A DNA stretch of 64,000 nt from Diplonema papillatum (lineage: Eukaryota > Euglenozoa > Diplonemea > Diplonemida > Diplonemidae): assembly GCA_030068145.1 (NCBI GenBank), contig JAPJBO010000343.1, positions 62,001 through 126,000 on the forward strand, in the 5' to 3' direction. Positions 1 to 64,000 of this stretch are shown here, in pieces (within the stretch, counting starts at the first letter, position 1; each line of letters opens with the position of its first letter). Position numbers and translations under genes: made by a program. The notes beneath the pieces were generated by a model. The model made no database searches and had not been told where the DNA came from. It worked only from the letters and a program-made list of their open reading frames with translations.

Positions 1-562
1 ATCGAGATTATTATACAGAAATGCGGGCAAGCACTGGAGTTTCTTCCCTTATGCATGAGTTTGGCCCTCATAACTGTGGGTCATGGGTTCTGCTTGCAGA
101 AAAAGGAGTCATTTCTGCCGGGCGCGATTTCCGGCTCACCGGCACAACCAAGCTCCATCGAAAAATGGTACCAAAAAAGTACGCCACCTCCATACCTAAA
201 AGCGGGGGTCAACACATTATGAAGGTCCAGTTTTCACAATTTTCATAAAATTGGGGGGGGGCGGGTGACTCTATATGCATGCAGCCCCACCATGTAGCGC
301 TGTCGACCTTAGGCAGTGCCTCTTCAATAGCCCTACTGTCGTGGATACGAACCCAAACAGTTTCTGGGGTGCCTTGACCCCGTTCTGCCCCACGTCTGGA
401 CCAGCTTGTCATATTCTGAAAAATGCCTAAATTATCAGGTCATAACTTGCACTCTAATAAATCTACTCAAAAAAAAACCTTATTTTAGGGCGGAAACAAC
501 CCGCACCACGTGAAGCACCGCAAGTGCCGCGAACCCAAGCACCACACTGCGAGAAAATACAT
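1..562. other. Intergenic sequence without a recognised gene
   Basis: Only short open frames with no protein-like features are visible on either strand. The stretch holds short G and A runs (about 250-262 and 470-478). It leads into a copy of dispersed repeat family R1. Confidence 0.5.
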
Positions 563-840
563 ATAAACGCGGACAACAGACCGGTACGGGCTACAAGGCA
601 ACCCCTGCTCAACTTGTAGAACGTGGGGGGCCCAAGACTACACTCCACGAAGGAATGTACTTGGTGTCGGTCACAAACAGTCCCGGACATGGCTAGCCAT
701 AACCCATAACGAAAGCGTGCACTAAAGATACAACCCGTAACCACATAGCCCTTTCTTGCTCTAAGAGAACCCATTCATGAACGGTCACACGGAGACCCTA
801 AAACCCCGGAATTTCACGCGAACTTTAACTCTAATAAAAA
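563..840 (+). repeat. Dispersed repeat family R1, copy 1
   Basis: This roughly 280-bp sequence recurs at 5948-6285 and 8940-9137, with a partial copy at 31010-31110. Shared landmarks in order are GGTACGGGCTACAAGGCAAC, the GAAGGAATGTACTTGGTGTC block, CATAGCCCTTTCTTGCTCTA, and a terminal block GGTCACACGGAGACCCTAAA followed by CGAACTTTAACTCTAA. The terminal block alone recurs at many further sites. No TIRs or coding frame are evident, so it looks like a short non-autonomous (SINE- or MITE-like) repeat. Class is unknown. Confidence 0.75.
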
Positions 841-1067
841 GACGCACACTATTATCCTTTTCTGAAGCGAGACAGAGACCAGGGCCCGTCGCAGCGGAAG
901 CGTACCCACAAGGCTAGCGGACGGCAGCACTGTGCACCCTTCCACTTTCCCCCGAGGTCAGAATAGCCGCAACATTTACCCACAATGTATCGCGTGATGA
1001 CGTCATCTTTTCCCTTTGTTTTTTCCGATTCCTTTGGAATCCGGTGCGCAACACCTTCCTGGTGAGT

Positions 1068-1185
1068 GGTTCGTTACGCGCTTAACATTCCCACGATGAA
1101 TCGACAAAAAACCTCGTGCCCAACACAGCCCTGGTTGGGGTTTCGTTGCACGCGTAGCATTCCGACGATGAATCGACATAATCGA
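1068..1185. repeat. Two direct repeats beside the rRNA fragment
   Basis: About 40 bp beginning near 1070 and near 1141 are similar (shared core ACGATGAATCGACA, spacing about 72 bp). They lie just past the 3' side of the minus-strand rRNA fragment, where a rDNA intergenic spacer would be expected to carry subrepeats. That interpretation is inference. Confidence 0.45.
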
Positions 1186-1277
1186 TGCCCCGAGACGACA
1201 TCAATCGCGCCAACACGAGCTTTTTCCCACGTTCATGCGACATTTGACCCCAATTTACCTGGGTCACGGGAGAGAAG

Positions 1278-1480
1278 GATTTCAGCCACAGTATGTGTAC
1301 TCACGCATTCCTTTAGACTGGGTTCTGGCTTAGAGGCGTTCAGACACAATCCATCCAGGCATCACGGCACTGTCCGGTCGAACAACCAGGGACTGGAAAC
1401 GGGAGTTCCTCTCGTACTACCCCGTATTGCTGTCGGAATGCGCTGGCCCGATGGCTCTCTCTCCATCAGTAGGGTAAAAT

Positions 1481-1518
<38 letters not shown>

Positions 1519-1575
1519 CCTTTAAGTGGGTGGACAATCCAACGCTTAGACCATTCTGTTCGTCAAGGCTAGCCA
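1278..1575 (-). rRNA. Large-subunit (28S-type) rRNA 3' fragment, degenerate
   Basis: Read on the minus strand, the sequence has several universally conserved pieces of the LSU rRNA 3' end in the right order: AAGCGTTGGATTGT and a CCCACTTAAAGGG variant, GTGAGCTGGGTTTAGACCGT, CGTGAGACAGGTTGATTTTA, CCCTACTGATGG, the sarcin-ricin loop AGTACGAGAGGAAC, and GAACGCCTCTAAGCCAGAA. It covers only about 300 nt of the molecule. The sequence between the conserved blocks is diverged, and no other rRNA is nearby. It is most likely a displaced rDNA fragment or rRNA pseudogene, although the end of a rearranged rDNA unit cannot be excluded. Confidence 0.8.
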
Positions 1576-3128
1576 CAATGTACTGTGGCACAAAGTGAGT
1601 ATCCAGTAAACGTTGTGGCTACTCTGACCATATTGTGGGGAGGCTCTGGACAGTACTGCCGAAAGGCCTTGGTACTAAAGAGACCACGTCGGTGGCAACG
1701 ACAAAGCAGCTGCACACTTGCCCTTTTTTCCGTCAAATACATTAGTCCGGTCGGAACGTTGTTGCAGTGGTTTCTCGACGTTCACCCCTTCGCCTTCAAG
1801 CGCGTCTACCGTAGTCGTCGTGGTGCGCTGCATTCGTCCTGTGGCACGAAGCCGCGTAATCGGCCACCTTTCTTGTCTAACAAATGCAATTTGTCAAGAA
1901 CAAAAACAGATCGATGACAGCGTACTATCCTCACTCCCGTTAGATGAACAAAACAGGTTTGAAGGAAGTGTGCACAAACAAAGGAAGCGCCAGATCCGTT
2001 TGCTTTTGAGTATCACGATGCATGACCACAGTACAGTCGCATTTACCACAGCTGCCTTCACCACAGTTGCATGCACCACAGTTGCATTCACGGCAGTGTA
2101 TCACCGGATGAGAGTTCTGCCGGTCTTCCGAGTAAGAGAGGAGACAATAAAACTGGGGCTTGCCGGTGGCGGACAGGTGAATAGGTGGGCGGACAGAACG
2201 GTAGTTGGGACAGGTGGGTGAATGGGCGAGCCGGTGGTGAGCAAGTGTACAGATGCTTAAAACCGAGCTAGGAACGCTTTCAGCGGCGGCTGTGGGCTGT
2301 GCGTAGGAGCGAGCCGCGATGATGACGTTTCGGCTGACAAATATTTCAGTACACGTTCCGATTTGATAGGCATTAACCCCTTCCGGGCGAACTACCACTG
2401 GGTGGAGGTAGTTATTTCAAGAAAGTTCGTGGGTGTCGAGTTTGCGGGTGAGAGGCCGAAGAATGATCGAAAGTGGTCGCGGGAGAGGCCCTGAACTGCT
2501 ACGGCAACCCCCGCCCCTGTCCCTCCCAGGAAGCCATAGCCTGGCCCACCTGACGGTGGAGGCCCACACCCTTGACGGAATGATGTTCGAGGTAGATGTG
2601 GTAAACCCTTTGATTGACAGGCATTCCTACCAACCTTCCCATTTACAGGCATTGAAGTAGACCTCCCCCCTACGTACACAACGAAAGGAGAAGGAACTCT
2701 TCACTAAAAAAAATATAGTAAAAAAAACGGGAGTTCTCCCTACCGCCGGGCTGCGTATCTGCAACAGAAGGTACCGTCGTAGCAGAAAACACTGACCTGC
2801 TCAAAGTGATAAGCAAGTAAAGGAACAACAACCACAACAACCACACCAACACACTTAAGAAGAAGACACACACACGAATACTTTCACTCTAAACAAGCAA
2901 CGTCATAAAAAAGGACACCAAATACACACGCAATTGCGGCCCATCCACCCTATTAGAAAAAAGAATTATTAGAAGAACAACCTGACCACTCAGACACACA
3001 CACACATAGCACAACTCCCGAGGCTTCACAACTGTGTGCGTTCGTTGCCACGGTCTCCCCCCTCGTTTGCCTCCGCTACCGAAAGGGTACCCCAAGAGGC
3101 AGGTTTACTTACATACACACACACGCAC
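1576..3128. other. Intergenic sequence with a small tandem repeat
   Basis: No convincing gene is present. At about 2041-2095 a 13-15 bp motif containing ACCACAGTTGCA is repeated about four times. The part nearest the next gene (2800-3150) is rich in CA and CT dinucleotides and probably includes its promoter and 5' leader, but no TATA box stands out. Confidence 0.5.
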
Positions 3129-3188
3129 TCTCTCTCTCTCTCTCTCACGTACCCACCGCTCACACAAGTTTTTTTTTCTTTGTCCGCC

Positions 3189-3716
3189 ATGACTTTGACG
3201 GGATACGGTGTGAACAGCGTGAGCCCCGCGCCGAAGGTGTGGAATGGGGTGGGGCCGGTCGTGGAGCAGGTGAAGGCGAAGCTCTACGGGAAGCTGAACC
3301 CGAGTGACGAAGTGAGGAGGAATGTCGCTGAGTTGGTTAGCGGCGACGTGTTCCAAGGGAAGGTGGCGATCTCGATTGCGGGATGCACGGGGCGAGAGGC
3401 ATGCCAGGTGATCACGAAGCTGGTTGCCGAAGTCATCGTGTGGGAGACCAAGGCGGCGCGGCAGCACGCCGCGCTGCAGATGATCACAGCCCTCCCTGAG
3501 GCCGCCCCCGAACCCGGAACCACCTGCACGGTCTGCCTCGAGGACTGCCCAGGCCACCCTTGCGCGATCTCCGCCGCCGCCGATGCGCAATGGTCCCGCC
3601 TGCCGTGCGGACACCACACCCACAGCCTCTGCCTGCAGGAGTGGGCCACCCGCAACCCGTCGTGCCCCGTCTGCCGTGCGCCCCTCCAGAGTGGTCCGGC
3701 GTCCGATGACGAATAA
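3189..3716 (+). CDS. RING-H2 zinc-finger protein (probable E3 ubiquitin ligase)
   Basis: This single-exon frame of 175 codons starts at the first in-frame ATG, in the favourable context ccgccATG just after CT- and T-rich leader sequence. The C-terminus has a complete RING-H2 finger: C113-x2-C116, then C140-x-H142-x2-H145-x2-C148 and C159-x2-C162, with the usual Pro after the seventh ligand (CPVC). RING-H2 domains bind two zinc ions and normally recruit ubiquitin-conjugating enzymes, so an E3 ligase role is inferred from the family. Residues 1-110 resemble nothing I recognise. They are soluble, mildly helical, and have no signal peptide or membrane segment. The tail ends in acidic SDDE. GC content and GC3 are high compared with the flanks, which supports real coding. 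The stop codon lies inside an AATAAA motif. A broken tandem copy of the 3' half follows at 3881. Confidence 0.88.
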   Translation: MTLTGYGVNSVSPAPKVWNGVGPVVEQVKAKLYGKLNPSDEVRRNVAELVSGDVFQGKVAISIAGCTGREACQVITKLVAEVIVWETKAARQHAALQMITALPEAAPEPGTTCTVCLEDCPGHPCAISAAADAQWSRLPCGHHTHSLCLQEWATRNPSCPVCRAPLQSGPASDDE

Positions 3717-3717
3717 A
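3712..3717 (+). promoter_or_regulatory. AATAAA polyadenylation-signal motif overlapping the stop codon
   Basis: The last codon and stop (GAA TAA) plus the next base form AATAAA. Another part of the 3' flank holds an A-run at about 3789-3805. Whether this motif is the working polyadenylation signal is not shown by sequence. The same overlap is preserved in the downstream copy at 4102-4107. Confidence 0.4.
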
Positions 3718-3880
3718 CCATCGACATCCCCCTTCAACTCTTCAACGGCTGACACCATCTGCGCAACTTAACCGTGGTTAAGAAGACGAACAAAAAAAAA
3801 AAAAAAACGTAGACACACATATAGCTCAGAGCATCTGCAGAATAACACGAAGAAAGGCTCTGAGCAAAAACCCGTTTTCT

Positions 3881-4246
3881 GAAGCTGAACCCGAGTGACG
3901 AAGCGGGGGAGGAATATCGCCAAGTTGGCAGGCTGCACAGTCTGCCTTGAGGACTGCCGGGGCCGCTCCTGCGCGATCTCCGCCGCCGCCTGCCGTGCGG
4001 ACACCACACCCACAGCCTCTGCCTGCAGGAGTGGGCCACCCGCAACCCGTCGTGCCCCGTCTGCCGCGCGCCCCTCCAGAGCGGTCCGGCGTCCGATGAC
4101 GAATAAACCATCGACATCCCCCTTCAACTCTTCAACGGCTGACACCATCTGCGCAACTTAAGCGCGGTTAAGAAGACGAACAAAAAAAAAAAAAAAAAAA
4201 AAAAAACATAGACACAAATATAGCTCAGAGCATCTACAGAATAACA
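3881..4246 (+). pseudogene. Truncated tandem copy of the RING-H2 gene 3' half
   Basis: Sequence equivalent to about 3290-3853 is repeated directly downstream. It starts at GAAGCTGAACCCGAGTGACG and runs through the stop codon, 3' flank and A-run to a shared end near AATAACACGA. Relative to the intact gene it lacks about 170 bp (parental bases near 3342-3514) and another 19 bp before the Cys-Gly-His core (CCGTGCGG). The 19-bp loss shifts the frame and destroys the second half of the RING finger. The 5' half of the gene and its start codon are missing. The A-run is longer (about 23 versus 16). Because sequence beyond the A-run is shared, this is a genomic tandem duplication and not a retrocopy. 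Confidence 0.85.
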
Positions 4247-4249
4247 CGA

Positions 4250-4689
4250 AAAGTCTCTAAGACGTGCTTACGCACGCAAAAAAAAAGGACCTTTTGTTGG
4301 AAACATTAGAAGAAAAATGAAGTGAACAAACAAGGGGGAGGGCGGCGTATACCTGAGCGCAGTCTAGTCGCTTTTGGCTCTCTGCTCCTACGTAGCGCTA
4401 TTGGTACAAGTGTGAAAATAGACAAGGCGCTGCGAAAAAGGAGAGCCATCTGCCCAGGCGCGTGTCAGTCTTTTTTGCGGATTTGATTGCTTTTATTTAA
4501 ATCGTTTGTTTTTTTCAAAAAAAAACCCTGGTGCCAAAAAAAAAATCCTCAAGTTCATTGAGTTAACCAATGCTCACGACTTGGAAAAAAGGACTGCCCA
4601 GGTGTATACCATACCGGCACGCAGACGCGCGCACACGCAAATAAACAAAGCTCAACGGTCACCCGGCGACTCCAAAAAACACCGGAACT
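4250..4689. other. AT-rich intergenic sequence
   Basis: No gene or recognised repeat is seen. Runs of A and T occur around 4500-4550. Confidence 0.5.
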
Positions 4690-4860
4690 TTAATCGCAAC
4701 AATATTCCAAGATCAAAGGAGGTAAAAATGTGCTGTAGCCCGCACGAAACACAGGTGCATCTGGGTTTAGTGGCGGGCGTAAGCGTTCAACCAAAAAGAC
4801 CCACTTTGTGTAGTTGTCTCCCTCGAAGTATGCAGAAGGCAGCCCCTCGAGTATTTCTTT
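4690..4860 (+). repeat. Dispersed repeat family R3, copy 1
   Basis: R3 has the core GATCAAAGGAGGTAAATGTG, then CACGAAACACAGGTAAATCTG, GGGTTTAGTGGCGGGCGTAA, GCGTTCAACAAAAAAGACCC, and ends near GGCAGTCCCTCGAGTATTT. Other copies lie at 7652-7755 (minus), 13080-13270 (diverged), 21840-21972, 33080-33262, 40095-40292 and 42535-42782. In several copies it is preceded by GCACCTGCTTTGTAGGAAAT. No open frame is conserved between copies. Confidence 0.75.
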
Positions 4861-5277
4861 TGGACTGATCGTTGCCAAAAAAAAAAAAAACTGTCTCGCA
4901 AAAATAGAGAGAGCGGCACCTCTTCCTCGCGTCGTACTTGCCATGCGCCTGAACAGGTGCACGTGACAACCATTCCAGTCACATGACAAGCACATGAGGA
5001 GCCCGCCCTCTGCCTCTATCACGTTTGCCCGCATGCTTTTTTTTCTCCCTGGCACCGAAGTGTACTAGGGGAACATTTCCGGAACAACGGCTGCAATTTG
5101 GTCGAGGTAATACGAGCCCAAAGCAAAGCAAAGTGCTCGTACTGGGCGAGCTCCCTGCCTTCTTCGAAGAAGATTTGATGCCGGTATGACCATTGCATTA
5201 AGGTTTTCCTCCCAGAGGGGTTTGCACCCGCACACGCGAAGAAAACCGGAGTGGTTTTGCCATTGTCATTCTTCTTG

Positions 5278-5592
5278 AAAGTATGCCAATACTGCAGGGA
5301 ATAGTTGACTAGACCTCTTGAGTTTGTGCTAACCACGAATTGGGGAGTCGGGAGAACCTACAAAGCCAAAAGCAGGACCGACCCCCCGTTCGTGAGAAAA
5401 AGCGAAGAATAAAAACACCTTCTTTTTCGTAGTAACAATTAATTGTAAACACGAAAGAGAACGCTGGCAGCGTGTTTGGGAGAAGATTAGCCTACCGATC
5501 GTATTCACTCACTATCACTCACTAACAGGCTAATCCTCCCCCGGCACGTACAAACAAATATCTTTGTCAAGAGCTGCAACTCAACTATTCTT
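5278..5592 (+). repeat. Family R8 element with a nested R7 repeat
   Basis: R8 begins with a conserved ATACTGCAGGGAATAGTTGA and ends with CAAGAGCTGCGACTCAACTATTC, so its ends form imperfect inverted repeats (GAATAGTTGA / TCAACTATTC followed by CTCTTGA-type pairs). Here its interior is interrupted by an R7 copy (about 5421-5560). Other R8 copies are at 11505-11670, 16508-16820, 19658-19890 and 21315-21498. Length without insertions is about 160-180 bp, consistent with a MITE. No clear target duplication was found. Confidence 0.65.
5421..5560 (+). repeat. Dispersed repeat family R7, copy 1
   Basis: R7 starts with TTTTTCGTARTAACAATTAATTG (an AT-palindrome) and runs through CGCTGGCAGCGTGTTTGGGA. 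It contains an internal inverted pair (GATTAGCCT ... AGGCTAATC) and ends GGCACGTACAAACAAA. Copies also occur at 6590-6770 (minus), 59508-59612, and split across 44395-44413 and 46075-46230, where a larger element has inserted. Confidence 0.75.
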
Positions 5593-5947
5593 CCTGCTGA
5601 AACGGCTGATGGCTGATCGTCCGTGATGTTGCCCACCACAGTAACGCGGACTCGTAGCACCGGAAATTGTCCTTTTTTTCAACTCCCCCACCTTGCTGCC
5701 ATTCTGTTGTATTATCGCCTTCACGGGCGGTTAACGAGCGACTGTGCGCTAAAAAAAAAAAAAGAAAACGTGCAAAAGAAAGAAGGGAAAGCGCCTCCGC
5801 TCTAAAAGAAAAAGGGGACCCCCCGCTCCCCTTGCGAAGGATTAGGAGGAAGAAAGAAAACAAGGCAGTGGAAGAATGGCAGCAGGGGACTTTAGAAACC
5901 CAGTGTCCCGGTTTCAGAAACCGGCTTTTTCCGGTTTCGGTTTTTCA
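5593..5947. other. Intergenic sequence without a recognised gene
   Basis: Nothing beyond an A-run near 5750 and short GC-rich patches was found. Confidence 0.4.
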
Positions 5948-6285
5948 TAAAAACGCGGACAACAGACCGGTACGGGCTACAAGGCAACCCCTGCTCAACT
6001 AGTGCTCGCCTGTCTTGATGGCACTTGCACCTTAAAGAACTCAATGCCCACCTTGTAGAACGTGGGGGGCCCAAGACTACACTCCACGAAGGAATGTACT
6101 TGGTGTCGGTCACAAATAGTCCCGGACATGGCTAGCCAAAACAAAATAACCCATACCGAAAGCGTGCACTAAATATACAACCCGTAACCATATAGCCCTT
6201 TCTTGCTCTAAGAGAACCTATTCATGAACGGTCACACGGAGACCCTAAAACCCCGGAATTTCAAGCGAACTTTAACTCTAAAAAT
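5948..6285 (+). repeat. Dispersed repeat family R1, copy 2
   Basis: This copy has the full set of R1 landmarks described for copy 1. About 50 extra bases (near 6001-6050) are inserted before the CTTGTAGAACGTGGGGGGCC block. It ends in the TTTAACTCTAA terminal motif. Confidence 0.75.
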
Positions 6286-6589
6286 AAAAATAATTTATAA
6301 AACTCGATTTCAAGTGGCCCCTGCAGTACTGTACCTGTACTGCAGTCACGTGGCGCGTCACGGTGTGTCACTGCTATTCGAAGCTTGTCACCCACCATCT
6401 CCGTAGTTTGATAGACGTGCACGCCGCCACCGCAAACCTATATCTCACCATCCCCCTCCGTTCCCTTGTTTGCGTGCGCGGGGCGACGGTTCCAGGCACT
6501 CAGACACCCACAGGCCCAAAACCGGGTTTTTGGCTGAAACCGGCTTTTTTGCTTGGTCAGACAAAGTGCTAAAGTCCCCTGATCGCAGG

Positions 6590-6770
6590 AACGAATGTCA
6601 GTCCGAGTTAGTGCCATGTTTTTGTTTGTACGTGCCGGGGGAGGTTTAGCCTGTTAGTGAGTGATAGTGAGTGAATATGATCGGTAGGCTAAACTTCTCC
6701 CAAACACGCTGCCAGCGTTCTCTTTTGTGTTTACAATTAATTGTTATTACGAAAAATCGTCCATTCGGGA
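6590..6770 (-). repeat. Dispersed repeat family R7, minus-strand copy
   Basis: On the minus strand this reads TTTTTCGTAATAACAATTAATTG, then the CGCTGGCAGCGTGTTTGGGA block, and ends GTACAAACAAAAACATGGCA. The uninterrupted TTTTTCG-TAA-TAACAATTAATTG at its head is the same sequence that is split by the 1.66-kb element at 44414-46074, so it acts as a paralogous empty site. Confidence 0.75.
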
Positions 6771-6965
6771 TCGTCGGAAACAAAAAGAATGTCGTAAGGC
6801 ACCAAACTGATCGTCCTTCGGGATCGACGGTAACACAAAAAACTGTACGCCCATTCGGGATCGTCGGAAACACAAAAAAAGAGAACGGATTGGTAGCAGA
6901 ACCAAACGTAGAAAGACACCAGACTGTACATCAACCCCGGTTGATTGTCGGCAACACAAGCCGCC
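6757..6965 (+). repeat. Short direct repeats around TTCGGGATCG
   Basis: The motif ATTCGGGATCGTCGGAAACA (or close variants) occurs near 6762, 6818 and 6854, separated by 35-60 bp. A related TTGATTGTCGGCAACAC occurs near 6940. The same motif appears at 15275-15295 and 32958-32985. Function is unknown. Confidence 0.5.
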
Positions 6966-7262
6966 ACGCTTCCCCGCCCATTCGGTTCGAGTAGTGCTTC
7001 CCACCTGAAGTGGAATCGGACATCTATCTTAGGTAGGTACAGTAGTGGTATGGTCCTTTGACAGAGTGAGCCGGTGCCTCTCATCTCACCTTTAAAACAC
7101 GGCTGAGTCACGCATGCTCTTGACAGACGCTAGCGTCCGACATTTCGCACGCGCGTCGCAGTCGTTGGGTGGTATTGACAAGGGGTTTCATCGGACACTC
7201 GGATGAGCTTGTAGTGGGGCGACCGGATACTCCTCGGAGAGATGGTCCCTGCACTCTAACTC

Positions 7263-7332
<70 letters not shown>

Positions 7333-7651
7333 GGTTCTCGCAGGTAAGTAGGTGCAGGCACGCTTGGAATCGTCGGGCTCCCTTTTCCGTTTCGTCAACC
7401 GTGCGAGAAATGTTTGTTTTTTGTCGAGCGCAAACCTTTTGCAAAGCGGAATATGGGGGGGACCAGGCACAAGCACACACGTGCTGCCACTACACCGCAG
7501 GTACGATACGCAGTCTTTGATACCTTAATGGAACCGTGCGAATTTTCACTCTAAATACTACGGAGTCAGGCCGGCACCTATTGCTCACGAAACGAACCCG
7601 CACGCAGTACAAAACCCCCCGAACGGTGGCAGAAGCGTTGCGAACAAGGAA
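6966..7651. repeat. Repeat family R14 with a long (CT)n tract
   Basis: About 7205-7262 holds TGGGGCGACCGGATACTCCT followed by CGGAGAGATGGTCCCTGCAC and an uninterrupted (CT)n tract at 7264-7331. The same unique-plus-(CT)n arrangement recurs at 18767-18835, so the tract is part of the repeat. A R1b-type block (AAGCACACACGTGCTGCCAC...) follows at about 7470-7560. No gene is seen. Confidence 0.55.
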
Positions 7652-7755
7652 AATGCTCGAGGGACTACCTTGTGCTCATTCCTAAGGAGGCTAGAGGGGG
7701 AGAAAACAATACAACTACAAAAGTGGGTCTTTTTTTGTTGAACGCGTACGCCCCG
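7652..7755 (-). repeat. Dispersed repeat family R3, minus-strand partial copy
   Basis: This contains the CTCGAGGGACTACCTTGTGC end and the GGGTCTTTTTTTGTTGAACG block in reverse orientation to copy 1. The GATCAAAGGAGG half is missing. Confidence 0.6.
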
Positions 7756-7917
7756 GACCCCCGGCCCAGAAAAAGCATCGCCCGGGAGGCGTTGCATCAC
7801 CAGGCAACAGCACTGTTTCAGCACCTGGCACACGGGATAAGATGTGTGGGCACTCCGCCACCCCCCCCCCCCCCCCCAAACCCTCATAAACCTTCACTAA
7901 ATCCGCGGTTAAATAAC

Positions 7918-8275
7918 CTGGCCTTAGTGGTGCAAGCACCACGCGCTCTTCAAAACCAAGAACATTTCTCCCCAAACCTTCATAAATAAACAGATATCCC
8001 CCCCCCCACCCATCCAAAGGACCCACTGATGACCTCTGACTTTGGATTGTTCTGCGTTCAAGAGCGAAACCTGAGACGAAGAACGGTGCACCCAACACCG
8101 CGGAGAAAAAACACAGGAGGGCTAGTCCCTCAAGGTTTCATACCCCACTTTGGGAGCCGTACACTCCCTTTTTTAAGACAACATCTTCCTCGAAGAAGAC
8201 TTGAGGCCAGCATCAACCATGAGAGGCAGTGCTCTGCCTAAACATTAAACTAAGATTCCCCCCCCAAACCCTCAT
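7918..8275 (+). repeat. Dispersed repeat family R5 and a short upstream repeat
   Basis: The block TAGTGGTGCAAGCACCACGC (7926-7990) recurs at 28313-28370. It is followed by R5 proper at about 8028-8275: TTGGATTGTTCTGCGTTCAA, GAGCGAAACCTGAGACGAAG, CTTCCTCGAAGAAGACTTGA, CATGAGAGGCAGTGCTCTGC and AACATTAAACTAAGATTCCC ending in a C-run. A second full copy is at 20733-20985. The terminal GAGGCAGTGTTCTGCCTAAA / ACTAAGATT-C(n) part recurs alone at 15625-15670, 33835-33955, 37260-37335, 38565-38615 and 48370-48450, and as a tandem array at 26185-26440. Confidence 0.65.
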
Positions 8276-8937
8276 AAACAACCAGATATCCCCCCAACTC
8301 CCCCCCTTTGCACTTCTTCAGCTAGGACCTCCCAGACCGAGCCCTTGTACATAGCGGCCTAGATGCCTCAATTACGTTCATCAGTGAGGGGGCACTTTGA
8401 ACAAGCCGCAGAGCGCCCCTTCCACATGTGTGGCAGCAACAGCCAATTTAGTCAGGCGGAGCTGGCTAGTTCCCAGCACTGCGCCCCGTCACAAGCAAAA
8501 GGGTGGTCCCGAAGCACACCACTCGAGGATCTCAGCCGGCAAGGCTGTTTCGCGAGGAAGGTACAGGTGAGTGACGCCGACAGAGTTCCGCTATATATTA
8601 CGGCATTTTTCAGGACCACCACGGCCCAACACAGCAACCATTAAAACAAAAAGAGAGGAGGGAAGAAAAGAGGGAAAATAAAAAAAAAAGGGGGGGGGGA
8701 AAAAAAAAAGCTCCCTCAAAACAGCCACAAGCCGACCGATTGGCAAAAGACTGCCGCCAACTTAAAAAAATAATAATACAGAAAACGTCAAACAATTTCC
8801 GCTGGTAGAGAAAAATCAGCCATAAGGAAGCAACCGCCACCAGGTGGGGAACTGGGCTGACACTCGCTGTCGTTTGGCGATTGGGGGTGGAGGGAAACAC
8901 AGGGTTTATTCTAGGGGGGCTCCAACGGGCCTTTCAA
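8276..8937. other. Intergenic sequence without a recognised gene
   Basis: It contains A- and G-runs (about 8680-8710). Open frames are short and have no recognisable protein features. Confidence 0.4.
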
Positions 8938-9137
8938 GAACAAAAACTACATTCCACGAAGGAATGTACTTGGTGTCGGTCACGAACAGTCCCGGACATG
9001 GCTAGCCATAACCCATAACGAAAGCGTGCACCAAATATACAACCCGTAACCATATGGCCCTTTCTTGCTCTAAGAGAGCCCTCTTTTTATTCATGAACGG
9101 TCACACGGAGACCCTAAACGAACTTTAACTCTAAACG
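8938..9137 (+). repeat. Dispersed repeat family R1, copy 3
   Basis: This is a 5'-truncated R1 copy beginning at the GAAGGAATGTACTTGGTGTC block. It has a slightly shortened terminal block (the ACCCCGGAATTTCAAG piece is missing before CGAACTTTAACTCTAA). Confidence 0.7.
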
Positions 9138-9284
9138 AGAGTCTACTAAGGGAGCCAAGGGGGCCCAAGAATTCCACGACGCATAGAATAAACCCTGAGA
9201 AGGAAGGCAAGAAAAATAAGGGAGGAAAGCTTCCCCGCCGTGAACGACGGGTAACGACACGAAAATGTAGTAGAAGGCAACACC

Positions 9285-9425
9285 GACACGCCCAAGCACA
9301 CGTACTGCCGCTACCGCAGATACGATACGCACACTAGCATACGATGCCTAAAAGGAACCTTTACGACAATGGTCACCCGGAGACCATAAAACCCCCCGGA
9401 TCTCTAAGCGAACTTACACTCTGGT
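9285..9425 (+). repeat. Repeat subfamily R1b
   Basis: A block with CAAGCACACGTACTGCC, CTACCGCAGATACGATACGC and GGAACCTTTACGACAATGGT is followed by the R1 terminal block (GTCACCCGGAGACC ... AAGCGAACTTACACTCT). Related copies are at 7470-7560, 31370-31475, 32815-32947 and, weakly, 43530-43760. It shares only the terminus with R1. Confidence 0.55.
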
Positions 9426-9773
9426 CATCACTCGTCGGCCGCCGCCCCTGTGGCGGCGCAACAAACGCGTTCCATCAGACACGGAGTGTGCACAGTGCGT
9501 TGCATAGGGTAGTCGAAGGCCTGACAAACACAAGAATTTATTGCAACAAATTTATAACCGTTTCCGACGAGGGTTGCCCCTTGCAAAAAGGATTGCATTC
9601 CGGTGTTGTTCGACCGGACTCGTCCACGGCCGCCGCTTCCCTCCACTACGAAGAGACAAAGAAAACGTTCTCCGTGCGAGTTCTCGACCGCACCACCGGT
9701 CAAAACTCGGCACGGCCCTTGCCCGAATCCCCCTTGCTGCGTACCCGCAAGCCCTCTCGTTTTTTTTTTTTTA
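9426..9773. other. Intergenic sequence without a recognised gene
   Basis: It includes a stretch shared with about 43095-43145 (AGGGTAGTCGAAGGCCTGAC) and one resembling 46735-46760. No gene is seen. Confidence 0.4.
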
Positions 9774-10090
9774 CATAAGCGCCAGCTTGAAAGGAAATGC
9801 TCGACGATGCTGCCCGACAAAGAACAGAAGGGATCCCAAGTGCTGTGACTACCGAACCACGTGTTGAACAGACGTGAGGTCATGCGGGTCTACCCCTACA
9901 CGATAAAAATCACACAAACACGACAGGTCAAAGTCACCTGAGTGAGAAAACAACACACGGTGGTGTACGCGAAGAAAACAAATCAGAATTGTGATTGTAG
10001 TTGTATTTGCCCCTCAACCTCTATATTTCCTCCCTTCCATTCGGAGTCGAAGCAACTACGTCGAGTATTTCTTCCGGTTCCCGCCCACCT
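9774..10090 (+). repeat. Dispersed repeat family R4, copy 1
   Basis: R4 carries CATAAGCGCCAGCTTGAAAG, GCTCGACGATGCTGCCCGAC, GGGATCCCAAGTGCTGTGAC, ACCGAACCACGTGTTGAAC and GACGTGAGGTCATGCGGGTC. Further along are an AACAACACACGGTG block and CATTCGGAGTCGAAGCAACT. Other copies are at 13355-13530, 21210-21318, 25590-25880, and a tail-only fragment at 63175-63225. In two places it directly follows the right end of R8. Confidence 0.7.
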
Positions 10091-11504
10091 GGCTGAGGCA
10101 CCTCGCCTGCAACAAACACAGGAAAGTGAAAAAGAACCTATCCTGGGGTGCCCCAGCCAGAGAAGGGTGCGGTGGTCGTTGCTGGGGCTTCTGGACGAGA
10201 GAGGAGCGGGTTCGGGGGGCAAGGGGGCAGGGTGTACTCCCCTGCGCTTTGTGCTGCTCGCACACGCTTGGCGCCCCGCCCCCAATCGACGAAGACGGAG
10301 TTAGGTGCGCCCAGACGGCATTTCTTCGCGAAATGCGGTCTTCGGCGTCGGTCATTTTAGTCACAACCTGGGCTAGCAAAAGTGAAAGTGGTGTGCCAAT
10401 ATGTCGACACCAGGACGCGCGCGTCACCCCCCCCCCCCACAGTTCGGAAAAAGGGGTCATGCCCAATACAGGAAAGGGGGTCCTCCCCTCCTGGAAGCTC
10501 TAGAGCTCCAGGAGGACGGAAGGATCACTACCACTCCTGTTGGTAATATGATGGTCAACCGCGCATGAAATGAAAATCAAAGACTGGCAAATGAAAGAGA
10601 CTGGTATTCATAAGGCAAGAACGCTTTTCACTAGAGCGAGTCAATCACATTCTGAATCGGAGCAGCACTCCGCTCTAGTGACAGAGCTAACAAATCTGGC
10701 ATGACTAATCTATCCAATGCCTCGCTACTCTGAGACACCGCGCCTTTAAACCTCAAAACCCCCCGTGAGAAGAATCTAAAGGTTGCTCTAGACTTACCCG
10801 CGATCGATTGCCGTGCATCCGACCCGCAAGCCATCGCAAGCTTGCCCCAGTCGAGATCCGAAATGGCTGCGTAAAGTGAAGCGCGCGCGGGCTTTAACCA
10901 TCAAACCAAGACATTTCCCCCCCCCCCCCCCCCCCCCAAACACCCCCCCCCCCCCCGGCTGCAGGAACGCAGGACTTACGACAAAAGGCGCAACCACCAC
11001 CAACGGGGAAAGAGGATGGATGAAGAACTCTTCGTTTTTTTTTGTGTTTTTTTTTATGTTTTCTCCTTGAGTTATTCCCCCTGCTTTTTTTTCCCCCGGT
11101 CTTTTTTTTTTTCCTTTTTTTTTTCTCTCTCTTTCTCTAACCCTTGTTTTTCCTCGCCGAACACACAATGCTCCTGAGGATCGTAAAATAAGAAGCCACC
11201 ACCGCCACCAGCGGCGTTATTCTATCGAGCATCATTTAGACGCGTATTGCAGTGGTTTAGGCCCGGGACCGAACGCGACCACCACACTTTACGACTTGTT
11301 GTAGTGTGTTCTCCGTCTTTCGCTCTCTGTCGTCGCGTCTGGATAGTCTCTGTGTGTGTCTGGATGATCTCTTGTGTACTGGCGCGGTCTGGCGAGTGGC
11401 AAGCTCTTATTATTCTCCTTCTTTTTCTTACGAGAACAACTTGGTTACCGTAGCCGAGTTGTTCTCGCCCAAACATGTTCCCAGGCTTACAAACAAAAGT
11501 ATGC
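10091..11504. other. Intergenic sequence with a palindrome and C/T homopolymers
   Basis: No gene is supported. A near-perfect palindrome around AGCTCTAGAGCT lies at about 10487-10515 (arms TCCTGGA/TCCAGGA). Two C-runs lie at 10918-10937 and 10945-10957, and T-rich tracts at 11034-11125. The open frames here are low-complexity and differ on every strand. Confidence 0.45.
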
Positions 11505-11670
11505 AAATTCGGGATAGTTGACTCGACCTCTTGAATTTGTGCTGTCTCACGATTACTGGTATGGCGGAAAAATCTGCGTGCCCGAAAGCAGGACCGACTG
11601 CAGTCCGCAGTTTTGTATCGAAACGATATCTTATTTTCGAAGCTGTCAAGAGCTGCGACTCAACTATTCC
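11505..11670 (+). repeat. Family R8 copy
   Basis: This has a left end GATAGTTGACTCGACCTCTT, a right end GTCAAGAGCTGCGACTCAAC-TATTC, and a C-run immediately after. It has no nested insertion, so its length of about 160 bp gives the base size of R8. Confidence 0.6.
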
Positions 11671-12597
11671 CCCCCCCCCCCCCCTTGAAAACAAATACGC
11701 AAAAATGCTGCAGCTGTGCCGCGCGGATGGGGAAAACGCTGGAAAAGCGCAGATATTAAGCCCCAGAGGGCGTGTCTGTGCGTGTGAAAATGAAAACGCT
11801 GATTGCCTTTTCATTTGTCGTATAAGACGCTAGTCTTAGAAGACTAGTATTAACCGACTAATGATATACTGTGAAACAGGGCCTCTCGCTCCCTCACACA
11901 ACCGCTCACGCTCTTGCTCACCCAATCCCGCCCCCTGGCTTTCCGTGTCCTGAGGCGCCGCGATGGAAATGTGGCAAACACACGAAGATCATTAACAGTT
12001 GGTTCGTTTTTCTACTTACACTTTTACGCAGCGGCACTGAGACTGGAGCTAATTGCAGCACGAGACGCACACTAAGGAGGAAAATATTCATTCATCATGA
12101 GGGTCCGCTGCCCACCCTGTTACTGTCGTATCAGTTGAAAAGCACCCAGCTCCGGAAGTGTTCTCGCTTGACAAATTGCACACCATACCCCCCCCCTCCC
12201 AAACCATGTTTTTCTCTTATCATTCCTCCTCACGGATACTGTGGACTCGCACTGCCCCTTTTCCTCTCCCCTCGTTCTATTCGAAAAGGACTCGGTGCTA
12301 CTGGGCGGGGGGGGGGGAGAGCTAATTACAATTACCGGTATATTAACGGGATACCGGTACGTTGGTATTACCGGTTCTTCGTTAAACCTCGCTTTTGTGG
12401 TGCGGACTGCGATCAATGCATGAAATAGGGTCCAAATACTGTCCTCAGAATATTGACTAGACGACCCGGAAAGACGGCTTTTTGCGTGTGTGACATTCTT
12501 TTCTGAAGGTTTCATTCGCCAGATTTTGCTCGACGTGTCCTTCTATCAGCATTAACCGTAAACTCTGGTTGACTTCACCCCCTCAGTAGCGTCCAAC
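11671..12597. other. Intergenic sequence without a recognised gene
   Basis: It contains C-runs (11670-11684, 12188-12197), a G-run (12306-12317) and a purine/pyrimidine-mixed region with repeated ACCGGTA (12332-12372). No gene is recognised. Confidence 0.4.
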
Positions 12598-12790
12598 ATG
12601 CTCATGAGAGGCAGTGCTCAGCCAAACTACCAAAATTGCACGGCGGAGTCCAGCATCAGAAGCTGGAGTTACAGCGCGTGTGCTACAACCAAAACGCGTG
12701 TAAATGCACACCCAAAAAAGCGGCCGTTTTTTGACTCCAGCTTTAGCTACAGCATCTGAAGCTGGACTCCACCCGTGTAAGCTAAGATCC
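12598..12790. repeat. Palindrome-rich repeat family R15 (copy)
   Basis: Repeated CCAGCATCAGAAGCTGGAGT-type inverted pairs occur with ACCAAAACGCGTGTAAATGC. The family recurs at 15455-15560, 42795-42860, 46805-46925 and 49855-49940, where it also has GCGGGTGTGACACCCGC palindromes. It probably folds into hairpins. The class is unknown. Confidence 0.5.
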
Positions 12791-12954
12791 CCCCACCCCA
12801 TCCGGAAACGCAACAACACGAAGCACTGGGAAGCAGTGTAAAAAAGGGCCGAAATGCATCAATCTGGGTACTCATCCATGCGGGATTGCGGGTGCGTCTT
12901 TTTCTTGAAACATGCATGCGCGTGGGAGGGCCAAGACTAAATTCAAAGCGTCGC

Positions 12955-13270
12955 AACACTTACAAACTTGGTTCGCCGTAGTTAAAGTGTACGCATACCT
13001 ACTTCCCTCATACTACCCGCCTCACCGCCTCAATGGTCAACCGGAGACCCTAAAACACCGAACCTCTAAACCACAATGAACGCTAGAAAAGCACCTGCTT
13101 TTGTCGGAAGTACTCGTGTGATGGTCGTCGGAATAATTATTGCAAAACAATGCACAACAGTAGTGTACAATCAGCAGGAGAACATGCGCTGCAGGCCACA
13201 CGAAACGCTGGTAAAATTTGGGTTTCGAGGTGGGACGAGGGTGACACCTTTTTTTGTGCGTACTACATGA
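12955..13270 (+). repeat. Family R2 copy followed by a diverged R3 copy
   Basis: R2 reads CACTTACAAACTTGG, GTAGTTAAAGTGTACGCAT, CCTCAATGGTCAACCGGAGA, CCCTAAAACACCGAACCTCT and AACCACAATGAACGCTAGAA. Other R2 copies are at 31110-31228, 34645-34722, 49803-49865 and 51405-51532, with a diverged one at 61570-61620 inside a PSMA3 intron. From about 13080 it runs into a diverged R3 copy (GCACCTGCTTTTGTCGGAAG ... CACGAAACGCTGG). Confidence 0.6.
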
Positions 13271-13530
13271 AACTTACCAAAACAGGTGAGTTCCGCTAGT
13301 GCGCACAAACAAAACTTTTTCCATCTGTCTTTGTCAAGAGCTGCGAGTCAACTATTCCTACATAAGCGCCAGCTTGGAAGGAAACGCTCGACGAAGCTGC
13401 CAGACAAAGGACCGAAGCGATCCCAAGTGCTAAAACTACCGAACCACGTGTTGAACGGACGTGAGGTCATGCCGATCTACCCTTACACGAGAACACAAAA
13501 ACACAGGTCAAAAGTTCTGACTCCTGAGTG
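13255..13530 (+). repeat. R7-like tail, R8 right end and R4 copy in a row
   Basis: A ACATGAAACTTACCAAAACAGG ... GCGCACAAACAAAA segment (shared with 19795-19846, 21130-21184 and 33308-33356) is followed by the R8 right end (GTCAAGAGCTGCGAGTCAAC) and R4. The order R8-right then R4 also occurs elsewhere, so these may be parts of one longer element. Confidence 0.55.
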
Positions 13531-14191
13531 AAGAAGAAGAAGAAGAAGATGAAGAAAAAGGCCGCACCTGGTCCAGGAACGTGACGGTCCACCACAGCTT
13601 GCAAAGCTTGAGTCGGAGGCAGCACAGTGCCACAACCCCGTCCGCTCTGCCCTGCGGCTGACCGTCTCGACGAGCTTGTGTTCAGCGCAAGCGCCAAGCC
13701 CCAAGGTGCGCCAAGCCTTGATGCTTTAGTTTGGGAAATCGGTAGCCACTTGACCCGCAGGCCCGTGGCTCTGCAGTACCGCTGAACACGTGAATTTTGG
13801 CTGCCGTGTAGCAGGCTTTCCCTGGTACCTACTCCTGACTCCTGAGTGAAAAAAAAAAAAAAAAAAACAACACACGGTGATTGTATCCGCCCCCATCATA
13901 TGTGCGTGATATGTGCGTGTGCGAAATAAATTCCAGGCGTGAAGAAAGGCACCTCAGACTTCCGCCCTTGCACCGCCCGTATTTCCCAGAATTCGAGCCA
14001 ACTCCCGAAAGGGATCCCGAGTCGATGTTGGCTCGGAAACGCGCGAAAAAAGCATTATTGAGGTCTCCGCAGTGCCATGCAGTCGTAAGCGCTGCTTTGG
14101 TTCCTTGCCCCGACCCAGGATACGGGGAAAACCCGGGATGCTCCAACCAAAAAAAAAAAAAAAAAAAAAGAAGTTAGATTCCTCACACATT
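13531..14191. other. Intergenic sequence, R4 tail fragment
   Basis: There is an R4 tail (CCTGAGTGAAAAA, ACAACACACGGTG) near 13835-13880 and A-runs at 13850-13867 and 14151-14169. A GAA-rich patch lies at 13533-13560. No gene is recognised. Confidence 0.4.
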
Positions 14192-15211
14192 TGGTACCCC
14201 CGAAAACCGAGGTTTCGAAGTACGCAAGGACTCCGCACAAACTACGCAAGACGAAGGGGAAGCGCGAAGCCCCCAGCCCGGACGGATCAACAAGACGCAA
14301 GACCAGGCGACCAAGAGAAGGAAGGGGACGCGACCCAGAGACCCGAGCTATGTAGCTTGGAACTAGTGTGATGGACCTTTCTTCGGAGGGGCTCACGCAC
14401 TCAAAGATCGACATATACGCACAAACCACGCAGGAACTACGCAATACGGGGTAGGGCTACATTTTGATACTCCACATGCAGCTGGTGGCTAACTGAGTGT
14501 CTAAACGGTCGTCACAGGGCTTGCCACTGCGGCCAAAGAAAGTCCAGTGCTCTTATAAAATGTAGCCCTCGCCGTTTCACAGGAACTACGCAATACGGGG
14601 TAGGGCTACATTTTGATACTCCACATGCAGCTGGTGGCTAACTGAGTGTCTAAACGGTCGTCACAGGGCTTGCCACTGCGGCCAAAGAAAGTCCAGTACT
14701 CTTATAAAATGTAGCCCTCGCCGTTTCACAGGAACTACGCAATACGGGGTAGGGCTACATTTTGATACTCCACATGCAGCTGGTGGCTAACTGAGTGTCT
14801 AAACGGTCGTCACAGGGCTTGCCACTGCGGCCAAAGAAAGTCCAGTACTCTTATAAAATGTAGCCCTCGCCGTTTCACAGGAACTACGCAATACGGGGTA
14901 GGGCTACATTTTGATACTCCACATGCAGCTGGTGGCTAACTGAGTGTCTAAACGGTCGTCACAGGGCTTGCCACTGCGGCCAAAGAAAGTCCAGTACTCT
15001 TATAAAATGTAGCCCTCGCCGTTTCACAGGAACTACGCAATACGGGGCAGGGCTACATTTTGATACTCCACATGCAGCTGGTGGCTAACTGAGTGTCTAA
15101 ACGGTCGTCACAGGGCTTGCCACTGCGGCCAAAGAAAGTCCAGTACTCTTATAAAATGTAGCCCTCGCCGTTTCACAGGAACTACGCAGTATGGAGTTTT
15201 CGGGTGTACCA
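14192..15211. mobile_element. Family R10 TIR element carrying a satellite array
   Basis: The ends are tGGTACCCCCGAAAACC and its inverted counterpart GTTTTCGGGTGTACCa, flanked on both sides by ACATT (14187-14191 and 15212-15216), a possible 5-bp target duplication. After the left end comes a block shared with the other R10 copies (GACGAAGGGGAAGCGCGAAG ... GACGCGACCCAGAGACC ... CTTTCTTCGGAGGGGCTCAC), then five tandem 149-bp units. No complete transposase is present, so it is non-autonomous. Related elements are at 23904-24467, 39297-39617 and 54606-55590. Confidence 0.75.
14431..15178. repeat. 149-bp satellite array, five units
   Basis: Units start at 14431, 14580, 14729, 14878 and 15027 with CAGGAACTACGCAATACGGG, so the period is exactly 149 bp. 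Units are nearly identical (one or two substitutions). Each unit has inverted ends: AGGGCTACATTTT near its start and AAAATGTAGCCCT near its end, so each monomer can fold as a long hairpin. The same monomer forms a six-unit array at 54642-55535, 40 kb away. Confidence 0.9.
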
Positions 15212-15670
15212 ACATTACATGTGGCTGGCAAAAAAACCCCGTTCAAAAGAAGAAAACCGGTCGCAAGACCAAACTGATCGTCCTTCGGGATCGCCTCCGT
15301 TTTTCCGCAGAAGAAAAACGGCAGACCTTCGGCCCTACCCGGTGCCACGAAGGAAGTAAACCCAAAACGTAGGTACGAGCTGTGTTTCCAGTCCAGTGGC
15401 TGTGACCCCCCCTCTTTCAGGTTTCATTGCCCTACATGGTGCAGCCCAGCCTCGGAGATGAAAAAGCGGGTGCCACACCCGCTTTTCGGGTGTGGATTAA
15501 CACGTGTTGAGGCTGTAGCACACCCGCTTTTCGGGTGTGACTCGGGCACACCCTCTTTAACTCCAGCTTCTGAGGCTGACCTCACCGTGTACTATGGGGA
15601 GCGCTTGATGCTAGCATCAGTCGCGCATGAGAGGCAGTGTTCTAAGTGTCCCTAAAAACTAAGATTTTCC
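15212..15670. repeat. R15 palindromes and R5 terminal fragment
   Basis: At about 15460-15545 GCGGGTGCCACACCCGC and ACACCCGCTTTTCGGGTGTG hairpins occur (family R15). At 15625-15670 there is the R5 terminus (GAGAGGCAGTGTTCTAAGTG ... ACTAAGATTTTCC). No gene is seen. Confidence 0.5.
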
Positions 15671-15847
15671 TCTCGGGGGTCGCCAGTCGCTTTTAACGGG
15701 AACCCGGACGCTATCAGCCCAGTCGAGTAGAAGGAAGGCGCGTGAAGCATTCTCTTCCGCGTTAACCGAGAACAAAAAACGCAGACGGAAAAAAAGGATA
15801 GTCGTTTTGGGGGAAAAAAAGAAGAGCATTCGTAATTAATCCAGCAA

Positions 15848-16054
15848 ATGAGCCAATTCACCAACCCCCTGAACACGATTACGCGCGAGGGTACACTATC
15901 GCCCAAGCGCCGTGAAGAAGCAGAAATCGACGCGCAACCGATGAACCTGGACGAGCAATCGAAGGAAAAGCGAAGCACCAAGCGCGCGCCTGAGCGCGAC
16001 GATCAAGACGAGCTAAAGAGGCGAAATAATGGCACATCACGTGCGAAGAGATAA
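15848..16054 (+). CDS. Small charged open frame, uncharacterised (doubtful)
   Basis: This 68-codon frame starts at ATG and is open upstream. It encodes a very hydrophilic, Arg/Lys/Glu/Asp-rich product (ending near NNGTSRAKR) without Cys, signal peptide or membrane segment. Composition is more protein-like than neighbouring frames, but no family is recognised and no splice partners are evident. It overlaps the start of a dispersed repeat (16040-16330). It could be a remnant exon, a transposon fragment or chance. Confidence 0.2.
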   Translation: MSQFTNPLNTITREGTLSPKRREEAEIDAQPMNLDEQSKEKRSTKRAPERDDQDELKRRNNGTSRAKR

Positions 16055-16507
16055 CAGCGCCGCCGGTGATGCAGATTATCACCGCAGATTCTTTGCATTC
16101 CAACCCAAGAATTTACGCGGCGATTACACTCGAGTACGCGGCTATTACTCGATTCCGCTCGACTTTTCGCTCGATTACGTTCAACGAAACTCGAAAACGT
16201 TCTACAAGGAATGGAGATTATCGTCACAGATTCTTTGCATTCTAACCCAAACCATCTCAAGCGAAAACACTCGACGACGTTGGACCGGGGAGAGTGGGGT
16301 GAATTGGCTCAGCGCAAACTCCAAGAATAGAACAGGTTGCACAACCTCCTGCTGTACCCACCGCGATGCAGAGGGAGAAACAGTCCCTCCCCCTACCACC
16401 CCGTATATCTCGACTAGCCAGTGTGGTCGGGGGTGCGCGGGGAGCGTTGTGCACAGGTGGATAGCACGATACAACAACCGACGATCACGCAACATTTTCT
16501 TGTTGGA
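16040..16507 (+). repeat. Dispersed repeat family R16
   Basis: This contains repeated short blocks (CGGCGATTAC, ACTCGA/CTCGATTACG), GATTCTTTGCATTCTAACCC twice (near 16087 and 16225), and GTGAATTGGCTC. A shorter relative is at 23420-23560 (TCGATTACGTGGCG, TTATTTGCATTCTAGCCCAA, GGTGAATTGGCTCG). No gene is recognised. Confidence 0.45.
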
Positions 16508-16820
16508 AAGTATACACGAATACTGCAGGGAATAGTTGACTAGCCTTGAAGTTGGGCTGCTCTCCTCGACGCCGGGATGTCGGAAGCCTCCTAGCGCACC
16601 CTGCAGGAGGACTGAACTTCCAAGCTAACTTTCCTTTTTTATGATCAGTACATGGAATAGGATGACACATACTACTACTACTACTGATCAGTACATGTGT
16701 TTCCATTTGTACTCGAGGGAACACTTTCGGAACAACGGTGTCGTTAATCAGTACCAGTACCAAGCTCTCGTCTCCGGAAATGTTCCCTGCCTGTCAAGAG
16801 CTGCGAGTCAACTATTCTGC
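16508..16820 (+). repeat. Family R8 copy with an internal insertion
   Basis: The left end AATACTGCAGGGAATAGTTG is at 16521 and the right end GTCAAGAGCTGCGAGTCAAC at 16794. Inside is a direct repeat of GATCAGTACATG (16643 and 16686) around a (TAC)n run, which may mark a nested insertion. Confidence 0.55.
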
Positions 16821-16989
16821 TCCCGTACTCCCCGAATCAGATCCAACGAAGATCCGCCCTCTTCCTCCCTCTCGCCTTCATCCGGAAACATCATTATCCT
16901 CTTCATCTCGAACACACGTACAACCAAAAAGCAAGCCAGCTGAAAGGTGTGCGTGGGGTGGGGACCAGGCCAAATCCACAGCGTGTTTG

Positions 16990-17430
16990 TTATGTATTGG
17001 CGTCGGTCACAGAGTCACAAAGTTGGCTTGCGCTACGAACCGCCGCCTGGCTGAAAACAGGGTGGGCGTTTTTAGAGAGTAGGGTAACTTGAGAGACTAG
17101 ATTTTTCAAGCGACACTCAACTGCTGATGGGCACGGGCAAACCCAGCCCGCTAATGCGTTCGACGACCTGATGAGTCTCACGCTTTTGCAAATCCCATTG
17201 ACTATCGCCTCTGGCTCGGCCTTCAGGGTTCCCAGAGCCAAGACATCCGCCGATAAGTGCAATTGAATGTCACCCTCGATCAACCGCAGTTGAGCCGAGG
17301 GGAACAGTTGTTTTGCCTTAGAGATCCGGGTCTCCGGGTGTTTTTGGGGGCTTTCGCCGGCATCGAATGGTGGCGTTGGCCGTCGTACCAACGCAGCGGC
17401 GCGCTTCACGTGCAGTCGATTAGTCGATTA
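16990..17430 (-). pseudogene. Protein-like minus-strand frame without ATG (uncharacterised)
   Basis: This frame of about 145 codons runs from an in-frame stop near 17430 to a TAA at 16990. It contains no upstream ATG. The middle (SAQLRLIEGDIQLHLSADVL and following) has ordinary globular-protein composition, unlike most frames here. Its last 30 codons lie in sequence resembling repeat R6. I recognise no family. It may be an exon or a decayed transposon-encoded protein. Confidence 0.25.
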
Positions 17431-18429
17431 TTCAAGCCCAAGACCCGAGTGCGATGAGACCAGAAGCTAGCTGCCAGTTCCTACTGCCAACCAGGACCTT
17501 GGATTGCGGCAAAAAAGCCTGACCCCCCCCCTCTCGCAATTCCCTGCCCAGCCTCTGCGTTTTTTGTCTCGTCTGCTGGTGTACAAGAGTGGCACAACCC
17601 CGGCGCCCCTAGCCCGGATGCCTTCAAAAACCACCGTTTTACTAACCAGCCTGACCCCCCGTTCCCAATCCACCACTCAAGATGCACAAGAAGCAAGCAA
17701 AAAATGGGGAATTCGGCGAGTTGAAAAAGAAGCGCCGCTCATACCAATTCCCAATCACAAAAGCACCAAAACTACTTAAAATTCTTCTTCAAGCACAAAG
17801 CCAGCTACACAGCGGCGGTTAGTGTGAAGCAGAAAGAGAAAAAATAAAAAAGAAAAAAGGCAAAACCAAAAGACGTAAAAAGAGTAGAGGTTGAAACTCG
17901 TCTCCAGACGGCCCCCCTCCCCCCTCTTATGCCGATGCTTGCAAACACTAAACTAAGATTTACTCCCCCGGGGTTTCGTACCGCCCGAGGAGTCTTGCGC
18001 TCCCTTCCTAATAAACATCTTCCCCCAGGGGGAATTGTACAAGGACCTGTTGTGCGACGCCCGCTCATACTCCAATCCGGGGGTAAATACGCAAAATGAT
18101 CATCATCGCCAAGTTGTATGTCTCAGTGAAGGGGCCCTGAAGACTCGAAAAAGAAATTCCTGTCCCAACATTCATACACGGGTAGGGAGTGTGTTGCGCG
18201 TTGTGCTTGCACTGATGACTTGCGCCAACTTGCTACCAAGACACTCCCATTCAAAAAGAGTTCAAAGCGAGCCTTCACTCTACAAAGGAGAACACTTTGT
18301 CATCATCGAATCCTCATTCTGTGCTTGCATTGACTCAGGGGGGGTGGCTGGTGCTGATTTTATTGACGGGTTTGTCTATTTGTCTCCGAACCCAGCATGT
18401 TCAGGTCAATTTCCGTTTTTGAGGTTTAT
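17431..18429. other. Intergenic sequence with an R5 fragment
   Basis: About 17945-18015 resembles the middle of R5 (ACTAAGATT, TTTCGTACCGCCCGAGGAGTC, AACATCTTCC). About 18250-18285 has an R1-like tail (GTTCAAAGCGAGCCTTCACT). No gene is supported. Confidence 0.4.
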
Positions 18430-18600
18430 TTTCGTGGGTGTTGCCCTTCAATGTATTGTGCAGGCTAAAAAGACGTAGACAGCCTGTTTTGGTGGTTGAT
18501 CAGAATTCCTTACCTGAAAATGACGCAAGGTAAATACAAGTGGGAAAACGATCAAACCGGCACGCACAAACAAAACGAACCGCCTGCCTTTTTTTCTGCT
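18430..18600 (+). repeat. Dispersed repeat family R9, copy 1
   Basis: R9 reads TTGCCCTTCAATGTATTGTG, CAGGCTAAAAAGACGTAGAC, GGTTGATCAGAATTCCTTAC, CTGAAAATGACGCAAGG and GGGAAAACGATCAAACCGGC, ending in CGCACAAACAAAA. Other copies are at 31875-32075 and, partial, 49540-49615. Confidence 0.65.
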
Positions 18601-19657
18601 AAACCGAACATGTATGTGTCAACACACGCCTGCCAGGCGGTCTCGTCCGCCAGTCAGAACGCCCCCGGCTGCCACCATCGGTGCAACAATCATCTTTGAC
18701 AGGGCCACGGCTCGCTCCGCGCCCACGGCGCAACGACTTGCGCCCGCCGTAGTAGTACGGGATAGTAGTGGGGCGACCGGATACTCCTCGGAGAGATCGT
18801 CCTGCACTCTAACTTGTCTCTCTCTCTCTCTCTCTGTATGTCGGAGTTGGGTCTACGACTCTCCCCCAGTAGTCCAACCAGAATCCCGGTCGCTCGTGCC
18901 ATGCTTGCGTGCGTCCGTTGTGAAAGTGCCTGGCACCCGCCAGCCCCCCTCTGACTTTGAAGTTTGAAATGGTCTGCGTTCGCGCTGTAAGTCGCGTGCA
19001 GTCCCCTTGCGAAGTAGTGCGCGTCTCGGGTAAGCAGCAAGCCGCCGATGCCAAAAGACACCCAACCACCAACCCCCCCGGTCGTTTCCTCAAACTGCTT
19101 CTTCGCTCCATTCCAGCTTCCTTTCCCCAGAATTGAAAAGTCAGGAATCGAAAAAAAAAATAGATAAAAAAAGAGAGAAGTAAAGTATACTTATCAAAAG
19201 TGTGGCTGACAGGTCGGGTACCTCAGATGAGGACAGGCGGCCTGCATGTACATTGTCAACTCGTATTTCCACACACTCTCTTTCCTTCGATACTTCAACC
19301 ATTGGTTGCTGCACACGGCAACCCATGTTGGCTGTGCACTCCTCAAAACGCCGCCACTAAAAAAGGAGACAACATTTGCAACCCCCCCTCAGAACCGAAT
19401 ACCAGGAATCGAAAACGAAATCAAATGTCTGGCTGGAAAGGCTGGAATGACAAAGCTCAAGTAAGGAAAAAAATGAACAGGCCTTCAGCCCTAGGGAGGG
19501 GGAGATGTGAAGATGTGAAAGTGAAGCTTCGGTTGGAGAAGAAAAGAGTTGGAGGTGAGGAAGAAAACTAGAGCTGGTGCCTAGTAAAACTTCAAACATA
19601 CATGAACCGGCAGAATTCTGCCTCAACCACTACAATAAGCACTCTTTTTTTTCTTGC
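18601..19657. repeat. R14 copy with (CT)n and unassigned sequence
   Basis: R14 (GTGGGGCGACCGGATACTCC then (CT)n) spans about 18767-18835. The remainder to 19657 has no recognised gene or repeat. About 19300-19350 shares ACTTCAACCATTGGTTGCTG with 22513-22550. Confidence 0.45.
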
Positions 19658-19890
19658 TAATACTTTATACTGCAGGGAATAGTTGAGTAGACCTCTTGAG
19701 TTTGTGCCAACCAGATTGCGGGAGACGCAGATCTCAGCAGTGCCTGACGCAGAACCTACCCCATTTCGTGAGAAGAATACCGCTTGGGAGCGTACTACAT
19801 GAAACTTACCAAAGCAGATGAGTTCGCTCGTGCGCACAACCAACCACACCAATTTTTCTGCTTTTCACAAGGGCTGCGACTCAATTCTTT
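19658..19890 (+). repeat. Family R8 copy with inserted R7-like tail
   Basis: It has the left end TATACTGCAGGGAATAGTTG and right end GGGCTGCGACTCAATTC. Between them is the ACATGAAACTTACCAAAGCA ... GCGCACAA segment shared with 13255-13312 and 21130-21184. Confidence 0.55.
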
Positions 19891-20732
19891 TCAGCAGAAT
19901 TTTCACCATCTTCCGACGCTCACCAACTGAGGGAGAACTTTGAACCAACCGGCTGAATGGCCTGTGAAGTGTAGTACACCCTGGTGTTTTGCATGCAGAC
20001 CGTGGGAAATACGCGAGGCTCGACCCGACCACTCTGGAAAAAGCCCAAAGCGAGCACCTACTGTTTGCCTCGGCAACGCCGTGACGGGGTTTTACTTGCT
20101 TTTACCTGTGATGAACCCACGACGTGAAGTGTTTTTTTTGCCTTTTTTCAACCCCTTCCCTCTCCGCTTTCTTCTTTGTCAAAACAGCATATTTTTTTTT
20201 GTCTGCTATTTTCCCCCTCCCTCAATTTCTTTCTCTCTTTTTGCTTTCTTCCCAACCATAAATCAACCTTTGGAGCAATCAAGCAGGTCGCCACCGCCTA
20301 GAGAAGCGTTTCACCTGAGACCCGCAAGGCACCACTCTCTTCTCTCTCGTCATTTTTATTCAAACGCCCACGTACAGCTGTAATTAAAACTACGCACTTT
20401 CTTGCAGGCGGTGGCGAGCTTTATTTCTGTTTTTGCTTGTTTTTCTTTTTGCGTTTCACTTTTCTTTTAAAATATTTCCGGAACACAGCTGCACATGAAA
20501 AGGAATACGAAGTAAAACCCGGAATTTCAAGCAACCTTAACTCTGAAACCAACAGTTGTTTTGCTTTTTATCATTTTCTTTTTGATGCTGATGATCATTG
20601 ATGTGTCCGAGTTACTTCGTTGATCAGTGCAAGCCTCGCCCAAACACCGGAAATGTTCTTCTTTTCACTTTTCTCTTTCTTGCAGAAGGTTCTTCATCCC
20701 TCTTTTTCCGCGTGCCTATTCTCCCTCCCCCC
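19891..20732. other. Pyrimidine-rich intergenic sequence
   Basis: Long T- and C-rich stretches lie at about 20130-20240. About 20518-20545 has an R1-like tail. About 20585-20655 is shared with 24618-24690, 33975-34040 and 61640-61690 (TTCGTTGATCAGTGCAAGCC). No gene is recognised. Confidence 0.4.
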
Positions 20733-20985
20733 GCTTTGGATTGGTATGCGTTCAAGAGCGAAACCTGAGACGAAGAACGAGGTGCACACAACACCGTGGT
20801 GAAAAAAGAATAAAGAGGACTAGTCCCTCGAGGTTTCATACCCTACCTGCGGAGTCTTACACTCCTTGCGACCCTTTTCCCTTTCCCCTATTTTATTCTA
20901 CACTTTCTTCGACGAAGACTTGATGCTAGCATCACACATGCATGAGAGGCAGTGTTCTGCCTAAACATTAAACTAAGTTTCCCCC
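20733..20985 (+). repeat. Dispersed repeat family R5, copy 2
   Basis: This near full-length R5 has GGTATGCGTTCAAGAGCGAA, CCTGAGACGAAGAACGAGGT, CTTCGACGAAGACTTGATGC and CATGAGAGGCAGTGTTCTGC, and ends AACATTAAACTAAGTTTCC plus a C-run. Confidence 0.7.
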
Positions 20986-21085
20986 CCCCCGATGGGACTT
21001 TCGAACCAGACGGCGTCGAAGACCCAAGGCACACATCGTACGGCATACCCCCTGGCCCGTCAACGCGACTCCCCCTCTTTTTTGT

Positions 21086-21498
21086 GTTAACAATGCATTG
21101 TTGGTACTAAAAATTAGTAGTTGGCAGCGTACTACATGAAACTTACCAAAGCAGATGAGTTCCGCTAGTGCGCACAAACAAAAGAAAGCGCCATACCATT
21201 TTTTTCTTTTTTACATAAGCGCAAGGAAATGCTCGACAATAGCTGCCAGAAAAAGAACCGAAGGGATCCCAAGTGCTGTAACTACCGAACCACGTGTTGA
21301 ACGGACGTGAGGTCATGCTCATACTGCAGGGAATAGTTGACTAGGCCTCTTGAGTTTGTGCTTGCCACGATTCGGGGAGTCGGGAGAACCTAACCTAGCT
21401 TTGAACGGGACCGACCCCACCGTTCGTGAGAAAGAGCGAACAATAACAACACCTTTTTTCCATCTGTCTTTGTCAAGAGCTGCGACTCAACTATTCTT
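21086..21498 (+). repeat. R7-like, R4 and R8 repeats in a row
   Basis: 21086-21184 begins with an AACAATGCATTGTT palindrome and ends GCGCACAAACAAAA. This resembles R7 in layout (AACAATTAATTG head, GTACAAACAAA tail), and the same unit is at 33263-33356. It is followed by a partial R4 (21210-21318) and R8 (about 21315-21498, TIR-like ends GAATAGTTGACTAGGCCTCT and CAAGAGCTGCGACTCAACTA). Confidence 0.6.
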
Positions 21499-21839
21499 AC
21501 AACACCAAGACATGAAATGTTGGAGGAAATGAGGAGTTCGTCGCCGCAAACCGTGGCGTTTTCACTTGCGTCGTGAATCCAGCTTTACGTAAAAACGATG
21601 AACGTTCAACGAAAAACTCTAATATCTCTGGTTCTTAAGCGAAGATTAACTCTGAAAACAACTCTCTCTTCCCAGCATCATCATCATTAGGTTTGTTAGT
21701 ACGAGGGACGAGCTTTTATTTTGCTGTTGGAAACGAACCTTGTTTCTTTTGGAGACCAACAACAGCCCGAAACAAGTTGGCCGCACAGCACTGCACTATA
21801 TGCGGCCAGCGGCAAGAGGAGCGGCGTTTTTTATTTGTA
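21499..21839. other. Intergenic sequence without a recognised gene
   Basis: Nothing was identified. Confidence 0.4.
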
Positions 21840-21972
21840 TAAGCACCTGCTTTGTAGGAAATGCTTGAGGAGACTGCCAGTTGCGATAGATCAAAGGAGG
21901 TAAATGTGCTGTAGCCCACACGAAACACAGGTAACCCTGGGTTTAGTGGCGGGCGTAAGCGTTCAACAAAAA
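21840..21972 (+). repeat. Dispersed repeat family R3 copy
   Basis: It runs from GCACCTGCTTTGTAGGAAAT through GATCAAAGGAGGTAAATGTG and CACGAAACACAGGTAACC to GCGTTCAACAAAAA. The TCGAG end is missing. Confidence 0.7.
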
Positions 21973-22160
21973 TGCCGAAGCAACTCGACAGGTCGGGCGC
22001 GGTGAGTTGGGTGAAGAGGGTGGTCGGGACTGATGTCCCGTCCCTTTTTTCCTTCACCGCGAACAACCGCCGTCTCTCGACGGTGTTGAAGGTCGCCCGC
22101 GAGGTCGAGGGCACCGCGGAAGCCGGGCTGAGGCATGCTGGGGAATCCCCCCCCACAAAA

Positions 22161-22440
22161 GCGAGTGCCCTGAGGTTTTTTAACTGATTGCTCAGACACG
22201 GTTGTAGGGGCCTTCTCCCCGTAACGGATTCGCCTGTGCTCTAGTAGCACGGGTGGTCCTGGCTGTGACGAGCTACGAACAGCCGCCTGACAAACCAGAC
22301 TCACACCGCTGTAGGTTCCGCGCTGATGATGGTCCGCCTTATGTGTCCGTGGCTTAAAGGACCGAAACACGGCGCAGACGGGACCAGTGCGGTGTTGAGC
22401 ACATACCCATTCCAAGCACGTTCTTGCAATCCCCCCATTC
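22161..22440 (+). repeat. Dispersed repeat family R6, copy 1
   Basis: R6 order is AACTGATTGCTCAGACACGG, GGGCCTTCTCCCCGTAACGG, CTGTGCTCTAGTAGCACGGG, GACGAGCTACGAACAGCCGC, the AGGTTCCGCGCTGATGATGG block, AAAGGACCGAAACACGGCGC, and CATTCCAAGCACGTTCTTGC, followed by C-runs. Other copies are at 22644-22940, 37700-37870, 42900-43065 (partial), 49420-49530, 50518-50775, and a tandem array at 48507-49206. Confidence 0.75.
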
Positions 22441-22643
22441 CAGTAGGGTACTTCGCGTAACGCGACTTGCTGCCCTCAGCACGCAGGATTACTTCCTCGC
22501 ACTCTTTTCCTTTTGGTACTTCAACCATTGGTGCTGCACACGGCAACCCCATGTCCACTGTGCTCTGCGGAGTTTACTTCGCAGATTGCCACCGTAAAAA
22601 GAAGACAAGTCAGTGCTGCCTAGCGAGTCGCAGTCACAATCAG

Positions 22644-22940
22644 GGCGAGTGCCCTGAGTTTTTTAACTGATTGCTCAGACACGGTTGTAGGGGCCTTCTC
22701 CCCGTGACGGATTCGCCTGTGCTCTAGTAGCACGGGTGGTCCTGGCTGTGACGAGCTACGAACAGCCGCCTGACAAACCAGACTCACACCGCAGTCCTGT
22801 CTGCAGACACTCAGGTTCCACGCTGATGATGGTCCGCCTTATGTGTCCGTGGCTTAAAGGACCGAAACACGGCGCGGACGGGACCAGTGCGGTGTTGAGC
22901 ACATACCCATTCCAAGCACGTTCTTGCAATCCCCCCCCCC
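22644..22940 (+). repeat. Dispersed repeat family R6, copy 2
   Basis: This copy is nearly identical to R6 copy 1 about 480 bp upstream. It includes an additional CCTGTCTGCAGACACTCAGG segment and ends in a C-run. The two lie in direct orientation. Confidence 0.8.
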
Positions 22941-23903
22941 CGGAGCTCAATTGAGCGAATTACCTCACTCGACGAACAAAGAGGTGTTTACGGTCCTTCG
23001 TCTCTTCTTGCTTCGTTTCCTTCTTTCCGGCCGAAACACACAAGTAAACAGAGAGAGAAAGAAAATAACAAGGGTAAAAAAAAAATTAAAAAAACCCCCG
23101 CGCAAATACCTTAATTTCTTCCGCTTGTTATTTCAGTGCACCTCCCGACCCTCCCCCCTTCTTTTCCATACTGTTTCCGTTAATATGCCATTTGGGCTTC
23201 CACGATAAGGCGTTGCTCGTCCGTGTGTTTGTGTGCATAGGATTTATTATGACATTCAAGGGCCGCACACTAACCGGCATTCCCTGGAGACGGTATGTGG
23301 AACGCCGAAACCACCAGCGAACAACGACATGTGCACGCTCTCGCTGGTATCCATGCTTATTCACTCAAATGTGAATCAGAGAAAAAATTCTCGAAAGTCA
23401 CCTGGATTTGAGATGATTCACCTACCCTGAAAGCGACCCGAGCTCGATTACGTGGCGAATAACTTCGATACTGCGGCGATTACGCTCTGCGAAACGTTTC
23501 ATCGCCAGATTATTTGCATTCTAGCCCAAACTACGAAACTCAGGTGAATTGGCTCGTGGCTGCTTCGAGAACCCCAATTCGAGCGAACATTCGCTCTGGA
23601 AATATGGAGTTGTATCCCGAATGATGAAGGGAGGCTCTCCGAATGCACAGCACGGCTGCGACAGTCACACCGGAGGAAATTCCATCGGATATGGGAACCC
23701 TTTTCTTGTTTGTTTTCTTCTCCCCCTTTTTATAATTCGGCCGAGCTTTTCTTCGCAGCTGACGGTGAGCCCTTGTGCTCTCAAACGCGCTTTTCGGCAA
23801 ACGTAGGATCCCATCATTGTGTTCACAAAAGGAGGAAAACAAGATGGAAAACGAACAAAGTGATGGGCCTTCCTCCCAATTCTTCTTTTTTATTTTATAG
23901 CAC
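22941..23903. other. Intergenic sequence with an R16 fragment
   Basis: About 23420-23560 is related to R16 (see 16040). No gene is recognised in the rest. Confidence 0.4.
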
Positions 23904-24467
23904 GGTACCCCCCGAAAACCGAGGTAGCGAAGTACGCAAGAACTCCGCAATACGGGGGAGGGCTGCATTTTAAACTCCGTACGCAAATGGTTCTGACAGG
24001 GCTTATATCCAACTCGCGACCAAGAGAAGGAGGGGGACGCGACCCAGAGACCCGGGCTATGTAGCTTGGAACTAGTGTGATGGACCTTTCTTCGGAGGGG
24101 CTCACGCACTCAAAGATCGACTTATATGCACGATATACGCAGGAACTACGCGTCCACCGGACGTAGAGTCGACGCACAGACGAGCAGAAAAGCGACCCGC
24201 GTCGCAGGTGGCACAACCCGAAGAAGCCCGTGAGGCAGGGAGTGGAGACGAGGTGATGCAAGACGAAGGGGAAGCGCGAAGCGACCAGCCCGGACAGACC
24301 AACAAGACGCAAGACCAGGCGACCAAGAGAAGGAGGGGGACGCGACCCAGAGACCCGGGCTAAGTAGCCTGGAACTAGTGTGATGGACCTTTCTTCGGAG
24401 GGGCTCACGCACTCAAAGATCGACTTATACGCAGGAACTACGCAATACGAGGTTTTCGGGGGGTACC
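23904..24467. mobile_element. Family R10 TIR element
   Basis: The ends GGTACCCCCCGAAAACCGAG and GAGGTTTTCGGGGGGTACC are inverted repeats of about 19 bp. The interior holds two partial direct copies of the ACCAAGAGAAGGAGGGGGAC ... ATGGACCTTTCTTCGGAGGG segment (about 24000-24120 and 24305-24425). It also carries the frame ending in KRRRGTRPRDPG-stop (24167-24363) that recurs in the other R10 copies. No satellite array is present. No clear target duplication was seen. Confidence 0.7.
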
Positions 24468-25366
24468 ATAGTAGTACTGTTGTACTGAAGAGAACACTTC
24501 CGGGGCGACGGTTTGCACATGAAAAGACAACGAAGCAACCAACGAGCAAGGTGCGAAAACAGGAAACCCCCAGAGAGGTAGACATCCTGTCCAACGATTT
24601 GTTTGCCTTATCGTATACCACCGTTGACCAGGCCGTCCGTTACTTCGTTTATCAGTGCAAGCCTCACCTCCGGAATCTGCCCTTCTCTTCTGCTCTCTTT
24701 TCGTTTGTGGTTTCACTTTTCCTGAGCATTCAAAGTATATTGCCTTGCACCCCACACACTCTGATTTGTAGGAAGGGCTCCCGGAAGCCGCCAGTGCGAG
24801 GTTCGAAGATCTTACTGTGGTACTCATTAGCATGCCGGTGGCTCCCTGCAAGCGCAATTCGTCAGCACAACAATCGATCGCTGATAGCGTACGATCCTCA
24901 CTCGTTACTTCGAGCAAAAAACAGGTTGAGGAAGTCGCGCGCGAATACTCTCAAACGAGCTTTCGCTCTAAAAAGAAGGAGGCCATTTTTTTTCCCGTGC
25001 AGATATCGACCCACGCAGCTGGCGACAAAAGAAAAAGAAAACGTTTTTTTAGAGTGAAGAAGCGAAGAAGCGATCAAGCTAGAACCCTCCAGGGGGACCC
25101 CTCCCCTCAAAGCAGGACCGTTCCGGGGAGCAGAGCGGTTTGGAAGGGGGTCAGGGGCTTACCGTACGCAAGGTATGTAGATAATAGCTGAAAGTCGCGT
25201 GAACGATTCTCTCTCTCCACGTGTAGCCCACTACCTTTTAAGTACCACGTTGCGAGCAAAAGAAGAGGAAAAACAAGAGACGGCAACAACAAACCCCTCC
25301 CGGCGATTGCTTTAGGCCGGGGAAGAATGAAGTCTTTTTCATTTCTTACCCCACACCAGAGCTGTC
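24468..25366. other. Intergenic sequence without a recognised gene
   Basis: About 24618-24690 shares the ATCAGTGCAAGCCTCACCTC segment with three other places. About 24945-24970 has an R1-like tail (CGAGCTTTCGCTCTAAA). No gene is recognised. Confidence 0.4.
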
Positions 25367-25391
25367 GGGGGGGGGGGGGGGGGGGGGGGGG
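25367..25391 (+). repeat. Homopolymer of 25 G
   Basis: This uninterrupted G-run is expected to form stacked quadruplex structures and is prone to length error in sequencing. Confidence 0.9.
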
Positions 25392-25589
25392 TCGAAATAA
25401 GAATTGTGACATTGCGCTTTTTCTGACCAAAAAAAACAGTTGTTCGGAGGTTGGTCGCAGCCTGCCGCAATGGGGCTCGATGGTTGTGTTCAACACTTTT
25501 CCGTCGCAGGGCCCATCGCCGTCACGGCATTTAGTACATCTGGGGGTTCGTGTCTGTTACAATGGTCACCAGCCTGTTTCTCAGCTATC

Positions 25590-25880
25590 AGTTTTTGTTT
25601 TACATGTGCCCCAACTTGGAAGGAAATTCTCGACGATGCTGCTAGACCTAAGAACCGAAGGGATCCCAAGTGCTGTGACTACCGAACCACGTGTTGAACG
25701 GACGTGAGGTCATGCGGGTCTACCCCTACATGACAAGACACGCAAAACACACCAGGTCAAAGGTCCTGAGTGAGAAAACAACACACGGTGTGTAAGCGAA
25801 GAACAGATCAAGTTGTGTTTGTATTGCATTTGCTCCCTTCTATTTGGAGTCAAAGCAGGTACGTCGAGTGTTTTCAGCGA
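25590..25880 (+). repeat. Dispersed repeat family R4 copy
   Basis: It carries GGGATCCCAAGTGCTGTGAC, ACCGAACCACGTGTTGAACG, GACGTGAGGTCATGCGGGTC, the ACAACACACGGTG block and TATTTGGAGTCAAAGCAGGT ACGTCGAGTG. Confidence 0.7.
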
Positions 25881-26184
25881 GACACAGCATCAGGCAGCAA
25901 CGTGTCCGACTACGCCTAAAAGGGGGCGGACAACGTCGATTAATGCAGACTTTTCCCAGCCTCGGCAACCTAAAAAAAGAGGAAGAAAAGCGCAACACAC
26001 ACGGAACAGAAAGAAAGAAACCTGCCAGGGTCGCCGAGTCCGGTAGAGAAAAGAGAGTAGGATGTAGAAATGGTAAACAACGAAAAAGCGCCTGTGCACT
26101 GAAATTCGTTGTAGTGAAAGTATGCAAAGCGAATCGAAGCAGGGCTCGAGAGGCCCTCTCCCACCCCCACCCCCCCCCCCCCTA

Positions 26185-26440
26185 AACATTAAACTAAGAT
26201 TTTCCCCCCCACAGAGGCAGTGTTCTGTCTAATCATGAAACTAAGATTTTCCCCCCATAGAGGCAGTGTTCTGTCTAATCATGAAACTACGATTTCCCCC
26301 CCGTAGAGGCAGTGTTCTGTCTAATCGTGAAACTAAAATTTTCCCCCCCATAGAGGCAGTGTTCTGTCTAATCATGAAACGAAGATTTCCCCCCCATAGA
26401 GGCAGTGTTCTGTCTAATCATGAACTAAGATTTTCCCCCC
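26185..26440 (+). repeat. 46-47 bp tandem array of the R5 terminus
   Basis: Five units start with GAGGCAGTGTTCTGTCTAAT at 26214, 26260, 26306, 26353 and 26399. Each is followed by CATGAAACTAAGATTTT and six to eight C. The unit is the R5 terminal block repeated head to tail. Confidence 0.9.
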
Positions 26441-26539
26441 TCCGCCACTAATTCTTCCGTCCAAGACTTGATTCTTGCCTCATGCATGCTTGAGGGGCAG
26501 AGTTCTCCCTATAGTAGTTCCAGACCGCGCGAGAAAATA

Positions 26540-26702
26540 ACAGCGTAAGACAAAAAAAAGAGAGCAAAAGAGAAAATAAATAGCCGAAGGGCGCCCATCA
26601 TCTTGGACCCAAGCAATATCTGGACGGGGGAGACCCTGCCTGAAGGAACCAACCACCCCAGAGTGGGCTAGTCTGACGCAAAGTTGTCAACAGGAAAAAA
26701 GA
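26540..26702 (+). repeat. Dispersed repeat family R12, copy 1
   Basis: AGAGAAAATAAATAGCCGAA, CCATCATCTTGGACCCAAGC, TGGACGGGGGAGACCCTGCC and TGAAGGAACCAACCACCCCA end at a GTTGTCAACAGGAAAAAA A-run. A second copy is at 35300-35465. The A-rich 3' end would suit a SINE, but no pol III promoter was identified. Confidence 0.6.
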
Positions 26703-26724
26703 AAACCGCGTGTGGCACCCGCTT

Positions 26725-27319
26725 TTTCGTGAGCGTCTCCAACATGTACCTCACTTCCGCCGGAAACAACGGCCCCCGCGCGCAATGCCCCACCTGCGGG
26801 TAGTCCGAATTGCGCCGTGGTGCCTTGTTTCTGCTGCGGTATCCCACGACCACGAAACCTGGGCGAGTTGCCAGAAGTACTGCTTCTCTCGAGGCGGCTT
26901 GTCGTGCTGTTTCTTGCACGTCGCTGGGGTATTCAGAGGCCTGGCTTGCCTTGATAGCTGAGACTATTTTAACCCGGCAAGCCCCGGGGGGGGTACTAGT
27001 TGTCGGGTTTGAGATGCTGACCGAGCGGAATAGGATTGAAGAAGAATCCGAGCGTACGAAAACTGCAACCCCGGCTACGCGTGCTTTAGCGGATTACTAT
27101 CTTTTCACATTGGCTGCCCCCCCCCCCCCGCTTTCAATCTTTTCGCAAGACGAGGTTGCTAAGGGTTCCCTTTTTCGCTTGCCACATCAGCCGCAAGCTT
27201 CCCCTCTGTTTTTCGAGGTGGGATCTCACAAGATTCTCAAGCACAACCAGCGACCAATTGATCGTTCCACACGAATTGAACCGCAATCAACAACCACCAC
27301 CACCACCCCCTCCCGCTAG
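26725..27319 (+). pseudogene. Protein-like frame with one internal stop (uncharacterised)
   Basis: The frame begins upstream of SNMYLTSAGNNGPRAQCPTCG, hits a TAG at about 26802, then stays open for 169 codons to 27319. The segment around EMLTERNRIEEESERTKT looks like ordinary protein, and the end is Thr-rich low complexity. No family is recognised. It could be a decayed gene or transposon remnant, or a chance frame in GC-rich sequence. Confidence 0.2.
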
Positions 27320-28261
27320 CTCAGATCATACGCCATGATCCTAACAGAAGAAGAGAGCAATTCCCTCACACCTCCTTGCGACTTCCGGTAAAGAAAAAAA
27401 ACGCCATCGGAGTCGGCAAGACCGCATCGTGGTGGAATGGTGAGCATACAGTCCCCTTGCGAGACGGCTTGCCGGCTGCCTCAGTTTTGCTCCGATCGAC
27501 CAGGATAGGAATGAGTTGAGGAGGTGACCCGCGGCATCGTCAGCGAAGGGTAAGTGTCGGCGTTTTCGGACCCCGCTGGCCTCTCGGACAAATAGCCCCC
27601 CTCTCTTAAAAGATGCCAATATGGTGAAGTTGCATGGCTTGCCGGTAATTTCCCTCAAAGCACCTCTCGATTCGTCACGAAGGTCTGCTGCAGCTGTGTA
27701 ACAAGGATGTGGTGGTCTTGATGTCATGTCTTGACCTTCCCTCCGTAGGAGAGGTCAGACGGTACCAAGAAGACAGGGCCTACCGTAAGTAAGGTATGTG
27801 GACAATGGCCGAAACCACCAATGACCAACAACCAAGGTATTCACCGATCCTCTTACCTCGTGTAACGAGCACAAAGGATATCTTCCCATGACGACGAAGG
27901 TCACCCGGAGACTTTGGCACGCAAAACCCTCCCCTGATTTATTCCGAGTTTTAGGTGCGAAGTACACATGTTTCTTTTTGGGGTTTCCCCCCTTCTTTCT
28001 GAAGAAGCGCCTGCTTTCGTCGGAATACTCGAAAAAGACGCCCAGTTGCGAAAAAACATGGGGGGTGTAACAACAAAGACTAAGGACCCGTTCGTCGGCG
28101 CATTGCTTTCGCTAGGCAGAACCCCGTTTTCGCATTTCTATCTCTTCCCCCTTCCCTCCCTCTAGCCTCCGTCGATAGCACTGGGCGGTGCGTCCGAGTA
28201 TTTCCGCTGGTATCGTGGTTTCTTTCTTTCGTATTGCGTCCTCCAATCCTTTTTTTTTATA
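27320..28261. repeat. R13, R9/R1-type and R3 fragments
   Basis: 27487-27572 (CTCGGATCGACCAGGATAGG type, then GAGGAGGTGACCCGCGGCAT, CGTCAGCGAAGGGTAAGTGT) recurs almost exactly at 52448-52535 (R13). About 27805-27915 (CACCAATGACCAACAACCAA ... AGGATATCTTCCCATGACG ... GTCACCCGGAGACTTT) recurs at 49618-49745. About 28000-28035 resembles the start of R3. The minus-strand frame over R13 includes LPFADDAAGHLLNSFLSW, which is not enough to assign a reverse transcriptase. Confidence 0.45.
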
Positions 28262-28382
28262 TCAGTATAATTCGTTGTCATTTACCCCCCCCTACACTTT
28301 ACCCTCCCCCCTCAGTGGTGCAAGCACCACGCGCTCTTCAAACCCAAGAAACATTTTCCCCCCCTAGGGCAATGCTGTCAGC

Positions 28383-28458
28383 GTACGGCCGTACGTACGC
28401 GTACGCGTACGCGTACGCCGATTTTTTTTTTGGCGTACGCGTACGCACGTATACGTAG
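28383..28458. repeat. GTACGC palindromic cluster, copy 1
   Basis: Alternating CGTACG/GTACGC units flank a T-run. GCGTACGCGTACGCCGA pairs with TGGCGTACGCGTACGC across it, forming a long GC-rich hairpin. A second cluster in the same orientation lies at 28880-28962 inside the same element. Confidence 0.8.
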
Positions 28459-28497
28459 TCACCGGCAGTACTCAACCAAGTGGGTACAGGAGTGAAC

Positions 28498-28688
28498 GTA
28501 TACCCAACAGGAAGAAACATGCTCGCGAAGCCAGCTCCAAAGCCGGTCGCAAAGCTAGCTCCAAAAACAGCAAAGAGGCCCAAGAACGAGCGGGGTCACT
28601 CGTGGAAGACCTGGGGAAGGGTATGAAGGAAGTCAGGTGCAAGTTCTGCACGGAGGGGACGCTGTCGCCGTGTGGTGGTAACATTTAG
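28498..28688 (+). pseudogene. Short basic frame with a possible BED-type Cys pair (doubtful)
   Basis: The frame has a Lys/Ser/Ala-rich start (EASSKAGRKASSKNSKEAQE) and ends GMKEVRCKFCTEGTLSPCGG before a stop near 28688. VRCKFC followed by a glycine pair resembles the first half of a BED zinc finger as found in transposon proteins. The His ligands are not in frame and there is no ATG in the frame before the Cys pair other than within GMKE. This is family-level inference only. Confidence 0.2.
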
Positions 28689-28879
28689 GGAGCGAGAAGT
28701 CAGTACTTCAGAAGCTGGCTGGCAACCGCCTTGTCGGGCTAGTCTCATTGATGACGAGGAGTGAGGAATCGTAGTGAACTTCCTCGTGGGGGGTTTCTTG
28801 GTTCTTGCTCGGGAAACACAGGGTGGTAACGTCAGCAGGTAGACGTGCTGAACCCCACCGCATGGTACGGCTTTGGGTG

Positions 28880-28962
28880 CCGTACGCGTACGCGCATACG
28901 TACACGCGTACGCGTACGCGTACGCCGATTTTCGAAAAACTGGTGCGTACGCGTACGCAGCC
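28880..28962. repeat. GTACGC palindromic cluster, copy 2
   Basis: This has the same layout as copy 1: GTACGCGTACGCG, GCGTACGCGTACGCCGATTT, a short spacer with TTCGAA, then GCGTACGCGTACGCAGCCAC. Confidence 0.8.
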
Positions 28963-29284
28963 ACCACAGCCCTAGGGGGGGTCAAACTGTGTCCCATTTG
29001 GACCATTTCTCGATGTCAGCAGTTCACACGTAAAGGGGGGACCCCCACCCCAGGGGATGATAGTTAATCGTCCGGAAATTGCGGTTTACGCCCTCAGAAA
29101 TCCGAAAAAGCTCGTCAATGAGCTCCAAAACGCAATTTCTAAAAAAAACGTGCCCGTTTGGTGCCACCGTTCGTCATGGAGACCCCCTCGTAGTGCCCAA
29201 GGTGGCAGGGCCCCCCTCAAAATACAAAAGAGAGGCACTTTGAAACGCCCATAGGAGGGAACAGGAAGAAGAACGGGGCCCGGT

Positions 29285-30349
29285 TTGCGCGGTTACTGTT
29301 GGGTGCCCCGTGCCAGTTCTCCAACATTGGCACGAAAGGAGCAGCATTTGAATGCTGCTGCGAACGACGTCTTGGTCATTCCCGACTCTAACGCCCTTCC
29401 CAGCTCCAGGCCCAACATCGATCCCAGTTTCCTCGACGCGGAAACGCACCGGTGTTGTGTGTGGCTACCATCTGCCATGATCTCTTCGTCGGCGTTGAGC
29501 CTCCTGAAGGGGTTTGTCGAAAAGAAAGGAAAGAAGAGCCGTGAACTACCCTCTCAGTAAGAAAACCTTCCTGAGGCCCCCGCCAACGCCTTGCGCAGAT
29601 TGGCAGATTCAGGACTTGTCTGCCGCGATGGCTTCCAAGATCGCTGCATGGATTCGCGCGGCGGAAAGCCTAGACACACAGGCAGGCGCGTTGCTGCATA
29701 CGTGCGCAAAGCTCACGCCCAGACGTTTGATCGCTTCTACGACCCAGCTAGTGTAGTCACTAGTCCGAATAAACGGGGCATCTTACAACCACTTCGGCAA
29801 CCAACGACTTCGCAGAAGGATGCCACGGGACACTATCATCTCTGAGCAGCCGTCTGCGGCTTAGCAAATCTTATCGGATTGCATCGCTTACTCAGCCTGC
29901 ACACAACTCTGATAGCGCTCAGAAGCTTTTAGACGACACCTTCCCGACTGACGAAGACCTTGATGAGGCAGGAGTCCAAGACTCCCTTCTGACCAATCAG
30001 TGCACCAAGAGCGCTATATGGCACAAACCATGTCTCTGGTTGAGCCAAGCCACGGAAGCTGCATCGTCCGACCCCCGTCGCGCCAGCAGACGAGCTCGAG
30101 CTCCCTCATCAGGGCATCCCAGTTGAAGATCGCCGGGGAATTATGGTTGCAGCCGTCCAAGCGCACGGCTTTCCATTTCGCCCCCGGCAAAGAGAGCATG
30201 CCAGGAGTAACGGTGCACACACGACTGTTTGCTATCTTGTGTGACCCTGGTGACCCAAAATACGCGTGGTGTGCTCCCGTGCCCCCTCCAAGATTCCGTA
30301 TTTCTTCCCACGTGACAAACGGTGGCGTTTTGACAAACGGTGGCACCAA
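29285..30349. pseudogene. Broken coding-like frames inside the pogo-like element
   Basis: Several overlapping frames have protein-like composition: 29285-29560 (+, 91 codons), 29514-29756 (+), and a frame near 29790-30110 (+) containing AQKLLDDTFPTDEDLDEAGV. Also on the minus strand, 30014-30349 contains SPAIFNWDALMRELELVCWR. They shift between frames and strands with no ATG-to-stop gene. I recognise no transposase motif. They may be remnants of captured or transposon sequence. Confidence 0.25.
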
Positions 30350-31009
30350 ACGGGCACGTTTTTTTTACTTGTGCTCGAGCACAGCTTTTAAGCCCTGCGG
30401 AGACCATCCAGGTCTTTATTTCGTGTTTTTTCCGGGGTTTGCCCTGGGGTATGTAGTCATGGGCTCGTGTACGCGCGTTTTTCGCCTTAGAAAAAAAATA
30501 CCCCAATGGGACACTTTTTTGCCTTAGTTTGACCCCCCCTACCCCCCGCCCCCCTGAGACGGTTACAGAACTGCCTGTGAAATGGGGTCTGCAGTGTTCA
30601 CAAGGGGTCCGGGCTCTTTCACAGGAGTTCCACCGCCGCTGAGGAGTTCCACCGCCGCTGTTCTGATGCAAAAGGAAAAGCTAGAGTGCTGAGCAGTCAG
30701 AAGTAGCAGCAGGATTCAGGGTCTTGCCATGGCCCAGCATCCACTTTTATGCCCCTAGCTTCTCACAGTCCGGCCCCCACAGGTAGTCTCCCTGGTTAGA
30801 GGTGGCGATCATAAAGGAACCCTGCAGGAGCCCCAGGACAGTGTCCTTTACCCCCCCCCCTGGAAATTACCCCCCTCGGCCAAAATTTAGGCCTCAGGGG
30901 GGGGGGGTAAATGACAACGAATTATACTGATATATTCTTTTAAAACAGGGCCTTCTCGTAGGGGGTGCAGTAGGAGATACGTCTTTCGGCTTACAGAATT
31001 TCACACAAA

Positions 31010-31228
31010 ACCATATAGCCCTTTCTCGCTCTAGGAGAACCCATTCATGAACGGACACACGGAGACCATAAAACCCCGGAATTTTAAGCGAGCTTTAACT
31101 CTAAAACTTACAAACATGGCTAGCCGTAGTTAAAGCGTATAAGCATACCTACTACCCGCCTCACAGCCTCAATGGTCAACCGGCGACCCTAAAACACCGA
31201 ACCTCTAAACCACAATACACGCTAGAAT
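31010..31228 (+). repeat. Partial R1 followed by R2
   Basis: The R1 terminal half (CATATAGCCCTTTCTCGCTC ... CGAGCTTTAACTCTAA) runs to 31104. R2 (ACTTACAAACATGGCTAGCC ... GGTCAACCGGCGACCCTAAA ... CACGCTAGAA) follows at 31105-31228. Confidence 0.7.
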
Positions 31229-31874
31229 TCTGAAGCAATCGGCTCTGCTTTTGCTACCTAAAATGATCGTTGCAGGTCCTGCGGTGGTGTCTGTGCATAC
31301 AGATTTGAAACAATCGGCAAGGTTCTTAGCCCAAGTTAACGTCTGGTTTAATGGCGGGTAAGCGTTCAACAAAGACACATGCACAAGCACACGTACTGCC
31401 ACTACCGCAGATACGGCAAGCACACCAGTATACAAGGAACCTTTACGACAATGGTCACCCGGAGACTATAAAGTTACACTCAAACAGACAAAGACATACG
31501 CGCACGCCCTAAAATCAAAGCACAATCTTTTCAAAAGGGTAAGCGAACCCACTCTTGCGCCCCCCCCCCCGAGTAAGGCCCAGCTTTTTCCCCGACAATT
31601 CTCCCAGAGTATCCGGCTTGACGTGATGTCGAGCTTTTTGCGACGTCGACGGCAGAACGCGAGCAACCGCTTGTGAAACCCATACACCCAAAACGTAAAA
31701 GGCGCGGGGAGGGGTGGGAGAGGTGGCGAAATGTGAAGTTGCGCACGCATCGTAAGGTGTCTCCGACCCTGATTTCACTAAATCGATTGTGGAAACCTTG
31801 TGAGTCAGAAGCGGAGAAACACAGTAATTCTGCGCAATCCTTTTTTTTTTTTTAGAGTTATAGTACTAACAATG
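31229..31874. repeat. R1b copy and unassigned sequence
   Basis: R1b spans about 31370-31480 (CAAGCACACGTACTGCCACT, CGCAGATACGGCAAGC, GGTCACCCGGAGACTATAAA). The remainder has no recognised gene. A T-run lies at 31840-31853. Confidence 0.45.
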
Positions 31875-32075
31875 TTGCGGGTTGCCCTTCAATGTATTGT
31901 GCAGGCTAAAAAGACGTGGGCAGCGTGTTTTGGTGGTTGATCAGAATTCCTTACCTGAAAATGACACAGGGAAACTACAAGTGGGAAAACGATCAACCGG
32001 CACGCACAAAAGCACCTGTCTTTTTTTACCACCAGTCGTAATGTGAAGGTTAAAACGTTGGAGGTGGTTGATCAG
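31875..32075 (+). repeat. Dispersed repeat family R9, copy 2
   Basis: TTGCCCTTCAATGTATTGTG, GACGTGGGCAGCGTGTTTTG, GGTTGATCAGAATTCCTTAC and GGGAAAACGATCAACCGGCA are present, then a second GTTGATCAGAAATTG near 32063. Confidence 0.65.
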
Positions 32076-32814
<739 letters not shown>

Positions 32815-32947
32815 GTACATGCACTGCTACCGGCGTGAAATGACATAATCGTACTACTATACGATACCCTTGAAGAAACCCTTTTGACGATAGTCCCCCG
32901 GAGACTTTAAAACCCCGGAACCTCAAGCGAACCTCCACTCTAAAAAA
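32815..32947 (+). repeat. Repeat subfamily R1b with R1 terminus
   Basis: CATGCACTGCTACCGGCGTG leads into GAAACCCTTTTGACGATAGT and CCCCGGAGACTTTAAAACCC, ending CGAACCTCCACTCTAAA. Confidence 0.55.
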
Positions 32948-33074
32948 AGAAGCGCATCAACCCCGGTTGATTGTCGGCAACACGAACAAGCAGGGGCAAA
33001 TATGCCGGCGGCTGAACGCATTCAGCCGAGCGCGGCGAAAGGGCGCTTTTCCGCGCGCGGTACACAAGTTTTGT

Positions 33075-33356
33075 TGTATGCACCTGCTTTGTATGAAAAT
33101 GCTTGAGGAGACTGCCAGTTGCGATAGATCAAAGGAGGTTAATGTCCACACGAAACACAGGTAAAACTGGGTTTAGTGGCGGGCACAAGCGTTCAACAAA
33201 AAAGACCCACTTTGTAGGTGTATCCTTCGAAATGAGCACAAGGCAGTCCCTCGAGTATTTTGTGTTAACAATGCATTGTTGGTACTAAAAATTCATAGTT
33301 GGCAGTGTACTACATGAAACGTAGCAGGTGAGTTCTGCTAGTGCGACAAACAAAAA
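33075..33356 (+). repeat. R3 copy joined to an R7-like unit
   Basis: R3 runs from GCACCTGCTTTGTATGAAAA to GGCAGTCCCTCGAGTATTT (about 33262). It continues directly into TGTGTTAACAATGCATTGTT ... GTGCGACAAACAAAAAA, the unit also found at 21086-21184. Confidence 0.65.
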
Positions 33357-33834
33357 AGGAAACGCAAGGTGCCCGCACCCACCAAGGAGGATCTGGACTT
33401 TGGATTCCGTCATTTGAAGCCATTAGAAGCATTTTCCCACGCCAAGAACGTGAGGCAGTTCGTTGCGGAAACAACGAGTGACTTTTTTCACAGTGTGGGC
33501 GCTGATATCATGTGATACAACATGTGATCACGCCTTCTCAAAAATTTCACGTAGTGTTCGCAAGTGTCAGAAGCGTCGACGTTCGCGGCAGACGCACGAT
33601 CCTCTTGTGCTTCTGCCCCCTGCGTGGGCGCCTGGTACGCGTCACTCCCACATCAGGCTGGAAAACGGCAAAAGGTGGTGTGAGTGTGTGAGAGTTGGTC
33701 GATCCCCGCGATCTTTTTTTCTAATACAGATGCACCGAAAGGGGGAGCTTTTTCCGGAACAAGGGGCTGCACGCAAGCCTCCAAACCCCACCAATAGCAC
33801 CTGCTGATGTGGGAAATATACTTTCCCCGTCCCC
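33357..33834. other. Intergenic sequence without a recognised gene
   Basis: The longest plus frame (33463-33807) has unremarkable Arg/Pro/Ser-rich composition and no family features. Confidence 0.4.
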
Positions 33835-34290
33835 CCTTGATACTAGCATCACACATACATGAGGTGCAAGTAGCGCCTGAACACGAAACTAAGATTTCCC
33901 CCCCGCATGAGAGAGGCAGTATCCTGCCGAAACATTAAACTACAATATCCCCCGCAGAAAAGAGGTACGGATCAGTTGATGCTATTTGTCTGTTGGCTCG
34001 GTTATCAGTGCAAGCTCCAAACTCCGGAAACGGGGTTTTCCTGGGGTTATATGTGTTCCTTTTTCTTCATTTTTTTGCGACAAGGAAGAGTTTCGAAGCC
34101 CCCTTCCCCTCAACATAGTGTTTTATTTTTTGCCACATGCAATGTGTGAGGAAACTGAACCGGCCAAGTAGGGCCTTCTGATCCGACCGACGGTCATGAT
34201 CATTTGCCATTTTGTCACCTGAAACCACGTCCAGGATTTGGGCTCAGGGTAGTGCGGTCAACGAAAACTTTAGTTTCCCTTTCTACTTTC
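33835..34290 (+). repeat. R5 termini and a repeat also found in PSMA3 intron 1
   Basis: There are two R5 termini (about 33835-33905 and 33907-33955). About 33965-34040 (TCAGTTGATGCTATTTGTCT, TATCAGTGCAAGCTCCAAAC) matches 61640-61690. About 34125-34280 (CATGCAATGTGTGAGGAAAC, CGGCCAAGTAGGGCCTTCTG, AGGGTAGTGCGGTCAACGAA) matches 60392-60500 in the first intron of the proteasome gene. Confidence 0.55.
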
Positions 34291-35299
34291 TCCTACTCTC
34301 GCGGTGTACGGTTTTCATTTTTCGATGATTTCTCTGCGCGAAGGAAGGCACGCGCACCTCGTCCTTATAACGAGACGTTGTGCCTGCCCCGCAACCAAAA
34401 GCGAGAGGGACTTACTTTTCGTCGCATCAATTATTGTGCCGGGGGAGAAAGAAAGAAAAAAAGAAACGTTCTACGACCAACTAGTTAAAACAAAGACTAA
34501 AGAAAGAAGCCCATACTAGTGCGCACGATTCAACTCCCCCAGTCGGTGCTGGAGCACACGTGTCAGAAGAAGAAGAGTATCCCAGTTGCGGACGATCAAC
34601 CGGAGGTTCCAGCGAACTTTCACCCTAGACGAAACAGTCTCAGTCGTACAACCCACCTCCCAGCCTCAATGGTCAACCGGAGACCCTAAAACACCGAACT
34701 GCTGAACCGCAACAAACGCCTGAGCCAGTACCCTGGAGTTTTTACTCTTTGAAAGAGGAAAGAAGCAAAGCAAGCACAAAGCAAACAGAAAACAAACAGA
34801 AAACAGTTTAGAAAACGTGTCCAATGCGCAGCAGTTGCCTGACCCGTCTTCGCTCTCCCGTGGGAGGTGGCCCCGCCGGGGTGATCCTCTCGACGGGCAG
34901 GCATAACCGTCAGGACGCTGCGGAGGACAAACAGTAGGGGAGGGGGGGAAAGGGAAGAGACAGAGAGAAGACGCTCGCAGGCAACCGTAAACCACCACAA
35001 CTCGCAAAACGTTCTCGTCGGCTTTTTGAGGCTGGCGACCTACGGTTTGGCGCAGGCACTCTCTCTGCACTCGCACTCTCACTCGCACTACGGGCTGTTG
35101 TTGCATTTGGTATGGCATACTATGCCGTGCGCATCTCGAAAGCCACACCTGCGCTGGTACATTTACTAAAGCGGCTTTTTTAGTAAAGGGGACACAATAC
35201 AATATTCTCAACAACGCACAACGCTGGACGATAGGGTAATTTACGCCGAAGCACGTAGCCGCACACTCACACTTTTCACACTACTCACGCTCACATCCT
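34291..35299. other. Intergenic sequence with an R2 copy
   Basis: R2 lies at about 34645-34722 (CCCAGCCTCAATGGTCAACC, GGAGACCCTAAAACACCGAA). The minus-strand frames here are Arg/Ser/Cys-rich and unconvincing. No gene is called. Confidence 0.45.
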
Positions 35300-35465
35300 C
35301 ACTCAAAGAAAAAAGAAGAGAGCGAAAGAGAAAATAAATCGCCGAAGGAAGCCAGGCGCCCATCATCTTGGACCCAAGCAATCTCTGGACGGGGGAAACC
35401 CTGCCTGAAGGAACCAACCACCCCCGGGTGGGCTAGTCTGACACAGAGTTGTCAACAGGAAAAAA
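35300..35465 (+). repeat. Dispersed repeat family R12, copy 2
   Basis: This copy is nearly identical to 26540-26702 over AAATCGCCGAAGG, CCATCATCTTGGACCCAAGC, TGGACGGGGGAAACCCTGCC and GTTGTCAACAGGAAAAAAAA. It ends in an A-run. Confidence 0.65.
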
Positions 35466-35668
35466 AAAAACAAAAAAAAGAAGAAAGTCATTCAAGATCC
35501 AAGGTACCAACCTTTCCTTATGCCTCAAGGACTTGAGACACCCTCGCGTCCAGGAGATTCCACCGATGTTTCCTGGATATGCACAAAAGAACGAGGGTCA
35601 AAAAGCCATGAAAATCAGCAAGCCTCAGCACAACAGCTTCGGCCGGGCATTGCAGCACACACATTTCT

Positions 35669-35941
35669 AGTGTTCGCGCTAAGGAAAAAGCGGCTGATTT
35701 CAGCCGGAAAAAAAGTTCTTGAAAAACTGACCGGCTGATAATCAGCCGGCTGACTTTTGGAAGGTCTGCCGATCAGAAGGTTTTTGCGACAATATCTTGA
35801 TTCACAGCTGGTTCCGCTCCATGGGCGGTATTGCCAAAGCTTACACTGTTGAAAACCGGCTGATTTTGTGCGAGGTCTGCCGGTAAGAAAAAAAGGCTGG
35901 AAATTAAATCAGCCGGGAAGCCGGCTGATAGCGCGCACACT
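35669..35941. mobile_element. 273-bp MITE with hAT-like ends
   Basis: The ends AGTGTTCGCGCTA and TAGCGCGCACACT are inverted with one mismatch. With the next outer base they fit the YAGTG-type start of hAT elements. The interior holds at least five copies of GCCGGCTGAT in both orientations, like the subterminal motifs bound by hAT transposases. No clear 8-bp target duplication was seen. There is no coding capacity. Confidence 0.55.
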
Positions 35942-37436
<1,495 letters not shown>

Positions 37437-37870
37437 CACTCACGATCTCACTCACAAAGGCAACACGAGAAGCATGCGTGCCTGATGATTCGCTCAATTG
37501 TTCCCGGAGAGAAGGATCGGGCGTGAATAGCCGTCTCGCCTCTGGCGACTGAAGCCGCCATGACGAAGCGAAGAACAGCTGGGCCCTCCTGGGTGTGCTC
37601 GAGCGGCACGGATGGCCCGTTCGCTTGCCAAACAGCTGGCAATACAAGTACTGGCTGGATAGGACACACAATACTTATTCCCCCTAGCACACACCCTTAC
37701 GACTACAACTGATTGCTGAGACACGGTTGTACGAGGCCTTCTCTCCCGAGACGGATTTTCCTGTGCTCTCGAAACATGGGCGGGTTGGCTGTGACGAGCT
37801 ACGAACAGCCGCCTGGCCAACCAGTCCCTGTTTGTGGACACTTGGTTCCGAGCTGTACGACCGAAACACG
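37437..37870 (+). repeat. Unassigned sequence and a diverged R6 copy
   Basis: R6 spans about 37700-37870 (ACTGATTGCTGAGACACGGT, TGACGAGCTACGAACAGCCG, GACACTTGGTTCCGAGCTG). No gene is recognised in 37437-37699. Confidence 0.5.
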
Positions 37871-38564
37871 TTAGGACCATTCCGAGGTCGTCCATTGCGT
37901 TCCGATACGAAGAACGAGGAATGCAAAGAACGTGCCCGAAGAAAAACGCAGAGCATAAAGGACACCATCTTTCCTATATTGCCAAAGGTCACCCGGAGAC
38001 TTTAAACCCCCGGGGTTTCAAGCGAGCTTTTTCACTGTAAAAAAACGCTTTCAAAAAAAAAAAAATTAAACAGGAGGCCGCAGTCCCTCATGGTTTTAAC
38101 TCCTTGTTTTCGGAGTCATGTGCTTCCTGGTAGCGGTAACCCCGAATTTCCTGCTTACTTTTCCATTTATTTTCCCAACAGTATTTATTACTATGTTTAC
38201 TTCACAGAAGGACGGTGCCACGGTGCGACTCGGCAGCCCCTGCTAAACGAGCGCCACGTGGGGGGTGAAGTGAACGGATTCATCCCTTCCTTCAGCACCA
38301 AAAGTCCAGGAATACCGGTATTCCCAGCAATAGAGAGCAAAAGACGCATGGAGAGAATAGCCGTAAAAGGAACAAAAAGAAAGTTTACCACGATTACCAT
38401 TTCTTCCCCGCAACGTACATTCGTACCGACGGGAACCTTTCCGGAACAACGGTTGCGCAAGAAAGAGAAGAACGAAGCCAACAAATAAAATGTGCTAATA
38501 CAGGTATCCCTCCCTGAGAGGTTTGTACTGCCCTGTACACGCGAAGAACAAAACTCTCCCAGCA
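37871..38564. repeat. R1 terminus, R5 fragment and unassigned sequence
   Basis: About 37960-38038 has the ATTGCCAAAGGTCACCCGGA ... TTTCAAGCGAGC terminus. About 38075-38130 has R5 middle sequence. The remainder (38131-38564) has no recognised gene; 38220-38250 includes ACTCGGCAGCCCCTGCTAAA, weakly like R1. Confidence 0.45.
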
Positions 38565-39296
38565 TCAACCATGCATGAGAGGCAGTGCTCTGCCTAAACA
38601 TTAAACTAAGACCCCCCCCTACGCCTCCCATCGCGTCCCGTTGAACACGAGATATGCACAAAAGTCGAGGGAGTGACGACCCACTTGTTGTAAGCTGGGA
38701 ATAAAGAACACATTAAACAGAGTTCCCACCAGTTTTCTTTTCTTCTTTTCCTTAAATTCCTCTTCACCCACCCGCGCTGTTTTGAGCGAGACGGAAATGA
38801 ACCGCACTGAGTTGGAAAACAAACTGATCAACGGAAAGGTAGAAACTAACTGCTAGGGGGCACGAGCCTGCTGGACCATGGGAAGCATGTGTTGCTTGTT
38901 TTGTTGCATGTAATTTGCTAGTCAAGCAAAAATGCGTTGGCCGAAGCGACATATCATCATGTAGTTGATTGATTTGCTTGCGCGCTACTCTGATGGCTTC
39001 CGAGCGGAATGGCTTCGTTGCTCATTATATGGGTGACTTGTCCCCCGCATGCACTAAAGGCAGACAAGCACTGCTCACATTAGACAAAGATATCACGCCA
39101 GTGATTTCAGGTTTGATCCAACTCATATATCATGCTCCTCACATCAGCGTGGGTACCCCTGAACTTCCCAGGGTTTTTGTTCCATACGCTTGAGCAGCAT
39201 TCGGCACAGAAAGAAAGAAGACGCCTGTTCTTTTCTCCCCCCCTTGTCCCTCCCTCGATGCACAAGAGGTAGTGTTCTGCTAAAGCATCTACTACT
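38565..39296. other. R5 terminus and unassigned sequence
   Basis: The R5 terminus (ACCATGCATGAGAGGCAGTG ... ACTAAGACC plus C-run) lies at 38565-38617. No gene is recognised in 38618-39289. An R5-like AAGAGGTAGTGTTCTGCTAA abuts the next element. Confidence 0.45.
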
Positions 39297-39617
39297 GTGG
39301 TACCTCCGAAAACGCAGACAACGCGCAGAAGAGAAGTTATGCGGCCCGCGGCGCAGGTTGCACAAACCGGAGAAGCCCGTGTGGCAGGGAGTGGAGACGA
39401 GGTGATGCAAGACGAAGGGGAAGCGCGAAGCCCCCAGCCCGGACGGATCAACAAGACGCAAGACCAGGCGACCAAAAGAAGGAGGGGGACGCGACCCAGA
39501 GACCCGGGCTAAGTAGCTTGGAACTAGTGTGATGGACCTTTCTTCGGAGGGGCTCACGCACTCAAAGATCGACTTATACGCAGGAGCTACGCAATACGGG
39601 GTTTTCGGGGGTACCAC
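39297..39617. mobile_element. Family R10 TIR element, compact copy with target duplication
   Basis: The ends GTGGTACCTCCGAAAAC and GTTTTCGGGGGTACCAC are inverted repeats with one mismatch. TACTACT flanks both sides (39290-39296 and 39618-39624), consistent with a 7-bp duplication, although the site is a short (TAC)n run. The element is 321 bp. It contains a plus-strand frame of 71 codons that begins at the left TIR and ends QATKRRRGTRPRDPG-stop, plus the shared CTTTCTTCGGAGGGGCTCAC tail. It has no satellite units. Confidence 0.8.
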
Positions 39618-40094
39618 TACTACTACCTAAGATCCCCCCCACCTCCCCCCCCTTCGATGTCGCTGCTCTTTTTGTTTCTTATTGAAAAAGCACCTGCTTC
39701 GCAGGAAATACTCGAGGAAGCCGTCTCATATTCTGATGGAACTAAGATTCCGCCCTGCACACAACATCTTCTTCGAAGAAGACTTGACTCAGAGACAGTG
39801 CTCTGTCTGCAAGCAATTGAACTAAAGTCCCCATGCCCTCCCTAGCACTGGGCGGCGGCCTTCCGAGTATTCTTTCGCCGCGGACGCGTGCTTTTTTCGA
39901 GACCCTGTCTATTGTACCAAAAACGTGCAGTTTTTTCCTTCGGTGCCCGCGCAACTCTACCTTGGGGAAGCAGTGGGTGGGGAAAGGGACCGTAAACAAT
40001 GGAGCCATGTCCGATGCAAGGTACGCGGGCTAAAGGTGGTAGAACCACACACGAACGCCAACCGAAAAACAAACTTCCAGGACAAAGCCTTCAG
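39618..40094. other. Intergenic sequence without a recognised gene
   Basis: A start-of-R3 fragment (AAGCACCTGCTTCGCAGGAA) lies near 39688 and R5-like TCTTCTTCGAAGAAGACTTG near 39768. No gene is recognised. Confidence 0.4.
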
Positions 40095-40292
40095 CGAAAG
40101 CACCTGCTTTGTAGAAAATGCTTGAGGAGACTGCCAGTTGCGATGGATCAAAGGAGGTAAATGTGCTGTAGCCCACACGAAACACAGGTAAATCTGGGTT
40201 TAGTGGCGGGCGTAACCATTCAACAAAAGTGGGTGTATTGTTTTCTCCCCCTCTAGCCTCCTTCGGAATGAGCACAAGGCAGTCCCTCGAGT
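40095..40292 (+). repeat. Dispersed repeat family R3, full copy
   Basis: It runs from AAGCACCTGCTTTGTAGAAA to AAGGCAGTCCCTCGAGTATT and includes the CCCCCTCTAGCCTCCTTCGG segment missing from shorter copies. Confidence 0.75.
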
Positions 40293-40706
40293 ATTTTTGC
40301 ATGTAGAGCGAGCGCCGGCAGGAAAACACTGCGAACGCACAACGCCGGAGGAACGAAAAAGCTGTGTGTGTCGTCCTGCAGCTTCCAACAGGGACTATAC
40401 ATGCGCACAACCAAACGTGCTCTGCGTATTGTGTGACGAGACCTGCAAACGGAAAGGTAAATGGGAGAACGCGTTTTCGTCACCAGCATCCGTACTACTA
40501 CTCGCCTGCACCATTGATACCGGTAGTTGGCGAACCTCTCAGGGTTGGAAAGACCCAGCTTACGAAAATAGATCCGCCGCAACTGTCAAAAGCACAGCTA
40601 CTAACTATTACAGTTACTATTTAGCACCGGTAATTCGTAAGGGCCATGAATGGGCAGGGGTCCTTGGGGCCTCGGGGTGTGCAAAGCCTCCCGACCTGCA
40701 CTCACG
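40293..40706. other. Intergenic sequence without a recognised gene
   Basis: The plus frame 40297-40746 is Cys/Arg/Ser-rich and runs into the palindromic element, so it is not credited as a gene. Confidence 0.35.
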
Positions 40707-41061
40707 TACACCACGTACTTGTCCTACGTATGACAAGTACATATGACAAGTACATGTACTTGTCATATTATTAAGTACTACGAGCATACGTGTCATATGA
40801 CAAGTACACACTTGTCATATGACAAGTCTTGTGAAGGAATTACTCTACTCTTGCATACAATTTGCTGACAAGAGTATGGTATACGACCCAATACTCGCAA
40901 AAAGTATTAGTTCAAGCGACAACTGACTGATCAAGCTCTGTGAGAGAAGAAACAAAGACGGAAAGCTCTCCTAGTCCCTGCACCCAGGTCCCAAGTGTGT
41001 ATTTGTCACGGATTGTACTTGTCATGGTACTTTGTCATACGCATGACAAGTACGTGGTGTA
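40707..41061. mobile_element. 355-bp MITE built from ACTTGTCATATGACAAGT palindromes
   Basis: The ends TACACCACGTACTTGTC and GACAAGTACGTGGTGTA are perfect inverted repeats of 17 bp. They extend with few mismatches to about 50 bp. Inside, TGTCATATGACA-type palindromes recur at least four times near the left end (40738-40826). No coding capacity and no evident target duplication were seen. Confidence 0.65.
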
Positions 41062-42534
41062 GAGTCTCTCGTAGAGTGAGGCGTCAAACGCGTAGAAGCT
41101 TTCCTCCTCCCTCCGGCGTTGGATTTTTCCCCTTTTTTCCGGTGCGGGCAAAAAGACTGCATCTGAGCGGGACCTTGCGTCCATCCGCCAGCAAAAAGGA
41201 AAAAAGGTCGGAAACACAGAAAGAACACCGAAATGTTCCACTGGAAGACGAACCTCTTTTCTCTCTCTCTTTTTCTCTTCTCCAACTCCCCCCCCCCCCC
41301 CCGGGGGGCCTTCCCGAGACTGATTTGCCTGTGTTGTCTACGAACAGCCGCCTGAAAACCCAGCCTCACACCGCAGTCGCGTTGTGGACACTCAGGCTTC
41401 CATCCCCGCCTCCCCACCCTCTCATCAGGATAAACGCGTTCTCGCAATTCCCACTTTTCTTTGCACTGAGACACCTTCATTGATTGATCGGGTGTCTGTG
41501 TGCACGAGTGAAACCGCACTTCGAACACCAATGCTCTCACACTAAAAGTCTACGACACCATAAGCCCTGGTGCAAAAAGAAGCACTGTAAACAACGCACA
41601 GCAACGACGACTCCATCAGACGAATAACCTCACTAACCACGGGTACCCAGTGTGCCCAGAGTGCCTTGTTTTCGTCGCAGCAAGATCGAGAATTCGTGTT
41701 GTACTCAAGGTATGGGTTGTCCTACAAAGTATCTAAGAGGGAAACAGGACGACGTGAGCGGCATGGTTTTTAGAGCCGCGCCAGTCTGCGGAGGACGCGG
41801 GCGGCAATTCCCGACGAAAGACCTTGTCCTTTAATGGGACACGCCCTGCTGTTCCCACGCGAAGGTACACCCCATTGTTGCAGAGTACGGTGCGTGCGCC
41901 TTAGTGCGAGCACGGCAACACGAATAAAAAAACAGAAGAATTTCAAGAAGCAAAAAAAAAAAAAAAAAAAAAAAAAATCAAAGCAGAGCGGTAGGGCGGG
42001 GGAGACCGGCACCAACAGCCGCCTCGTCTGCCGCAGGCTCACACTCATGGTGGGGTGGAAAAATGATTACCTCTTCAATGAGTACCTGCTTTGTAGTAAG
42101 TCCTATGGCGCGGTGTGCAGAAAACTCGCTGTATAGCTCCCCACACACGAAAAAAGCAAGGGTGAAATAATCTGGGCGGCTAACGTTCAACGAAGATGAG
42201 GTAAGATAGCGCCTTTTTTTTTTTTCGCGGTGTCGTGTGTTGTTTCGCTCCTCTTGCCTGCCGCGAGAGGGGGGGGGGGGGGGGGTATGTTGACGGCTGT
42301 AGTTGAGAGAGCTAGTGCCATGTTCACAGTCAGAATCAGGATCAGAGTCATCGTAGACCCTCCTTCAAGGCCGTCCCCGTACTGGCAGCATGGGCGACCA
42401 GTCACCTGATCATCCAGACTCGACACTTAGCCTAATGTGCCCCTGGCTTAAAGGACCGAAGCATACAACCGCACGGCGGAATCCAGCCGAGAAGTGGAAG
42501 CTGAAGCTGGAAGTTGAAAAAAGCGGGCGTCGCG
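41062..42534. other. Intergenic sequence with an R6 fragment
   Basis: About 41318-41400 is a degraded R6 piece (GACTGATTTGCCTGTG, CTACGAACAGCCGCCTGA). Homopolymers lie at 41287-41302 (C), 41952-41977 (A), 42220-42231 (T) and 42268-42285 (G). No gene is recognised. Confidence 0.4.
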
Positions 42535-42782
42535 CCCCTGTTCGTAGGGAATACTTGAGGAGACTGCCAGTTGCGAAATCTCAAAGGATACTCATCGGCA
42601 TGCCGATGACTCCCCACTATCGCAACAATATTCCAATCCCAAAGGAGGTAAATGTGCTGCACGAAACACAGGTAAATCTGGGTTTAGTTGCGGGCGTAAG
42701 CGTTCAACAAACAAGACCCGCGTTGTAGTTGTATTGTTTTGTCCCCCTCCGTCGAAATGAGCACAAGGCAGTCCCTCGAGCA
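42535..42782 (+). repeat. Dispersed repeat family R3 copy
   Basis: It reads GGGAATACTTGAGGAGACTG, then an extra AAGGATACTCATCGGCATGC segment, AAAGGAGGTAAATGTGCTGC and CACGAAACACAGGTAAATCT, and ends AAGGCAGTCCCTCGAGCATT. Confidence 0.7.
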
Positions 42783-43465
42783 TTTTTTGGGTGCGCAACG
42801 ACGCGTTTTGGCTGTTGCACACCCGCTTTTCGCACGCTTTTTTTGACTGGACTCTACTGTGTGTGTATTCGTCCCGACCTCCCCCTGCCTCGTTCCTCCT
42901 CCAAGACTCAGACCGCTGTCCTGTCTGCAGACACTCTTGTTCCGCGCTGATGATGGTCCGCCTTAAATGTGTCTGTGGCCCAAAGGACCGAAACACGGCG
43001 CAGACGGGACCAGTGCGGTGTTGAGCACATACCCATTCCAAGCACGTTCTTGCAATCCCCCCCCCCCCCCCGCCCCCCGTCGACGAAAGTTTATATGGTG
43101 ATAGTGCGTTGCTCAGGGTAGTCGAAGGCCTGACAATCACACTAATGCAACAAATTTACCAAATGGTGTCGGCTGTTCCATTTTCGCGGTTTCCTTCCCG
43201 ACCCGAAGCAGGCCCTCTTCTTTTGCCTGTGCATTGTTCCATTCTACCCTCGGATCCCCCTTGGGAGCAGCTTTTGCGGCCTCTGGTCTGCTCGGCCCTT
43301 CGCCGGGGAGCGCAGCGGGCATGACACTGCCCCTGGGGAATTCTCTCCAACGTTGTACGGCACACAAAAAAGAAAAGAAGAAGAAGAAAAGGTGGGGTGG
43401 GTCGAACAAGTATCACTCCGAATTATTAATTGATTTGTTGCTACTTGACACAATACGAAATGAGA

Positions 43466-43505
<40 letters not shown>

Positions 43506-43994
43506 GAAGTTGAATAGTTGGCAAATGGCAACTAAGACACACACGCGCACACGCACTGACACTACCACAGCTACGATATGAGTCATCTAGTGGCCAATCC
43601 GAGCTCAGAAACTGCGTATAGGAACGGTACGGGTCAGGGACACGCGCGTGGCAACGCCTTTGTCGCAAATTGAAAATGGGTACAATTTCTTAGGTATTTT
43701 TGAGGCGTACTCATATGTATACCAGAATACGATACCTTGAACGAACTCTTTCGACGCGTCTTTTACAGCAAGTGGACTACGACGGTATCTGACCATGTCG
43801 GATCCTCCCGCTCTCGTTCTTGATTATTGTCTCTTGCACGCTTAACTCGCCTCTCTTTTGTTGTTGTGTCGAGTAGAAGCAGAGTCGTGAGTAAAGGTCC
43901 TGACGACGAGGCGAGTGTCAAATAAGTGTTATTGACGGCCAGCCGGGTGTCAAGTAAGTGTTATTATTCGATCCCCCCCACGGATTAGTTTACG
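42783..43994. repeat. R15 and R6 fragments, (CT)n, unassigned sequence
   Basis: R15-like CACACCCGCTTTTCGCACGC lies at about 42818. R6 (CCTGTCTGCAGACACTCTTG ... AAGCACGTTCTTGC plus C-run) spans 42900-43071. (CT)n is at 43468-43503. A direct repeat GTGTCAARTAAGTGTTATT lies at about 43915 and 43948. No gene is recognised. Confidence 0.45.
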
Positions 43995-44027
43995 TTGCAG
44001 ATTTAGACCAACGGTCTAAATCTGCAA
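43995..44027. repeat. Perfect 15-bp hairpin
   Basis: TTGCAGATTTAGACC is followed by AAC and its exact inverse GGTCTAAATCTGCAA. No terminator or regulatory role is evident from context. Confidence 0.8.
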
Positions 44028-44413
44028 ACCGGGGTAGACCGGGGGGAAAAATAAAAAAAGTCGTCGGAAAAACGCAAAACACAGCGTTTCCAGGAAGGTT
44101 ACTTTTGGACAAAGTTGCGGTGGTGTATCAGCTCCGCCCCGAGCCACCGAACGAAAGCGCTGACCAAACCGACCCAGGACCACCCCCCACAAACGGTCAA
44201 TATCTGCAAACCCCTGGAACCTCTTGAACTAATACCCTGACCTTTAACTCTAAAAAAAAAAAGGGTAATGTACAGATATATATATGTGCACTGTATTGTT
44301 TTTTTTTTTTTTTTTTTTTTTTTTGCAAATATATGCATGTTCGTACAAACATGCATATATTTGCAAAAAGAACTTAAGTTTTTTTTTTACAAATATGTGC
44401 ATCTTTTTCGTAA
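44028..44413. repeat. Poly-T and perfect AT-rich hairpin, then R7 head
   Basis: An R1-like tail (TGACCTTTAACTCTAAAAA) lies at about 44238-44262, and a T-run at 44299-44324. A perfect 17-bp stem follows (GCAAATATATGCATGTT at 44325-44341, inverse at 44348-44364, 6-nt loop). Related AT-rich sequence occurs at 46300-46400. The last bases, TTTTTCGTAA, are the head of an R7 repeat interrupted by the next element. Confidence 0.65.
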
Positions 44414-45014
44414 GGGTAGGCGGTTTTTTTTTTTTGGCCCATGTCCGTCGGCCCACAGAAATTTACGCGCGCGCGCGCAAAAAAAAAACTTTTCAGAAAA
44501 AAAAAACTTTTGCCACAAGACTTTCTGCTACTGGATGTCACACCATATGTGCCGGCTATACTACTGGCCAGTCCGCTGTTGGCACTTTTGTGCCCGTTGT
44601 TGGTAGAATTTCTGGACGATGAGCTCAAAGGTGAGTGTGAAGATGAACTTAATGTGTCCGAGGGGTTGCGGTGGCAGTCTAGAGTTCAACAGTCCTGAAC
44701 GCCGCGCGGGGTGCGTTTCGACAAAACCTTCCATAGTCGGAGGCTGCAGATGATAGACGATGCCACAGGAGAAAAAACACTCGGGTTTGAACTCGAGATC
44801 GCGGTTCGCTGGGTACGCTGCGAACAATAAAGCAGTGACCCAGAGGACTGTCGATTGCGCGGGTGTCCGTCAATCTCTTATCTCTCTTCTGACATGCCCC
44901 ATTGCGATGTCACGGTCCTACCGAACCACCGTGCGAGAGCCTACTGACGGCTGGTCGGTGGCATTTCCATCGGCGAGAATAAGCGCCAGCTACCCGCAGA
45001 TAGTATGGTGAACT

Positions 45015-45278
45015 TCAACTTCTGCTTTCCTCCACCTTGTGCAAGGATGGTTGCTCTCGCGGCTTCTGCGGCGGTCTGCTGTTGAAACCCCCAAAGGCGG
45101 ACGTCGACACCGTCACTTCGGGTGTAGTGGCTTTGTCAATATTACCCGAGTACACAAAGATGCCCTGCTTGGTGTAAACGGAGTTTGTCGGTACTCTGCC
45201 GACCCTCCTGTCAGCAAGCTTTAGCCAGTGGCCACCTTCTGATGCGTAGCAAACGGCGCCGGACTCACAAGATGTACC
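45015..45278 (-). pseudogene. Coding-like minus frame inside the Harbinger-like element, part B
   Basis: This frame of 87 codons lies between stops and has no Met at all. It contains CYASEGGHWLKLADRRVGRV and TKQGIFVYSGNIDKATTPEV and has a balanced globular composition. No family is recognised. It could be an internal exon or decayed piece of the element's own protein. Confidence 0.3.
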
Positions 45279-45401
45279 TCACCCACATCGAAAGAGACCA
45301 TTGATGTCTCGACATCCGCACGGAGGGCAGGTGCTTCTAGCACACGGCAATTGGTTAGACGCCGTGTGCAACGAAGGCAGTTATGCTCAGGGATGTGCGG
45401 T

Positions 45402-45737
45402 CTAGACTGTCAGGCGACGAGTGCCGTTTTCTTCGCAAATATACCGCGGCACAAGGCATTGCCGCCGGTCAAGTGCACTAAGTCGCAAGCACCGTGAACG
45501 CATCGCTTGCCCCGCGTCCTTTTCATGCCTCCTCAGTCGAGTCTCAGATACTAGTAGCTGCTTGAGGCGTCGGAAGGCATAGACGCGTGCACTGCCCCGG
45601 ACTGGTTCTGTGTGATAATCGCACCACAGTGGCAAAACCTCCCGACATGCCTTGCCGGTAAAACCGCGCACACTTTCGAGGCTGAGGCTGTGCTTGTATC
45701 CCGCGTGCTTCGACTGCGTCCAGCAGGAGCTACGCAA
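45402..45737 (-). pseudogene. Coding-like minus frame inside the Harbinger-like element, part A
   Basis: This open frame of about 111 codons contains VREVLP-type Arg/Leu-rich sequence and YAFRRLKQLLVSETRLRRHE. It has no ATG at its start and no recognised domain. Just upstream (about 45760-45850) another frame includes CIDFEADYARCWVGALGKQY. The frame changes suggest decay or short introns. Confidence 0.25.
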
Positions 45738-46074
45738 ATCTTGCTGTTTAGATTGACACCAACGTCAAAGTAGCACGATATTGCTTGCCCAGCGCACCAA
45801 CCCAGCACCGGGCATAGTCAGCTTCAAAGTCAATACACACTGAGGTAAACAAAGTCTACGCGATTTGCATCGCCGTGAAGTATCGGTGTGATGAACAGGT
45901 TTTCGACTTTTCGCGAGCCGGACACGCTCGTGACTACGCCTGCAGTCGCTCTCACGACCGGTTCCAATGCACAGATCCCAAAAGTTTTTTTTTGGCAAAA
46001 GTTTTTTTTTTCCGGGGGTTCCCAAAAATTTACGCGCGCGCGGACATGGGCCAAAAAAAAAAAACCGCCTACCC

Positions 46075-46230
46075 TAATAACAATTAATTGTAAACACGAA
46101 AGAAAACGCTGGCAGCGTGTTTGGGAGAAGATTAGCCTACCGATCATATTCACTCACTATCACTCACTAACAGGCTAATCCTCCCCCGGCACGTACAAAC
46201 AAAAAATGTCACTAACTCGGACTGACATCC
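46075..46230 (+). repeat. R7 copy, right part after the insertion
   Basis: It reads TAACAATTAATTGTAAACAC through CGCTGGCAGCGTGTTTGGGA to GGCACGTACAAACAAAAAAT and GTCACTAACTCGGACTGACA. The last segment is shared with the minus-strand copy at 6590-6620, so the repeat extends beyond the ACAAACAAA tail. Confidence 0.75.
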
Positions 46231-47109
46231 TCGAGGGAGAAGTCGAATGGGGTGCTATCCCCGTCGTGAAACTCCCCCGCGGGGAGGATTACGATGAAGC
46301 GGAATATATGCATATATATTTGCAGAAAAAACTGCATTTTGCATATGCATGGCACAAAAAGTTGTATGTTTTTCCATTTCTGCGCATATATCTGCAAGTT
46401 TCCCTTAGATACCTCTATGCGCGTCGTCGTGGCACGCGTTGTGCGGCCTGCCCCGCTCGAGGCTGGTCGAACAAAAAGGTCACCCGGAGACTTTAAACCC
46501 CCGGAGTTTCAAGCGAGCTTTCACTCTAAACAGAGAGTGTGGGGCCATATTTTTCACTGCGCCGATCTTCTCAAGTTAAGGCGTGCAGTAACAGGGGCGC
46601 AGGTGCACGGTGAGGTCCAGCCTCGAAAGCTGGAGTTCAAGAGGGTGTCTCAATCGCAGTTGCCAACCTCTTCGCGGTGATCCCCCGTCCACGTGTGCAA
46701 GCACGGCTAATGGCAACACGTGCACAGTGCGCTACTCAGGGTAGTTGAAGGCCTGTCAGTAGTCCCGAGGGACGATAGTGCTAATGCAATCCCTTACTAA
46801 AGAGGGTCCCGAAAAGCGGGTGTGCCACAACCAAAACGCGTGTAAATCCACACCCCGGAAAGCGGGTGTGACACCCGCTTTTTTAAACTCCCGCTTCCGA
46901 GGCGGGACTGCACCGTGTGTCTTCCCTTCGCCGTTCCCCCGAAAACGCACAGCCGGTCGTCTCCTGAAGGCATCTGCATTCAAGTTTTGCTTATGACCAT
47001 CACCTATGTTCGGGCCCTCGAAACGATGAATGCGGTGGTTTGCCTGCTGGCTGGGAGACTGGCACATGGCGCAGCTGGTATGTCTCACAGCCAGCTCTGT
47101 CGACACACC
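46231..47109. repeat. AT-rich segment, R1 terminus and R15 palindromes
   Basis: 46300-46400 is rich in ATATATGCATAT/TTGCAGAAAA sequence. About 46475-46531 is an R1 terminus (GGTCACCCGGAGACTTTAAA ... GAGCTTTCACTCTAAA). 46805-46925 is R15, including AAAGCGGGTGT-G-ACACCCGCTTT. No gene is recognised. Confidence 0.5.
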
Positions 47110-47996
<887 letters not shown>

Positions 47997-48506
47997 AAAC
48001 TAATGCCCTAACCCTTTATGGACGGGGGGCATGTATTTAACTCGAAGAAAGCCAGAACCTGAGCTGGAAAATTACCTGGGACACCGGGCCTCCAGAGCAA
48101 AGGCAGGTCGAAAAGGATCAATGCTTCAATGCTTGCTAGAGGTGTGTTACGAAACCTTTCCGAGGAGCACCAGGTTTCCCTTTCTGGAGTCGTAGAACTC
48201 TCGAGTTTGACCTACGGATTCCCCAGAAGGCTTTCTGCGCCCTGGACAACTTCCCTCCCCTTCCGTCCGTAAGAGCGGAAACTCCAGCCTCTGAGGCTGG
48301 ACTCACCGTGTACTGGGGGTTGAATTACCATGTGTAATGAGCCCTCCTCTTTACCTTCTCTTCCGAGAGAGTACCCTTGATGTGCTCGCATCAAACATGC
48401 ATGAGGCAGTGTCCCGCCTAAGCATGGCGAAATTAAGATTTCCCCCCCTCGAAAGTGCGTGTTTAGTCGGAGTTCTGGGTTGCGCGAGCTCCCCAACGCC
48501 CCCTCC
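47997..48506. other. Intergenic sequence with an R5 terminus
   Basis: The R5 terminus (CATGCATGAGGCAGTGTCCC ... TTAAGATTTCC) lies at about 48395-48447. No gene is recognised. Confidence 0.4.
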
Positions 48507-49206
48507 GCTGTCCTGTCTGCAGACACTCAGGTTCCGCGCTGATGATGCTCCGCCTCATGTGCACGTGGTTTAAAGGACCGAGGCGCAGACGGGACCAGTG
48601 CGGTGTTGAGCACATATCCATTCCAAGCACGTTCTTGCAAGCCCCACTCTCCAGACGGCTACGAACAGCCGCCTGACAAACCGGACTCACACCTGCTGTC
48701 CTGTCTGCAGACACTCAGGTTCCGCGCTGATGATGCTCCGCCTCATGTGCACGTGGTTTAAAGGACCGAGGCGCAGACGGGACCAGTGCGGTGTTGAGCA
48801 CATATCCATTCCAAGCACGTTCTTGCAAACCCCACTCTCCAGACGGCTACGAACAGCCGCCTGACAAACCGGACTCACACCTGCTGTCCTGTCTGCAGAC
48901 ACTCAGGTTCCGCGCTGATGATGCTCCGCCTCATGTGCACGTGGTTTAAAGGACCGAGGCGCAGACGGGACCAGTGCGGTGTTGAGCACATATCCATTCC
49001 AAGCACGTTCTTGCAAACCCCACTCTCCAGACGGCTACGAACAGCCGCCTGACAAACCGGACTCACACCTGCTGTCCTGTCTGCAGACACTCAGGTTCCG
49101 CGCTGATGATGCTCCGCCTCATGTGCACGTGGTTTAAAGGACCGAGGCGCAGACGGGACCAGTGCGGTGTTGAGCACATATCCATTCCAAGCACGTTCTT
49201 GCAAAG
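48507..49206 (+). repeat. 188-bp tandem array of R6, three units plus a partial
   Basis: Units begin GCTGTCCTGTCTGCAGACAC at 48507, 48695, 48883 and 49071, so the period is exactly 188 bp, and the last unit is truncated after TTCCAAGCACGTTCTTGC. Units are almost identical. Open frames within are repeat products, not genes. Confidence 0.9.
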
Positions 49207-49865
49207 CACCCCCCAGACCAGTAAATTACGTACGTCGCGTATGCAGCTGGTTGCCTTCGACGCACTATTTCCCTTTGGTACCTCCAACTATTGGTGTTGC
49301 ATGCAGCAGCCCCATACCCACTGTACTCTGCGGAGTTTACTCCGCGGATTGCCGCCTAGAATGAAGACAAAGCCAGTTCGAGTTCTAGCGCCACGGCCCT
49401 CGAGCTTTTTGAAACCGCATGACACAGTTGTAGGAGGGGCCTTCTCCCCGTGACGTGGTTGCCTGTGCTCTGGTGGTTTTGGTTGGGACGAGCTACGAAG
49501 GTCGCCTGGCCAACCGGACTCACGCAGTTGAAAACTTTTAGTTCAGCATTCCCAACCTGAAAATGACACAGAGTAAACACAAATGGGAAAACGATCAACC
49601 GGCAGGTGCGCACAAACACCACCAATGACCAACAACCAAGGTATCCACCGATTCTCTTACCCCGTGTACTTACGGCACTCAGAGCACAAAAGGATATCTT
49701 CCCATATTGACGAAGGTCACCCGGAGACTTTAAAACCCCGGAGCTTCAAGCGAACTTTCACTCTAAACAAACGTATGGCCCCCTCCTCCGGAGAAGGTCC
49801 AGCCTCCATGGTCAACCGGAGACCCTAAAACACCGAACCTCTAAACCACAATAAGCGCTAGAAAA
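49207..49865. repeat. R6, R9, R1 and R2 fragments in a row
   Basis: R6 piece about 49420-49530; R9 piece 49540-49615 (CAACCTGAAAATGACACAGA, GGGAAAACGATCAACCGGCA); CCAATGACCAACAACCAAGG block with R1 terminus 49618-49768; R2 49803-49865. Confidence 0.6.
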
Positions 49866-50517
49866 GCGGGCGCCAACCCGCTTCTTAACTCCTCCGGGTT
49901 TAGCTCCAGCTTCCGAGGCTGGACTCCAGCTGCGCGCGGTGTTGAACGCAACACTGCAAAAGTTGGCCCAAGCTGAGCGAGCCCACCCCTATTTCTCGGA
50001 AATGCATCGGATTGCCTTTGCGTCGTATCCTCTACGGGAGGGGTATAGCATGTGGTACACGGCTACTGCAACACTATGGATGCTCTAAGGGATGCTATCA
50101 GCACCCAATACCACGTAGCTACGTAGTATCCTCTACGGGTTGTAGAATGGTTTTCCATGTGGTACACAGCTACTTACTACACACACTACGGTGGATGATC
50201 TGCGGGATGCTACCACCGCAATACGGTGGCAGTACTCCACCAAGCAGCGTTGTGCTATGAGGCCGGTGGTCTACGGGGTGTTATCAGCACCCGCTAGCCG
50301 TCCGTCCATGCCTCCTTAGTTTGGTTAGTGGGGGGAGGTGCCACCAGTGTACCCACAGGCCATCCGTGGCCCTGGGATAGTAGCCTTGTTCACGAGCTGC
50401 TGAGCTGACGGTGCCGCACAGACGACAACACCCAGGAAGATTCATGCAGGACTGGGCAGCCCTCGCCGAAGCACATTCAACCCGAAGTGCCACCCCCCAT
50501 CTTCCCTTGCAGTCACA
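49866..50517. repeat. Roughly 100-bp diverged tandem repeat and unassigned sequence
   Basis: TATCCTCTACGGGAGGGGTA ... CATGTGGTACACGGCTAC ... GGGATGCTATCAGCACCC (50027-50107) is repeated with divergence at 50128-50219 and in part to about 50290. No gene is recognised. Confidence 0.5.
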
Positions 50518-50775
50518 ATCAGGGCGGGGACCCTGAGTTTTTTAACTAATTGCTCAGACACGTAGGGGCCTTCTCCCCGTGACGGATTCGCCTGTGCTCT
50601 GGTAGCACGGGTGGTCCTAGCTGTGACGAACTACGAACAGCCGCCTGACAAACCAGACTCACACCGCTGTCCTGTCTGCAGACACTCAGGTTCCGCGCTG
50701 ATGAGACCGAAACACGGCGCAGACGGGACCAGTGCGGTGTTGAGCACATATCCAAGCACATTCTTGCAAATCCCC
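50518..50775 (+). repeat. Dispersed repeat family R6 copy
   Basis: It runs from TTTTTTAACTAATTGCTCAG to AGCACATTCTTGCAAATCCC, with a short internal deletion after GCGCTGATGA. Confidence 0.75.
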
Positions 50776-51532
50776 CATCCCTTCCTCGTTCCCTCCCTTT
50801 TCGTTGTTGTCCCACGCGCAACGGCGCCACTTTCTTCTTTTTTACGTAGAAAATTGAATCAAGAGGTAGTTCTCCCCTACGACACAAAAAAGCAGAAAAC
50901 AGGATGGAAGCATCCGGAACCAGTCAGCAGTCTTCCCACGGGGGCCCCAATCGAAGCCTGGTCGTCAGCATTTCGGCGTGCTTACGCCTTGCGAAAAGAA
51001 GGAAACAACAAGAAGGAGAGTCCAGTTGCCGAGAGTCATCCTGGTGCTCCAAAACCCCCGTGGCTTCAAGCGAACGTTCACTCGAAAACCAGCACTAGTT
51101 CAGTATACGCATATCGAAATACTATCGAAATACATATCGTATCGAAATACAAGACCACACGAAGGAACCCTTTCGACGATGTCTTGGCAGCAATCTTTGC
51201 TCGGTTTCCCATACTTGCGTTCTGTCGGACGTGAGTGCCGTGGCCGGGACGAGAGGATTGAACCCAGAAGCTGGTTAGATTTATGGTCCGAGATCCGGGG
51301 TGTGAAGCATATTCGATCAAGACTGTCCGTCAACGCACTACCGAGTGGGGTATCACGAAGGAAAACCAAAGACTAAATTCAAAAAAAAAACGAGTTTCTT
51401 CTTGGTGTCGGTCGCAACACTTACAAAACTGCGTAGTTAAAGTGTATAATCTTCTACTACCCGCCTCCCAGCCTCAATGGTCAACCGGAGACCCTAAAAC
51501 ACCGAACCTCTGAACCACACTAAACGCTAGAC
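50776..51532. repeat. Unassigned sequence, R1 terminus and R2 copy
   Basis: R1-like tail at about 51050-51087 (GGCTTCAAGCGAACGTTCAC); R2 at about 51405-51532 with the full GGTCAACCGGAGACCCTAAA block. No gene is recognised. Confidence 0.5.
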
Positions 51533-53192
51533 ACCCACATGCCTGCCCAGTAAACAGGTACACATCGAAGAGGAAAGATAGCCTTGGTTTTTGAATAAGC
51601 GTCTGAAAAATACGGGTTCGCATGACACGGTCTTCCCGGTTTCTACCATCCGTACTGCTCTTTTGGCGCGGGGAGGGGGGGGGGGCGCTTCGCTTCCCGT
51701 TCGCACCTCCGATTCATGATTTCTTCCCGTGGAGCGCTTTCTGCAAGGAAGGCCTCCTTCAAAAAAATAGTCACCAGTCTAAAAAAAAAACATCATCCTC
51801 CCTCCCCTTTTTCCCCCTCTCCTTTCGGCACGCGCGCTGCACGCGCCGAGGCTTCGACAGGTGGGCCGGACCGCTGACAAGCTGAGAATGACGTGACTGA
51901 TGGACTGGCCTCGTTTTTGACGCCGGGGCGGCAAAAGAGTGGGGAAAGCTTTTAAAGCGACGGTGAACGAACACATTTGCTTGTTCCCCCCCGTACGGTA
52001 AATAGGTGACCTCTCACGTGTAGAGAGAGACCGTTGGGCATCGGAATCCGGTGTTCCACTAAACAGGCCATGCCCACACAGTCAATAGTTCCCAAGCTGT
52101 AACAGTCACTGGTTAGCTCACTTCGCCCGCGTCTGCAATGCACGGATCTTTTCAAGTCTTAACCAAACGCGGCCAGCACCTTCGTGAGAAACAGAAGCAG
52201 AGCCGCGTGCTTTTTATTTATCTAAATATTTTTTTGGTTCATTTCTTTTTTTGACGTCTCTTCTTCATTCTGTTTTTTGTTTTTGTTTTCTCCTTGTCTT
52301 CTCCCATCCTCTTCTTCGCCCGAGGAACGCCGAAACCCGAACATTTCCGGGGTTGGGGTCTTGCGATGATGAACGAGCCAGCGGGTGGCCGGCATCAGTG
52401 GCGGTGAAAAATGAAGCAAAGGTGGGTCAACGTGTTGCGGCTGCCTCTTTTGCTCGGATCGACCAGGATAGGAATGAGTTGAGGAGGTGACCCGCGGCAT
52501 CGTCAGCGAAGGGTAAGTGTCGGCGTCTTCGGACAACGTCCTTGCTTCCGCTGGCCTGACGTGGTTAAACGCTCGGCAGATACCGTGCCCTTTCCGCCGC
52601 ACCTTTAAAGCTTGACCCCTGTGATCCGTCCCGAAGCGGCGTCGGTAGCATTCAGCTGCTGGCCCTCTCCCCAACCCCCCCCGTGCCACCGTTCGCTCTG
52701 TTCCAGAGAAGAAGAGAAAAAAAAAAAAAGAAAAAAAAACAACGACAGCAACAGCAAAGAAGCGAAAACAACGATCAGTTCCGGGGCAGGGGACTCTCCC
52801 AAATTCACCGGTTCGTCGGTTTGATAAAATAACATAAAAAGGATGATCGTCGTCGACGCAAAAGGAGGAGAAAAACGTTGTTCTGCGAGCAGCGCGGCGT
52901 CTCTAATGATGTAGAACCTCAGACACGCGGGTTCCTCTTTTGGCTCAAGACGCCATATACCGTCAAAGTCCCCTGGTCCGGGAGAGGGGGGGGGCCAGAT
53001 AAAGAACAGGAAGAAAATAAAAAACGCAAATTTCCTTTTGGTGTAGTCGTGGCTTTCCGCGCCAGAGTGCAGTGTTTCAGTCGGCGGTACGGGCGGTTGT
53101 CGCGGCCCTGTGCACGACCACGATCTGCAGCAGCAGGGGGGGCACCTCCTGCAGCAAAAGGCAAATGTTATATGAGTCAGAACATTATAAGA
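51533..53192. other. Intergenic sequence with R13 copy
   Basis: 52448-52535 is nearly identical to 27487-27572. A minus frame (52222-52689, 155 codons) crosses it but is Arg/Ser/Pro-rich with a Lys/Glu/Asn-rich tail and has no recognised family. A-runs lie at 51781 and 52719-52740. No gene is called. Confidence 0.4.
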
Positions 53193-53504
53193 CAGGGCTT
53201 ACGCTCCACGTGTGGAACGTGTGGATTTCCACACGTTAATTCTTTTTGGATTTTGTTCCCCCACGTGTGGATCCACAGGTACCACGTGTGGATTTTGATT
53301 TATTGGTCCACATGCAGGGGAGTCTAGGTCCACTGGTGATCAAGGCCGCACAGCCAGGTGTCGCCTAGTCCAGTAGCCACCTAGCGACGCTATTTTCTTT
53401 TGCCGTCGCACATGAGGGGAAAGGGTTTTTCCCCCTCGAACCTAAGCGCCCACATGTGGACCACACGTATTTTCTCTGAGACCGAAAACGGAGCGTAAGC
53501 CCTG
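53193..53504. mobile_element. 312-bp MITE with CAGGGCTTACGCTCC ends
   Basis: CAGGGCTTACGCTCC at 53193-53207 and its exact inverse at 53490-53504 form 15-bp TIRs. Subterminally there are repeated ACGTGTGG / CCACACGT and CCACATGTGG motifs on both sides. No obvious target duplication was found. There is no coding capacity. Confidence 0.65.
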
Positions 53505-53802
53505 AACTTGAGCCCTTATTGCCGAAAACACGGGCACCTGACTCCGGTGTTTCAGGCGAGCTTCTTCGATGCTGCAGGAGCGGGAGTGCCGTAGCGACAT
53601 GCAAGGTACGTTGCTGCGCGGGCTGGTTCGACGTTTAAAGCAGTAAACCCGTACACGAACGAAGTCGCTTGAGGAGAGCCGCGCTGGACCTGGCAGCAAG
53701 GGAACGAAGCCGTCGCTCGCGCGGAGCAGACCGGCCGCGCTTGGCGCTCGAGCTTGGTCGTGCAGAGGACCGTCCTCGCCACGGCTTGCTCCGAGGACCT
53801 AC

Positions 53803-54102
53803 ATGCTGGGGTTGCGGGCACTTAGAGTACACGGGTACCGTAGGTACATTGGTAGTGCTAGTGGCGCATGCTGTGGTACAGCACTACAGGAAGTGGAGGG
53901 CAAGTGGTTCCTGCCCTCTTCCTCTCACCCAGATCTTGGTCAGCACTTGCTAATCATAATGCTTTCAACGGCCGTGCCGGAATTACGTGCACTCCGAGGC
54001 CCGCTGCACATCTTTGAACCCAACTACACTGCTCTCGATGGAAGCAGAAAGGCAGCAGCACACCAAAAAGGAGAAGAAGAGAACAATGGCCTCAATCTTT
54101 AA
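53803..54102 (+). pseudogene. Fragment with a LON-domain signature
   Basis: A plus frame of 99 codons contains PLHIFEPNYTAL (codons from 54001), which matches the well-known PLHIFEPRYRAL signature of the LON substrate-binding (PUA-like) domain of Lon proteases and LON/RING or cereblon-type proteins. The rest of the domain does not follow. After the motif the frame becomes Lys/Glu/Asn-rich and stops, and the preceding part matches only loosely. A splice acceptor-like CACTACAG lies before EVEGKWFLP (about 53891). It may be a remnant, or one exon of a gene whose other exons I cannot see. Confidence 0.4.
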
Positions 54103-54605
54103 AAAGAAAACGAACCAAAAAAAAACACAAAAAAACGCCTAACGATCACGGAGAGAAGCAGGACTTGCTTTCGCATTGTCTACTTTTATTCCGCTGCTTG
54201 AATTGATTAAGAGGGGGGCCCGTTTGAACGCGGATAGAGATACAGAGGGGGCCTGTGACATGCCGCGGTCGAGCGAACACGTACCGTGGGGGCTCGCATG
54301 AGACTTATAACGCGAAACAGCCGGAAAGAAGGTGGGGGGGTTTAATATTATGCATTGGACACCGAAAAGACCCCCGTTGTGTGGTGCATGGTTTCTGCCT
54401 CCGTCGAAGTAGGCAGCGGACGCTGCCTCCGAGGGTTTAGCGACGGATGCGAAGCAAGCTACGGAGGAACCCATTCGACGAATGGCATCCGGAGACTTTT
54501 CAAACATCCCGGGTTCTCAAGCGAGCTTTCCTCCTCAGCTGTGTGAGTGTGCGCAGGACCTGTTTTTGTATTTTTACATGGCAGGTTCGAACGCTTGCCA
54601 ACCCA
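54103..54605. other. Intergenic sequence with R1-like terminus
   Basis: About 54475-54540 has CCCATTCGACGAATGGCATC, CGGAGACTTTTCAAAC and CAAGCGAGCTTTCCTCCTC, a diverged R1 terminus. The minus frame 54139-54507 has no recognised family. Confidence 0.4.
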
Positions 54606-55590
54606 AGTAACGAAGTACGCACGAACTCCGCACAAACTATGCAGGAACTACGCAATACGGGGTAGGGCTACATTTTGATACTCCACATGCAGCTGGTGGC
54701 TAACTGAGTGTCTAAACGGTCGTCACAGGGCTTGCCACTGCGGCCAAAGAAAGTCCAGTACTCTTATAAAATGTAGCCCTCGCCGTTTCACAGGAACTAC
54801 GCAATACGGGGTAGGGCTACATTTTGATACTCCACATGCAGCTGGTGGCTAACTGAGTGTCTAAACGGTCGTCACAGGGCTTGCCACTGCGGCCAAAGAA
54901 AGTCCAGTACTCTTATAAAATGTAGCCCTCGCCGTTTCACAGGAACTACGCAATACGGGGTAGGGCTACATTTTGATACTCCACATGCAGCTGGTGGCTA
55001 ACTGAGTGTCTAAACGGTCGTCACAGGGCTTGCCACTGCGGCCAAAGAAAGTCCAGTACTCTTATAAAATGTAGCCCTCGCCGTTTCACAGGAACTACGC
55101 AATACGGGGTAGGGCTACATTTTGATACTCCACATGCAGCTGGTGGCTAACTGAGTGTCTAAACGGTCGTCACAGGGCTTGCCACTGCGGCCAAAGAAAG
55201 TCCAGTACTCTTATAAAATGTAGCCCTCGCCGTTTCACAGGAACTACGCAATACGGGGTAGGGCTACATTTTGATACTCCACATGCAGCTGGTGGCTAAC
55301 TGAGTGTCTAAACGGTCGTCACAGGGCTTGCCACTGCGGCCAAAGAAAGTCCAGTACTCTTATAAAATGTAGCCCTCGCCGTTTCACAGGAACCACGCAA
55401 TACGGGGTAGGGCTACATTTTGATACTCCACATGCAGCTGGTGGCTAACTGAGTGTCTAAACGGTCCTGACAGGGCTTGCCACTGCGGCCAAAGAAAGTC
55501 CAGTAAACTTATAAAATGTAGGCACTCGCCGTCTCACAAACCCCGCACGAACAACGTAGGAACTACGCAACACGGGCAATTCGGGTACCA
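54606..55590. mobile_element. Family R10 element with satellite array, left end eroded
   Basis: AACGAAGTACGCACGAACTC (R10 subterminal sequence) is followed by the satellite array and the R10 right side (AGGAACTACGCAACACGG, then TTCGGGTACCAC). The left GGTACC end is missing or unrecognisable. Confidence 0.6.
54642..55535. repeat. 149-bp satellite array, six units
   Basis: Units start at 54642, 54791, 54940, 55089, 55238 and 55387, an exact 149-bp period. The first five match the 14431-15178 array almost base for base. The sixth is slightly diverged (CGGTCCTGACAGG, CAGTAAACTTATAAAATGTAGGC). Confidence 0.9.
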
Positions 55591-56279
55591 CAACTCTCTT
55601 TTTTGTACCGGCATGTCCACGTGGTATGTTGTTCCAAGAAGAATACAGAGAGAACCGGTCTACAAACCAAGCCGGTCCACGCCCTATTCCCTCGAACCGT
55701 ATCGAATTGCCTGCCGCTGTCCATCAGGCCCATCCGTGTCCTCTGGAGCTTTATAGAATTGCTTAGAGCTCTCTCTCACGACACGGTACGATCAAGGAGG
55801 TAGTCACCCAGTGACTAGTGCAGGCCATCGCTATAGATGTATGGTACGTTATGGTCTATCAGGAGGGGATGGACGGGATGGTCCGGCTTACTATAAACTA
55901 CGACGGACCCTTTACCCCCCCACCGCGCTGGGAAATCGTGCAAAACAAGTACCCTCGCGGGATCCCCTCAGGGGTGAGAAGCCGAACGCCCCCAGTATGG
56001 TGACGCGACACAGCAACCTATCGCCGGGGGGCGCCTCCCTCTGTACGACGAAGAAGAAGAACAACAGAAATCCAAAAAGAATTGAAAAAAAAAAAAAAAA
56101 AAAAAAAAAAAAACGCGTCAAAATAAAGTGGCTGTGCCTCCTTCAGTTTCCGACGATCCCTTTCGTATCTGCGGAAGACACCCTAGTCTGTGCGGACGGT
56201 ATTCGCCCTCGATCTCACTGTCTGCGGCGCTGAAGCGCGTAGATTGTCGACGTGTATGCGCGGGGTCTTCCCCGTGCAA
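55591..56279. other. Intergenic sequence without a recognised gene
   Basis: An A-run of about 24 lies at 56088-56112. No gene is recognised. Confidence 0.4.
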
Positions 56280-56735
56280 CATAAAGCCCGGTTGCATATG
56301 CAGAGAAAGTCCAGTTGAGTGTGCGAGTGATCCAGTTGCAGATAAAGCCCAGTTGTATGTGCGAGTGATCCGGTTGCAGACAAAACCGTGTTGTACACGG
56401 GTGGTGACCCGGTTGCAGATAAAGCCCAGTTGTATGTGCGAGTGATTCAGTTTGCGGATAAAGCCCTACTGTGCATGCAGGTGGTGACCCAGTTGCAGAG
56501 AAAGCCCAGTTGTATGCGAGTGATCCAGTTGCAGATAAAGCCCAGTTGCATGTGCGAGCGATCCGGTTGCAGATAAACCGTGTTGTACAGCACGGTAGCA
56601 GATAAAGCCCAGTTGTATGTGCGAGTGATCCAGTTTGCGGATAAAGCCCTACTGTGCATGCAGGTGGTGACCCGGTTGCAGATAAAGCCCAGTTGTATGT
56701 GCGAGCGATCCAGGATACCGCAGTTGCGGACTGCC
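56280..56735 (+). repeat. Tandem repeat block just upstream of the TPR/MYND gene
   Basis: About eleven variants of a 36-40 bp unit are present (GATAAAGCCCAGTTGTATGT, then GCGAGTGATCCAGTTGCA). There is also a higher-order repeat of 183 bp: TTTGCGGATAAAGCCCTACT with GTGCATGCAGGTGGTGACCC occurs at 56451 and 56634. The block ends about 105 bp before the start codon, so it lies in or next to the promoter. Any regulatory role is inference. Confidence 0.85.
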
Positions 56736-56840
56736 CCCCACAGTTCAATCTCAAGGCGTGAAGAAGTTTAAAGAAAAAAAGGGTGGACATGCGCACGTTT
56801 GAACGGTAGAGAAACAGCACGTCGGGCGGTGAATGGAACA

Positions 56841-58496
56841 ATGGCGAGCGCGAGCCAAGACACCGAAATCGCGCGCCTGAGGGAAGAAGGCAAGCGGCGG
56901 TTCGAGGAAGGCAGCGCCAGAGAGGCGCTGCGATGCTACGACGACGGCCTGCGGCTGCTGGCGGGCGGAGCCGCACCCGGCGACCGCCTCGTGTTCATGG
57001 CGAACAAGGCCGCGTGCCTGCTGGCCCTCGCGGAGGGGTCCCCGGACTCTGGCGGAGACGACTGCCCAGCCGCCGTCAAGTGCGCTGAGCCTGCTGCCGA
57101 CGCACCGGCCGAGCAAGGCGGCCAGGGAGACGGGGAAAGCGGGGGGAGAGAGGGCCTGCTGTATGCGGCGGTGTGCCTCTGCTCGGAGGTGCTGCGGGAG
57201 GACGGAAAGCACCTCAAGGCGCGGTGGCGGCGCGCGAAGGCGAACGGGCAGCTTGGACTGCTGGGGCTCCGCCTGGCAGACTTGCGCGTGGTGCACGTCC
57301 TCGCGAGCGCCGAAGGCAAGGCAACCCGGACCCTCGCCGCCGCGGCCCAGCGCGACGTCACCGCTCTGGCCGACGCGTCCGCCGACCCCTTCCACAGAGC
57401 CCTCGCCACCGGCGACTTCTCCGCCGTGCGCGCATCCGCTCACCTGCCGCCCCCCAACCCGAGTCCGACCCCCCCGCGGCTGGTCCGGCCACTGGGGCCT
57501 GGTGGAGGTGCTCCGGTGGACACCCGTGGGTGCAGCAGCAGCAGGGGGGTGCCGGCAGGAGGAGGCGGGGGTTCGTCGTCCGACGACGCGTTTCTCCGCG
57601 GGTTTGCCGGGTTTTCGGAGAAATTCGGGGACGGGACGCTGGCGTACATGCTGGCCGCGCCGTGCGCGGGGCCGGCTTGCGACGCGTTGAACCTGCTCGA
57701 GATCGTCGCCGCGGGCTTGCGGGCGAGCGGCGGGTCGGAGGGCAGAGACGCGACGGCTGCGTTTCTGGCGTTTTCTTCGCACGAATACATCGCCTTCGCG
57801 CTCGACCACCCGGGGGGAGAGCACGTGAAGGAGTGTGCCTGCCGGGTAACAGGGGGGGTGTTCGAGTTGATGCTGGGGGCTGGCGCGGGGAGTCCGATGG
57901 AGTATGTGCGGCGGTACGCGCTGGCGCCGTGCTTCGCGGGGTGTATCTCGTCGGGGGGAGCGGCAACGCAGGCGTGCTTGCAAGCCCTGAGGGTTGTCTT
58001 CGGGTCCTGCGTGACGACTGGTGACAAGCAAGCCGCCAGCCACCTAGCAGAAGTCGTGGCCACTGCGGCGACCATCCTCTGGAACCACCCGAGCCGAGCC
58101 CCTTCCGTCTCGCACCTGTTCCACTCCCTCGACCCCAAGTTCTGGTCGTTGCTGGTGCCGTGCCTCCCCTCCCTGCCCCACCTGAAGGCCATGAAGGCCG
58201 CGCTGTTGCACGTCACCCGGTACAAGGACGCCGTCGTGTCCTCCGACGCCGCCACCCTCATCGGGATCATCGAAGAAATCCTGCACCCCGACGACCATTG
58301 CTGCATGGAAGACGACGTGCCCCCGCTGTCGCCGACGCCGCAAAGGTGCGCGCAGTGCGGCAAGGCGGTCGCTGACTTGGACTATTGCTCCTTCTGCAAG
58401 CTCACCGCGTACTGTTCGACCGACTGCCAGGCGCGCGACTGGGAGCGACACTCCATTTACTGTGGGCAGCGCAACGACGAGGAACAGGAACCGTGA
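56841..58496 (+). CDS. TPR and MYND zinc-finger protein
   Basis: This intronless frame of 551 codons starts at the first in-frame ATG (context aacaATGgcg). Residues about 10-65 (EEGKRRFEEGSAREALRCYD onward) fit a TPR helical hairpin, and a further TPR-like stretch follows around residues 110-165. A Gly/Pro/Ser-rich linker covers roughly 195-250. Residues about 250-490 look all-helical and could be armadillo/HEAT-like. The C-terminus is a complete MYND finger: C503-x2-C506, C516-x2-C519, C525-x3-C529, H537-x3-C541. MYND domains bind two zincs and mediate protein-protein contacts. TPR-MYND proteins act as scaffolds or chaperone adaptors, but there is no SET domain here, so methyltransferase activity is not expected. 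GC3 is very high. The tail is acidic (NDEEQEP). A broken tandem copy of the MYND end follows. Confidence 0.88.
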   Translation: MASASQDTEIARLREEGKRRFEEGSAREALRCYDDGLRLLAGGAAPGDRLVFMANKAACLLALAEGSPDSGGDDCPAAVKCAEPAADAPAEQGGQGDGESGGREGLLYAAVCLCSEVLREDGKHLKARWRRAKANGQLGLLGLRLADLRVVHVLASAEGKATRTLAAAAQRDVTALADASADPFHRALATGDFSAVRASAHLPPPNPSPTPPRLVRPLGPGGGAPVDTRGCSSSRGVPAGGGGGSSSDDAFLRGFAGFSEKFGDGTLAYMLAAPCAGPACDALNLLEIVAAGLRASGGSEGRDATAAFLAFSSHEYIAFALDHPGGEHVKECACRVTGGVFELMLGAGAGSPMEYVRRYALAPCFAGCISSGGAATQACLQALRVVFGSCVTTGDKQAASHLAEVVATAATILWNHPSRAPSVSHLFHSLDPKFWSLLVPCLPSLPHLKAMKAALLHVTRYKDAVVSSDAATLIGIIEEILHPDDHCCMEDDVPPLSPTPQRCAQCGKAVADLDYCSFCKLTAYCSTDCQARDWERHSIYCGQRNDEEQEP

Positions 58497-58697
58497 CTGC
58501 TGAACGCACCCAGCTCACACATGACGTGCTGACTAGCTTTGTTTGCACGGCGGCATTGCATTGCTCATTGTTTCATCATATGCAATAAGGTTTTACTGCT
58601 TGAACCGGTTGCCAGTCTCGTGGCTTCAGCAACGATCGGGAAGGGGTTCTCCTCTGCGGCATATGCTGCGATGTCTTTTCAGGTGACATCACAACTA
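58293..58697 (+). repeat. First unit of a roughly 405-bp tandem duplication
   Basis: This unit covers the last 68 codons of the TPR/MYND gene plus 200 bp of 3' flank, ending in a splice-acceptor-like GATGTCTTTTCAG. The second unit follows immediately. Confidence 0.8.
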
Positions 58698-59105
58698 CCG
58701 ACGATCATTGCTGCATGGAAGCCGACGTGCCGCCGCTGTCGCCGACACCGCAAAGGTGCGCGCAGTGCGGCAAGGCGGTCGCTGACTTGGACTACTGCTC
58801 CTTCTGCAAGTTCACCGCGTACTGTTCGAGGCGCGCGACTGGGAGCGACACTCCATTTACTGTGGGCAGCGCAACGGCGAGGAACAGGAACCGTGACTGT
58901 TGAACGCACCCAGACGTGCTAACTAGCTTTGTTTGCACGGCGGCATTGCAATGCTCATTGCTTCATCGTATGCAACAAAGTCTACTGTTCAGACCGGTCG
59001 CCAGTCTTGTGGCTGTGAGAGGCACTTGAGCAACGATGAGATTCCTACCGGGCGGGGTTCTCCCCTGATTATGCTGCGATGTCTTTTCAGGCGACACTGC
59101 AATTA
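58698..59105 (+). pseudogene. Decayed tandem copy of the MYND 3' end
   Basis: Beginning ACCGACGATCATTGCTGCAT it repeats the MYND-coding end and 3' flank of the gene. Ten bases (CCGACTGCCA) are missing after TACTGTTCGA, which shifts the frame and removes the sixth zinc ligand. Thus the copy cannot make a MYND finger. Its 3' flank also has small deletions. It lacks the upstream part of the gene. A TTTTCAG acceptor just before it might allow use as an alternative 3' exon, but no matching donor is evident. Confidence 0.8.
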
Positions 59106-59929
59106 CCTTGGTGGCATTTTCTTAACTTTTCTAGAGGCCTGCTGCCAGGCTCGCGATGCTTCATTTACCGTCGGGCGGCGCAGTGGCGCTTGAGCCCTTT
59201 TCTATGAACAATGTTTCTTGCGTTTTTCTGACGTGCTACCGTGCATACCCTTTTCCTACAATTTGCGGCAATGGTGCAAGAAGGTCGCTGCGTCTCTGTG
59301 TATACCCAATCCGTAGTACGTACGTACTACCATGGCCTCCGTCGCCTTTGCCAACTGTGCAAGGGCGCTATGTCTCTCCATAAACCAGGTTCTTGGGCGA
59401 GCTCACAGCCTCCGTCATTCTTCGCCATCGATGCAAGGTTCGTTTACACGCTTTGTAGTTCGTATTCCGTCAGCAAATCCATGGCCTTCCGTGGTCACTT
59501 TTTCGCAGTAACAATGCATTGTGGAGATGTGGAGAGAAGATAAGCCTAGCGAACATATTCACTCATTCATGGCAGGCTAATCCTCCCCGGCACGTACAAA
59601 CAAACACACGCCTATTCTTTTTGCACCATCAGTGCAAGGTCTCAATATAAGCCCGATGCGTAGTACTACTGCAGCAAGCTCACAGCCTCCTCCCTTTCTT
59701 CACCATCGATGGAAGGTGCGCATACCCGCTTTGGAGTTCGTACTACTTTCTGCAAGTCCGTGGCTTTCCGTCGTCTTTCTTCAACTTTGCGTTATCGTGG
59801 TGTAAGGTTGCATCTCTCAGGTTGTGTCTACCTGATCCGTAGTCTGTACTGCTTCTTTCGGCAGCTTCTTCATCCTGTGTCTCGAACGTCACTGTCCTAC
59901 CCCATGTGATTTGCTTCTTTTTGTTTCAG
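59106..59929 (+). repeat. Repeats upstream of PSMA3, with an R7 copy and a 5' splice acceptor
   Basis: A segment (GAGCTCACAGCCTCCGTCAT, TCGCCATCGATGCAAGGTTC, CGCTTTGTAGTTCGTA) at about 59398-59465 is repeated with divergence at 59687-59750. An R7 copy (AACAATGCATTGTGGAG ... GGCACGTACAAACAAAC) sits between them at 59508-59612. The stretch ends in a strong acceptor, TTGCTTCTTTTTGTTTCAG (AG at 59928-59929), suggesting a leader intron whose upstream exon I could not place. Confidence 0.5.
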
Positions 59930-59939
59930 GCCTACAGAA

Positions 59940-60026
59940 ATGCTTCAGCACTCAAACGCACACAGGAGGGGCAGAAAGAGGAAGGGAAAACAAAGCACGG
60001 TTCCCACAGAGGACAGCAACATCTGA
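59940..60026 (+). CDS. Upstream ORF in the PSMA3 leader (28 codons)
   Basis: An ATG 98 nt before the PSMA3 start opens a short frame in another phase. It encodes a basic peptide (MLQHSNAHRRGRKRKG...) and ends TGA 11 nt before the PSMA3 ATG. If the leader begins near the 59929 acceptor, it would be translated first and could dampen PSMA3 translation. This is inference; it may have no function. Confidence 0.35.
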   Translation: MLQHSNAHRRGRKRKGKQSTVPTEDSNI

Positions 60027-60037
60027 GGTTAGGCAAT

Positions 60038-62945
60038 ATGAGCAGCGGTGACCATGACATGGATGCGAACGTCTACAGTCCGGACGGAATGGTGTTCCAG
60101 GTGGACTACGCTATTAAGGCAGTTGATGCCGAGGGAACTGCACTGGGCGTGTGCTGCAAGTATGCTGTTATCTTTTTCTACGGCACAACCGCGCGCACCG
60201 TCACTATGGACATCAAAACTGGTGCCCAGTCATGGTTTTCTCTGCAGGGAGGGCATCGAGTCTGACAGTATCCCCGGCAATCAAAACTGAACGCAGCTGG
60301 TGTACCAGCTGCAAGTACTTTTGTGTGGTTGAACCTCATGCCCAGGGTTTGGTTTCGGCCTTGGATAGCGTGCAAATGTTTTGCTTTCAGCTCCATGCAA
60401 TGTGTGAGGAAATTGAACCCGCCCAAGTAAAGTAGGACCTACCTTCTCACCAAAATCATTTGCACCTATGAAGGGTGTAGTGCGGTCGACAAAATCTCTA
60501 GTTTTACATACTTTTGTGTTTCATCCTGCGCTCGCGGGGGGGCACCCTCCTTCCCTGTCCTGGTTGCAACCTGTCGTCGTTGCCCACCTGGTCCGGGCTC
60601 CTGGTAAGCTCCCCGAAACTCCCCGACACTTCCCCGAAACTCCCCGAAACTTCCCGATACTCCCCGATATTTTCGTCTGGACCAGGTGGGTTGCGCAAAA
60701 AGGGTCACACGTGAAACAACGACACTCAGGGACGGCGTTGTCCTCGGCGTTGAGAAGCTGATCATCAGCAAGATGGTCGACCCGAAGAGCAATACCCGCG
60801 TGTACGCGATCGACCGCCAAGCCGGCTGCGTCATCGGGGGGATGCTGCCCGACGGCCGCCACCTGGTGTCCCGCCTGCGGGACGAGGTGCAGAACTTCCG
60901 GGGGCTCTACGGCATCCCGTGCCCGGGCGAGATCGCGAGCAAGAAGCTGTGCAAGTACACGCACTTTTTCACCATCTCCGGCTACCGACCGTTCGGCGCC
61001 GCCCTCATCATCGCGTCGTACGCGGACGACGGCCCGCAGCTGTACCTGGCCGACCCGTCTGGCCAGCGGTACTCCTTCCACGCAGTCGCCATCGGAAAGG
61101 GCAAGACGCTCGCCAAGACCGAGCTCGAGAAGATCGACTTCTCCAAGATCAGCTGCCGCGAGGCGCTCGACGAGATCGCGAAGGTCCTCTACGCCGTGCA
61201 CGACGACCAGAAGGTTTGTCTTTTTCTTATGGTAACAAGCTTGCTTGTCTATATCAAAAAGTGTCGGATGGCAGCGTGCTGTGTTAAATCACTCGGGAAC
61301 AGGGTTTACACACGTACGCACAAAACAAAGAATATACCGGCTGTGCCTACCCTAGAACAAATGGATCTTCCGAACGTAGATTGGGATACCATCCCAGTCG
61401 GTCTATATCCGGCGAGCCGCCCGGCTGCTGTGGGACGAAATGTTGGATGAAATACCCAAAACACCCCCTTAACGCGTTAGGGGACTTCACAGGGTTTCAC
61501 AACGGATTGACACAACGACAGCACCCTCTCACTTTTCTCAACCCTCTCAACCCCCCTCCTTACCCAAGCCTCTACGGTCAACCGGGGACTTAATACCGAT
61601 CTTCTAATCCACAAATAACTCACGCGATCGCCTTTGGTCAGTTGATGCTGATCGTCCGTTGCTTCGGTTATCCGTGCAAGCCCCAACTCCGGAAATGTCC
61701 TTCTGACAACTAAAAAAAGGTTCCTTGACCCCCGAGCGAAATCTGCGGAAAGTCCTTCTGTCTCCTCGACGATGCCCAGAAGAGCTCGCCCGCCCGCGAG
61801 AGCAGCAGCCGGTAGCGCAACCGGCATCTCCGAAAGAGCCACTCGCTCAACCGGAACCAGTGGAACAGTCACCTGCTCGCCCGGTGACACCGGAGCATCT
61901 GGAAAGTCGATCGCAAACTCCGGATCAGCCGCAAACACCGGAACTACCGCAAGGACTATCGACGCCGTCACAAACACAAACCCGGCACGCAAGCCCACCA
62001 GCAAACATCCCACGAACACAAGAACGCAGCTTCCAAAACGAAATAGTTCTTCAATGCCGCCATTGTGGCGTAACAACAACAACGTCTGGCAACCCGTTCG
62101 CCAACCAGTTCGGTGTGGGTGTGAAGGACTACACAGTCCAAGTTCAGACAGAAACTAGCCCAGCATCTACCTGGCGTGCCTGACCCAGCGAGCTACGAGG
62201 GTCGAAAAATACAACTGCCCCTTTTCTTTTTTAGAAACATTTTCTCCTTTCCTCCTTTACTTGATAATAGGTGTCACGGCAAGTTTTGGCAGCCGCTGCT
62301 TAACAATAGTGCATGTTAATCCGTGTGGTTCATGTACTTAAAAGAACTCAGTGCTTAACAAAAATTGACGTGGGCGGCTTTGGATTTACATCTGAATGAC
62401 ACCTCAATACAAAAGAAGTTGTCGATAACTAACAAGTAAAAGAATAAAACAAAACTACGCATTTCTTCGAAGAAGACTGGATGCTAGCCTCTCACAGTTG
62501 CGGGGGTTGAAGCTGGCTGTTTTGGAACAGAACCCTCAAAGGGTGACGTGCTAATGTTGGCTCGACCTAGCAAAGCTTCTTCGTACGCCCGCAGTCTTCC
62601 CTGGGTGGCGAAGCAGGGCTCGGTAGGAGTTGGGTCGAATCCCGTTTCCAAGGATGTTTTCGGTTGAGAAGAGCGAGAGAGCTAGCAGCTTTGCACTGCA
62701 ACGCTTCGTTTACCATTTTCTCTCCCTTCAACTTACAGGACAAGCAGTTCGAGTTGGAGTTTGCATGGGTGACAGATGACACGGAGAAATGCTTTACTCG
62801 GGTGCCCGACGACATCGCCGAGGCAGCGAAGACGAAGGGTAAGCAGGCGGTATGTGCTGAATCCTCTACCCGCCCACGCAGACACCTTTAACAATGCTGA
62901 TTTCTCGGCGCAGAATATTTGAAGATTGATGTGAAAACCGGCTGA
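60038..62945 (+). CDS. PSMA3: 20S proteasome subunit alpha type-3 (alpha7), four exons
   Basis: Exons 60038-60159, 60730-61213, 62739-62838 and 62914-62945 join in phase to a 245-residue protein (human about 255). Introns are GT-AG: donors GTATGC, GTTTGT and GTAAGC; acceptors CACTCAG, AACTTACAG and CGGCGCAG. Exon 1 holds the alpha-subunit N-terminal signature (YSPDGMVFQVDYAIKAV, residues 13-29) that helps form the gate helix. The first junction restores CKDGVVLGVEK. Exon 2 has the Ntn fold with the alpha3-type VRPFG-like block (GYRPFGAALIIASY) and DPSG (ADPSGQRYSF). Exon 3 carries the FELEFAWV strand. Alpha subunits form the outer rings of the 20S core and are not proteolytic. The last exon, ending KIDVKTG, replaces the usual acidic tail and is the least certain part. 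If the third intron were retained, the frame would stop at 62891 instead. Confidence 0.92.
60160..60729 (+). other. PSMA3 intron 1 with inserted repeat and hairpin minisatellite
   Basis: About 60380-60500 matches 34125-34280 (CATGCAATGTGTGAGGAAAT, CGCCCAAGTAAAGTAGGACC, GTAGTGCGGTCGACAAAATC), a dispersed repeat. At 60583-60594 CCCACCTGGTCC and at 60679-60690 its exact inverse flank a 10-11 bp minisatellite (CCCCGAAACT, about six units, 60611-60669). The structure ends only 39 bp before the acceptor AG. Confidence 0.7.
61214..62738 (+). other. PSMA3 intron 2 (1.5 kb) with repeat fragments
   Basis: It contains a diverged R2 terminus (61576-61620, CGGTCAACCGGGGACTTAAT), the shared TTCGGTTATCCGTGCAAGCC segment (61640-61690), and a R5-like TTTCTTCGAAGAAGACTGGA (62462). 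There is also an unrelated Pro/Gln/Thr-rich open frame. Together these show insertion of repeat DNA into an otherwise compact gene. Confidence 0.65.
61725..62183 (+). CDS. Pro/Glu/Gln-rich open frame within the PSMA3 intron (doubtful)
   Basis: This frame of 152 codons is rich in Pro, Gln, Glu, Ser and Thr (for example QPASPKEPLAQPEPVEQSPA) and has a single CRHC pair near its end. It does not begin at an ATG in the usual context. It has no recognised domain and would be spliced out of PSMA3. It may be a fragment of a transposon-encoded or low-complexity protein, or chance. Confidence 0.2.
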   Translation: MTPERNLRKVLLSPRRCPEELARPREQQPVAQPASPKEPLAQPEPVEQSPARPVTPEHLESRSQTPDQPQTPELPQGLSTPSQTQTRHASPPANIPRTQERSFQNEIVLQCRHCGVTTTTSGNPFANQFGVGVKDYTVQVQTETSPASTWRA

Positions 62946-64000
62946 CAGCATGATTGCTCTCGCTTTCTGCTGGACACGTGGCCAAGGTTTTCATTCAAGG
63001 AGCCTCCGACATGCTCAATTAGGAATGTTTGGCAATTGAGTTTGCTCAAACGTCGTAGCGACTTTCGCGTCCTATGGAGAAGCCTTGCGTGGATTTTCCA
63101 ACAGTCACCCGGACGTGGAGGTGCAAGCGAACTGTCACTGCAAAAAGATGGAGGCTTTCGCGCACGAAGAAAACGAATTCCATTCGGAGTCAAAGCAGCC
63201 ACGTCGAGTGTTTTCGATCCTGTCTGCAACCCCCGAACACTACACAGGCGGAGGGCATCGAGAAGAACTGAGCCGTGAATCGCCACACTCGCGTCGGTTA
63301 GACCAGAGAGGGGGTTTCGCTTCACGCGTCGACAGCGGCAATAGGTACTCGAGGATGGGGTTCCTTCGGCGGCTGCCCGTCTATTTTCCGCAGAAGAAGC
63401 AGCGGGTGCGCCGGCGCCCGGACAAGCCGTGGACACTGAGGAACTGTCTACGGCAGGTCGGCTTTCCCCCAAGCCGGTAGCTCGGCTATAGAAGAGTGCT
63501 CGCCAATTGAGCAGTCGAAGGGGGTGGGCGCAGAAAGGAACGTTTACCGATGGCTCTGCAAGACGTCGAACACGGTGTCTTCGACTTCCTGTGGTGGTCC
63601 TTCTGGCATCATTATGCGCGTAGGCCGCAGAGTAAGCCTCCAGTGTTCGTAGCTCGTCAGAGGTGAGAGGGGGCAAGGCGACGGAAGAAGACTGCCCTTC
63701 GTGGAATCCTTAGGGCTGCGCGTGTCGCCCGACGAGTGCAACAGCGGGTAGCTAGTTGGATTGGAGGACAGAAAATTGTGGCGGTTGTCCGGTTTTCCTT
63801 TTTGCACGAAGACGTTGCCAGCTCGCATTTGTGGAAAGGGAGGGCGGTTCCTTCCACCCTCGACAACAGCTTTTGCGTGACTGCACGACTTTGTCAACAC
63901 GCATACGGGTCCTGCCACCGATGTTACCGCGAACAAGCCAGCGTGCCCAAAACGTGCGTTTTCCTTTGGAAGGGTGGCTACTTCAGGGTTGAACGGTGGC
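62946..64000. other. Right edge: unassigned frames and an R4 tail fragment
   Basis: 63175-63225 matches the R4 tail (CATTCGGAGTCAAAGCAGCC, ACGTCGAGTG). Two overlapping minus frames without ATG are the most protein-like: 63544-63936 (ending MMPEGPPQEVEDTVFDVLQS before HR-stop) and 62888-63676 (starting near LTSDELRTLEAYSAAYAHND). They may belong to a minus-strand gene continuing beyond the window, but neither has a recognised family and they cannot both be real. Confidence 0.3.

Follow-up and report, generated by a model that had tools for sequence, protein, structure and literature searches.

The locus analysed here raises the question of what kind of element occupies positions 44414-46074 of the window (the whole stretch of 64,000 nucleotides that was analysed) and which machinery could have brought it there. 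The host is Diplonema papillatum, now Paradiplonema papillatum, a marine single-celled flagellate. We consider it probable that the element is a non-autonomous DNA transposon of P. papillatum, large and MITE-like, of the PIF/Harbinger type. Membership in PIF/Harbinger appears well supported by structure, namely by the target-site duplication and the terminal inverted repeats (TIRs), with the proviso that the start of a TIR and a TWA duplication do not prove a superfamily.

Structure of the element and its empty sites

The copy of the element in the window measures 1,661 bp (44414-46074) and is bounded by perfect 34-bp TIRs, the left one at 44414-44447 on the plus strand and the right one, its inverted match, at 46041-46074 on the minus strand. 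The TIR starts with GGGTAGGCGG, the first base being G, and carries a run of 12 T at both ends of this copy. Sequence comparison identified the trinucleotide TAA on either side as the target-site duplication (44411-44413 and 46075-46077, both on the plus strand), so that the ends described in the initial annotation (perfect 34-bp TIRs, 12 T, TAA duplication) were recovered in full between 44411 and 46077. The TIR halves GGGTAGGCGG and GGCCCATGTCCG have no further exact copy within the window, and their near matches there are within chance. Imperfect inverted similarity of the two ends reaches approximately 99 bp at 81%, delimiting a left extended inverted repeat with subterminal A/T-run motifs (44414-44512, plus strand) and a right one (45979-46074, minus strand). 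The interior between them (44513-45978) includes a core of 470 bp (44934-45403).

Two uninterrupted matches to the joined flanks of this copy were found in the window, in agreement with the earlier proposal of empty-site paralogues, the positions of which had to be moved by a few bases. The first (6595-6756, minus strand, 96.3% over 162 bp) carries TAA once and, as read from the sequence, has the junction TTTTTCG-TAA-TAACAATTAATTG at about 6756-6734 on the minus strand rather than at 6747-6770; the second (5421-5558, plus strand, 97.8% over 138 bp) carries the variant TAG, its junction lying at about 5423-5445 rather than at 5415-5440. Homology on the left side of these sites amounts to only about 10-12 bp, TAA included, and the window copy is therefore inserted close to the edge of a host repeat. 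Among the matches listed, empty sites spanning the junction were also found for three other family copies, L005 (62352-62467, minus strand, 97.4% over 116 bp), L059 (38303-38404, minus strand, 96.2% over 106 bp) and L065.

Other features of the window were recorded alongside. Tandem arrays of a 149-bp unit with the same printed consensus lie 40 kb apart at 14431-15188 and 54642-55538, and a 188-bp array occupies 48507-49205. A proteasome frame has its best solved-structure matches in 9f9p and 6qm7, which we take to be kinetoplastid structures, and these matches fit a euglenozoan. Pieces of 28S rRNA with a 5.8S match are located on the minus strand at 1304-1575 and 17111-17261, about 16 kb apart; approximately 3,600 scattered 28S pieces are described from the P. 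papillatum genome (PMC10161547), and the available part of section 8 of that paper makes no mention of isolated 5.8S copies.

Copies, target sites and family groups in the genome

Searching the Diplonema papillatum assembly (271,365,524 bp in 2,910 contigs) with the TIR pattern, its middle being variable, gave 496 matches, compared with none for the reversed control; if most of these ends are paired, copies with intact ends number somewhat under 250. With the whole element as query, 679 first-look candidates were obtained and 40 of them were scored; these 40, among them the window copy, all match at 99-100% and each cover at least 1,634 of the 1,661 bases. For the analysis of the ends 40 further stretches were added, of which 39 had been chosen among the TIR matches listed and one came from the whole-element search; the complete set of loci yielded 44 TIR-to-TIR stretches, spanning 983-3,427 bp. 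One of them (L047_472_2693), being a lone 94-bp element end joined to a neighbouring full element, was dropped and stands outside the duplication counts, leaving 43 elements.

Identical 3-bp flanks were present in 39 of the 43 elements (20 TAA, 17 TTA, one TGA and one TTG), while the flanks were mismatched in the remaining four (TTA/TAA in L048 and L049, TAA/TTA in L004 and TAC/TAA in L078). Two expectations of the initial annotation, that the TIR would lead to other copies in the genome and that these would be flanked by TWA, hold in the sample, 37 of the 39 duplications being TAA or TTA and their length being three bases. Controls and flank-base counts were run on 42 elements, leaving out the mismatched L078_3768_4750, which is still counted in the 39 of 43. 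Shifted registers yielded 1-3 matches, and re-paired flanks match in 19.1 cases on average with a maximum of 29, compared with the 39 observed; a 4-bp duplication was found in none of the 42 elements, and a 2-bp duplication fits just two of them, L048 and L049, both with TA. The flanks are AT-rich and show a weak palindromic preference, with C at the third base to the left in 19 of 42 elements and G at the third base to the right in 20 of 42 (background in the flanks about 16-17% each). The base directly left of the target, taking both orientations, is A in 27, G in 21, C in 21 and T in 9 of 78 cases.

A different target rule for L048 and L049 was considered and set aside, inversion or ectopic recombination seeming likelier. 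This is clearest in L048: because stretches of one satellite lie in opposite orientation on its two sides, an inversion between copies is suggested there. At another locus (L053:529-5191) three family members stand in tandem with only TAA between them, as if later copies had entered the duplication beside an earlier one.

Segmental duplication or an assembly artefact, instead of transposition, might in principle have multiplied most of these copies, since the authors of the genome paper caution that repeats may have been duplicated or collapsed artificially (PMC10161547) and the position of L048 between oppositely oriented satellite arrays would agree with such an origin. Examination of the flanks makes it extremely improbable: the 42 pairs of flanks (12 + 12 bases) include 41 different ones, what is missing from the empty paralogues is precisely the element with one of its duplications, and the sole shared pair, that of L006 and L063, encloses elements of different types. 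In these two copies the 12-base flanks are identical and the left flanks are about 86% alike, and the comparison of the right flanks reported no long match; their shared flanks are compatible with a repeat that has a favoured insertion site, and a rearrangement may be an alternative origin.

Since divergence did not separate the copies usefully, they were grouped by the 470-bp core, which is complete in 16 of the 44 stretches (at 99.8-100% in 15 and at 90% in one) and present in part in four, and was not found in 24. There are two main groups, the window type, which keeps the core, and another without it. Comparison of 15 core-full with 23 core-less stretches, out of 42 alignable ones and with L051, L064, L074 and L078 set aside, gave mean pairwise differences over a segment of about 460 bp of 0.144% and 0.378% within the groups, respectively, and 2.85% between them. 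In 14 aligned window-type copies no column was parsimony-informative and the copies were 0-27 gap columns apart; 12 of the 13 others differ from the window copy by 1-4 substitutions and the remaining one by 16, in a sample biased toward identical copies, as eight of the 14 are best-scoring matches. Because the window-type copies are nearly identical and share no informative substitution, recent bursts from one or a few source copies would account for them. Older and more divergent members also exist (L051, L064, L074 and L078). The recent insertion proposed in the initial annotation thus finds agreement in the near identity of the copies; the equal T runs on which it had been based do not date the insertion, because 12/12 is the commonest state, seen in 19 of 43 measured stretches.

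When seven elements, most of them selected because they are long, were analysed for tandem repeats, six (L041, L042, L039, L040, L060 and L043) proved to have an internal minisatellite near one element end, with units of 30/32 bp repeated about 4 to about 41 times; the seventh, L044, is of the window type and has none. This minisatellite is a possible seed of satellite DNA. Other insertions were seen inside family members: 482 bp at element positions of about 1582-2064 in the window-type copy L044, and one nested at L070:424-1943, whose ends read CAGTGTGG and whose duplication, of about 7 bp, is TCTAGAC; from these traits we assume it to be hAT-like.

Coding capacity and proposed mode of movement

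The interior frames of the window copy had been described as protein-like, a description that the present analysis does not sustain. Open stretches of at least 60 aa overlapping the element number 22, with lengths of 60-120 aa, and the longest, 120 aa, is no longer than expected, 323 of 500 dinucleotide shuffles reaching 120 aa as well. Scanning ten of the interior open segments against Pfam yielded no transposase, the sole match being NEMO with an E value of 0.12. The other option in the initial annotation, that of a non-autonomous element, agrees with these results, the shuffles and the scan of ten segments giving no sign of coding capacity. One could still regard the interior as the remains of a decayed transposase gene or other protein-coding transposon, given that open stretches of 60-120 aa are there; the shuffle test and the near-empty Pfam scan, which covered ten of the 22 segments, speak against it and render it very unlikely.

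We also examined whether longer members of the family could be the autonomous partners. Thirty frames from longer and single-ended copies and their flanks (ten from nine loci, ten from L039, and ten from L068, L072, L073 and L075) contained no Pfam transposase. The longest copy, L039 (3,427 bp), was discarded as autonomous partner, its extra length consisting of the minisatellite and a different, nested insertion; its ten frames gave no transposase and one weak match to Ubiq_DUF_assoc (E = 0.087). This nested insertion, at element positions of about 968-2832, has inverted 30-bp minisatellite ends, a flanking duplication of about 10-11 bp as read by eye and scanned frames without a Pfam transposase; from its ends and duplication we presume it to be Mutator-like. 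The single-ended copies were likewise discarded as long autonomous copies, the scanned frames of L068, L070, L072, L073, L075 and L077, a part of the open frames at such loci, being without a transposase. Other Pfam matches were Exo_endo_phos in L077 (E = 1.1e-4, below its cut-off) and OTU in the flank of L005. In none of the sampled copies did a scanned frame match a transposase.

According to the mechanism that we propose, the element would carry only its ends, that is, TIRs and subterminal repeats, to which a transposase encoded elsewhere, presumably of the PIF/Harbinger type, would bind in trans. This enzyme would excise the element by cut-and-paste and insert it into an AT-rich TWA target with a stagger of 3 bp, the three bases becoming duplicated.

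The same ends might instead be served by a transposase of another lineage, perhaps an undescribed one, that likewise duplicates 3 bp at a TNA target; a NuwaII-like member of PHIS and a lineage specific to euglenozoans are examples. No transposase is linked to the ends of the element, TGA and TTG occur besides TWA (two of 39 duplications), and NuwaII is reported with TNA targets and TIRs starting with GG in the parts of the literature available (PMC4482050), all of which would suit such a lineage. The predominance of TAA and TTA among the matching duplications (37 of 39) points away from it, and in the case of NuwaII the flanking C and G are not the rule in this family, C being found on 21 of 78 sides. 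On balance we find this alternative unlikely, and we continue with a PIF/Harbinger-type element mobilized in trans as the preferred reading.

Significance and comparison with known systems

The record of class II elements in Euglenozoa is thin. Among the DNA transposons of P. papillatum the genome paper names TATE, MULE and Helitron (PMC10161547), and in its main text, so far as available, the terms Harbinger, MITE and "terminal inverted" are absent. In the portions of the literature that were accessible, Merlin is reported from Euglena gracilis, Bodo saltans and Perkinsela (PMC8101967), trypanosomatids are reported to be without class II elements (PMC12278014), and the open-access work on DNA transposons of Euglena mentions Harbinger only in passing. 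No report of a PIF/Harbinger-like element in diplonemids was found in the open-access literature, and what we describe is an element of an ordinary type, from a lineage for which no such report was found there. P. papillatum is stated to be amenable to genetic manipulation (PMC12621601), and a young and numerous TIR family in a manipulable diplonemid would serve as an insertion marker. Such a family would likewise allow the proposal that unusual introns arise from MITE-like elements to be put to the test. A more far-reaching possibility, which we hold to be unlikely, is that of a PIF/Harbinger-type system that is active now or was so until very recently, the first in Euglenozoa, with a transposase of an undescribed lineage and with G/C-rich ends that would make it a candidate source of nonconventional introns.

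In the accessible parts of its description, PIF/Harbinger is characterized by TWA duplications and by TIRs that are mostly shorter than 60 bp and usually begin with A or G, and the hosts named are plants, fungi and animals (PMC4482050). The element resembles this superfamily, including its Tourist-like MITEs such as mPing, in the 3-bp TWA duplication, the 34-bp TIR starting with G, the numerous non-coding copies and the precise paralogous empty sites. It differs from it in the long T run inside the TIR, in the diplonemid host, and in that no transposase or Myb-like partner has so far been tied to it. Autonomous members of PIF/Harbinger have a DDE transposase together with a Myb/SANT protein. 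MITEs are usually short, under about 0.8 kb, and Tourist-like MITEs are usually shorter than this element. The absence of coding capacity, the many near-identical copies and the conserved ends are nevertheless MITE-like, whereas the length of the element (1,661 bp, with 983-3,427 bp in the family) exceeds that usual for MITEs.

The start of the TIR with GG is a feature shared with NuwaII and ISL2EU of the PHIS superfamily. NuwaII is described, in the available text, as using a TNA target with C directly to its left and G directly to its right (PMC4482050), a C|TNA|G context that is not the rule in this family. The same partial source gives 2-bp AT duplications for ISL2EU (PMC4482050), unlike the present family, in which a 2-bp duplication fits only the two elements with TA. 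Finally, MITE-like sources have been proposed for the nonconventional introns of euglenids and hemistasiid diplonemids in those parts of the literature that were available (PMC12621601, PMC6221363), and the element is similar to such proposed sources in its inverted G- and C-rich ends and in its diplonemid host.
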